Shown: piece by piece, positions 1-40,635 of the stretch | Layout of the letters: each line of letters opens with the position of its first letter | Position numbering within the stretch: position 1 is the stretch's first letter | Assembly: GCA_031082285.1 (NCBI GenBank) | Contig: JAVHLK010000008.1 | Coordinates: forward strand, 1 to 40,635 | DNA from: Desulfomonilaceae bacterium | GTDB taxonomy: Bacteria > Desulfobacterota > Desulfomonilia > Desulfomonilales > Desulfomonilaceae | Reading direction: 5' to 3' | DNA length: 40,635 nucleotides | The notes under the pieces: generated by a model | Told to the model about the DNA's origin: nothing | Databases searched by the model: none | Seen by the model: the letters and a program-made list of their open reading frames with translations, nothing else | Program-made: the position numbers and the translations under genes

Positions 1-1804
1 CCGAGTCGGCAGGAACGTCCGCGGGTTCCGATTTAAAAGCTTCCAACATCGCGCCGAGTGCGGCGGTCGCATTGTGGAACTCTTCCGGGTCTTCCAACGA
101 GGCGATACGTTCCATGTTCTCGGCCACCTGTTCCGGAGTCGGGGCCTGTGTGCCGTCGCCCACGACCACGGTCTGTCCGGTCGCCACTGCCGCACGACTG
201 TAATAGCCCATGCCGGCATTGTATATCGCCCCGTTTACCGGACACTGCTCGGAGCAGAGGTACACGACCAGAGGAGCGATGAACTCCGGTTTGAGCTTGG
301 CCTGCATATCCGGCGGAAGTATGTCCTCCGTGAGTCTTGTTGCGGCAACGGGAGCCACTGCGTTGACTTTGATGTCGTATTTCTCGCCTTCGAGCTTCAG
401 GGTGTTCATCATGCCCACGAGCCCCATTTTCGCGGCCGAATAGTTGGTCTGCCCGAAATTCCCGTACAGTCCCGCCGCGGAAGTCGTGACGACGATCCGC
501 CCATAGCCGTTTTCCCGCATCTTGAGCCATGCCGGTCGGGTGACGTGGTAGGCCCCATCCAAATGGACCGACATCACCGCGGACCAATCGTCGGGATCCA
601 TCTTGACCAAAGTCTTGTCCCTCAGGATGCCCGCGTTGTTGACAAGCACGTCCAAGCGGCCGAAGGCCTCGATGGCGGTGGCCACGATCGCCTCTCCTCC
701 TTCGGGAGTCGCCACCGAATCATAACTTGCAACGGCTTCACCGCCCAGAGCCCTGATCTCTTCCACGACGGCATCGGCCGCACGACTTGACCCGTCGCCT
801 TTGCCGTCTCTGGCGCCGCCCAGATCATTGACCACGACCTTTGCCCCGCGCTTTGCCAGTTCCAGGGCGTACACGCGTCCGAGACCGGCACCGGCCCCGG
901 TCACGACGGCCACACGGTCGTCCAGGCGAATGCCCTGTTTCCGTGCGCGGTCTTCCATCTCTTCCCGACTCATCCATTCCACAATGCCGCGATCTATCAC
1001 CACGTCGCCGGTCGTCGCGTTGATCGTTCTGAACAGAGCCTTCCCCTCACGGATCTTCCAGATCTGCGTCTTGATGGGGATACCCGGATACAGAGGCTTG
1101 GAAAAACGATTCCGGAACCGGGTCATCCGCTCGGGTTCCCCCGGGAATAGATGCTTGATGACGGCCCGGCACGCATACCCGTGGGTGCACAGACCATGCA
1201 TGATGGGCTTCTCAAAACCGCTTGCCGAGGCGAATTGAGGATCCACGTGAAGCGCGAAGATGTCGCCGGACAAACGGTACAGGAGCGGTTGATCGGCAGA
1301 GGGGACTGCGGATTCCTCAAAGTCCGCCGGTCGGTCCGGGAACTGCACCGGGTCTTCGGGAGCATCCGGGCCTCCAAAGCCGCCGTCTCGGCGACAGAAG
1401 ATCGTACAGATGTTGGTAAAGAGTTTCTGCCCATTGGAGTGACGTGTGACGCCTTCCGCGACGACCAGCGCGCCGGTGTCCGCGCCCTTGTCGTAGATGT
1501 TGGTGACGGCTCCTTCGGTGGTGATGGTCCCCTCAGGGGGAATGGGATTGTGAAAGATCAGGTCCTGCTCGCCGTGCAGCACGCCCGACAGATCACATCC
1601 CGAACTGATTCCGGCCTCGGCCAGGAATTCGAATACCGCTCCGATGGAGAAGCTGGGGATCACCTTCAGTCGGTTTTCGTAACAGTAGTCCAGGTCGTCA
1701 AATCCCGCTCCTACGCCCAAGGCGTAGAGCACCACATCCTTCCAGGTGTAATCCTTGGTCAGAGGACCGATCTTCTTCCCGATGCAGTCAAGGTTCAGAG
1801 CCAT
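1..1804 (-). CDS. MaoC-type enoyl-CoA hydratase 2 / short-chain dehydrogenase fusion (3' end outside window)
   Basis: Read on the minus strand the frame stays open from an ATG at 1804 to the window edge (601 codons), so the C-terminus is missing. The first ~285 residues are a hydratase-2 (double hot-dog, MaoC) unit with the family motif HVDPQFASASGF followed by PIMHGLC near residues 185-205. From about residue 295 an SDR domain follows, with the cofactor motif VTGAGAGLGR (~301) and the active-site stretch GLYGNFGQTNYSAAK (Tyr and Lys near 450). Both halves most resemble peroxisomal multifunctional enzyme 2, which hydrates trans-2-enoyl-CoA to (3R)-hydroxyacyl-CoA and oxidises it to 3-ketoacyl-CoA, but the domain order is reversed: the eukaryotic enzyme has the SDR first. 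A strong ribosome site (GGAGGAGA) precedes the ATG. Inferred role: cytoplasmic fatty-acyl or branched acyl-CoA metabolism. An SCP2-like or other domain could lie beyond the edge. Confidence 0.9.
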   Translation of the reverse strand, partial: MALNLDCIGKKIGPLTKDYTWKDVVLYALGVGAGFDDLDYCYENRLKVIPSFSIGAVFEFLAEAGISSGCDLSGVLHGEQDLIFHNPIPPEGTITTEGAVTNIYDKGADTGALVVAEGVTRHSNGQKLFTNICTIFCRRDGGFGGPDAPEDPVQFPDRPADFEESAVPSADQPLLYRLSGDIFALHVDPQFASASGFEKPIMHGLCTHGYACRAVIKHLFPGEPERMTRFRNRFSKPLYPGIPIKTQIWKIREGKALFRTINATTGDVVIDRGIVEWMSREEMEDRARKQGIRLDDRVAVVTGAGAGLGRVYALELAKRGAKVVVNDLGGARDGKGDGSSRAADAVVEEIRALGGEAVASYDSVATPEGGEAIVATAIEAFGRLDVLVNNAGILRDKTLVKMDPDDWSAVMSVHLDGAYHVTRPAWLKMRENGYGRIVVTTSAAGLYGNFGQTNYSAAKMGLVGMMNTLKLEGEKYDIKVNAVAPVAATRLTEDILPPDMQAKLKPEFIAPLVVYLCSEQCPVNGAIYNAGMGYYSRAAVATGQTVVVGDGTQAPTPEQVAENMERIASLEDPEEFHNATAALGAMLEAFKSEPADVPADS

Positions 1805-2008
1805 CGAGTCTCCTCCAGTGGGACAGGGTTGATATGCACCACTTGATCTTGGACGGTCTTCCCGGTCGCTTCCCGCGAAGGATGATCGCCGCCCGCCAAT
1901 GCCGGTTGCGGAACAGATCTCAGGGTCTCCCGGACCGTACCTGCAGAGTGCTCCCTCCGTACCTTCGCCGTGGACCGACGAACGCGTCCCCGGACACCAA
2001 GCCTCGGT

Positions 2009-3433
2009 TCACACGTCTTTGAAATCGGCGTCTCGGAGGTCCGCACCTACTTTTCGGAGCTCCTGAGAGAAGTCTTGGACCAACCGCCTAATGATACCGC
2101 GGTGCTCGTCGCGATAGAACAAGAAAAGGCCCATCATGTTGGTATGCCTGTTGGGCTCTCTGGATACCGAAACTCCGAATTTTTCTGCCAACGGTTCAAT
2201 ATCGTGAATCATTTCCCGCACGCTCTGGTAACGGTCCAACGGGTCTTTTCTCACGGCCTTGAGAATTACGCGGTTCAACTCTTCCGGCAGGTCGGGAACC
2301 AGAGTCTTGGGATCCGGAATGTTCTCGTACAAGTGCATCCGGCACAGTGAAGCCACATCCGGTTGAAGAAACGCCTCTCGGCCGGTGAGCATCCTGAACG
2401 CGGTCAACCCCAGCGAATAGACGTCCGAACGACGATCAATGGGCCTCAGCCTTATCTGTTCCGGTGAAAAGTATTTTGGCGTACCCATGATCTTTTCACT
2501 TTTGGAGCCGGTGGCGCACGCCACTCCGAAATCCAGCAGTTTCACCTTGTTGTTTCGCTGGATGAAGATGTTTCCCGGCTTGACGTCACCGTGAACGATA
2601 CCGCGGTCATGCGCGTAACCCAGGCCTTCGCAGGTCTGAAGGAGTATTTCGACAACCTTGTCCGCGGGCAATAGGGGAGTGTTCGCGAACATGCCTTCCA
2701 CCGATAGGCCTTCCAGGTGTTCCATGATGATGAACACCGTGCGAAACAGTTGCTCGATATCGTAGACCTTGACGATATTTTCATGGTTCAACTTGGCAAT
2801 TGTTTGGGCTTCATTGCGGAACTTGACCAAGAAATCTTGATCCATTGCCATGTGGTGTTTCAGCATCTTGATTGCGACCGGCATGTTCAGCGTGGTGTGC
2901 TCGCCCTTGTATACGACGCTCCAGCCGCCTCTGCCGATGACCTCGGTGATGACATATTTTCCGATGGTTCTGTCCGCGGTGAGCACTGCACGAGCGAAAC
3001 GTTCGCTGACCAACTGGGTCAAGAAGTTCCTGATTTCAGGGTATTTGTCGCTGATTTGATCGAATTCCGCGGTCTCGAGTTTCCACAGGTCCGCGTCATT
3101 GCCAGCGCACACGTGTGCATTCCGTTTTTCGCCGGTCAGCAGCGCCATCTCGCCGACAATGTTTCCAGGGCCCAGCGCGGCAATGTGATGGATCGTCCCC
3201 TCCTTCTCAAGCTGCACCATACAGTCGCCGCTCTGAATCACATACAGACAATCGCCTTCTTCGCCTTGAGAAATGAATCGCTCACCCTTGCCGACGTGGA
3301 CCGGTTTCATTGCCGCGGCGAGACGAAACTTGGCCTCTTCGGGCATGACGTCGAACAGCCGCGTGTGTGTGAGGAATTCGTAATCCGATTTGGAAAACCG
3401 TTTCTTCACGGCCTCGTGGTCTTGATTGTTCAT
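2009..3433 (-). CDS. Serine/threonine protein kinase with N-terminal cyclic-nucleotide-binding domain
   Basis: This 474-residue protein has two recognisable parts. Residues ~20-140 form a cNMP-binding/CRP-like beta-roll with the phosphate-cassette-like stretch GEMALLTGEKRNAHV (94-108). Residues ~158-430 are a Hanks-type kinase: glycine loop GRGGWSVV (168-175), VAIK lysine 189, glutamate 208, catalytic loop HGDVKPGN (281-288, with Gly where eukaryotic kinases have Arg), DFG at 301-303 and the activation-segment motif SPEQ near 323-326. No transmembrane helix is visible, so it should be cytoplasmic, unlike PknB-type receptors. The layout suggests kinase activity gated by a bound cyclic nucleotide or other small ligand; the ligand cannot be told from sequence. 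The ~45-residue tail after the kinase fold is not recognised. It lies 204 bp upstream of the hydratase/SDR gene on the same strand, so co-expression is possible. Confidence 0.9.
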   Translation of the reverse strand: MNNQDHEAVKKRFSKSDYEFLTHTRLFDVMPEEAKFRLAAAMKPVHVGKGERFISQGEEGDCLYVIQSGDCMVQLEKEGTIHHIAALGPGNIVGEMALLTGEKRNAHVCAGNDADLWKLETAEFDQISDKYPEIRNFLTQLVSERFARAVLTADRTIGKYVITEVIGRGGWSVVYKGEHTTLNMPVAIKMLKHHMAMDQDFLVKFRNEAQTIAKLNHENIVKVYDIEQLFRTVFIIMEHLEGLSVEGMFANTPLLPADKVVEILLQTCEGLGYAHDRGIVHGDVKPGNIFIQRNNKVKLLDFGVACATGSKSEKIMGTPKYFSPEQIRLRPIDRRSDVYSLGLTAFRMLTGREAFLQPDVASLCRMHLYENIPDPKTLVPDLPEELNRVILKAVRKDPLDRYQSVREMIHDIEPLAEKFGVSVSREPNRHTNMMGLFLFYRDEHRGIIRRLVQDFSQELRKVGADLRDADFKDV

Positions 3434-3601
3434 GTCCGCCCCGGAGTCGAGTCAAATAGAGTGAGATTGGGAACAGGGGGTAACGGTGATGCCCAAGTGC
3501 TCTGATTCGTGAGTTCGGTCGCACATTTGTCGCCGTTGAGATTGCTTTCCCGCGTTCCGCATGAAACTTGTGTGTGCAGCGATGAATGCTCTTCTCGAAG
3601 T

Positions 3602-3823
3602 CTACACGTAGTACCTCGTGCACGACGATCGCGACGAGGTACCTTTCTTGTTCTTGAGTTCCATTATTTTCTTGGCAATCTCCGATTCGGAAATCAGAGA
3701 CATACCGACCTCACGACACATTCTTTCAGCCTCGGCAACGCACAGGATAACGTTGTCGATTGCCTCTATTCTCTTCTGATATTCGCTGAGTTCTCTGTTC
3801 GATTTTGGCCTGTATCCGTTCAT
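3602..3823 (-). CDS. Possible small hypothetical protein
   Basis: A 73-codon frame starting at an ATG at 3823 encodes a hydrophilic, apparently all-helical protein (MNGYRPKSNRELSEYQKRI at the N-terminus, then a mixed charged helix with two Cys, and a Lys/Ser-rich tail). A GGAGGG sequence lies 11 nt before the ATG, rather far but usable. No domain is recognised. The composition looks like real protein rather than antisense noise, and no competing gene occupies this 658-bp stretch between the kinase and hypC. The frame extends upstream to 3883, but the added residues look non-coding. It may equally be spurious. Confidence 0.4.
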   Translation of the reverse strand: MNGYRPKSNRELSEYQKRIEAIDNVILCVAEAERMCREVGMSLISESEIAKKIMELKNKKGTSSRSSCTRYYV

Positions 3824-4052
3824 GGGGGCAGGTACCCTCCGACCGGGGGATTGAAATGCGTACGCTCGCCGAGAATGGAGCAACCGCGGATCCTCTGCGT
3901 ATGAGTACCTCTTCTCGCTCGGGGAGTCAACGCCTCCCGATGATTTGGGGTAGTTCCGCGCACCTACGGAGACAGGCTCGGCGGGTCACAAATGGTTGCT
4001 CCACTCGTTCTTTTTGGCGGCTCATTCTCTGAAGACGCTGCGTCACAAATGT

Positions 4053-4060
4053 GCTAGAAT
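4053..4060 (+). promoter_or_regulatory. Possible extended -10 promoter element for hypCDE
   Basis: The sequence TGCTAGAAT (extended -10, hexamer TAGAAT at 4055-4060) lies 31 bp before the hypC start codon in an otherwise unremarkable stretch. No convincing -35 box sits at the right distance, and no sigma-54 type site was seen. The assignment rests on the -10 match and on position alone. Confidence 0.3.
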
Positions 4061-4091
4061 TCAATTTTTTAGTACAGAGAGGTGTTTCGGC

Positions 4092-4331
4092 ATGTGTTTG
4101 GCAATTCCCATGGAACTCATTGAGATAACGGGCGAGGGAACCGGAAAGGTGAATGCAGGCGGGATCCGGACCGACGTAAGTCTGATGATGATTCCTCACG
4201 CCAAGGTCGGTGATTACCTGATCATTCACGCGGGGTTCGGCATAGAGATTCTGGACCGGGAAGAGGCCCGGATTCGGTTGGATCTCTTCAAGGAAATAGC
4301 GGAAGCGACACGCCACCTGGAGGAAACGTGA
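4092..4331 (+). CDS. hypC: Hydrogenase maturation factor HypC
   Basis: The 79-residue product begins with the diagnostic HypC/HupF sequence MCLAIPMEL. Cys2 after the initiator Met binds the iron of the Fe(CN)2CO group while it is assembled on the HypC-HypD scaffold and passed to the large subunit of NiFe hydrogenase in the cytoplasm. The frame is open further upstream (to 3996), but the conserved MCLAIP start and the upstream AGAGGTG ribosome site fix the start at 4092. The gene overlaps hypD by 4 bases (GTGA), indicating translational coupling in a hypC-hypD-hypE operon. Length and fold are typical. Confidence 0.97.
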   Translation: MCLAIPMELIEITGEGTGKVNAGGIRTDVSLMMIPHAKVGDYLIIHAGFGIEILDREEARIRLDLFKEIAEATRHLEET

Positions 4332-5407
4332 AACAGGGAGACGAAAGCCTTGCAGCCCGGAGCCTGTCCCGCGAAATATACGAAGAGGCCGGGGCGCTTC
4401 CAACTGAGGTTCGGTTTATGGAGGTCTGCGGGACGCATACCATGGCCATCCACGAAGCCGGTCTCAAGAGCCTGCTCCCGGAAAACATCAAACTCGTTTC
4501 CGGTCCGGGCTGTCCCGTATGCGTCACCGAGAAGAGCTTCATTGATGAGGCGATCCTCATCGGAAAAGAATATGACGCGTGTCTCGTCACGTTCGGAGAT
4601 CTCGTACGGGTTCCGGGTTCGTTCGGTTCTCTGGCGTCGTATCGCGCCGAGGGCGGAAGCATCAGAGTCGTCTACTCTCCCTTGGATGCAATCGCCGCGG
4701 CGGAAGAGGCTCTCGGTCGCCCCACGGTCTTTCTGGGAGTAGGGTTCGAAACCACGATTCCCACCATAGCGGCCACACTCAAGACCGCGCTTGGGAAAGG
4801 CGTGGACAACCTGTTCGTCGTGTCCGCGTTCAAGACCATACATCCTCCGTTGAAGATCCTCGCCGCGAAGGACGACCTCGATGGTTTTTTGCTGCCCGGA
4901 CATGTTTCCGCGATTCTTGGGTCGAACTGCTTTGAATATCTCCCCCGGGATTTCCACAAGGCAGGCGTGGTAGCCGGTTTCGAGGGTTTGGACATATTGC
5001 AGGCCCTGAGAGACCTGGTCCGCATGGTCGCTCGGAAGTCTCCCCACATTGCCAACGACTACAAGAGGGTTGTGCGAAGTGAGGGAAATCCAACCGCCCG
5101 AGCCCTCATCGATGAAGTGTTCGCTCCGTGTGACGCATCATGGAGAGGATTGGGCGTGATTCCGGGAAGCGGGTTGGTTCCCAAGGGGCCATATTCCCGG
5201 TTCGACGCGTCGGTCCACTTGCCGGTAGATGTTCCCCCGGCCGAGGACGACCCGAGATGCCGGTGTGCCGCGATTCTGATGGGAAGCCGCACGCCGGACA
5301 CATGCGGTCTGTTCGGCAGGGAGTGTACGCCGGAGTATCCTGTGGGACCGTGCATGGTATCGTCCGAAGGGACCTGCGCGGCCTATTACAAGTACGGGGC
5401 GGTTTGA
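4328..5407 (+). CDS. hypD: Hydrogenase maturation protein HypD
   Basis: This 359-residue Fe-S protein is the scaffold that, with HypC, carries the iron while HypE delivers cyanide ligands. Family signatures are all present: MEVCGTHT (31-38, Cys34), GPGCPVCVT (59-67, Cys62/Cys65), GFETT, PGHVSAI, and a C-terminal Cys cluster (RCRC, DTCGLFGREC, GPCMVSSEGTC) that holds the [4Fe-4S] cluster and the redox disulfides. It starts with GTG inside the stop of hypC and ends 4 bp before hypE. Length is normal for the family (~360-370). Confidence 0.97.
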   Translation: MKQGDESLAARSLSREIYEEAGALPTEVRFMEVCGTHTMAIHEAGLKSLLPENIKLVSGPGCPVCVTEKSFIDEAILIGKEYDACLVTFGDLVRVPGSFGSLASYRAEGGSIRVVYSPLDAIAAAEEALGRPTVFLGVGFETTIPTIAATLKTALGKGVDNLFVVSAFKTIHPPLKILAAKDDLDGFLLPGHVSAILGSNCFEYLPRDFHKAGVVAGFEGLDILQALRDLVRMVARKSPHIANDYKRVVRSEGNPTARALIDEVFAPCDASWRGLGVIPGSGLVPKGPYSRFDASVHLPVDVPPAEDDPRCRCAAILMGSRTPDTCGLFGRECTPEYPVGPCMVSSEGTCAAYYKYGAV

Positions 5408-5411
5408 AAGA

Positions 5412-6431
5412 ATGGCACAGAATCGGGACAAAAGCGTACTCCTCGGCCATGGCGGCGGAGGAAAAATGACGGGCCGGCTTATCCGAGACGTCATCGTGCC
5501 CGCACTGGATCGAGGACGACTTGGGCCTTTGCCCGACTCCGTAGTACTGTCCGATCTTGGCGACGCCATTGCCTATACGACGGATTCTTTCACGGTTTCA
5601 CCCATCTTTTTTCCCGGAGGAGACATCGGCTCGCTGGCCGTGCATGGTACATGCAACGACCTTGCGTGCTCAGCGGCACGGCCGATGTTTTTGTCGCTGG
5701 GCCTGATCCTGGAAGAAGGCCTGCCCATGGACCAACTGGAGAGAATCCTTCACAGTGTGTCCGAAGCAGCGGATGAAGCAGGCGTGGAAATCGTCACCGG
5801 GGACACTAAGGTGGTACCCAAGGGAAGTGCCGACGGAGTCTTCATCAACACTTCGGGTCTGGGTCGCGTGGACAGGTCGAATCGCGCCTTGACGGAAACA
5901 ATCTGCGAGGGCGACGAAATCTTGGTCAGCGGTCCCGTCGGGAACCACGGTATGGCGGTGATGTTGAGCCGTGCGGAATTTTCTTTCGATTTTGACTTGC
6001 AGTCGGACTCCGCGTCGATCTGGCCGGTAGTGGAGCGCCTCACGGCGCTTGGACCGGGACTCAAGTTCTTGAGGGATCCCACCCGCGGCGGATTGTCGGC
6101 CACGCTCAATGAGATCGGGTCGGCAACCGGACTGGGATTGAGAATAGAGGAATCCGCAATCCCTTTGGACAAGCCCGTGCTGGCGGCAGCGGAGATGCTG
6201 GGCATCGATCCCCTGCAGGCGGCCAATGAGGGGAAGGTCGTTGCAGTGGTGGGAAGGGGCCTTGGTTCAAAGGCCCTCGATATCCTTCGAGACTGCCGGC
6301 AGGCGGCGGGGTCCGCGGTTATCGGCAAGATCACCGCGGAAAACCCGTCAAAGGTGATCCTGACCACCAGGATCGGAGGCGCCAGGGTCCTGGCCGAACC
6401 GTCGGGCGAGCTCTTGCCGAGAATATGCTGA
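5412..6431 (+). CDS. hypE: Hydrogenase maturation protein HypE
   Basis: HypE is a PurM/AIR-synthase-like ATPase that dehydrates the thiocarboxamide made by HypF to a thiocyanate on its C-terminal cysteine and donates CN to the HypC-HypD iron. The 339-residue product has the N-terminal GHGGGGKMT, the DPTRGG nucleotide-binding motif in the second half, and ends exactly in PRIC, the family's cyanide-carrying C-terminus. It follows hypD after 4 bp, completing a hypCDE transcription unit. hypA, hypB, hypF and the hydrogenase genes are not in this window and must be elsewhere if the pathway works. Confidence 0.97.
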   Translation: MAQNRDKSVLLGHGGGGKMTGRLIRDVIVPALDRGRLGPLPDSVVLSDLGDAIAYTTDSFTVSPIFFPGGDIGSLAVHGTCNDLACSAARPMFLSLGLILEEGLPMDQLERILHSVSEAADEAGVEIVTGDTKVVPKGSADGVFINTSGLGRVDRSNRALTETICEGDEILVSGPVGNHGMAVMLSRAEFSFDFDLQSDSASIWPVVERLTALGPGLKFLRDPTRGGLSATLNEIGSATGLGLRIEESAIPLDKPVLAAAEMLGIDPLQAANEGKVVAVVGRGLGSKALDILRDCRQAAGSAVIGKITAENPSKVILTTRIGGARVLAEPSGELLPRIC

Positions 6432-6546
6432 CGCCGCTCCTCTCGTCACGGAGACGGTTGACGCCGTTTCTTCGCCGCGACCGATTCGGCATCGGCTACT
6501 TGAGGCTTCTAGACGCTCATTGAATGCATTTCATAAGGGACGACCG

Positions 6547-7878
6547 ATGACTGACCAGACGAAAGAATACGGTGCAAGCGGTCCGTCTTGTCCGTTCTCC
6601 ATTTCCGAAGAGCTGACGAACACGCGACGCGACCCTGAAGAGAATGTGTACGCCAATGCTCTTGCCCAATTCGACAAGGCATTGCAGCACATCCGGATCA
6701 AGGAGGGGGTGGCCGAGACCCTGAGGTATCCCAAGCGAGAACTGTCCGTGACTTTTCCGGTGGTGATGGACAGCGGTGATATCAAGATCTTTCGAGGGTA
6801 TCGCGTGCATCACTCGGCGGTGAGAGGACCGACCAAAGGTGGGATTCGATACTCCCCGGATGTCACTCTCGATGAGGTCAGGGCCCTTGCGATGTGGATG
6901 ACATGGAAGTGCGCGCTCATGGATCTGCCGTACGGAGGGGCCAAGGGAGGCGTCGTAGTCGATCCCAAACAGCTTTCCATGAGGGAGCTGGAGAACCTTA
7001 CTCGCCGCTACACCACGGAAATCAGCATCATGATCGGCCCCGACAGCGACATCCCGGCTCCGGACATGGGCACCAACTCGCAAATCATGGCATGGATCAT
7101 GGATACCTACTCCATGCACCGGGGGTTCTCGGTCCCCGCGGTGGTGACGGGAAAACCGGTGGAGATAGGCGGGTCGTTGGGACGTACCGAGGCAACCGGT
7201 CGAGGGGTGGCTTTCACGCTGGCGGAGGCTTTGCAGCTCAAGGGGATAAATCCATCGCAAGCTACCGTGGCCGTCCAGGGATTCGGCAACGTGGGTTCCG
7301 TTGCAGCGCGGCTTGCCCACGAGATGGGGATGAAAATCGTCGCGGTGAGCGGATCCACCGGGGGCGTTTACAACGACCAGGGGCTGGATCCCGTTTTGGT
7401 CAACAATTTCAGGCAACAATCGGGATGTGTCTCGGGTTTTCCCCGGTGTGACGAGATCACCAATGCAGAGCTTCTGACCATTGATTGCGACGTCCTTGTC
7501 GTTGCGGCCGTGGAGAATCAGATCACCGCTCGCAATGCAGACCTTATCAAGGCCAAGATCGTAGCCGAGGGAGCCAACGGGCCGGTGACACCTGTGGCGG
7601 ACGAAATACTCAATGACCGGGGGATCTTCGTCATTCCGGATATCTTGTGCAACGCGGGCGGGGTCACCGTGAGTTACCTGGAGTGGGTACAAGACCTGCA
7701 ATCATTTTTCTGGCCGGTCGAAGAGATTAACAACAAACTGAGGACCCTGATGCACAAGGGTTTCGAAAGCGTCATGGCCTGCGCGGAGAAGCATAGGGTA
7801 TCGGCCAGAGAGGCTGCGCTGATCCTTGCGATTCGACGCATCGCCGACGCGATCATGATTCGGGGGATTTATCCTTGA
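6547..7878 (+). CDS. gdhA: Glu/Leu/Phe/Val dehydrogenase family protein, probable glutamate dehydrogenase
   Basis: The 443-residue enzyme would reversibly deaminate L-glutamate to 2-oxoglutarate and ammonia in the cytoplasm. It has the substrate motif GPTKGGIR (~94-101), the ELFV signature LPYGGAKGGV with catalytic Lys133, and a Rossmann motif VQGFGNVGS near 240. The size fits the hexameric small-subunit type. The start at 6547 is preferred because AAGGGA lies just upstream; an in-frame ATG at 6520 lacks a ribosome site. The residue after the second Rossmann strand is Ser rather than Asp/Glu, which may favour NADP(H), but this is a weak guess. It is monocistronic, 115 bp after hypE, and converges with the glycosyltransferase gene. 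Confidence 0.92.
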   Translation: MTDQTKEYGASGPSCPFSISEELTNTRRDPEENVYANALAQFDKALQHIRIKEGVAETLRYPKRELSVTFPVVMDSGDIKIFRGYRVHHSAVRGPTKGGIRYSPDVTLDEVRALAMWMTWKCALMDLPYGGAKGGVVVDPKQLSMRELENLTRRYTTEISIMIGPDSDIPAPDMGTNSQIMAWIMDTYSMHRGFSVPAVVTGKPVEIGGSLGRTEATGRGVAFTLAEALQLKGINPSQATVAVQGFGNVGSVAARLAHEMGMKIVAVSGSTGGVYNDQGLDPVLVNNFRQQSGCVSGFPRCDEITNAELLTIDCDVLVVAAVENQITARNADLIKAKIVAEGANGPVTPVADEILNDRGIFVIPDILCNAGGVTVSYLEWVQDLQSFFWPVEEINNKLRTLMHKGFESVMACAEKHRVSAREAALILAIRRIADAIMIRGIYP

Positions 7879-8029
7879 GACACGAGTGTTGACTCGGAAA
7901 CGGGGCAACGGATGTGGTGAGTCCTTGAAAGGCGCTTCGAATCGAGGCCGAGGCCCGGTTGCGGCCGATCCGAGGGGTTCGCCTCCTCGTAACGGTTCGG
8001 CAGTGACGTGTTCGATGCTCCTGCGGCCG

Positions 8030-9286
8030 TCAATGAGCCGAGCAGTTTTCCTTTCTCCGTATCGCGTGGGTCTTCCAATTCTCCAGATCGTCAATGATTA
8101 TTTTGCCTACCTCATATTTGTCGAACCGACGGGGAACCGAAGTAATCTTCTTGTCCATGAATTCGAGTATGCGTTCGCCGCTGGTCCCGTTGAGCACCTC
8201 ATCCTCGTTCAGGATGCACACATGCTCCGCTTCGATACTCTTTGCCCGTTGCTCTTGCTCTCCTCCACCATGACTCTCCGGGATCAACAGAGCCTTGACG
8301 CCGGTCAGCAGGATTTCATTCACCGTGTTGTACCCGGCTCGGGAAATCACCGCTTCCGATTCGTTGACCAGATCCACCATGTCCGGGAAGAATTCGAGAA
8401 ATCGCACGTGTTCGCAGAGAGGATGTGAGCGTATGGCCTCAGACACGCTTTCTTCCAGGTAGGGGTCCAGGACCATGACGACTTGCCTGTCACGGTCCGC
8501 CCTGCTCTCGTTCATGACTTCCATCAGTTTGACCGTGAGATCGAAGACTTTTCCGTTTCTTCCCAAAGACAAGAGAACGATGCCGCGGTCCGGCAGGCCG
8601 AAGCGATTCAGAACTTCCTTCCTCGGGGGAAACTCTCCGTGTACGCGGTTGGTGACCTTTCCCAGGTACCGTATCTTCTTTTCCAGCTCGGGGTCGTCTC
8701 CGAGGAACGCCTTGTTGATGTCAATGACTTCTCTGTCTTCCAAGACGTACATGAAATCGTAGAGAGCTCCTATGTTAATGGACTCCGATCGGTGCCTGGG
8801 ATTCTGATAGGGAATGCGCAGCAGAGGTACCCATTTCATGATTCCGCGGCAGACGTGTACGAGGGGAAAGTCGACGGGACCGCCTTTGCGGACCCATTTC
8901 TTCATGAGCAGTGGGATCAATTCACTCATCTGGCCCGTCATGTTGTGTTCAATGATCAGGGCGTCCGGCTGGAAGAAATTGAAGCTCGCCATGATAACGG
9001 TTTGGCGAAAGTCGAATATTGATTCCAGGTCGAAACCGGTCAGGTATCGGGAGAGCATGGGGCTGTCGTCACGATCGATGTCCAATTTGATGGACGGCAG
9101 TTTGATGACCTCTATGCCTTCCTCGAAGAAGATCTGCGGGATTGATGTCCCGGAGATAACCAGAAAATCAATGTCGGGACGCCATTTCTTCATTCCCGTA
9201 ATGACCGCGAGAGTGCGGAAGGCATGCCCCAGTCCTATGGAGTTGTGCGTGTACACCAGGATTCTCTTGATAAGATGTTGATCCAT
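8030..9286 (-). CDS. MurG-like glycosyltransferase family protein
   Basis: The 418-residue protein has a GT-B architecture. Near the N-terminus, GLGHAFRTLA (~18-27) matches the glycine/histidine loop of MurG and related UDP-sugar transferases. In the C-terminal domain, EAVISRAGYNTVNEIL (~300-315) matches the nucleotide-sugar-binding region. It most resembles the uncharacterised predicted-glycosyltransferase group (COG4671-like) rather than true MurG: there is no cell-wall gene context and no membrane anchor. Acceptor and donor sugar are unknown. An AGGA site lies ~11 nt before the ATG. The gene is alone, between convergent gdhA and the ABC transporter operon on the same strand. Confidence 0.75.
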   Translation of the reverse strand: MDQHLIKRILVYTHNSIGLGHAFRTLAVITGMKKWRPDIDFLVISGTSIPQIFFEEGIEVIKLPSIKLDIDRDDSPMLSRYLTGFDLESIFDFRQTVIMASFNFFQPDALIIEHNMTGQMSELIPLLMKKWVRKGGPVDFPLVHVCRGIMKWVPLLRIPYQNPRHRSESINIGALYDFMYVLEDREVIDINKAFLGDDPELEKKIRYLGKVTNRVHGEFPPRKEVLNRFGLPDRGIVLLSLGRNGKVFDLTVKLMEVMNESRADRDRQVVMVLDPYLEESVSEAIRSHPLCEHVRFLEFFPDMVDLVNESEAVISRAGYNTVNEILLTGVKALLIPESHGGGEQEQRAKSIEAEHVCILNEDEVLNGTSGERILEFMDKKITSVPRRFDKYEVGKIIIDDLENWKTHAIRRKENCSAH

Positions 9287-9525
9287 TATTCAGCCATCCT
9301 GCACGGTCAACGACACGAGACATCTGAGAACTCGATTCATACCTTCCTGGTCCCTTTCCTTGTTCCGTGCAATTGATCGAATTGTGCCAATTGCGGTACG
9401 GTTTGACCGAAATTCCGGTGATGCCGGCGTTCCCGGAGGGTTCCCACCGTTTCTCTTCGGCCAAGAGGATTCAGCGGGAACACTTGATACAAAGCCCGGC
9501 ACAAGGGTCCCACGTTCGGTCGTCA

Positions 9526-10560
9526 TCAAACGGCACAACCTAACGCGTCACATCCGGTCAAATTCAGGACATCGGCGAAATGGCATGCCACCAAATGTTC
9601 GGGCTCGACTTCCATCAGTGGAGGCTCCACCGTCGCGCACATCTCTTCGGCATAGAGACATCGCGGGTGGAACGGGCATCCGGATGGGGGATTGATGGGG
9701 TCCGCGGGATCGCCCTCCAGAATAATCTTGTGCCCGACCATCTCAGGTCTCGTGCTGGGCACGTTGGACATAAGAGCCTCGGTGTACGGATGTCTCGGCC
9801 TGGCAAAGAGCGGTTCCGCCGGAGCATATTCCACCACGCGGCCGACGTACATGAGGACTATCTTCTTGCTGAAATGCCTGACCAGACCAAGATCGTGTGA
9901 AATGAACAGGTATGCCACGCCTATCTTGTCCTGAATCTCCAAGGACAGATTGACAATTTGGGCTTGAACGGAAACATCCAGAGCCGATGTCGGTTCGTCC
10001 GCAACGATGACGCACGGATAGAGCGCCATGGCTCTGGCTATGCTGATCCGTTGCCGCTGACCGCCCGAAAACGCGTGAGGATATCGGTTCAAGTGAATAA
10101 GCTTCAGGCCGACGAGTTCGACGAGTTCGCGGACCCGAGCTTCCAACTCTCTTCCTTTGGCAACCTTGTTCACCACAAGAGGCTCCGCCAGGATCTGTCG
10201 AACGGTCATCCTTGGGTTGAGCGACGCAAACGGATCCTGAAACACCATCTGTATATGTCGTCGGAGCGGCTTCATCTGTTTGGGACGAATGTCGGCCAGG
10301 TCAATTCTCGGTTGGCCGTTCGGGGGCTGGAACCATACATTGCCGGAAGTGGGCCGGTACGCGCCCATGATCATGCGGCCCACCGTAGTCTTTCCGCATC
10401 CCGATTCCCCGACCAAACCCAGCGTTTCCCCGGCCCTCAATCTGAAGGACACCCCGTCAACGGCCTTTACATGTCCCACAACTTTCTTGAACACCCCGCG
10501 GTGAATGGGAAAATGCTTCTTCAGGTCCTTCACTTCCAGCAGTACTTGTGCTTCAGACAC
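9526..10560 (-). CDS. Peptide/oligosaccharide ABC importer, ATP-binding subunit (DppF/OppF type)
   Basis: This 344-residue ATPase energises the importer encoded just upstream. It shows Walker A (GESGCGKTT, ~50), the signature SGGQRQR (~165), Walker B followed by the D-loop (ADEPTSALD, ~185) and the H-loop SHD. The C-terminal oligopeptide-transporter extension has four Cys (CPFHPRC, EEMC, VAC), the arrangement known to hold an Fe-S cluster in some OppD/DppD proteins. It starts at a GTG with GAGGAGA upstream, 9 bp after the sister ATPase, and is the last gene of the operon. Substrate class (peptide, opine, oligosaccharide) is not decidable here. Confidence 0.93.
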   Translation of the reverse strand: MSEAQVLLEVKDLKKHFPIHRGVFKKVVGHVKAVDGVSFRLRAGETLGLVGESGCGKTTVGRMIMGAYRPTSGNVWFQPPNGQPRIDLADIRPKQMKPLRRHIQMVFQDPFASLNPRMTVRQILAEPLVVNKVAKGRELEARVRELVELVGLKLIHLNRYPHAFSGGQRQRISIARAMALYPCVIVADEPTSALDVSVQAQIVNLSLEIQDKIGVAYLFISHDLGLVRHFSKKIVLMYVGRVVEYAPAEPLFARPRHPYTEALMSNVPSTRPEMVGHKIILEGDPADPINPPSGCPFHPRCLYAEEMCATVEPPLMEVEPEHLVACHFADVLNLTGCDALGCAV

Positions 10561-10569
10561 GGCGTCTCC

Positions 10570-11583
10570 TCATCCGGCCACACATACCAGGGGACAAGCC
10601 ACGGAATGATTCTCCGCCACCTTGGTAAGTACATAGGGAGTATCTTGGCAGACCGAGTCTCCGCCGCACTGGTCGCATCGTCCAAAGAAGGGACAACCGG
10701 GAATAAGTTCGCTCGGCTCGGGAATCGTGCCGTCTATGGTGGCCAGTTTGCTTCGTACCGGGGTGTCGATGCCGGGAACGGATTTTAGAAGTGCCCTCGT
10801 GTACGGATGCAGCGGCTCCCGGAACAAGACATCGACCGGAGCTTGTTCCATCACTCGGCCAAAGTATACGACCAGCACGTCATGACTTATTTCCGCGACC
10901 ACTCCGAGATTGTGGGAAATAAACAGTATCGCCATGCCGAACTCTTCTTGAAGCTGCTTGAGCAATTCCACGATCTGAGCCTGAATGGTGACGTCGAGTG
11001 CCGTTGTGGGTTCATCGGCGATCAGTACCCTCGGGTTGCACACCAGAGCCATGGCGATCATGGCCCGCTGCCTCATGCCGCCGGAAAGCTGATGCGGATA
11101 CGCTTCGATTCTGTGTTCCGGTCTCGGAATGCCCACTTTGCCCAACATTTCGATGGCCCGGTTTCGAGCCTCATTCTTTGAGACGTCCGAGTGGAGCCTC
11201 AACGCTTCGATGATCTGATTTCCCACGGTATGAAGAGGACTGAACGAGTTCATGGGTTCCTGAAATATCATGGCCACATCACGGCCTCTGATGCTTCGCG
11301 CCTGCCTGCTGTTGGGGTCCAGTTGAGCTAGGTCCAGCCGGCCTTTCGTGCCGTCTTCGTTCTCCATGCGCAGGAGAATCTTGCCTTCCACGATACGGCC
11401 CGGCGGAGGGACGATACGCAGAATAGACTGCCCTATTACACTCTTTCCACTCCCCGACTCGCCCACGATGCCCAAGGTCTTGCCGTCCCGGACGGAGAAC
11501 GTAACGCCGTCTACAGCCCTGACGACGCCTTCGTCAAGCATAAAGTGAACTCTCAGGTTCTGAACTTCCAGCGTGGGCACCAT
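10570..11583 (-). CDS. Peptide/oligosaccharide ABC importer, ATP-binding subunit (DppD/OppD type)
   Basis: The 337-residue product is the other ATPase of the heterodimer. It has Walker A GESGSGKS (~40), signature LSGGMRQR, Walker [12 protein letters not shown]-loop SHN, and a Cys-rich C-terminal extension ([20 protein letters not shown]). The frame is open up to 11634, but GAGGTGA directly before the ATG at 11583 and the start of homology at VPTLEVQNL place the start there, 4 bp after the permease stop. It sits inside the permease-ATPase operon. Confidence 0.93.
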
Positions 11584-11587
11584 CAAC

Positions 11588-12694
11588 TCACCTCGAATAG
11601 GGGTCAACCGCGTCTCGGAGACCGTCTCCCACAAAGTTGAACGACAGTACGATCAGGATGACAAAGAAAACCGGAATAAGGAGCCAAGGGTACAAGGCAA
11701 TGGTCGTCACGTTCTGAGCTTCTTTCAGGAGCACTCCCAGACTGGTGATGGGAGGCCTCAGACCGATTCCGAGAAAGCTCAGGGCGGTTTCCGCCAGAAT
11801 CATTCCCGGGATGGCCAAGGTCACCGTCACTATTATATGGCTCATAAAGGATGGAAGCAAATGTCTGAAGATGATTCGCGCGTGACCGGCACCGGCAAAT
11901 CGAGCTGCGAGCACAAACTCTTCCTCACGCAGCGCAAAAAGCTTGCCTCGCACCATTCGCGCCAGGTCGGTCCATCCCACCAGCGACAGAATGATGGTAA
12001 TCGCGAAATAGACCTTCAGGGCGGGCCAATGGGGAGGCATTGCCGCAGACAGTCCCATCCACAGGGGAATGCTCGGGAAGCACCGAATGACTTCCACAAT
12101 ACGTTGAATCAGTCCGTCGGGCCATCCTCCCATGTATCCCGAAATGCCGCCAAGAGTGAGCCCCAGGACCAGACTAAGGAATACGCCCACCATCCCTATG
12201 GAGAGTGAGATCCTGGTCCCGTACAGACAGCGAGAGAACATGTCTCGTCCCATTCTGTCCGTGCCTAACAGAAATACATGACCCGGAGCGTCAACCCCGA
12301 AAAGGTGGAGATCGCTCTCCCACAACCCCCAGAACTCATAGGTATCGCCTCTGACGAATAAACGTATGGGGAAACGTTCATCGGTATCTTCCACGTAGCA
12401 CATCTGCTGGGTCTCGGTGTCGATTTCCAGCGTACAGGCGTACACGAACGGGCGTCGAATCTTCCCGTCCTGGTCGAAGATCCGTATCGATGACGGCGGC
12501 GCATAAATCGCGTCCACGTGAAAGGTGGCCTTGTCATATGGAGCAAGAAACTCACAGAATATGGTCACGACATACAGGCCCGCGATACAGAACAGCCCGG
12601 CCATTGCCAGGAGGTGCTTCTTGTAGCGCCACCAGATCAGCTGCCTGGTGGACGCGTTGAGGTATTTTTCCGCTCGGATCTTGTCCTGGTTCAT
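11588..12694 (-). CDS. ABC importer permease (DppC/YejE type) with long periplasmic insert
   Basis: This 368-residue inner-membrane protein has a first helix at ~30-50 and a cluster of about five helices from ~165 onward. The EAA loop is at LAARFAGAGHARIIFRHLLP. Between helices 1 and 2 lies ~110 residues of predicted periplasmic sequence (roughly 52-160, with acidic stretches such as EDTDERFP), about 60 longer than in typical DppC and reminiscent of E. coli YejE. The segment GTDRMGRDMFSRCLYGTRIS just before helix 2 is the usual family signature. It overlaps the upstream permease by 4 bases (ATGA). Confidence 0.92.
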   Translation of the reverse strand: MNQDKIRAEKYLNASTRQLIWWRYKKHLLAMAGLFCIAGLYVVTIFCEFLAPYDKATFHVDAIYAPPSSIRIFDQDGKIRRPFVYACTLEIDTETQQMCYVEDTDERFPIRLFVRGDTYEFWGLWESDLHLFGVDAPGHVFLLGTDRMGRDMFSRCLYGTRISLSIGMVGVFLSLVLGLTLGGISGYMGGWPDGLIQRIVEVIRCFPSIPLWMGLSAAMPPHWPALKVYFAITIILSLVGWTDLARMVRGKLFALREEEFVLAARFAGAGHARIIFRHLLPSFMSHIIVTVTLAIPGMILAETALSFLGIGLRPPITSLGVLLKEAQNVTTIALYPWLLIPVFFVILIVLSFNFVGDGLRDAVDPYSR

Positions 12695-13689
12695 AGTCCC
12701 TCACGCGCGCCGAACCGAATTCGAGGATCGACCCAGGCCAGCAGGATATCCGATACGAGGGTGCCGATGACCGTGAGTGCGCTGAGAAACATGATAAATG
12801 TTCCGGCGAGCTGCATGTCCTGGCTCAAGAGCGCGTTGAGCAAGAGCGGACCGGTGGTCGGCAAGTTCAGGACCACCGCGGTGATGGCAATTCCCGATAC
12901 AAGCTCCGGAAGCGTCCATCCGATGGTGCTCACGAGTGGGTTAATCGCCACGCGCACCGGATACTTGAGAATGAGGCGAGTCTCAGGAAGGCCTTTGGCT
13001 CTCGCGGTCACGACATAAGGTTTCTTCAGTTCGTCCAGTAAATTCCCTCTGATTATACGAATAAACTTTGCCGTGTGGGCCGTTCCCACGATTACCACGG
13101 GGATCCACAGATGTTTCATCAGATCCACGACTTTGGCCACACTCCAGGGCGCGTCGTAAAATTCGGGCGAGAACAGGCCTCCGATACTCATGCCGAAATA
13201 TGCGAACGAGACCCACAGGAGCACCAGAGCAAAGAGGAAGTTCGGCGTGGCAAGGCCGATAAACCCCACCACGGTGAGAACATAGTCGAGCCACGAATAC
13301 TGGCGTACCGCGGAATAAATTCCGATGGGAATCGAGACGGCCCAGGTGAACAGGAGCGTGCATACCGAGATGAGGATGGTCAGCGCGAGACGCTCGCCGA
13401 TGAGTTCCGACACAGGCTTGTTCCATTCAAAGGAATGGCCGAAGTCCCCGCGTACGAAGTTCCATGCCCACTTGAGATATTGGACGTAAATGGGCTGATC
13501 CAGGCCGTATCGCTTGGTTAGTGTGTCCAACTCGACCTGATCGATGTGTTCTCCGCTCATACTGAGTTGCGCGACATAGGACGTAAGAAAATCACCCGGC
13601 GGCAACTGAATAATGATGAAGGAAATGATGGAAATCGCGATGAGGGTGGGAATCATCGTGAACAGACGACGAATGATATAGGCCAACAT
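12691..13689 (-). CDS. ABC importer permease (DppB type)
   Basis: The 332-residue membrane protein starts MLAYIIRRLFTMIPTLIAIS, the usual DppB/OppB N-terminal helix, followed by the conserved periplasmic stretch with LTKRYGLDQPIYVQYLKW and GDFGHS, then five more helices and the EAA loop VVTARAKGLPETRLILKYPVR. An upstream in-frame ATG (13773) adds 28 residues that do not look like protein; the AAGGAAG site supports 13689. It is the first gene of the permease-ATPase block, 294 bp downstream of the binding-protein gene, with hairpins in that gap. Confidence 0.93.
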   Translation of the reverse strand: MLAYIIRRLFTMIPTLIAISIISFIIIQLPPGDFLTSYVAQLSMSGEHIDQVELDTLTKRYGLDQPIYVQYLKWAWNFVRGDFGHSFEWNKPVSELIGERLALTILISVCTLLFTWAVSIPIGIYSAVRQYSWLDYVLTVVGFIGLATPNFLFALVLLWVSFAYFGMSIGGLFSPEFYDAPWSVAKVVDLMKHLWIPVVIVGTAHTAKFIRIIRGNLLDELKKPYVVTARAKGLPETRLILKYPVRVAINPLVSTIGWTLPELVSGIAITAVVLNLPTTGPLLLNALLSQDMQLAGTFIMFLSALTVIGTLVSDILLAWVDPRIRFGAREGL

Positions 13690-13839
13690 TCGGGCTTCCT
13701 TCACATACTTTGGAATATGCCGGACATGCGAAGTACAACCGGGAGAAGTTGCCTTAGCTGCTTCCGACACCAATGGCGCTCATAAGAGTGACTCTGCGTC
13801 GACACGAGTCGACGTCTTTGCCGGGAACTTCCGTCCCCA

Positions 13840-13954
13840 CCTGCCGTCTCCCGCTCTCAACGGCAGGCGGGCCGTCGCCTCAATCCGTGTTCGGTCGGCT
13901 TGTCGGCCGGAGCACACGGAATGCAAGGCGGGACACCGTCTGCTCTTGCCCGCC
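13840..13954. repeat. Three tandem stem-loops between binding-protein and permease genes
   Basis: The 294-bp gap (13690-13983) has no gene but holds three inverted repeats in a row: CCTGCCGT/ACGGCAGG (13840-13847 and 13860-13867), TCCGTGT/ACACGGA (13884-13890 and 13914-13920) and GGCGGG/CCCGCC (13927-13932 and 13949-13954). None is followed by a T-run. In ABC importer operons such hairpins after the binding-protein gene often stabilise its mRNA and lower permease expression; that role is inferred here. Confidence 0.5.
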
Positions 13955-13983
13955 TCGGTTTCTCCATCGTGGTTCGGGTCCCG

Positions 13984-15900
13984 TCACCTCTTCTTGCCGA
14001 AAAAGAACTGCTCCGGACAAATCGGTCCCGGATTCGGATACGTCCAACTCTGGAAGTCCTTCTTGGGCAGGTTGAACAGGTTGGTCGCGGCTACGTAGTA
14101 ATCGGGCGGATCATGAACCAGTCCGATGACCCAAAGATTCTTCTCGTTGGCGTCAACGATCTTGCCGAAGAGTTCCCTTTGCTTTTCCCTGGATACGGTT
14201 CCCAGGATTTCGTTGTAGGTATCCATGAGCTTCCTGATTTCCGCGGGAGGCTCCTCACCCCTCTTGCCGCCGGATTGATACCACCTGGCGTAGAAGGGAG
14301 CGTTCAGGCTTTCGGAGTTGTAAGGGAAATACCATCGCGGCTCCAGGAGGCATTCCATTCCTCCGTCACCCGACCAGAGCGCAATGTCGTGAGACGCGTT
14401 TTGTGTTCGCTGGCGAAAGAGTTCCCGCGTCTCCGATTTTACTTCCGTTTCGATCCCAACGCTACTGAGATTCGACGCGATGATCTCTGCGCAGTCCACC
14501 CAACTCTGAACGTTCACCATCACGTCCAGAGCAATCTCCAGAGTCTTGCCGTCGGGACGAACTCGCTTGCCGTCCCGACCTTTCTTGAGCCCTATTTCGT
14601 CCAACAGCGCTTCCGCCTTGTCCGGGGCAAACACCGTATAGGCCTTCTCGTACGATTCGCTGAAGAAATCGGACTCTTTGAGCGGTGCAGCCTGTCTGGG
14701 GATTCCCTTGCCTCGGTAGACGATCTTGTTGATTTCCTTCCTGTTGATTGCATAGGAAAGCGCCTTACGGAACCGGGGATCGGACAGGATCTTCTTCATA
14801 GTCGGGTCGGGATGATTCAAATTGGGTGCCAGGAGCAGGCCCACCGAAGCCGTAGACATCTTGGGAACCAGCTTATAATTGCCCTGAGCCAAACTGGCCA
14901 GGAGAAGTACGGAATTCTGCATCCCTCCCAGACTGCGGCCCTGAAAGTCAATCTCACCTGCGATGGCCTTGAGAAGAATGGTTTGAGCCTCGGCCTGTAG
15001 GTCATGCACGATGGAATCGATGTACGGAAGTTGCTTGCCCTTCGTATCAACTTTCCAGTAATAGGGATTACGTTCCATCACGAACCGTTTCGCCGGCGCG
15101 GGAACCGTGGTGATCCAGGCACAAATGGAAGGAATCTCGGGGTCGACGAACAGCGCTTGTCTCAGGTCGGACGCGTCGAGGAAAAGTCTCGCCCACGAGG
15201 AGACCTTCTTCTCCTTCATCAGCTCTTCCAGTTTCGCAGGCTCCGCGTACTGCTTATGGAACTGTTTTAGATAGTGTTTGGGCTTTGTGACCAGGTCCAT
15301 GCCGTGAGGACACGCCAGTTGATCCAGGAACAGCCCGTACGGTTCGGCAAACTCGAAGCGAACCGTATAATCGTCAATCTTGGTGACCTTTGGAGGTTTG
15401 CCGCCCGGAGCGATCCACCTGGGAATCGTTGACGTGAGCTCGGTATTGAAGAGCACGTCATCGAAGTAGAACATGATGTCATCCGCCGTGAACGGCTCTC
15501 CGTCAGACCAGCGCACCCCTTTGACCAGATGGAAGGTGAATGTCCGCCCATTGTCGCCGATATCCCACTTCTCGGCCAAATTGGGCAGTATCTTGTAATC
15601 GGGACTCCACCGAACCAACGGATCGTAGACGAGCCTCCTTGCCCCGACCAGATCGGAAAGACCCGTGTAGGCTCGTCTCCACATGCCTCCGTATTCCCCC
15701 GGTCGTTCCAGCGGTTTCACCACTACGGGAGAAGAGGGAAGCCTCTTTTCCACGGGAGGAAGCTTTCCTTCCTTGACCTTCTCCGCCAACATGGGTGCTT
15801 CACTGAATGCCCGGATTTCACTGCCGACGGCGCCAAGAGTCAGAATGAAGATCACTGCCGTCGCCGATACCGCCACCATCCACCCGATCCGTGTGTGCAT
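13984..15900 (-). CDS. Extracellular solute-binding protein, family 5 (SBP_bac_5)
   Basis: The 638-residue protein is the periplasmic receptor of the importer. A signal sequence is clear (MHTRIGWMVAVSATAVIFI then LTLGAVGS); there is no lipobox cysteine, so it should be soluble in the periplasm. The family-5 pattern follows: the strand/helix around LVYDPLVRW, LAEKWDIGDNGRTFTFHL, and the stretch VRWSDGEPFTADDIMFYFDD. Length is above average (most are 500-560), matching the subgroup near YejA and uncharacterised large receptors. An ATG at 15921 is also in frame, but AAAGGAG precedes 15900 and the signal peptide starts properly there. It lies at the head of the importer genes on the minus strand. 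Confidence 0.93.
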   Translation of the reverse strand: MHTRIGWMVAVSATAVIFILTLGAVGSEIRAFSEAPMLAEKVKEGKLPPVEKRLPSSPVVVKPLERPGEYGGMWRRAYTGLSDLVGARRLVYDPLVRWSPDYKILPNLAEKWDIGDNGRTFTFHLVKGVRWSDGEPFTADDIMFYFDDVLFNTELTSTIPRWIAPGGKPPKVTKIDDYTVRFEFAEPYGLFLDQLACPHGMDLVTKPKHYLKQFHKQYAEPAKLEELMKEKKVSSWARLFLDASDLRQALFVDPEIPSICAWITTVPAPAKRFVMERNPYYWKVDTKGKQLPYIDSIVHDLQAEAQTILLKAIAGEIDFQGRSLGGMQNSVLLLASLAQGNYKLVPKMSTASVGLLLAPNLNHPDPTMKKILSDPRFRKALSYAINRKEINKIVYRGKGIPRQAAPLKESDFFSESYEKAYTVFAPDKAEALLDEIGLKKGRDGKRVRPDGKTLEIALDVMVNVQSWVDCAEIIASNLSSVGIETEVKSETRELFRQRTQNASHDIALWSGDGGMECLLEPRWYFPYNSESLNAPFYARWYQSGGKRGEEPPAEIRKLMDTYNEILGTVSREKQRELFGKIVDANEKNLWVIGLVHDPPDYYVAATNLFNLPKKDFQSWTYPNPGPICPEQFFFGKKR

Positions 15901-16129
15901 GGTTTCTCCTTTGTTCCTCAACGTATCATACAGTCTACATCAAAAGCAGTAGATTGAACAGATCGCTCCGGCTGCCGGAGCACTCGGTACGGAGTTGCGT
16001 GAATTCGGTCACGTATCGATCTCCTTTTCCCGAGTCAGAGGCGCGATACCCGAGTGTTGCGGACACGGAAGCTGGGGCTCGCAATGACAAACGTGAAGGT
16101 GTCCGCAGTATTCAAGGGCCGACACTATA

Positions 16130-16603
16130 TTAGAATGGGATCTCGTCTTCCGGCGGAGGCGGATAGTACGCGCGGTCGTCCTCTCGCCGTGAAGATTCCG
16201 CCTTCCCTCCGGATTGGCCCGATTCGGGACCTCTCCGATCGCCTTCCCGGGGACGGGCCTGGCCTGCACCACCGCCGAGCATGATCATGTCGTTGGCAAT
16301 TATTTCAACGGTGGTTCGCCGATTACCGTCCTGATCTTCCCAGTCCCGGCTCTGAATTCGACCTTCAATGTACACTTGTCGCCCTTTACTGAGGTATTCG
16401 CCGCAGACCTCTCCCAGGCGGCCCCAGGCAACGACCTTGTGCCATTCGGTTCTCTCTTGATCTTGGCCGGCCTGATCGCGCCACGTAAAGGACGTTGCCA
16501 CCGTAAATGTGGCTACGGCCTTTCCCGAGCCCGTATAGCGGACTTCGGGATCCCTGCCCAAGTTTCCGAGCAGCATTACCTTATTCAAAGACCTCTGGGC
16601 CAT
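16130..16603 (-). CDS. ssb: Single-stranded DNA-binding protein
   Basis: SSB coats single-stranded DNA during replication, repair and recombination. The 157-residue product has an N-terminal OB fold ([20 protein letters not shown] to about residue 105, with the family's [12 protein letters not shown] and [14 protein letters not shown]), a Gly/Arg/Ser-rich disordered linker, and the acidic tip EDEIPF that docks partner proteins. GGGAGG lies 6 nt before the ATG; the longer open frame to 16690 is not needed. It is divergent from the HTH/zinc-ribbon gene. Confidence 0.97.
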
Positions 16604-16842
16604 ACCTGCCTCCCTATACGGATGTAGTGCCGGTTGCGAGAAGAGATGACGTTCGATTAACGGAAGAATTATCCTCTCTGAAAACCTCACGGCTTGTCAA
16701 GATCAAAGGTGTTCCTCGGATGTGCATTCAGTGGCAACCGGCCTTCGACTCCCTTGGTTTCGAGCAAGGCAAGGACCTTACGCGGTTCGGATTGACCTGA
16801 TCCCGGTGCCCCGTGCTAAGATTCGGACATACTCTTGCCCCT

Positions 16843-16857
16843 AAGGAGGCGCCCCTG
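16843..16857 (+). promoter_or_regulatory. Ribosome binding site that decides a CTG start codon
   Basis: AAGGAGG at 16843-16849 is followed after 5 nt by CTG at 16855-16857, in frame with the HTH/zinc-ribbon protein. The only alternative, a GTG at 16813, has no ribosome site and would add 14 residues unlike the family. Confidence 0.6.
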
Positions 16858-17139
16858 ACCATACGACGAAGAATCCTCCTGATGCTCAGTCAGGGAGCGT
16901 ACTCGGCCAGAGACCTGTCTCGTATTCTCGGGATACGGGAGCGGGAAGTATACGATCATCTCCCCCACGTGGAGAAAACCGTCGGCAAGGGTGCTTCCAT
17001 AATACGTGAGCCGGCACGATGTCTTATGTGCGATTATGTCTTCAAGAAACGAAGGCGGTTTACCACGCCGGGTCGATGCCCCATATGCCGCTCCGAAAAC
17101 ATCAGCCCGCCCCTGTACGGCACAAGCGATCGAGCGTGA
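16855..17139 (+). CDS. Small HTH / zinc-ribbon transcriptional regulator-like protein
   Basis: The 94-residue protein starts [20 protein letters not shown] after a probable CTG initiator. Its first ~55 residues form a winged-helix-like DNA-binding unit ([21 protein letters not shown]), and the rest is a zinc ribbon with two CxxC knuckles (CLMC and CPIC). This matches the predicted regulators that fuse an HTH to a Zn ribbon (COG3357-like); targets are unknown. It runs in the same direction as the serine acetyltransferase gene 124 bp downstream. An extended -10 in that gap suggests the acetyltransferase also has its own promoter. Confidence 0.75.
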
Positions 17140-17210
17140 CGGGAGGCTTCCGCGGAGCACGGGGGGGCTGAGATGCGTCATTGTTTGTTGTGCGCGTTCG
17201 ATCGCTCTTT

Positions 17211-17219
17211 GTGCTATCA
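17211..17219 (+). promoter_or_regulatory. Possible extended -10 promoter for serine acetyltransferase
   Basis: TGTGCTATCAT ends at 17219 with a TGC-TATCAT extended -10 arrangement, 45 bp before the chosen start codon. No strong -35 hexamer is visible at the usual distance. Confidence 0.35.
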
Positions 17220-17263
17220 TGGGGCTCGGGGCTAAAGAATCAACTCAGGAGAGCACACGCGCC

Positions 17264-18262
17264 ATGGCCGACGATCGAGAAATGGAGAACATCTGCGAGT
17301 ATGAAGAAGACGTGATCATTCCGTCACAGGAAGCGCGTCTGAAGGCGGCCGTTGAGGCCATGGCACGTTCCTGTGAACACGAGGAAAACGTCAATCATGT
17401 GGGGGCCGCGTTAATTCCCTCCAAGGACGAAATCATCCGCATTCTCGGAATCCTTCAGGATATTCTCTTCCCGGGCTATTTCGGCAGACAGGAACTCACC
17501 CATTCCACGCTGTCCTATCATCTCGGCCACGAGATGACCATTGCGTTCGAACTCCTTGCGGCCCAAATTTCCAAGAGCATCCGGCACGAGTGCCGCCGCA
17601 TGGACAGTCTGTGCGTCAAGTGCCTTCAGAAGGGCCGAGAGGAAGCCATTGTGTTCCTGGAGAAGCTCCCGGCCATTAGAGAGAAACTCGCACGTGACGT
17701 CCGAGCCCACTACGACGGCGATCCCGCATCCAAGAGCCTCGATGAAATAGTCTTCTCCTATCCGGGACTGTACGCCATCCTCGTCTACCGAGTCGCGCAC
17801 GAACTGTACATCCGGAACATACCGCTCATGCCGAGAATCATGACCGAACACGCGCACTCACTCACGGGGATCGACATCAACCCGGGCGCAACGATCGGGT
17901 CGGACTTCTTTATCGATCACGGGACCGGGGTTGTAATCGGTGAGACCACTGATATAGGGGATCGTGTTCGCATTTACCAGGGAGTCACTCTTGGGGCCCT
18001 GTCGGTACCCCGCGAATCCGAAGGAGGCAACTACCTCAGAGGTCGCAAGAGACACCCCACCATCGAAGACGACGTAACCATTTACGCTCAGGCCACGATT
18101 CTCGGGGGAGAGACGGTCATAGGTGCCCGCTGCGTGATCGGAGGGAACGTCTGGCTCACCTCGTCGGTTCCGCCGGACACGACCGTCCTCATTGAAACGC
18201 CACGGCATGTCTTCAAGGAAGATCGCCCCGCGGCGACACGTAACCGGACTGCACATTCGTGA
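17264..18262 (+). CDS. epsC: Serine O-acetyltransferase (EpsC/SrpH type)
   Basis: The enzyme acetylates L-serine with acetyl-CoA to O-acetylserine, the precursor of cysteine. The 332-residue protein has a ~140-residue helical N-terminal region and a C-terminal left-handed beta-helix of hexapeptide repeats. The catalytic dyad of CysE is preserved: Asp204 in [12 protein letters not shown] and His219 in [15 protein letters not shown], 15 residues apart as in E. coli (Asp143/His158). The extended hexapeptide part and length match the SrpH/EpsC subgroup rather than E. coli CysE (~273). The frame is open back to 17006, but those residues look non-coding and the -10 at 17214 would exclude them; the ribosome site (AGGAG, 13 nt before ATG) is loose, so a start at 17282 is possible. 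No cysK lies beside it. Confidence 0.9.
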
Positions 18263-18377
18263 GGGTTTCGGTTCCTGCGATGACCGGGATGCATCCCGCA
18301 AAACCGCGGGACTTAACTCCGAACGTGTCGCCCGGAAATGATAACAGGAGAAAAACAGCATAGGAGACATCAAAATC

Positions 18378-18406
18378 TTGATGCAATCCGTGGTTTTTGT
18401 TACAAT
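18378..18406 (+). promoter_or_regulatory. Sigma-70-type promoter of ilvC
   Basis: TTGATG (18378-18383) and TACAAT (18401-18406) are separated by 17 bp, in an AT-rich patch 53 bp before the ilvC start codon. Spacing and both hexamers fit the vegetative consensus well. No T-box, leader peptide or attenuator is visible in the short leader. Confidence 0.6.
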
Positions 18407-18458
18407 CGCCGGCATTGCTCATGAACTCTTATAAATCATCAACTTGCGGAGAAATCTG

Positions 18459-19466
18459 TTGGCAAAAATCTATTATAACCGGGATGCAGACCCTGCAGCC
18501 TTGGACGGAAAAACTGTTGCGGTAATTGGATACGGCAGTCAAGGTCACGCGCACGCACTCAATCTCAAAGATTCCGGCGTGAGTGTCGTTGTGGGGCTGC
18601 GGAGTGGTAGTCATCGTTGGAACAAGGTTGCGGAAGACGGCCTTACGGTGATGGAGGTGGACGAGGCGGCCAAGCGAGCGGACATTGTGATGATACTCGT
18701 TCCTGATGAACTGCAGGCCCCGTTGTACAGGGAGAAGATTCAGCCCGCCATGGAAAAGGGCAAGACCTTGGCATTCGCTCACGGATTCAATATACATTTC
18801 GGGCAGATCGACCCCGACCCGAGCATTGACGTGTTCATGATTGCACCTAAGAGCCCCGGTCATCTTGTCAGGCGCATGTACAAGACCGGCCAGGGTGTCC
18901 CCGGGTTACTGGCCATCCACCGAGATGCGAGCGGAGAGTGCCGAAAGGCGGCCATGGCGTACGCTCACGGACTTGGCTGCACCAAGGCCGGCCTTATCGA
19001 AACCACGTTCGCGGAAGAGACGGAAACCGATCTTTTCGGCGAGCAGGCGGTGTTGTGCGGAGGCGTAACCGCCCTGATCCAGGCCGGTTTCGAAACCCTG
19101 GTCGAGGCCGGGTATCAACCCGAAATCGCATATTTCGAGTGTCTGCACGAACTCAAACTCATCGTGGACCTGATCTACGAAGGCGGCATCGAACGTATGC
19201 GCTACTCGGTAAGTAACACGGCTGAGTTCGGAGACTTGACTCGCGGCCCACGAATCATTGATGACAGGACTCGTGCCGAAATGAAGAGAATTCTGGCGGA
19301 GATCCGTTCCGGAGAATTTGCGCGCGAGTGGATTCTGGAGAATGCCGCCGGACGCCCCGTATTCAGGGCTCTCGAGCGGCAAGGTGCCGAACATCCTATT
19401 GAGACAGTTGGAAAACAACTCCGATCTATGATGAGCTGGATCTCCTCGTCTCTTGATGAAAAATGA
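18459..19466 (+). CDS. ilvC: Ketol-acid reductoisomerase (class I)
   Basis: KARI isomerises and reduces acetolactate or acetohydroxybutyrate in valine, leucine and isoleucine synthesis. The 335-residue short-form enzyme has the N-terminal [10 protein letters not shown], Rossmann motif [12 protein letters not shown], the cofactor loop GLRSGSHRW typical of NADPH use, the conserved [16 protein letters not shown], and the metal/active-site stretches [16 protein letters not shown] and [23 protein letters not shown] at 18459 is the preferred start: GGAGA lies just upstream and it gives the family's exact N-terminus; a TTG at 18444 in the same frame would add five residues. Unlike many genomes, ilvB/ilvN do not flank it. 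Confidence 0.96.
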
Positions 19467-19890
19467 TTCCGAGCATGCATTGCTCCGCGCCGGCTTCCAA
19501 GGTCTCGACATCGGTCATTGCGGAGAATGAAATCGCGCCCCGATTCGGCTACGCTTCCTGTCCGTTCGCTGTGGAAAATCTCACGGCATGCCCGGAGAGG
19601 AATCGAGAGCGATGGGGCGGACGTCAATAGAAAAGCGAATTTGGAATGCCGAGGCCCGTCGGCAACATTGCCCGACTGAGAATGGTCACGGCTGAGAGAC
19701 TACTCTCGACGCCACTTCAAAGGAGTGACATTCAAACGGAAGCATTGTGCCTCTCATGTCGACACGGTAAACGGCCCGCGGCACTCATTATTTTACATGG
19801 GTATGCGTGCTCGGCCTGCAGCCCATGTTTCGGCGCAAAGGCGATGAGCGGCCGGTATGGATACGGGATGCAGAAAGGAATTTGTGCCAA
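19467..19890. other. Non-coding stretch between ilvC and the AAA ATPase gene
   Basis: This 424-bp stretch holds no frame with protein-like sequence, no clear terminator hairpin after ilvC and no convincing promoter. An AT-richer patch (around 19785-19800) lies ~95 bp before the ATPase start. Confidence 0.5.
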
Positions 19891-21114
19891 ATGATCAAGA
19901 GTATTCGCATTAAGAACTTCAAGAATTTCCGAGAGGCTGAGTTCGACGTCCGGCCCCTTAATGTATTCATCGGTCCCAACGGCGCGGGCAAGTCCAACCT
20001 GGGAAACTTTCTCCTTATGCTCAGTTTTCTCGCATCCGGACCCTTCAGCAGCGCATTCGGACCCGGTCCGTTCACGTTTCGGCAGACCCTGAGCAGGAGA
20101 CAGAAAGGCGATCCAAGCCCGCAGGACCTGGACCTCTATTTCGAAGTCACCTTGGAGGTTGACGGCACAAACTATAACTACGTATTGATATTCAGTGAGA
20201 TTCGACGCAACGAATACCTGATCAAAGAGGAGACGCTGCAGCAAGTCCAGGGGGAAATTCTCTTCACGATCTCGGACGTCAAGGCACGAGAATCCAAAAT
20301 GGCTCAGATGAGAAAGGGCCACGCATGGAATGACGCGGAAAAGCGGATCCGGGCAGTGGCACAATGCCTTTCAAAGATCAAAAGGTATCGCTTCGTACCC
20401 GATCTCATCAAGAAGCCGTCTGCCGTACAAGATTCCTATCTTCTCGATCACACAGGAGAAAACCTTGCCGCAGTGATCCACCACCTGGAAAGGAACCATC
20501 CCGACAACTTTAGACGGATCGTTCAGGAGATCTCCCGGAGTATTCCGGGCATTCGGCGCATCTTCACTCCTCACTTGGGAGATCCTCATCAGGTGGGAAT
20601 CGGCGTGGAAGAAGAGTCCAAATCAGGGTACTTCGTCGGACCGCAGCTGTCGGACGGTTTTCTGGTCTTCCTCGCCTTGTGTACGCTCTTCAACCTTCCC
20701 GATCAGCCGAGGATTTTCTTCGTGGAAGAACCGGAAACCTATCTCAATCCCAATAGACTGAGAGTTCTGTACGGTCTGATGCATCGATTCGCTGCGGCCC
20801 ACCCGAGCAAGCAAGTTCTGATGAGTTCCCATTCGCCCTATTTCATCGACTGGTCCGACGACAAGCCCGAAGAATTGACGCTGATGAACGAGAAGGACGG
20901 CTGGGTGGAGTTCCGTAACCTCAAAGGCGTTCCGGAACTCAGGGAGTTCCTGGAGGAAGATCCCTGGGGTGTGGAGTGGATAAACAGATTCTTCAGAGCG
21001 GATTTTGCGGATGAACCTGTTGCCGAAACGAGCAACGAGACCGAAGAATCGGAGGACGAAGGTTACCCGGACTGGGATGGAGATGAGCGGGAGCATCACG
21101 CAGGAAAATACTGA
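19891..21114 (+). CDS. AAA family ATPase (ABC/RecF-like, AAA_15/AAA_21 group)
   Basis: The 407-residue protein begins MIKSIRIKNFKNFREAEFDV, the usual opening of RecF/SMC-like ATPases, with Walker A GPNGAGKSN (28-36). A signature-like LSDG, Walker B RIFFVEEPE and switch histidine in MSSHSPYFID follow in the second half, so the ATP site is complete. There is no long coiled coil and no TOPRIM or other nuclease domain. The last ~40 residues are acidic (Glu/Asp-rich). Related ATPases serve in DNA repair or in anti-phage systems together with a nuclease, but no partner gene is adjacent, so function stays open. The ATG at 19891 fits the family start; AGGA lies ~12 nt before it. Non-coding stretches of >400 bp flank it on both sides. 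Confidence 0.85.
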   Translation: MIKSIRIKNFKNFREAEFDVRPLNVFIGPNGAGKSNLGNFLLMLSFLASGPFSSAFGPGPFTFRQTLSRRQKGDPSPQDLDLYFEVTLEVDGTNYNYVLIFSEIRRNEYLIKEETLQQVQGEILFTISDVKARESKMAQMRKGHAWNDAEKRIRAVAQCLSKIKRYRFVPDLIKKPSAVQDSYLLDHTGENLAAVIHHLERNHPDNFRRIVQEISRSIPGIRRIFTPHLGDPHQVGIGVEEESKSGYFVGPQLSDGFLVFLALCTLFNLPDQPRIFFVEEPETYLNPNRLRVLYGLMHRFAAAHPSKQVLMSSHSPYFIDWSDDKPEELTLMNEKDGWVEFRNLKGVPELREFLEEDPWGVEWINRFFRADFADEPVAETSNETEESEDEGYPDWDGDEREHHAGKY

Positions 21115-21684
21115 TGTTCGAGGCTGATACCGCGTGTGTCCCGATGCCGCACGCGCCTCTCCATACGGTATCCGTTTCACGCATTCTTTCACCCCGCGCG
21201 ATTTCTCCGTTCAATCATCAGCACCTTCGGTACCGTCATTGTTCATGAAACTTGGTTGGGAATGCTTTCAGGCCCGTGTTCGGCAACACGTCCGCGGTCC
21301 GATCTTGGAGCCTTCCGGTGTGCCGAGGACACCGATGAAGCTCGGTGAATTGTACGGTATGATTGACAAAGTCTTCCCGTCTCATTGACGGATTCGATGT
21401 CGGTCTGACAGTCGAGTAAGAAGAACCATCTTTACATGTATTGTAAGAGCAGGACCCTAAACCGACCCAAGGATGTCCTGGCGCTCAAGTAAAGAAATAC
21501 CACGTTAGGGTGGGGAACTATGGACTAGTAAGCTTATCGAAAATACGTTTTTCGAATGAAGAAAAGTAAATCAAGGCGAACGGAAAGTTCTAGAAAAAAA
21601 TAAAGGAACGTGTTACAAATTTTCTGATTCGTTTTCCCATCGCCGGAAATTCTTCCAGTAACAACACCCTCGGAGGAGCAGGAA
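21115..21684. other. Long non-coding stretch before the DsrM-like gene
   Basis: This 570-bp stretch has no intact gene. It holds a possible decayed gene start (21335-21419), then an AT-rich leader (about 21480-21650) with a hairpin TCGAAAA-TACGT-TTTCGA near 21537-21555. The leader probably contains the promoter of the DsrMK-like genes, but I cannot name a convincing -35/-10 pair. Confidence 0.5.
21335..21419 (+). pseudogene. Possible decayed N-terminus of a Nif3-like protein
   Basis: An ATG at 21335 opens MKLGELYGMIDKVFPSH and stops at 21388. A one-base shift in the same place gives IDGFDVGLTVE before a stop at 21419. The combined pattern resembles the start of Nif3-family proteins, in which a helix ending in FPF is followed by a WDNVGL motif. 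The match is short and could be chance. Confidence 0.2.
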
Positions 21685-22614
21685 ATGGATATCATTCTCA
21701 GGTTGTTGACGTACGCAGCCGGCGTCGTCTTCGTTGTGGCGTTCGCCGCAAAACTTCTCAAATACTTCACCATGCCCATGCACGTGCGGTGGGAGCTCTA
21801 TCCGGTCCCTCATGAAGGCAAGCCGTACGGGGGGTCCTTTTTCGAGGAAGTGGATCATTGGAAAAAGACTCGACACAAGGACCACATGGCGCAGTACGCA
21901 TTCATGGTGCCCGAAATTCTCTTCATCAAGGCATTGTATGAAGACAATCGCCGCCTTTGGTACTGGTCTTTTCCATTTCATATGGGACTGTACTTGAGCA
22001 TAGGCGGTCTTGCATTTCTGGCTGTCGGAGCAATCCTCTCGATATGGGGCCTCACGCCCGGGACCTCCGCTTTGGCGTCATTCGTGCAAGCATTGACTCA
22101 GGTTCTGGCCGTCATCGGCTTCATTCTGGGTACTATCGGGGCTTTGGGGCTCGTCGTCATGAGGCTCACCGATAAGGCGCTGATCGACCATACCGCGCCG
22201 ATTGATTTTATGAATCTGATTTGGCTTGCGGCAATATTCGTAACGGGGTTCCTGGTTTGGATGAGGGACCCGGGATTTGACGTTTCCCGTCAATTTCTGG
22301 CGAGTCTGCTCACGTTCAGGCCTATCCCCGAAATGACCGGCCTTCACGTCATTAATCTGCTCCTTTTTCTCGGCTTCTGGGCTTACTTTCCGTTCACCCA
22401 CATGACCCACATGGTCTCCAAGTATTTTATGTGGGACAAGGTGAAGTGGGATGACGCCCCGAATGTCGGCGACCCGGGAATGGATTCTAAGATTAAGAAG
22501 TACCTTGCCTATCCTGTGACCTGGGCGGCCCCTCATGTTGGGGCCGAGGGGGGAAGGAAGTCATGGGCCGATGTGGCAACGGCCAATCCTTGGGCTGACG
22601 AAGAGAAAAAGTAA
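21685..22614 (+). CDS. DsrM/TmcC/NarI-like membrane cytochrome b subunit
   Basis: The 309-residue inner-membrane protein has about five to six helices (near 5-25, 96-120, 137-160, 174-192, 218-236) and is predicted to carry b haems; candidate ligands are His99, His221, His239 and His242. It belongs to the NarI/DsrM family that passes electrons between menaquinone and a cytoplasmic HdrD-like subunit. The next gene, 15 bp downstream, encodes exactly such a partner. The N-terminal ~90 residues include a soluble loop (VPHEGKPYGG, FFEEVDHWKK). Ribosome site GGAGG precedes the ATG. It differs enough from canonical DsrM that TmcC, HmcE or an unnamed paralogue are equally good names; no DsrJ, DsrO, DsrP or TmcA gene is adjacent. 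Confidence 0.85.
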   Translation: MDIILRLLTYAAGVVFVVAFAAKLLKYFTMPMHVRWELYPVPHEGKPYGGSFFEEVDHWKKTRHKDHMAQYAFMVPEILFIKALYEDNRRLWYWSFPFHMGLYLSIGGLAFLAVGAILSIWGLTPGTSALASFVQALTQVLAVIGFILGTIGALGLVVMRLTDKALIDHTAPIDFMNLIWLAAIFVTGFLVWMRDPGFDVSRQFLASLLTFRPIPEMTGLHVINLLLFLGFWAYFPFTHMTHMVSKYFMWDKVKWDDAPNVGDPGMDSKIKKYLAYPVTWAAPHVGAEGGRKSWADVATANPWADEEKK

Positions 22615-22629
22615 GCGGAGGAAAACACA

Positions 22630-24243
22630 ATGAGACCAGAAGAAATTACCAAGAAAACAGAACAGTTGGAGCATATAAAGCCGAAGGATGTCGTCCCGTT
22701 GCCGCCGCCCTACGATGATTACGAGGAAACACCCATCACGGAATTGACCGAAGATCAGAAAAGACGGTGGGAGCATAGCCTGGACGGCGTAAGCGCACTG
22801 ACGCTGCCGAAACCGGAGAGTCCTGAGGAAGAGGCGCGACTGGTACGGGCTTTTCTGAGCGGTTTGGAGAAACTTTTGTCCAGAGAGAACAACTGGACGT
22901 TCCTTCAGCCGTTGATGCTTTCTCTCGAGTATTGCGCCAAGTGCCAGACATGCGCGGACGCGTGTCCGGTCTATGAAATGAGCGGCGGCAAAGACATCTA
23001 TCGACCCACGTTCCGTTCCGACGTGCTCCGCAAGATTGCCAAGAAGTACCTGTCCACGGGCGGAAAGCTGCTGGCAGGTTTTCGAGGCCATGATATCGAT
23101 CTGAACTGGGACACGGTAGCTCGGCTTGCGGAATTGGCTTATCGCTGTACCTTGTGCAGACGCTGTACGCAGGTATGTCCAATTGGAGTGGACAACGGCC
23201 TCATCACTCACGAACTCAGAAAGATTTTCAGCCAGGAACTCGGTATTGCATCAGAAGAGGTGCATGAGAAAGGATCGGTCAAGCAGCTGAAATTCGGATC
23301 GAGTACCGGGATGATCAAGGCGGCCGTGGAAGACATTATCGAGTACCTGGAAGACGATATTGAGGAGAAGACCGGCAAGACCATTAAGATACCGATCAAC
23401 AAGAAGGATGCCGACATCCTGCTCGTACACAATGCCGGTGAGTTCATGGCGTGGCCCGAGAATCCCATGGCCTTCGCGATTCTTTTCGACGCGGCGGGCA
23501 TAAGCTACACGATTTCCACGGACCTCGTCGGGTACGATGCGGTCAACTACGGCCTTTGGTATGACGATGTGCAGTTTGCCCGAGTCGCCCTTAAACACTT
23601 GGATGTGGCACGTGAGTTGGGAGTCAAGAAGATTGTCATCGGTGAATGCGGCCACGCGCACAAGGCTCTGTCGGTCATTGCCGACCGCCTCCTGCCGGGA
23701 CAAATGATGATCCCGCGGGAGAGTTCCTATACGCTGCTTTGGGATATCGTCAAGAGCGGCAAGATTAAGTTCGATCCGTCCAAGAATGATTTCCCGGTGA
23801 CACTTCACGATCCGTGCAACGCGGTCCGACTTATGGGGCTCGTCCAGCCCCAGAGAAATATCCTCAACGCGATCTTCCCTCCGGGCAGATTCAGAGAAAT
23901 GACGCCCCATGGAGTGGAGAACTATTGCTGTGGAGGCGGATCAGGTTTTGCCATCATGTCTTCGGGCAATTTCTCCGATTGGAAACGTCTCGTCTCGGGC
24001 AGGAAGAAGCTGCAGCAGATCTTGAACGCGTTCCAGGGAGAGATGGACCCGTCAATTCGGAAGATGGTTTGCTCCCCGTGCTCTAACTGCAAGGGCATGA
24101 TCCGAGATATGCTTGAGCATTACGAGGTCTTTGAGAAGACCGGTATCTGGTACACGGGTCTGGTGGAATTTATGGTCAACGCGATGGTCGACCAGGAGAA
24201 ACCCTATATCGATTGGCCCGACGATGAGGACGACGACTTTTAG
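22630..24243 (+). CDS. DsrK/TmcB/HdrD-like Fe-S oxidoreductase
   Basis: The 537-residue protein carries two ferredoxin-type [4Fe-4S] motifs (Cys102/105/108/112 and Cys173/176/179/183) and two HdrD-type CCG segments: HDPCNAVRLMG with the later NYCCGGGSGF, and CSPCSNCKGM near the C-terminus. The CCG domain binds the special cluster that reduces disulfides in heterodisulfide reductase and, in DsrK, probably acts on the DsrC trisulfide. There is no transmembrane helix, so it should be a cytoplasmic face subunit bound to the preceding cytochrome b. Both termini are acidic (last residues DDEDDDF). Substrate is inferred by family only; no dsrC is nearby. Confidence 0.88.
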   Translation: MRPEEITKKTEQLEHIKPKDVVPLPPPYDDYEETPITELTEDQKRRWEHSLDGVSALTLPKPESPEEEARLVRAFLSGLEKLLSRENNWTFLQPLMLSLEYCAKCQTCADACPVYEMSGGKDIYRPTFRSDVLRKIAKKYLSTGGKLLAGFRGHDIDLNWDTVARLAELAYRCTLCRRCTQVCPIGVDNGLITHELRKIFSQELGIASEEVHEKGSVKQLKFGSSTGMIKAAVEDIIEYLEDDIEEKTGKTIKIPINKKDADILLVHNAGEFMAWPENPMAFAILFDAAGISYTISTDLVGYDAVNYGLWYDDVQFARVALKHLDVARELGVKKIVIGECGHAHKALSVIADRLLPGQMMIPRESSYTLLWDIVKSGKIKFDPSKNDFPVTLHDPCNAVRLMGLVQPQRNILNAIFPPGRFREMTPHGVENYCCGGGSGFAIMSSGNFSDWKRLVSGRKKLQQILNAFQGEMDPSIRKMVCSPCSNCKGMIRDMLEHYEVFEKTGIWYTGLVEFMVNAMVDQEKPYIDWPDDEDDDF

Positions 24244-24277
24244 TCCACGACGCGAGTAAGGTCGCATGTTTTCAGCG

Positions 24278-24295
24278 TAACGGCACGTACCGTTA
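24278..24295. repeat. Inverted repeat after the DsrK-like gene
   Basis: TAACGG (24278-24283) and CCGTTA (24290-24295) form a 6-bp stem with a 6-nt loop, 35 bp past the stop codon. It lacks a T-run, so termination is uncertain. Confidence 0.35.
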
Positions 24296-24433
24296 TGTCG
24301 ACCTCGGCAATCGGGCGGGGTGTCAATGGCAGGGTTCCGGAGCCCCTCCCTGTTGGGTCGTCGGCGTTAAAGCAAAGAATACCTGCACGGAAGCCGGCGC
24401 AGCAAGTAGGGCGAGAACTTCCGCGCATTTACC

Positions 24434-24532
24434 TGAAAGTCCTTTTCGTTCTCGTTCCCAGGCTCTGCCTGGGAACGCCTATCCGTCCTGCGTCCCGCGG
24501 GATCTGCGGTCCGGAGCCAAGGCGGACTTTCA
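24434..24532. repeat. REP/MITE-like palindromic element
   Basis: A 99-bp unit is bounded by perfect 9-bp inverted repeats TGAAAGTCC (24434-24442) and GGACTTTCA (24524-24532). Inside it, CGTTCCCAGG-CTCTG-CCTGGGAACG (24453-24477) is a perfect 10-bp stem. The inner palindrome is a type I recall as widely dispersed in unrelated bacterial genomes. It lies in the 423-bp non-coding gap between the convergent DsrK-like and porB genes; apart from it, the inverted repeat at 24278 and the terminator, I see nothing in that gap. Confidence 0.65.
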
Positions 24533-24601
24533 TGATCAGTTGTGACTACCCGTCATGGCGGTTCGCCTGAATTTCCGCAGCGCAGTACCGGCAGAACAAG
24601 G

Positions 24602-24632
24602 AAAGCGGTCGGCAGGGGTTGCCGACCGCTTT
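24602..24632. terminator. Strong hairpin terminator between convergent DsrK-like and porB genes
   Basis: AAAGCGGTCGGCA (24602-24614) pairs perfectly with TGCCGACCGCTTT (24620-24632) around a GGGGT loop. It lies 34 bp past the porB stop on the minus strand. The stem ends in T-runs of three to four in both directions, so it may work both ways. Confidence 0.8.
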
Positions 24633-24666
24633 TCCATGCGGTCTGTACAGGTCGCATGGAACCAGA

Positions 24667-25623
24667 TTACTTCTCCTTCTTGTCATCCGCTCCACATTGT
24701 TTGACCAGCCGCTCCCATCTCTCCGTGATCTGTCCCTGAATATATTCGGTGAGCCTCTCGTCGAGATGTCGGTACCTGCCCTGGCCCTTGAAGTATTCGC
24801 TCACGGGTTTCAATTCCTTGGGCTTGCGATTCAGCTTCCACGAACCGTTTTCCACCTCGTACAGCGGGAAGATCCCTGTGTCCACTGCGAGTTTGCCGTA
24901 TTCGATCGCTTTTTGCGGAGGAATTCTCCAGCCGGTGGGGCATACCGAGAGGATGTGGAGGTATGCGGCACCGTTGACGGCTTTGGCCTTTCTCACCTTG
25001 TTGCCCAGGTCCGCGAAATAGGAGGGGCACGCGGTCGCGGCATAGGGAATACCATGGGCTGCGGCGATGGCCGTCATATCCTTTTTCCAGGTCATCTGAC
25101 CCGCGGGGTGGACCTTGCCCGCGGGCGACGTCGTGGTGGTTGCACCGAACGGCGTCGAGGACGAACGTTGGATGCCCGTGTTCATGTAGGCCTCATTGTC
25201 CACGCAGACGTAAATGACTCTGTGGCCGCGTTCCATCATTCCCGAAAGTGCCTGGAAGCCGATGTCGCTGGTGCCGCCGTCACCTGCCATGGCCACCACG
25301 GTAATGTCTTTGTCCGGGATCCGGCCCTTGCGTTTCAATGCCTTCAGACCGGATTCCACCCCCGACGCCACCGCGGCCGCGTTCTCGAACGCGACGTGAA
25401 TCCATGGGATGTTCCACGAGGTGAGGGGATAAGGAGAAGAGATGATCTCCATGCATCCCGTAGCCATAGCGAGAACCATATCCGGGCCGATGGCTTTGAG
25501 CACGTGGCGCACGGCCAATACTTCCGCGCACCCCTGACAGGCCCGGTGACCGGAGTTTATATACTCTTCCGTCGAGAAGTTCTTCAGCGGCTTGATCTCT
25601 TTTTTCTTCGTTGCTTCGGCCAT
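24667..25623 (-). CDS. porB: 2-oxoacid:ferredoxin oxidoreductase, beta subunit (pyruvate type)
   Basis: The 318-residue subunit binds thiamine diphosphate and a proximal [4Fe-4S] cluster. The TPP motif runs from GDGGTSDIGF to NEAYMNTG. Cluster cysteines are seen in HRACQGC, in ATGCMEI and in SVCPTGW. PWIHVAFENAAAVASGVE is typical of pyruvate- and 2-ketoisovalerate-type enzymes. With PorA it cleaves the 2-oxoacid to CO2 and acyl-CoA and sends two electrons to ferredoxin; pyruvate is likely but not proven. The start at 25623 follows CGGAGAA; an upstream ATG at 25653 would overlap porA. It is the last gene before the terminator at 24602. Confidence 0.93.
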   Translation of the reverse strand: MAEATKKKEIKPLKNFSTEEYINSGHRACQGCAEVLAVRHVLKAIGPDMVLAMATGCMEIISSPYPLTSWNIPWIHVAFENAAAVASGVESGLKALKRKGRIPDKDITVVAMAGDGGTSDIGFQALSGMMERGHRVIYVCVDNEAYMNTGIQRSSSTPFGATTTTSPAGKVHPAGQMTWKKDMTAIAAAHGIPYAATACPSYFADLGNKVRKAKAVNGAAYLHILSVCPTGWRIPPQKAIEYGKLAVDTGIFPLYEVENGSWKLNRKPKELKPVSEYFKGQGRYRHLDERLTEYIQGQITERWERLVKQCGADDKKEK

Positions 25624-25649
25624 AAAATTCTCCGTGCACGTGTCCGTCG

Positions 25650-26813
25650 TCAACCGCGAACACCGTAGATATGATAATCTCTGGTTTTCTCCGTCAATGC
25701 CAGATCGATCATGTTGCAGACATCTTCCGGGGTAACATCTCGACCGCCGAGTCCGGCAATCATGCAGTGGATGTTGGGTCGCTCCGGCTCATGATACATG
25801 ACCGCCCTGATTTCCGACGTGACCGGAGCATTGCCGCCGCCCGGCGATACGGCCCGGTCCAGTACCACGACATCCTTCGCCCCGGCAAGAGCCTCCTTGA
25901 GATCGTCTACCGGGAAAGGCCGCCAGAGTCGAAGCTTCACGAGCCCGACTTTCTTGCCTTGTTCGCGTAACCCGTCCACGGCCAGTGAAGCGGTTTCGCA
26001 CAAGGAACCCATCGCGAGTACGATGGTCTCGGCCCCGTCGGTCATGTACGATTCGACCGCCGTATATTTTCGTCCGGTCAATCCCGCGATCTCCTCCCAC
26101 GCCTTGTCGATGACGGGCCTGGAATTGGCGATCGCCAGGTCATGCGCGTACCGTTGTTCCGCGTAAATCTCGGGCATGCCGAACGCGCCCATGGAGACGA
26201 CCTTATCGGGATGAAGGCGTACAAGAGGCTTGAAGGGGGGAAGGTACTGCCGAACCATGTCCTTGGTCCAGAATTCGATGGGTTCGATCACGTGAGTGAG
26301 CGTAAAACCGTCCACGTTGATCATGACGGGCAATGAAACCTCGGGGTCCTCGGCAACCCTAAACGAGTGAAAAATGGAATCGTAGACCTCCTGACCGTTC
26401 TCGCAGAAAACCTGTATCCATCCGCAATCACGAACCATCATGGTATCCGAATGGTCGTTCCAGATCGACAGGGGAGCACTGAGGGCTCTGTTTGCCAGAA
26501 ACATGACGACAGGGAATCGCATGGAGGACGCGATAAACACGATCTCCGCCATGAGTGCCAGCCCTTGCGCCGCGGTGGCGGTGAAGGTGCGGGCGCCTAC
26601 GGCACTGGAACCGCAGCAGACGCTCATTGCCGAATGTTCGGATTCGACCGGAACAAACTCCGCGTCGAGGTGACCGTCGGCTACCAATTCCGAAAGGTGT
26701 TCCACCACGTGGGTTTGCGGCGTGATTGGATATGCCGCCACGACATCCACATCGCAGAGCCCAACGGCCTCGGCTGCCGCGATGGATACTTCAATACCGA
26801 CTCTCCGGCCCAT
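25650..26813 (-). CDS. porA: 2-oxoacid:ferredoxin oxidoreductase, alpha subunit (pyruvate type)
   Basis: The 387-residue subunit contributes the pyrimidine-binding half of the TPP site and substrate contacts. Typical features are EAVGLCDVDVVAAYPITPQT near the N-terminus, the glutamate in VESEHSAMSVC, TATAAQGLALMAE, and the second domain ending in a ferredoxin-enzyme transketolase-C-like fold (LVKLRLWRPFP, VLDRAVSPGG). GAGGAGGGG precedes the ATG at 26813, which shares its A with the porD stop (TAATG); the frame extending to 26855 is not needed. Size matches the four-subunit archaeal/anaerobe type. Confidence 0.94.
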   Translation of the reverse strand: MGRRVGIEVSIAAAEAVGLCDVDVVAAYPITPQTHVVEHLSELVADGHLDAEFVPVESEHSAMSVCCGSSAVGARTFTATAAQGLALMAEIVFIASSMRFPVVMFLANRALSAPLSIWNDHSDTMMVRDCGWIQVFCENGQEVYDSIFHSFRVAEDPEVSLPVMINVDGFTLTHVIEPIEFWTKDMVRQYLPPFKPLVRLHPDKVVSMGAFGMPEIYAEQRYAHDLAIANSRPVIDKAWEEIAGLTGRKYTAVESYMTDGAETIVLAMGSLCETASLAVDGLREQGKKVGLVKLRLWRPFPVDDLKEALAGAKDVVVLDRAVSPGGGNAPVTSEIRAVMYHEPERPNIHCMIAGLGGRDVTPEDVCNMIDLALTEKTRDYHIYGVRG

Positions 26814-27109
26814 TACTTCCCCTCCTCTTCCATTGCGATGGCATCTACCGGGCACTCATAGGCGCAGATGCCGCAGCCTTTGCAATAGTCATAATTCCAG
26901 ACAAACACATTCTTCTCGTAATCCGGGGAAATGGCTGCATCAGGGCACATCACACAGCATCTCCAACATCTTATACAGATCTCTTCCGAATAGTTGGGTC
27001 TCTGGGACCGCCACGTGCCGGTGTGGTAACACGACGCGTTTCCAGGTTCGCTGATCGCGCCTCCCGGCTCTATATCCTGCCATGTCATCTCTTCCATGGA
27101 TTTGGTCAC
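26813..27109 (-). CDS. porD: 2-oxoacid:ferredoxin oxidoreductase, delta (ferredoxin-like) subunit
   Basis: The 98-residue 2[4Fe-4S] ferredoxin subunit relays electrons out of the complex. Two motifs are complete: CIRCWRCCVMCP and CKGCGICAYECP. A short N-terminal region (WQDIEPGGAISEPGN) is the family's docking extension. A GTG at 27109 is preferred as start because GGAGG lies 5 nt upstream; a GTG at 27121 in the same frame has no ribosome site. It overlaps porA by 1 base and follows porC after 69 bp. Confidence 0.92.
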   Translation of the reverse strand: MTKSMEEMTWQDIEPGGAISEPGNASCYHTGTWRSQRPNYSEEICIRCWRCCVMCPDAAISPDYEKNVFVWNYDYCKGCGICAYECPVDAIAMEEEGK

Positions 27110-27178
27110 GATTTCCTCCACGTTATCTCAATGGTCCTTGGACGGGCCATCCGTATCTGTCGATCGAATCCGAGGGTC

Positions 27179-27727
27179 TCACGCGGATATGGCGGTTTCC
27201 TTCCACGCTCGTTCCATCGCCTCGATGTTTCTTGGTGCGATCTTACCGAACCGCCTGTTGAAGGGTTCCTTGAGGGCTTCGACGGTCATCAGTTCGGTGC
27301 CCTTTATCAATGCTCCCACCATGGTGGTGTTCGTAATGGGCAACCCCAGGACTTCCTGGGCGATGCGGCCCGCGTCCACCAGGGCGAGACGACCCTTGTA
27401 GTTCAGCTGCTTCCTGATGGCCTCTGCTGAGTGAGTGGTGTTGACGATCAGGATACCTGTATCTCGAATACCCTGCGCAGGATTGGCAATGTCGAGTAAC
27501 GACGGGTCCAAAACGATTACCACGTCAGGGTTGTAGATCTTGGATCTCAATCGGATCGGTCGCTCGTCCACCCTTGCAAACGCGACGACGGGAGCGCCTC
27601 GACGTTCCGGGCCGAAACTGGGAAACGCCGTGGCGTACTTCCCCGTGTCAATGGCGGCCTGGGCCACAAGTTCCGCGGACGTGACCGCTCCTTGGCCTCC
27701 CCTGCCGTGAAACCTCATCTCAATCAT
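27179..27727 (-). CDS. porC: 2-oxoacid:ferredoxin oxidoreductase, gamma subunit
   Basis: The 182-residue product has the standard opening RFHGRGGQGAVTSAELVAQA, then FPSFGPERRGAPVVAFARV and the C-terminal TNTTMVGALIKGTE. This subunit binds the CoA side of the reaction in the four-subunit enzyme. AAGGAG lies 5-6 nt before the ATG at 27727. It is the first structural gene of the operon, 21 bp after the HTH gene. Confidence 0.94.
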   Translation of the reverse strand: MIEMRFHGRGGQGAVTSAELVAQAAIDTGKYATAFPSFGPERRGAPVVAFARVDERPIRLRSKIYNPDVVIVLDPSLLDIANPAQGIRDTGILIVNTTHSAEAIRKQLNYKGRLALVDAGRIAQEVLGLPITNTTMVGALIKGTELMTVEALKEPFNRRFGKIAPRNIEAMERAWKETAISA

Positions 27728-27748
27728 GTGTGCTCCTTTACCAAAAGA

Positions 27749-28147
27749 TCAATCGAAATCGTGTTGATCCTCTTCGAAGTCTGGAACGATAGGGTATCTG
27801 ACCTGATCGTTTATTATTTCCATACAATGCATGATGTGGAACTTCGCTTGAGCCAATTCCAGAATTTCCGAGGGCGGGAGTTCGCTCTTTTCGAGGTGCG
27901 CCTCGATACGCTCGTTGAGCAGCCCCAAGTGTTTCAAGTCCACCTGGTACATATCGTCCACATCGGCTGGTCCCTCCCGATTGGAGATCGACTGAACCAG
28001 CTTAATGTCCCATTCGTCAAGTTTCTTCCACCGGGCGACGGTCGCGGGATGAACACCGAGGGCCTTTGCCAAGTCTTTGTTGGTCACGCGGCCCCGGTCC
28101 CTCAAGAAGGTTTCTTCGGCCAACTTTCGATCTTCGTTCTTTCTCAT
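27749..28147 (-). CDS. HTH protein resembling phage terminase small subunit, first gene of the por operon
   Basis: The 132-residue protein has an N-terminal helix-turn-helix (VTNKDLAKALGVHPATVARWKKLDEWD, ~20-46), which is the arrangement seen in small terminase subunits and in some stand-alone regulators. The rest is helical with an acidic end (PDFEEDQHDFD). No other phage gene is near. Position argues for a regulator: it is 21 bp before porC on the same strand, with an 18-bp palindrome just upstream of its own start. The start at 28147 follows GGAG at 8 nt; the longer frame to 28357 crosses the promoter and is discarded. No effector domain is recognised. Confidence 0.75.
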   Translation of the reverse strand: MRKNEDRKLAEETFLRDRGRVTNKDLAKALGVHPATVARWKKLDEWDIKLVQSISNREGPADVDDMYQVDLKHLGLLNERIEAHLEKSELPPSEILELAQAKFHIMHCMEIINDQVRYPIVPDFEEDQHDFD

Positions 28148-28179
28148 AGACTGCTCCGGACACCGTGGCGGAAGATGTA

Positions 28180-28197
28180 CCGTTGACAAGACAACGG
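28180..28197. promoter_or_regulatory. Candidate operator (18-bp palindrome) upstream of the por operon
   Basis: CCGTTGACAAGACAACGG is an inverted repeat with 7 of 8 matching bases per half-site. It lies 33-50 bp upstream of the HTH gene start, downstream of the proposed promoter. The HTH protein itself is the obvious candidate to bind it; this is inference. Confidence 0.45.
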
Positions 28198-28212
28198 TTT
28201 GGCAAATATTAA

Positions 28213-28242
28213 TTATTAGCAGATCGGATGATCTCCAATCAA
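28213..28242 (-). promoter_or_regulatory. Possible sigma-70-type promoter of the HTH-porCDAB operon
   Basis: Reading the minus strand, TTGATT (28242-28237) and TAATAA (28218-28213) are 18 bp apart in the most AT-rich part of the gap between the HTH gene and divergent uvrC. Confidence 0.4.
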
Positions 28243-28416
28243 GGGTTATTGTGAACTGGAGTAACCATTCCATGTCGCGGGGAGGCACGCCCTGCACTCG
28301 TGTCGGTAAGAGTCCGGCGTTCCGAGAGATGCCGGCACGGAGGTACGCGCCGGCCAAGACACGGCACGGCCGAGAATGGATGCCGGCGGCAAGACGTACG
28401 AACTGCGAGGGCGGCC

Positions 28417-30303
28417 ATGCCGGTTGACGAAGAATTCCTTAAGAATCTCCCCGTGAGCCCGGGCGTATACCTCATGACCGACCGCAAAGGCAAGGTCCTG
28501 TACGTCGGTAAGGCCGCGAATCTGCGTAATCGAGTGAGAAGTTACTTTGTGAGAGGAGGTGACGAACGGCCCAGAATTCCCTACCTCATTAAGCGAGTGG
28601 ACGGTGTTCGCACCATTTCCACCGAGACCGAAAAAGAGGCGCTGATTCTTGAAAACAACCTCATTAAACAGCATCGGCCCAAATTCAATGTGGATCTTCG
28701 AGATGACAAGTCGTTCTTCTCCTTGAAACTCAACGTAACCCACCCATTTCCCCGGCTGACGCTGGTCAGGACCCAACGGATCAAACCGGACGGAGAGCGT
28801 TATTTCGGACCGTATTCGTCCGCTCGGGACGCGCGGGTCACGTTACGGTTCATCCTTAAACTGTTCCCGCTTCGTCAGTGCACTGAGAGACAACTTGAGA
28901 CGTGCAAGAGACCTTGTTTGAACTGTCAGATGAGACGATGTCTCTGTCCGTGCGCCGGTCGAGTCAGCCGTGATGAATACGCGCGCATGGTACGCGGCGT
29001 TACCCTGTTGCTGCAAGGCAAGAGCAACGACTTGATCGACACCCTGAACCGCGAAATGGAAATGGCGGCCGGCGAACTCCGTTTCGAGGAAGCGGCCAGG
29101 ATCAGGGACCGCCTTTCCGCGGTGGAACGCACTCTGGAGGCACAGAATGTCTCCTTTTTTCACCTCAAGGATCAGGACGTCTTCTCCCTTGTTGCAGCGG
29201 AATCAAACCTGTTCGTCGTCGCGGTGCTTTCCTTCCGCAAGGGCAGTCTCCTTTCCGGGGACACCTTCTTTATCAGGAATCCGGCATTGGATGCCGACGA
29301 GGTCCTTTCATCTTCGCTCAAGCAGTACTATGGAGCGGGAGCTTTTGTACCGAAAGAAGTGCTCGTCTCCCACTCGATAGAAAATCCCGAAGCCGTCGAG
29401 GCCTGGTTGTCGGACATGCGCAGCAACAAAGTGTCGGTCAGGGTGCCCTCACGAGGACGGGGAGCGCGGTTAATGAGTCTTGCCTTGAAGAACGCGCATG
29501 ACGCGTTGCTGAGGGAGAACCAAAAGGGTACGCTGGAAGACACCCTGGCGCGTATCGCGGAAAGGCTCCGCCTGCCCCATCCGCCAAGAGCCATAGAAGG
29601 CTATGACATTTCAAACACATCGGGAGGGGAACCGGTCGGAGTAAAAATCCGTTTTACGGACGGGAAACCCGATACGTCCAAGTACCGACAATACAAGATA
29701 AGAGGCTTCCCGGACCAGGACGATCCGGGAATGATCCATCAAACGATTTCCCGCCGAGTGGGCCGTCGGGAGGAAGATCCTCTGCCGGACCTCCTGCTCA
29801 TCGACGGCGGAAAATCCCAACTCAACGCGGCAACGGCGGCCCTGCGAGAACTTCTCGGGAACGCAGCGCCGCCCGTGGCGTCGATCGCGAAACCTCGAGG
29901 GGACGGCGAACAGGAACGCTTCTATCTTCCCAATCGAAAGAACCCCGTTACATTTCCCAAGGGAGATCCGGGCCTGATGCTCCTGATGAGGGTACGAGAC
30001 GAATCTCACCGGTTTGCCCATAAGACTCACGCGCGAAGACGCGCGAGAACCGTCATACGTTCCACTCTGGACGACGTGTCGGGGATCGGCCCGAAAAAGC
30101 GACGAGCTCTGCTTACGGCCTTCGGCAGCGTAAAGCAAATGCTTGCCGCTTCCGATGATTCCATCATTGCGGTTCCCGGGATTACTCGAAAAGATGTGGA
30201 GAATTTGAGAGCACACTTCCTGGAAATTGAACCCGGTGAGACGGCCGGTTACGTTGGGACGGACGACACGGAAGGTAAGCCCGCGGAAAAGCTTTTCGAC
30301 TAA
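28417..30303 (+). CDS. uvrC: UvrABC excinuclease subunit C
   Basis: UvrC makes the 3' and 5' incisions of nucleotide excision repair. The 628-residue protein has the GIY-YIG nuclease (GVYLM...VLYVGKAANLRNRV, residues 16-40), a Cys cluster (TCKRPCLNCQMRRCLCPC, ~155-175) like that of Fe-S UvrC proteins, a UvrB-binding UVR segment (~205-240), the RNase H-like second nuclease (EGYDISNTSGGEPVG, LLLIDGGKSQLNAA, DESHRFAHKTHARRR) and tandem helix-hairpin-helix motifs (SGIGPKKRRALL, PGITRKDVENL). The start at 28417 has GAGGG upstream and gives the normal N-terminus; the frame remains open to 28300. Length is typical. Confidence 0.97.
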   Translation: MPVDEEFLKNLPVSPGVYLMTDRKGKVLYVGKAANLRNRVRSYFVRGGDERPRIPYLIKRVDGVRTISTETEKEALILENNLIKQHRPKFNVDLRDDKSFFSLKLNVTHPFPRLTLVRTQRIKPDGERYFGPYSSARDARVTLRFILKLFPLRQCTERQLETCKRPCLNCQMRRCLCPCAGRVSRDEYARMVRGVTLLLQGKSNDLIDTLNREMEMAAGELRFEEAARIRDRLSAVERTLEAQNVSFFHLKDQDVFSLVAAESNLFVVAVLSFRKGSLLSGDTFFIRNPALDADEVLSSSLKQYYGAGAFVPKEVLVSHSIENPEAVEAWLSDMRSNKVSVRVPSRGRGARLMSLALKNAHDALLRENQKGTLEDTLARIAERLRLPHPPRAIEGYDISNTSGGEPVGVKIRFTDGKPDTSKYRQYKIRGFPDQDDPGMIHQTISRRVGRREEDPLPDLLLIDGGKSQLNAATAALRELLGNAAPPVASIAKPRGDGEQERFYLPNRKNPVTFPKGDPGLMLLMRVRDESHRFAHKTHARRRARTVIRSTLDDVSGIGPKKRRALLTAFGSVKQMLAASDDSIIAVPGITRKDVENLRAHFLEIEPGETAGYVGTDDTEGKPAEKLFD

Positions 30304-30671
30304 GTCCCGCCCGGCCTTGAAAGACCGGTCTACTCTCATGCAGTCCCTCCGTGACGCAATTCCTTCCAAGCCCCGAAGGGGCGGCTGAAAGTAGGTCGGT
30401 ACTTCAGTGCCGGGCAGAGAGCGGCTTATGTGCCGAAAACGCGTATGTGAGCGCCCATGCTCTCTCGGGCGAAGAACCCGGCGACCGATTTGTCGTTTCG
30501 AAGGAAGCGAAGTAGTCTTGTCGTCCGACTGCGCAAGATGGAGAGATTGCTCAGTGCCCCGTCTTGCATAATTTCGCTCCTTGAGCCCCATAGCGATTCA
30601 CGGCGCCGACCGTGCACGGAGAGGCTTTCCCAACATACCGTATTGACGGATTTTTTTGGCGCCCACTTTTC
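30304..30671. repeat. Gap after uvrC with palindromic repeats
   Basis: This non-coding gap starts with a hairpin 7 bp past the uvrC stop (CCGGCCTT...AAGACCGG, 30311-30328, one mismatch). GCCCC-GAA-GGGGC (30371-30383) follows, and then a weak palindrome CTGAAAGTA-GGTCGG-TACTTCAG (30386-30408). These look like REP-type units rather than a classical terminator, since no T-run follows. The rest of the gap shows nothing else. Confidence 0.45.
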
Positions 30672-30699
30672 TTGACAGAGAGATCTGCGGGGTGATAAG
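30672..30699 (+). promoter_or_regulatory. Sigma-70-type promoter for the secreted-protein gene
   Basis: A perfect TTGACA (30672-30677) is followed 16 bp later by GATAAG (30694-30699), overlapping TAAGAT at 18 bp. The next start codon is at 30761. Confidence 0.5.
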
Positions 30700-30760
30700 A
30701 TGCCGTCGTCCCATAAGCCTTGTATGTTCCGCGGCTCCCGTTTTGTATTGAGGAATGGTC

Positions 30761-31126
30761 ATGAAAGCTTCCGGGTTGGTAGTCGTCACGATCGTCATTG
30801 CAGCTCTCGTGCTGGTGCCTGCGCTCTGCATCGCCGGCGGTTACGGTTCCCGACCCTGCGTCCCGGACCGGCCGCTTCCCCCGGAGACCGTCGGTTCCAT
30901 CTCCGTGCCGTTCGACGTCCCCATTTGGCCCACCCTTGTCAAGACGGAATTCCACATCCTTCCCTGGATATCCTTTGGAAAGGCATCGGTCTGTATCCCC
31001 GGCACGAATAAGGCTATTGAATTCTCCGCTCCCTGCCTGTCTCTGAAACCCGTTCCGGTATGGTTTCCCTGGCTTCGCCCGCTGGACGTCGATTGTTCGG
31101 CCGCGGGAGCTTGTCCCACACCATAA
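30761..31126 (+). CDS. Secreted Cys- and Pro-rich hypothetical protein
   Basis: The 121-residue product is not recognised. An N-terminal signal sequence is clear (MKASGLVVVTIVIAALVLV then PALCIAGG), with cleavage likely after CIA; the motif is not a proper lipobox. The mature part has five cysteines, many prolines and tryptophans (VPIWP, ILPWISFGKA, PVWFPWLRPLDVDC), suggesting a small disulfide-bonded periplasmic or outer-surface protein. Start choice: AGGA lies 6 nt before this ATG; another ATG two codons earlier (30755) overlaps that site. It has its own promoter and precedes the GTPase gene by 136 bp. Confidence 0.6.
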   Translation: MKASGLVVVTIVIAALVLVPALCIAGGYGSRPCVPDRPLPPETVGSISVPFDVPIWPTLVKTEFHILPWISFGKASVCIPGTNKAIEFSAPCLSLKPVPVWFPWLRPLDVDCSAAGACPTP

Positions 31127-31200
31127 CGCGCACACCGCCGCAGTATCGGAATCGTCACCACCAATACCAACGGGCTCGGTGTTCCCGGAAGGGGCCGTCC

Positions 31201-31229
31201 TTGCTCTCGGCCGGCATTCGGCATAAAAT
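31201..31229 (+). promoter_or_regulatory. Possible sigma-70-type promoter for the dynamin-like GTPase gene
   Basis: TTGCTC (31201-31206) and TAAAAT (31224-31229) are 17 bp apart, 34 bp before the GTG start of the GTPase gene. Confidence 0.4.
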
Positions 31230-31262
31230 GGGCGGCACGATTGGCACAATGTCGAGAGTACC

Positions 31263-33023
31263 GTGAACCGCGCATCCATCACAGCCGCCATCGAGCAGAT
31301 CCTCGGTTTCCTGGAGGACACCGGGCGGTACGTGCTTCCCGAAGTGGAATTGCAGGAGTACCTCGTACGGACAAGATCGCTTCTGGAAAAGGCCCACACC
31401 CCCGGAGAAGTGCTCTACGCGGGCATTCTCGGCGGAACCGGCGTGGGAAAGTCGACCCTTGTCAATGCGCTTGCCAAGGATAAGATTTCCGACGCCTCGG
31501 ACAGAAGACCGTACACGGACAAGGCGGTGGTTTATCGCCATCACGATACCCCTCGAGGACTCGAAAAAGTCTCGGATCTGCTCCGAGAACCGGATGCGGT
31601 TCATCATGTCGACACGATAAGGGATTTGGTCCTTCTCGATCTGCCCGATTTCGACAGCGTTGAGGAAGAAAACCGCCGGACCGTCCTGCGGCTGCTTCCG
31701 GAATTGGACGCGGTCATCTGGGTCGTGAGCCCGGAGAAGTATGCCGACGCGGTTTTCTACGACATGGTGCGGCGCACGCGTATGCACAGGGACAGCTTCA
31801 CCTTCGTGCTGAATAAGACCGACGATCTTCTGGCCGACGGTCACCCGGACCGGTACGGTCGGCTCAAAGAAGTACAGGGCGATCTCATCTTCCGGCTCAG
31901 GCATGAGGCTCGGGTCGAACAACCGCGACTCTTCAGCATCTCGGCCGATAAGGAGTTCCGCGGGGAAAAATACGACCCCATGCCGGCCGACGAGTTCCGA
32001 AGCTTTCACAACTACCTCATGGTACGTCGTGACGCGAAGGAAATCGCTTCGGTGAAAACGATCAACTTGGTTGAAGAGACTCGCCGGCTTCTTGCGGATC
32101 TCAACGCGAGAATACATCCCGAAGAAAAAGCCCGCATACTGAAAACGATCGATCGAATCGAGTCCGAATCGGGCGGCCGCGAGGAGCGGAACGTAGAGGG
32201 CTACGAGCACGAGAAAGCCCTGCAGGCTTCGTTGTTGCGACACCTGGCTGCCGAGGACGCATCCATCGCCTCTGTCCGGTGGGCCATGCGATTCCTGTCT
32301 CGTGGGCGCTCGATCCTCGTAACGGGTTCGGGCCACCTGTTGGAAGCGGTTTTCCAGAGTGTCGCGGAAGCGCGGAAAAGGCCCAGGAGCGCGTTTCTGG
32401 AGAAGACGGGCGCGTTAATGGATTCGGAACTCCTTCTGGCCTTCAGGCAAGGCAACGAAAAGGAAGATGAACCCCAGGCCGAACGATTGCTGGATGCAGC
32501 GGTTCGCGAAGCTTCCAAAGCATTCGTCCAAAGCCTCGAGGCCCGCATGCGTTCCCTGAGCGGGCCGATGGCGCGGTGGCGACGCTTCGGACAGAAGCTG
32601 GTCTTGTTCATGCCCGTCCCGTTTCTTGTCCTGCGGCTCACCGGGCTCGGACGAATCGAAGCCTGGTTTGAATCGCCGAGCCTCTCCGGCGCCTTCACAA
32701 TGATGCTCGCGTTGATCTCCTCTCTCTTCAGTTCGGAAGGCTTGACCGGACTGCTCGTGCTGGCAATTTGTCAGATCTTTCTCGTGTACGTGCTTGCCGG
32801 CCGGCGGATTCGAAAGCTCGAAAAGGACGCCGGGATCCTGGCCGAGTCGGCCGTGAGGCACCTCGACAGCCGGCTGGATGCCGTGGTCGCAAAGGTGGAG
32901 GATCAACGACGGCGGTCCATCGCGCATATGCAGGAAGGAATTCGTACGCTGAGCGCCCTGACCTCCGAATTCCCTACCGTCGACTCGCCTCGGGACCGCC
33001 GGCGGGATGCCCCGGTGTCTTAA
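31263..33023 (+). CDS. Dynamin-like / 50S-type membrane GTPase
   Basis: The 586-residue protein has a complete GTPase domain: G1 GGTGVGKST (57-65), a threonine at ~85 in RPYTDKAV as G2, G3 DLPD (126-129) and G4 NKTD (184-187). A long helical region follows (~265-440). Two or three hydrophobic segments lie near 445-520 (KLVLFMPVPFLVLRL, FTMMLALISSLF, GLLVLAICQIFLVYVLAG), then a charged helical tail. This layout resembles bacterial dynamin-like proteins, which remodel or tether membranes, but the hydrophobic part could be a plain membrane anchor. The GTG start at 31263 has only a weak ribosome site. The FtsX-type permease starts 2 bp after its stop, implying one transcript. Confidence 0.82.
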   Translation: MNRASITAAIEQILGFLEDTGRYVLPEVELQEYLVRTRSLLEKAHTPGEVLYAGILGGTGVGKSTLVNALAKDKISDASDRRPYTDKAVVYRHHDTPRGLEKVSDLLREPDAVHHVDTIRDLVLLDLPDFDSVEEENRRTVLRLLPELDAVIWVVSPEKYADAVFYDMVRRTRMHRDSFTFVLNKTDDLLADGHPDRYGRLKEVQGDLIFRLRHEARVEQPRLFSISADKEFRGEKYDPMPADEFRSFHNYLMVRRDAKEIASVKTINLVEETRRLLADLNARIHPEEKARILKTIDRIESESGGREERNVEGYEHEKALQASLLRHLAAEDASIASVRWAMRFLSRGRSILVTGSGHLLEAVFQSVAEARKRPRSAFLEKTGALMDSELLLAFRQGNEKEDEPQAERLLDAAVREASKAFVQSLEARMRSLSGPMARWRRFGQKLVLFMPVPFLVLRLTGLGRIEAWFESPSLSGAFTMMLALISSLFSSEGLTGLLVLAICQIFLVYVLAGRRIRKLEKDAGILAESAVRHLDSRLDAVVAKVEDQRRRSIAHMQEGIRTLSALTSEFPTVDSPRDRRRDAPVS

Positions 33024-33025
33024 CC

Positions 33026-34183
33026 ATGGACCTCCTGAAACTCATTGTGCGAAATGTCTTTCGTCATCGACTCCGATCGGGCCTGACGATCCTGGGGGTG
33101 GTGATCGCGATGCTGGCTTTCGGAATCTTGAGGACTCTCGTTGGTGCCTGGTACGCGGGCGTGGAGGCATCCTCCGCCAACAGACTCGTCGTGAGAAACA
33201 AGATTTCCCTGATCTATTCGCTTCCTTTGGCGTACAAGAACAGGATACTCCACGTGAGAGACGTCACGGGAGTGGCGTACGGAGTTTGGTACGGCGGGGT
33301 CTACAAGGACAAGAAGAACTTCTTCGCGCAGTTTGCCGTGAGCGGATTGGACTACCTGGATCTCTATCCGGACCTAATTCTGACCGTTCAAGAACGGGGG
33401 GCCTTTCGGAAGAATCGCAAGGCCGCGATTGCCGGCAGGAAACTTGCGCAACGGTACGGCTGGAAGGTCGGAGACGTCATTCCCCTACAGGGAACCATCT
33501 ACCCGGGGGATATTGCCCTTGAGCTGACGGGCATCTACAAAGGGGCTCGAAAGACCGTCGACGAAACCGCGTTCTTCTTTCACTACGATTACCTCAACGA
33601 ACACATCAAGAAAGTCTTCCCCGAGCGGGCCGACAAGACGGGATGGTACATGGTCCGAATCAGCGACGCGGCGAGGGCTCCGGAAATTTCAGAGGAGATA
33701 GACGCGCTGTTCAAGAACTCCCTGGCGGAAACCCTTACCGAGACCGAAAAGGCATTCCAATTGGGTTTTGTGGCCATGACCGGAGCCATCGTGGGAGCAA
33801 TCAAGGTCATTTCGGTGGTGGTCATTGCCGTCATACTCATCGTCTTGGCCAATACCATGGCCATGACGGCGCGAGAACGATCCGCCGAATACGCAGTACT
33901 CAAGACTCTGGGGTTCGGTCCACGGTTCCTCTTTCTGCTCATCGCAGGCGAATCCGTGGCAATTGCTTCAATAGGCGGCGTATTGGGCGCGGTCTTGAGT
34001 TACCCCGGCGCGAGAATCTTTCAGGTTCAGTTGGAGAACTTCTTGCCCGTGTTCGAGGTCTCCGCAACTACCGTGCTCACCATTCCGGCGGTCGCGTTGC
34101 TCGTGGGTCTCGTCGCGGCCCTTCCGCCTGCGATACGGGTCAGCCGTATCGGCATTGCCGAAGGACTGAGACATATCGGTTAA
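33026..34183 (+). CDS. FtsX/MacB-type ABC transporter permease
   Basis: The 385-residue inner-membrane protein begins MDLLKLIVRNVFRHRLRSGL and has one N-terminal helix (~17-40), a ~200-residue periplasmic MacB-type core and three C-terminal helices (~253-277, 300-325, 350-375), the last block with LANTMAMTARERSAEYAVLKTLGF, a standard FtsX coupling signature. Proteins of this class work with a cognate ATPase (LolD/MacB type) in lipoprotein export, mechanotransmission or efflux. No ATPase gene of that type is adjacent. No Shine-Dalgarno site is visible, so translation is probably coupled to the GTPase gene just upstream. The same frame is open further upstream inside the GTPase gene, but the family start is here. 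Confidence 0.88.
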   Translation: MDLLKLIVRNVFRHRLRSGLTILGVVIAMLAFGILRTLVGAWYAGVEASSANRLVVRNKISLIYSLPLAYKNRILHVRDVTGVAYGVWYGGVYKDKKNFFAQFAVSGLDYLDLYPDLILTVQERGAFRKNRKAAIAGRKLAQRYGWKVGDVIPLQGTIYPGDIALELTGIYKGARKTVDETAFFFHYDYLNEHIKKVFPERADKTGWYMVRISDAARAPEISEEIDALFKNSLAETLTETEKAFQLGFVAMTGAIVGAIKVISVVVIAVILIVLANTMAMTARERSAEYAVLKTLGFGPRFLFLLIAGESVAIASIGGVLGAVLSYPGARIFQVQLENFLPVFEVSATTVLTIPAVALLVGLVAALPPAIRVSRIGIAEGLRHIG

Positions 34184-34206
34184 CGTCGGACCTGCACAAT
34201 GGACGA

Positions 34207-35595
34207 CTACAGCTCGTAAGAGATCTCTGAGATCGTTGCGAGAATCTTATCCATATATGACTCAGCTTCATCACGAGTGAACAGGCTCGCCGCGGTTGCC
34301 GCCACCAGGTTTAGTCTGTTCAGATACACGTACGCGATAAGGGTCAGCGGGGTGCTCGAAAGCAGCTTGTAACCCACGCCGTGGATCTCGGTGATAACCG
34401 TGTCCTTGATGTTGATGAGGTAGGAATTGTCGCTCGGTCTACCGTTCTCCACGATCGGCCAGACTACCCCCAACATGGTCACGGACACGGAGAATTGGTG
34501 TTTCTGAATTAGATTATGGACAAGCCGTCGTCGTGCCGGGTAGGGCAGGAACCGCACGATGTCGGTCATTCTCGATATGTTCCCCCGGACCTCCAGGTCT
34601 CTCTGTTTTCGGAGCTTTCTCATTCTCACGGACGATACGGACCGCGCAAAACGTCCCACGTCCCGCCTCTCTTCCGGATTCGAACGGAAAAACAGGACGC
34701 TTGTGGTGTTCGGAGCCTGCAATCCCTCATACCTTCCCTGGATGTTCACCGTCATGGCCGTGGTGATTAATCCCTGCTCCACGTTGCGTTCGAGATTCCA
34801 ATCGTCCAGAGCCAGGTTCGCGGCAACCACCAGAAGGTCGACCGGCCGAATGCCGGCCTTGGCGCACGACCGACTGATCCGTGCCGTGTCCTCGACCGAG
34901 AGCATTCTCTTCACGTGGTACTGTCCCGGATCTCCTCTGTCGCCGTGCCCGACGGGTAAGGTCGGTTTCACGCCGAGAGCTCGGAGCGCTTCCGCAGTGC
35001 TCTTAAGCGAATCCTTCCAATTACGGGTTGCCGCTTGAACCCTCCTCTTCCCGGCCGTAGACAACGATTGGGTGGGGGGGGACGATTCGGGGTTCGTTCC
35101 CGTCACCATCTCGCGATAATTTAACGCAGTGAACTTGCCGAATTCCGACGCCACGGCCGCGTCCGCGGCCACGTGATGAATGACCGGCGCCAAGACATGA
35201 TGATCGTGTGCAAAGCTCACCACGTGAAACTCACCCGGCAACTCCTCGAAAAGGTTCCAGTCCCTCTCCAAACTCGGTTCAATCGTTCGGAGAAAATCAT
35301 CGATCACCGGCGTCGAAGGATCTCTGTCCGAAACTTTCCAGAGCTTGATCGGAAATTCCAGGTCCGGCCTGGGGTGCCACGCCAGGTAGTATCTTCCCCT
35401 GCGTCTCACTTCACTGATGCTGCACCCGAGCTGAGGAAAATCTCGGGCCGTGGAGATCACGGCGCGCTTCAACGCACCCAGTTCCAGAGGACCTCTAATC
35501 TCCGCGCCCGTAACGACGAGGTTCCTCGTGTTGCCGAAGGTGGAGAGCGCCACCAGTTCGGAAGCTTCATTGAGCAGTCTGTGGTCGTGTGACAT
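34207..35595 (-). CDS. Condensation-domain-like acyltransferase (CAT superfamily)
   Basis: The 462-residue protein has the fold pattern of NRPS condensation domains and PapA/WES-type acyltransferases. The active-site motif is IHHVAADAAV with His140, His141 and Asp145 (HHxxxD; the usual following Gly is Ala). The second half includes NTTSVLFFRSNPEER and the C-terminal stretch FSVSVTMLGVVWP. There is no carrier protein or adenylation domain around it, so it may transfer an acyl group from CoA or a free carrier onto an alcohol or amine; substrate unknown. AGGAGGAC lies 5 nt before the ATG. It converges with the FtsX-type gene (23 bp gap) and is divergent from the zinc locus. Confidence 0.75.
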   Translation of the reverse strand: MSHDHRLLNEASELVALSTFGNTRNLVVTGAEIRGPLELGALKRAVISTARDFPQLGCSISEVRRRGRYYLAWHPRPDLEFPIKLWKVSDRDPSTPVIDDFLRTIEPSLERDWNLFEELPGEFHVVSFAHDHHVLAPVIHHVAADAAVASEFGKFTALNYREMVTGTNPESSPPTQSLSTAGKRRVQAATRNWKDSLKSTAEALRALGVKPTLPVGHGDRGDPGQYHVKRMLSVEDTARISRSCAKAGIRPVDLLVVAANLALDDWNLERNVEQGLITTAMTVNIQGRYEGLQAPNTTSVLFFRSNPEERRDVGRFARSVSSVRMRKLRKQRDLEVRGNISRMTDIVRFLPYPARRRLVHNLIQKHQFSVSVTMLGVVWPIVENGRPSDNSYLINIKDTVITEIHGVGYKLLSSTPLTLIAYVYLNRLNLVAATAASLFTRDEAESYMDKILATISEISYEL

Positions 35596-35661
35596 GGTGT
35601 CCTCCTGACCGCGACGGGCACTTGTGGTACCTCATGCATAATCTGATACCTGGAGACGGCC

Positions 35662-35689
35662 TTGACAAGACGGTAATACCGCGTATTAT
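35662..35689 (+). promoter_or_regulatory. Sigma-70-type promoter with a palindrome over the -10 (zinc locus)
   Basis: TTGACA (35662-35667) and TATTAT (35684-35689) are 16 bp apart. An inverted repeat TAATAC-CGC-GTATTA (35674-35688) covers most of the -10 region, a good position for repression. The downstream gene encodes a ribbon-helix-helix protein, which typically binds such short inverted repeats. Confidence 0.6.
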
Positions 35690-35751
35690 CTCCACAGGTC
35701 GATTTGTGCCCGCAACCTAATTGAACCTACGCACCATTCGAGGTCCGGCTC

Positions 35752-36030
35752 ATGTCTGATGAGAGACAAAAGGTCATCACGTTCAAAGTCCCGGAGACGC
35801 TTGAAGAGGCAATGAAAGGGATACCCAATCGGTCTGAATTCATCCGGAATGCGATTCTCTCCGCACTCGACCAGTTGTGCCCTCTGTGCCGGGGTACGGG
35901 GATTCTGGCTCCCAATCAGCAGAGACATTGGGCGCAGTTTGCCAGAGATCACTCGGTGGAGCAGTGCGGACGGTGCAAGGCCGTGCATTTGGTCTGCAAA
36001 TGCGGCTCTGAGAACGATCTGCACTCATGA
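35752..36030 (+). CDS. Ribbon-helix-helix protein with Cys/His-rich C-terminus, candidate zinc-responsive regulator
   Basis: The 92-residue protein has an N-terminal CopG-like RHH pattern (VITFKVPETLEEAMKGI as the strand and first helix, PNRSEFIRNAILSALDQL as the second helix). The second half is rich in metal ligands: Cys43/46 (CPLC), His59, His67, Cys72/75 (CGRC), His79, Cys82 and Cys84. It is followed by znuA, znuC and znuB on the same strand. The simplest reading is a repressor that senses zinc through its Cys/His part and controls the uptake genes, taking the place of Zur; this is inference from layout. GAGG lies 8 nt before the ATG. Confidence 0.7.
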   Translation: MSDERQKVITFKVPETLEEAMKGIPNRSEFIRNAILSALDQLCPLCRGTGILAPNQQRHWAQFARDHSVEQCGRCKAVHLVCKCGSENDLHS

Positions 36031-36085
36031 TGTGAGACGATCGAGTATTTTGGACATATCTAGGCCTCAAGCAGGAGGTGGCTTC

Positions 36086-37084
36086 ATGAAGTCCGCAATG
36101 TGGCAGGTGACGATACTGCTTCTGTTTCTGCTCTTATCGCCGGCCGTGGCGTGTGCCGAAGGAGAGGAGGCTTCGGGCAAGATCAAGGTGTTCGTGAGTA
36201 TTCTGCCTCAAAAGTATTTTGTGGAACGGATAGGCGGTGACCGAGTCGATGTGAATGTCCTTGTCGGACCCGGCCAATCGCCTCACATGTACGATCCCAC
36301 CCCGCGTCGCCTGGCGGAGTTGTCGGAGGCGCGGGTGTTCTTCAGAATCGGCGTGCCGTTTGAGGAGATCCTGATGCCGAAGATCGAGTCTGCGTTCAAG
36401 GGCTTGGCGGTGGTCGATACGAGCAAGGGAATTCAACTGAGAGAAATGGAGTCTCATGGAGAGGAGCACGAGGCGGAAGACGCGCACGACCGTACATCGA
36501 AGGGTGAAGGGTACTCTGGAGAGGATGCCCATACGGGTACGGATCGTCACGATGCCGAGGACGGCCACAGTCACGAAGCGGGCAGTCCCGATCCGCACAT
36601 CTGGCTCGACCCGATGCGAGTAAAGATTCAGGCACGCACTATCTGTGACTCGTTGAGCATGATAGACCCTGCCGGCGCGGCGAGTTATCGGAGGAATCTG
36701 AAGCGTTTTGAAGAAGACCTCGATCGGGTGGATGCCCTGATTGCCAAGGCGCTGGCTCCCGTAAAAGGCAAGCCGATCTTTGTGTTTCATCCTGCGTACG
36801 GTTATTTTGCCGAGAGGTACGGCCTCGTCCAAACGGCGGTGGAGACGGGCGGAAAAGAACCGGGTGCCAGGCAGCTGGGTCGTCTCATTGAAAAAGCCAA
36901 GCGTGCGGATGTGAAGGTCATCTTCGTGCAGCCGCAGTTTGATATGAAGTATGCATCGACCATAGCGGAGGCGATTGGAGGCGCGGTGGTTTCCCTCGAC
37001 CCGTTGGCGCCTGACTACATTAATAATCTTGAGGACATGGCTGAAAAGGTTGGATCTGCGCTCTCCCGGAGTAGTGAGAAATGA
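36086..37084 (+). CDS. znuA: Zinc ABC transporter substrate-binding protein
   Basis: ZnuA captures Zn(II) (possibly Mn) in the periplasm and hands it to ZnuB. The 332-residue precursor starts MKSAMWQVTILLLFLLLSPA and is probably cut after VACA. Cluster A-I ligands are in place: His67 (SPHMYDP), His171 (PDPHIWLDP), a His near 236 (FVFHPAYGYF) and an Asp near 305 (SLDPLAPDY). A flexible acidic loop with at least seven histidines (residues ~124-163) is the zinc-collecting loop of ZnuA-type receptors and argues for zinc rather than manganese. GCAGGAGG precedes the ATG. Confidence 0.93.
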   Translation: MKSAMWQVTILLLFLLLSPAVACAEGEEASGKIKVFVSILPQKYFVERIGGDRVDVNVLVGPGQSPHMYDPTPRRLAELSEARVFFRIGVPFEEILMPKIESAFKGLAVVDTSKGIQLREMESHGEEHEAEDAHDRTSKGEGYSGEDAHTGTDRHDAEDGHSHEAGSPDPHIWLDPMRVKIQARTICDSLSMIDPAGAASYRRNLKRFEEDLDRVDALIAKALAPVKGKPIFVFHPAYGYFAERYGLVQTAVETGGKEPGARQLGRLIEKAKRADVKVIFVQPQFDMKYASTIAEAIGGAVVSLDPLAPDYINNLEDMAEKVGSALSRSSEK

Positions 37085-37296
37085 CCGCGGGCATTCACCT
37101 CGGGTGATTTCTTCGGCACGAGTGTCACCGAAACCTACGCGGATTCAGGGGTTGCGGTCATGGAGTGCGGGACAGGCAGGACGGGAATCCGCAGCATACG
37201 TAAATGAATACGAACGGCGGGACTCGGGTTACGGTCCCTATCGCGCAAAGCGATGCGCGGTGGGCCAAGAAATTCTTACGGTTTGAGGAACGAACC

Positions 37297-38064
37297 ATGT
37301 CGGGACGCAGTGCGATTGTCTTGGAGAATGTTTCATTTTCGTACAACAGACACCCGGTGATTGAGGACGCGAGTCTCGCCTTGCACGAGCATCAGGTGGC
37401 CGCGGTCGTTGGACCCAACGGCGGCGGCAAGACCACACTGCTGAAACTTGTGCTCGGGCTGCTTACCCCGTCTCGGGGGTCGGTTCGCGTCTTGGACAGA
37501 TCCGCCGGTGAGGCGAGGTCGCTGGTGGGGTACATGCCGCAGCACGCGCACCTGGATCCCAAGTTCCCAATCCGTGTGACGGATGTGGTACTCATGGGAC
37601 GTATAGGTCACTCGCTGCCGTTCTGGTCTTACTCGAGATTGGACAAGGCCGTGGCCGAGCGATTGCTCCGCGACCTGCACATGTGGGAGTACCGAAACAC
37701 CCATTTTTCGGAGCTTTCCGGCGGACAGCGGCAGAGGGTGCTCATTGCACGAGCCTTGGCCACCGAGCCGGAGTTGTTGTTGCTCGACGAACCTACGGCG
37801 GGCCTCGATTTCGCGTTCGAGGCCGAGTTTTCGGAAATGCTCAAGCGTCTGAGCGAGCACCTTACGGTCGTGCTGGTTTCTCACGATCTCGGCTTTGTCG
37901 CGAAGTACGTCAACACGGTGGTGTGCGTCAATCGCAAGGTGGTCGTTCATCCAACTGCGGACATCACGGGATCGGTGGTCGATGAACTTTACGGGGAGTC
38001 GATGAAGCTGGTGAGACATGATCTCTTCAGTTCAACGGGGGTTGCACCTTGTATGAATTCCTGA
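37297..38064 (+). CDS. znuC: Zinc ABC transporter ATP-binding protein
   Basis: The 255-residue ATPase powers zinc uptake. Walker A GPNGGGKTT, a Q-loop in YMPQHAHLD, the signature SGGQRQRVLIARAL, Walker B LLLDEPTAGLD and H-loop SHD are all present. The start at 37297 has GAGGAA upstream and gives the normal N-terminus (AIVLENVSFSYN); a longer frame to 37204 adds non-coding-looking residues. The 212-bp gap after znuA contains a small stem TCACC-TCG-GGTGA but no gene. It overlaps znuB by 16 bases. Confidence 0.93.
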   Translation: MSGRSAIVLENVSFSYNRHPVIEDASLALHEHQVAAVVGPNGGGKTTLLKLVLGLLTPSRGSVRVLDRSAGEARSLVGYMPQHAHLDPKFPIRVTDVVLMGRIGHSLPFWSYSRLDKAVAERLLRDLHMWEYRNTHFSELSGGQRQRVLIARALATEPELLLLDEPTAGLDFAFEAEFSEMLKRLSEHLTVVLVSHDLGFVAKYVNTVVCVNRKVVVHPTADITGSVVDELYGESMKLVRHDLFSSTGVAPCMNS

Positions 38065-38927
38065 TCGATCTTCAACGCCACGCGTTCCTGCAGCATGCTC
38101 TTGCCGCGGGTATCCTTGCAAGTGTTGCGTCCGGCGTGGTGGGGACGTTTGTCGTGGTGAAGAGAATCAGCTATCTCGCCGGGGGAATTGCGCATTCGGT
38201 GCTCGCGGGGTTGGGTGCCGCGGTGTACCTCCGGGAATCCGGGTACTGGCCGGGTTTGGACCCGCTTTACGGAGCGGTTGTCGCCGCACTGTCGGCCGCG
38301 GTGGTGATCGGAATCGTCAGCATCCGTGCAAAAGAGAGGGAAGACACCATTATCGGCGCGTTGTGGGCCGTGGGAATGGCCACGGGGATTCTTTTCATTG
38401 CTCAGACCCCCGGGTACAACACGGACTTGATGAGCTATCTCTTCGGCAACATCCTCATGGTTTCGCGTCAGAATCTGTGGCTTATTTTTTGGCTCGATGC
38501 GCTTGTGCTGGCGCTCACTGTTCTGTTCTACAACCAGTTCCTTGCCGTGTGTTTCGACAGTGAATTTGCTCAGTTGCGAGGGCTCAGGGTTCAGGCGTTC
38601 TACATCCTGCTCCTGTGTATTACCGCTCTCACGGTCGTGGTCCTTACCACCGCGGTGGGTATTGTCTTGGTTATTGCGTTGTTGACGCTCCCTGCAGCGA
38701 TCGCGGGTGCGTACTGCAAGACCATGCGGTCCATGATGATTCTCTCGGCTCTGCTCTGTACGGTCTTCACCACGTCCGGCCTTGTGTTGAGCTACAAGCC
38801 CGATTTTCCGGCCGGTGCGACGACCATATTGGTGGCGGGAATAGTGTATTTGGGAGTTATGGTGGTCAGGAGCGTGAGGAGTCGTTTTCCCCTCACGGAC
38901 CATGAGAGCGCAACGGGCGGTCGCTGA
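38049..38927 (+). CDS. znuB: Zinc ABC transporter permease
   Basis: The 292-residue integral membrane protein has about eight helices typical of the ABC-3 metal-permease family, beginning MYEFLIDLQRHAFLQHALAA with a TTG start at 38049. Conserved features include VVVKRISYLAGGIAHSVLAG and the later TAVGIVLVIALLTLPAAIA. The short overlap with znuC implies coupled translation. A longer frame on the opposite strand here is an antisense shadow. It is the last gene of the zinc locus; the REP cluster follows. Confidence 0.93.
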   Translation: MYEFLIDLQRHAFLQHALAAGILASVASGVVGTFVVVKRISYLAGGIAHSVLAGLGAAVYLRESGYWPGLDPLYGAVVAALSAAVVIGIVSIRAKEREDTIIGALWAVGMATGILFIAQTPGYNTDLMSYLFGNILMVSRQNLWLIFWLDALVLALTVLFYNQFLAVCFDSEFAQLRGLRVQAFYILLLCITALTVVVLTTAVGIVLVIALLTLPAAIAGAYCKTMRSMMILSALLCTVFTTSGLVLSYKPDFPAGATTILVAGIVYLGVMVVRSVRSRFPLTDHESATGGR

Positions 38928-38997
38928 AGGGAGAATCCGCGGCGCCTCCACACACCTGACGGACTTCGTGATGATGGGCATGACGGCTCGCCGGGGA

Positions 38998-39158
38998 GAC
39001 GGGCCGGGACGCCCGTCATTTCGTAGGGGGGCTATGCCCGCCATAGTCCCTGCGAAAGCCGGGACAGAGACGCAGCAGATGACGGGCACGGAGGCCCGTC
39101 CCACGAACGCGGTTTCAGGCTCTGCGCCTTCTTTCGTAGCCCGGGCCTCCGTGCCCGG
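38998..39158. repeat. Cluster of REP-like palindromes between convergent znuB and MFS genes
   Basis: Four stem-loops lie head to tail: GACGGGC/GCCCGTC (38998-39017), a long bulged hairpin TTTCG...CGAAA (39019-39057), GACGGG/CCCGTC (39081-39100) and CCGGGC/GCCCGG (39141-39158). The third and fourth are also perfect inverted copies of each other over 16 bp: CGGGCACGGAGGCCCG (39083-39098) and its complement (39142-39157). This is the layout of a bacterial interspersed mosaic element. It may also end transcription from both sides. The rest of the 302-bp gap shows nothing else. Confidence 0.7.
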
Positions 39159-39229
39159 AAAGCTCTGGTTCCAGTTATCGGACTCGGTAACGGGAGCAGA
39201 AAGTGTGACCGTATCTGCGCAACGATGTG

Positions 39230-40471
39230 CTAAGCCGCGCGCTCGGTCGCGTCCTTTTCGGTCGTACCGTTGCCGTTCAGACCATTCGGATCGGCTGCAA
39301 TCCAGGCTTTGGCGTGAAAGATAAAGAAGAATGCGGGAAGTGACAGGAGGAAAGTCAAGCCGAAATACGCAGCGTACCCGATCCTGAAAGTGGCCCACCC
39401 GCTCAAGGCTCCCGCCGCTATACCGGTTATCCTGAAGAGGGCCGAGAGGAGCGCGTACTGGGTAGCCGAGAACTCTTTCTTACATATGCTCATCAGGAAC
39501 GCGAGAAATGCCGCGGTTCCAAGTCCGCCGCAAAACGACTCGGCCATGGATGCCGCGTAGATTGCCCAATTGCCTGAATGGGGAAGCATGGCGACCCACG
39601 CGTACGTAAGGTTGCTCACCGATTGCCAAAGACCCAAGAACCAGAGACCGTGGAAGATGCCGAAGCGGGCCATGAAAAGGCCCCCGGTAAGTCCTCCTGC
39701 TATGGATGCGAGAATTCCGAACGTACCGGTAATGAGCCCGATTTCCGTCAGTGAAAGTTCGCGAGCCAACCAGAAGGGGCGCACCATGGGTCCCAAGGAC
39801 ATGTCCCCCAGCTTGTACAGCAGGATAAAAAGAGTGACCTGGACAACGCCCGGCCTGTTGAGCAAGTCTTGGACAGGAGCGGCCAGAGACCTGATCGAGA
39901 ACTTTGGCCGTTGGACTTCCACCCTGGGAAGCCGTATGGAGGCAATGCAGCATACGGCCAACACCCCTGCCGCTGCAAGATAGGTTAACTTCCAGCCGAC
40001 CCACCCCCCCAGCGCGACAAATAATCCGCCGGCAACCACGAGAGCGATGCGGTACGCAGCCTGCCTGAATCCGTTGGCCAGGCCCATCTCCGAGGGCTTG
40101 AGCAATTCGATGGAGTACGCGTCGATTGCAATGTCCTGCGTGGCTGAAAATATGGACAAACACGCGATGGAGACCCAGAGTAACGTGCTTGGATTCGACG
40201 GATCGAGGGGGATGAGAGCCAAAATGGATGCAGCCATGAGGAATTGAGCCGCGGCAATCCAGCGGCGACGGCTTCCGAGGAAATCCACTGCCGGAGCCCA
40301 CAGGAATTTCAGCGCGTACGGGAGGCTCAGAAAGCTCAAGAATCCCACGTGGACCAGAGACATGCCGTGCACGCGGAAATACACGGGCAGCGTCTGCTCT
40401 ATGATTCCAAAAGGGAACCCTTCGGCAAAATACAGAAGCGAGATCAGAAGAAGTTTTTTGTTCAGCTTCAC
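39230..40471 (-). CDS. MFS transporter, AmpG/PAT (peptide-acetyl-CoA transporter) type
   Basis: The 413-residue protein has about twelve helices. Its start MKLNKKLLLISLLYFAEGFP and the stretch SLPYALKFLWAPAVDFLGSRRRW match the AmpG/SLC33 group, as does ATQDIAIDAYSIELL. AmpG imports cell-wall muropeptides; related members may carry other substrates, so the function is open. It starts with GTG (AAGGAA upstream). The tail is Asn/Gly/Glu-rich and hydrophilic. The 164 bp upstream to the window edge are AT-rich and may contain its promoter, but I cannot name boxes with confidence. Confidence 0.85.
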   Translation of the reverse strand: MKLNKKLLLISLLYFAEGFPFGIIEQTLPVYFRVHGMSLVHVGFLSFLSLPYALKFLWAPAVDFLGSRRRWIAAAQFLMAASILALIPLDPSNPSTLLWVSIACLSIFSATQDIAIDAYSIELLKPSEMGLANGFRQAAYRIALVVAGGLFVALGGWVGWKLTYLAAAGVLAVCCIASIRLPRVEVQRPKFSIRSLAAPVQDLLNRPGVVQVTLFILLYKLGDMSLGPMVRPFWLARELSLTEIGLITGTFGILASIAGGLTGGLFMARFGIFHGLWFLGLWQSVSNLTYAWVAMLPHSGNWAIYAASMAESFCGGLGTAAFLAFLMSICKKEFSATQYALLSALFRITGIAAGALSGWATFRIGYAAYFGLTFLLSLPAFFFIFHAKAWIAADPNGLNGNGTTEKDATERAA

Positions 40472-40635
40472 TCTCGTTCCTTGAGATGGAATTGATGTAC
40501 GCAGTGCGCTGCCGACCGGGCGATCATACAGAAGTTGCCGAATAAATCAAATGATTTCTGCGTACTTGCGAACTGAAAACAAACGTCGCCTCGATTTAAC
40601 AGTCATAACATATTTATTTAACGACATAAAAAACG

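Follow-up and report, generated by a model that had tools for sequence, protein, structure and literature searches.

The window analysed here, a stretch of 40,635 nucleotides from a Desulfomonilaceae genome, carries a short gene for a ribbon-helix-helix (RHH) protein rich in cysteine and histidine ahead of znuA, znuC and znuB. Bacterial zinc-import regulators named in the excerpt of PMC6103462 are the Fur-family Zur and the MarR-type AdcR, and NikR is the only RHH metal sensor named in the excerpt of PMC8879271. A 2004 study of delta-proteobacteria, in its excerpted text, reported that several species have znuABC but neither Zur nor Zur sites, and left 'another regulatory mechanism' open (PMC545781). 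From comparisons of sequences, we consider it quite probable that the 92-aa protein is a self-regulating repressor of zinc uptake that responds to zinc, as an analogue of Zur.

Gene order and promoter in the window

The predicted zinc-responsive repressor, a 92-aa RHH protein with a C-terminal Cys/His domain (35752..36030, + strand), was assigned from its ORF, a family search, an alignment and an AlphaFold model. That this ORF heads a znuA-znuC-znuB series, as proposed in the first-pass annotation, was confirmed: it is followed on the same strand by znuA, the metal-binding component with a His/Asp/Glu-rich loop (36086..37084; Pfam ZnuA, 3.5e-71), and by znuC and znuB, both assigned from ORFs and domain searches. 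The znuC gene encodes the ABC ATPase (about 37294..38064; start uncertain, the longest frame beginning at 37204), and znuB encodes the ABC-3 permease (38049..38927).

The annotated promoter TTGACA-N16-TATTAT was also found in a promoter scan, with the -35 hexamer TTGACA at 35662..35667 and the -10 hexamer TATTAT at 35684..35689 (both + strand), and the whole (35662-35689) agrees with the consensus at 11 of 12 positions. Since the entire scan yielded about as many promoter-like sites as shuffled sequences (3 against 2.6), the promoter alone is no evidence. A divergent gene (34207-35595, - strand) with a sub-threshold match to a condensation domain shares the intergenic region, including the operator described below; tblastn found no relative of this gene in the other 109 loci, many of which are short.

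Domains of the 92-aa protein

Six cysteines were counted in the protein, in agreement with the first-pass annotation, and the three histidines given there were corrected to four (H59, H67, H80, H91). The N-terminal half is a predicted DNA-binding RHH unit of about residues 9-41 with an NRSEFIR helix (35776..35874, + strand), based on weak or sub-threshold profiles, the model and structure matches. This half scored 15.5 bits against Pfam RHH_1, below the cut-off of 20.5, and NCBIfam aCcr1 matched the protein at 9e-06 with 25.5 bits against a cut-off of 60 bits. The AlphaFold models were moderate (pLDDT 80.5 and 82.4, pTM 0.51) and gave no metal geometry; they contained helices at residues 15-21, 27-40 and 54-63 and strands at 67-71 and 78-82, and DSSP assigned no strand ahead of helices 15-21 and 27-40 in the monomer model. 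When the whole protein was compared using VIA-align, residues 1-42 of apo-NikR were the only match at Z>=2 (Z 2.1, rmsd 2.1, 36 residues). The RHH_1 and aCcr1 profiles, the model and the apo-NikR match all point to RHH, each being below a curated threshold or weak.

The Cys/His domain (residues 43-82; 35878..35997, + strand) was delimited by the invariant residues of the alignment and reads C43-P-x-C46-x-G-x-G, H59, H67, C72-x2-C75-x6-C82. C72 and C75 fall in a hairpin turn, because the model strands are 67-71 and 78-82. The CPxCxGxG motif occurs once per chain, and the second pair in the alignment is a CxxC without GxG. The anti-TRAP profile matched at its positions 41-66 (E 6.5e-4), a short stretch in which the motif by itself may account for the match. 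Foldseek gave no match at E<=0.001 for the whole protein or for the Cys/His domain alone, and VIA-align with this domain alone gave no row at Z>=2; such an absence of fold matches does not show that the modelled fold is new. No match to the FUR domain (PF01475) or NikR_C (PF08753) was detected in the 92-aa protein at E<=1, and none to a MarR/SlyA-type Pfam domain.

Distribution and conservation of the family

A protein search (E<=0.001) found relatives in 31 of 395 genomes of the same phylum, the window's own genome (G000) included, and the relatives other than the window's own are 44-63% identical. A scan of bacterial and archaeal genomes yielded at least 190 relatives from many phyla, of which the best 80 were analysed. 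Together with 30 loci from the phylum (the 31st genome was left out), these make 110 loci with 101 distinct proteins. The deltaproteobacterial members among the loci kept include Desulfomonile, Syntrophaceae and Desulfarculaceae, and the other taxa are Planctomycetota, Bacillota, Spirochaetota, Myxococcota, Holophagae/Thermoanaerobaculales, Lentisphaerae, Hydrogenedentota, Zixiibacteriota, Eisenbacteria and others. Nearly all members from the multi-phylum scan are metagenome-assembled. No relative was matched in plasmids at E<=0.01, none was confirmed in viral contigs with a single-sequence query, which reaches close relatives only, and a profile search of 34 genomes without the family gave just two marginal partial matches.

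The window protein was aligned with the proteins of 72 of the 80 scan loci. C43, P44, C46, G48, G50, Q56, H59, H67, C72, C75 and C82 were invariant in all 73 members, so that five cysteines and two histidines are kept throughout. The conserved Cys and His residues of the window protein are thus limited to C43, C46, C72, C75, C82, H59 and H67, and its C84, H80 and H91 fall outside the invariant columns. The RHH core is likewise conserved; conservation at NRSEFIRxA was partly imposed, since this peptide was used for the scan, and that of the Cys and His residues was not.

Linkage to zinc-uptake genes

The znuA and/or znuC gene lies directly 3' of the repressor gene in all 30 phylum loci. Among the 101 distinct members, 77 immediately precede znuA and 9 immediately precede znuC. 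Another 9 have a znu match within 3 kb but in a different arrangement, 5 lack one over that distance, and the remaining member lies at a contig end. L044, one of those in another arrangement, is doubtful: its contig ends about 520 bp past the gene, and it should not be counted as linked because its znu evidence, an ATPase match at 29%, lies about 2.8 kb upstream. The expected tie between homologues and metal genes was therefore borne out by 86 of 101 members directly before znuA or znuC and by 8 more convincing cases within 3 kb.

Two loci without znu within 3 kb, L042 and L046, have both the gene and the site. A search of the L042 genome for ZnuA relatives gave none at E<=1e-10. At L046, the repressor gene is followed by a His-rich membrane-like protein (5510-6469, + strand) without a Pfam or NCBIfam match, which is possibly a different zinc importer. 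Divergent transporters occur at some loci, namely L018/L110 (ZnuA 27% identity), L082, L104 and L065. At L110 (G057:C242), a NikR_C gene was seen about 1.2 kb from the RHH gene, beyond the divergent ZnuA-like protein (27% identity).

The transported metal was judged from the linked ZnuA proteins. Manganese proteins have Glu at the third-ligand position. The third metal ligand is His in 73 of 84 linked ZnuA proteins by pattern and Glu in none, which argues for zinc; 11 were unmatched by the pattern, and among six of these, several have His by eye. At least four His residues precede DPHxW in 50 of the 84.

A two-box operator over the promoter

The operator pattern was GTAWTAC-N3-GTAWTAC, that is, two 7-bp boxes with centres 10 bp apart. 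With at most two mismatches in 14 positions, it was found within 300 bp upstream of 100 of the 110 loci. Other spacers from 0 to 15 gave at most 19 of 110 loci (9 for spacer 13 and 5 for spacer 14, at <=2 mismatches), and equally sized control windows on the downstream side, which existed for 108 of the 110 loci, gave none at <=2 mismatches and one at 3. Counted by distinct members, 92 of 101 have a site with <=3 mismatches, 91 with <=2 and 24 a perfect one. The pattern was derived from the first 30 loci and counted on all 110, so those 30 are no independent test; the independent test is provided by the later loci, some on the same contigs, and by the trans sites described below. Because the sites were picked with this pattern, the column counts around them carry a bias.

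The predicted operator of the window, assigned from these pattern counts, is GTAATAC-CGC-GTATTAT (35673..35689, without assigned strand), two 7-bp palindromic boxes of which the second contains the -10 hexamer. The inverted repeat TAATAC-CGC-GTATTA noted previously is present at 35674-35688 and does overlap the -10, and is better described as these two boxes, spaced by one turn of the helix, than as a single 15-bp repeat. GTAATAC and GTATTAC are mutual reverse complements, so a pair of boxes reads as direct or inverted depending on the middle base, and an inverted repeat was perceived at the window site because of this double reading. The conserved palindrome anticipated upstream of homologues thus exists, at 100 of 110 loci against 0 of 108 downstream controls, and also before orphan znuA genes.

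The window operator is the only match at <=1 mismatch in its genome (5,615,179 bases), and 60 Markov sequences as long as the window gave none when position 5 was fixed as T. Twenty sites with two mismatches in the same genome were taken as chance, the reversed control pattern giving 25 in all. Of the 92 distinct sites, 54 have a TTGACA-like hexamer (<=1 mismatch) that begins 4-24 bp ahead of the operator, mostly at 8-12 bp; 0.07 would be expected per site. For 44 of these 54, a spacer of 17 bp would place the start of the -10 within the second box, as in the window.

Outside the family, a perfect GTAATAC-N3-GTAATAC (L173, 1501-1517) was observed in G348, a genome without the family, 21 bp before a gene for a 74-aa RHH antitoxin-like protein with a RelE-like neighbour, both named by eye. 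Because the same two-box pattern precedes this gene, the box alone does not mean zinc, and the two-box site can apparently serve other RHH proteins.

Sites away from the repressor gene

Nine of the 101 members have no site in the 300 bp upstream. At L038 and L061, the gene is the last in a znuACB operon and a site with one mismatch lies 48 and 101 bp before the znuA match; at L052 and L094, the operon occupies the other strand, convergent with the gene, and a perfect site lies 41 and 79 bp before the znuA match. L030 has a doubtful 1-mismatch site 511 bp upstream. L048, L095 and L072 are lone repressor genes in spirochaete genomes, and all three genomes have a site before znuA or a ZnuA-like gene: a perfect site before znuA for L048, a 1-mismatch site 43 bp before znuA for L095, and one with a single mismatch, where a ZnuA-like gene begins, for L072. 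Perfect sites were also seen in two related spirochaete genomes (L210, site 1122; L211, site 1501). At L073, the gene stands before znuACB without a site, and the genome-wide count of the pattern was 6 against 5 for the control. Six genomes of the nine znuC-headed loci without an adjacent znuA were searched (G102, G282, G321, G053, G196 and G358), and each of the six has a site (<=1 mismatch) immediately upstream of a znuA at another place. Judged from these arrangements, the operator follows znuA rather than the repressor gene.

Seven perfect sites lie away from the gene in family-bearing genomes. Those of G172, G053 and G196 precede a gene for a small Cys/His protein and then one for a TonB-dependent receptor, which was identified by profile in G196 (TonB_dep_Rec, 4.6e-57) and by similar sequence in the other two. 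The small Cys/His-rich protein, of 129 aa at L153 (3091-3477, + strand) and with counterparts in L147 and L151, has no Pfam or NCBIfam match. A perfect site of G358 precedes a porin of the LbtU type (LbtU family, 211 bits, cut-off 90), and another (L149, site 2971) has nothing zinc-like recognisable beside it. The perfect site of G102 lies between znuA and an outer-membrane-like gene, and that of G312 lies 214 bp before a similar gene. The two large outer-membrane-like proteins (L157, 3243-5030, + strand; L161, 913-2793, - strand) resemble each other, have a perfect site 274 and 214 bp upstream and gave no Pfam or NCBIfam match at E<=0.01; by the position of their sites they are candidate zinc porins.

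At <=1 mismatch, the 30 family-bearing genomes other than G000 contain 50 sites against 21 for the reversed control, and the 34 genomes without the family contain 22 against 50, the pattern being the rarer there. The review of extra sites covered 20 regions and left out G312:C2, G251:C146, G367:C2:61509 and G306:C13; those in L158, L159, L160, L162, L165 and L166, with no zinc-like gene in reach, were taken as chance. Two of the 30 genomes searched, G349 and G291, have no site at <=1 mismatch, and G349 has a 2-mismatch site (L024). For 17 znu loci outside the family and three second transporters of family-bearing genomes, no site was found at <=1 mismatch and two at 2 mismatches. One of these two, in G013, which lacks the family, lies just before znuA, adjoining a Fur-family gene (L195). 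G015 shares its taxonomic family with seven family-bearing genomes and has znuC and znuB 53 and 60% identical to those of the window; neither the gene nor the site is present there.

Fur-family proteins beside znu genes

None of 30 family-bearing genomes has a Fur-family gene within 5 kb of znuB, against 6 of 22 others (Fisher p 0.0037). The count includes genomes with a znuB match, taken at the best place in each; G272 has no match, and the place in G057 belongs to a second transporter with 35% identity. On this distance, local regulation of znu by Fur proteins was rejected for all 30 family-bearing genomes. No Fur-family gene was found in three family-bearing genomes that are 97-100% complete (G206, G207 and G157). 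Both the rarity of Fur beside znu and these three genomes support the suggestion that the family may stand in for Zur at these znu genes. A Zur that acts from a distance could be among the three Fur-family proteins of the window genome, and a distant Zur is conceivable in the other family-bearing genomes too, G206, G207 and G157 apart.

Comparison with known systems

The protein resembles NikR in having an RHH DNA-binding half and a C-terminal metal domain; NikR represses metal uptake, and the N-terminus of apo-NikR was the sole structural match at Z>=2. Predicted NikR half-sites of delta-proteobacteria, GTGTTAC/GTAACAC in the excerpt of PMC545781, are one base from the GTATTAC/GTAATAC of the family. 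However, the NikR half-sites given there are 13 or 14 bp apart and the boxes of the family 3 bp, and the 92-aa protein lacks NikR_C, which is encoded by a separate gene in 19 of the 31 family-bearing genomes. NikR as the owner of the operator was ruled out by spacing (spacer 3 in 100 of 110 loci, spacer 13 in 9, spacer 14 in 5).

The linkage of the regulator to znuABC and the TonB receptors in its predicted regulon resemble what is described for Zur in the excerpts of PMC6103462 and PMC545781, whereas the 92-aa protein has no Fur-family match and the Zur operator differs, being ATGCAACNNNGTTGCAT in Desulfovibrio according to the excerpt of PMC545781. AdcR is likewise a non-Fur regulator of zinc import, but belongs to the MarR/SlyA family (PMC6103462, excerpt), for which no Pfam match was found here. 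The earlier proposal of a solution different from Zur and AdcR agrees with these domain searches, and by domain the protein is neither NikR nor Zur. The CPxCxGxG motif of its Cys/His domain is shared with anti-TRAP and DnaJ. The zinc domains of these proteins use two CxxCxGxG-like motifs per chain, whereas one CPxCxGxG motif per chain is present here; two CP-x-C motifs are seen in anti-TRAP alignments. Anti-TRAP binds TRAP and is not known to be a DNA-binding repressor.

Proposed mechanism and alternative explanations

RHH proteins bind DNA as dimers and can occupy neighbouring sites, as do MetJ and Arc, and an arrangement in which two dimers share one face of the DNA would fit a pair of 7-bp palindromes whose centres are 10 bp apart. 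In the proposed mechanism, the C-terminal Cys/His domain would bind Zn(II), probably with a structural site formed by the two CxxC pairs and a more labile site using H59, H67 and C82, both ligand assignments being putative. When zinc is plentiful, RHH dimers would sit side by side, one per GTAWTAC box, and would cover the -10 or start region of their own znu operon and of other zinc-uptake genes, shutting out RNA polymerase. When zinc is scarce, the repressor would release the DNA and so permit expression of znuACB, of receptors or porins in the outer membrane, and of its own gene. At the level of sequence, this is supported by the family itself, its znu linkage, the shared operator over promoter-like sequence, the trans sites and the rarity of Fur.

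The protein might instead control znu and sense another metal or thiol oxidation, with the Cys/His domain serving as a structural zinc finger or a redox switch. CPxCxGxG domains serve as zinc sites in DnaJ and anti-TRAP, to which the weak profile matches refer, and the divergent transporters at L018/L110 (ZnuA 27% identity), L082, L104 and L065 and the NikR_C gene about 1.2 kb away in G057 would fit such a role. However, 73 of 84 linked ZnuA proteins have His as the third ligand and none has Glu, and NikR_C is a separate gene in 19 of 31 family-bearing genomes. Moreover, the ligands exceed the need of one structural site, because H59, H67 and C82 are invariant besides the two CxxC pairs. Sensing of another signal is thus considered unlikely.

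The direction of the response in the repressor model is deduced, which leaves some room for an activator, or for an apo-form repressor that is released by zinc. Such behaviour is improbable: the window operator overlaps the predicted -10, as do most operators among the 54 of 92 sites that have a -35-like hexamer close by, and repression by the zinc-bound form is what one would expect of a gene located in an uptake operon. The perfect two-box site before the RHH antitoxin-like and RelE-like pair in G348 could also suggest an RHH antitoxin or plasmid-type regulator which stands beside znu by chance and autoregulates through its own site, but this can hardly be reconciled with a znu linkage across many phyla and with trans sites before orphan znuA genes, and its probability is very low. 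The interpretation as a zinc sensor, first made for this gene as a candidate, is largely supported by the sequence comparisons.

Implications for zinc regulation

Beyond the window, the members likely form a widespread family of zinc sensors in which Zur is replaced by an RHH repressor that carries a Cys/His zinc domain of its own and acts on a two-box operator. The same reading, held with equal confidence, covers many largely uncultured lineages and outer-membrane receptors in some genomes, and would make this the first description of the family. Metal-responsive uptake repressors are already known; what is new is the pairing of these domains and this operator in such a repressor. A search of the open-access literature, with PMC5387054 (CopG, zinc uptake) left out, found no RHH regulator of znu genes. 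The family is a candidate for the regulatory gap left in 2004, in relatives of the family (PMC545781, excerpt). It gives a defined operator to scan for, and this operator predicts outer-membrane proteins of no known role as parts of zinc uptake. These results point to a so far undescribed zinc-uptake switch unrelated to Zur.
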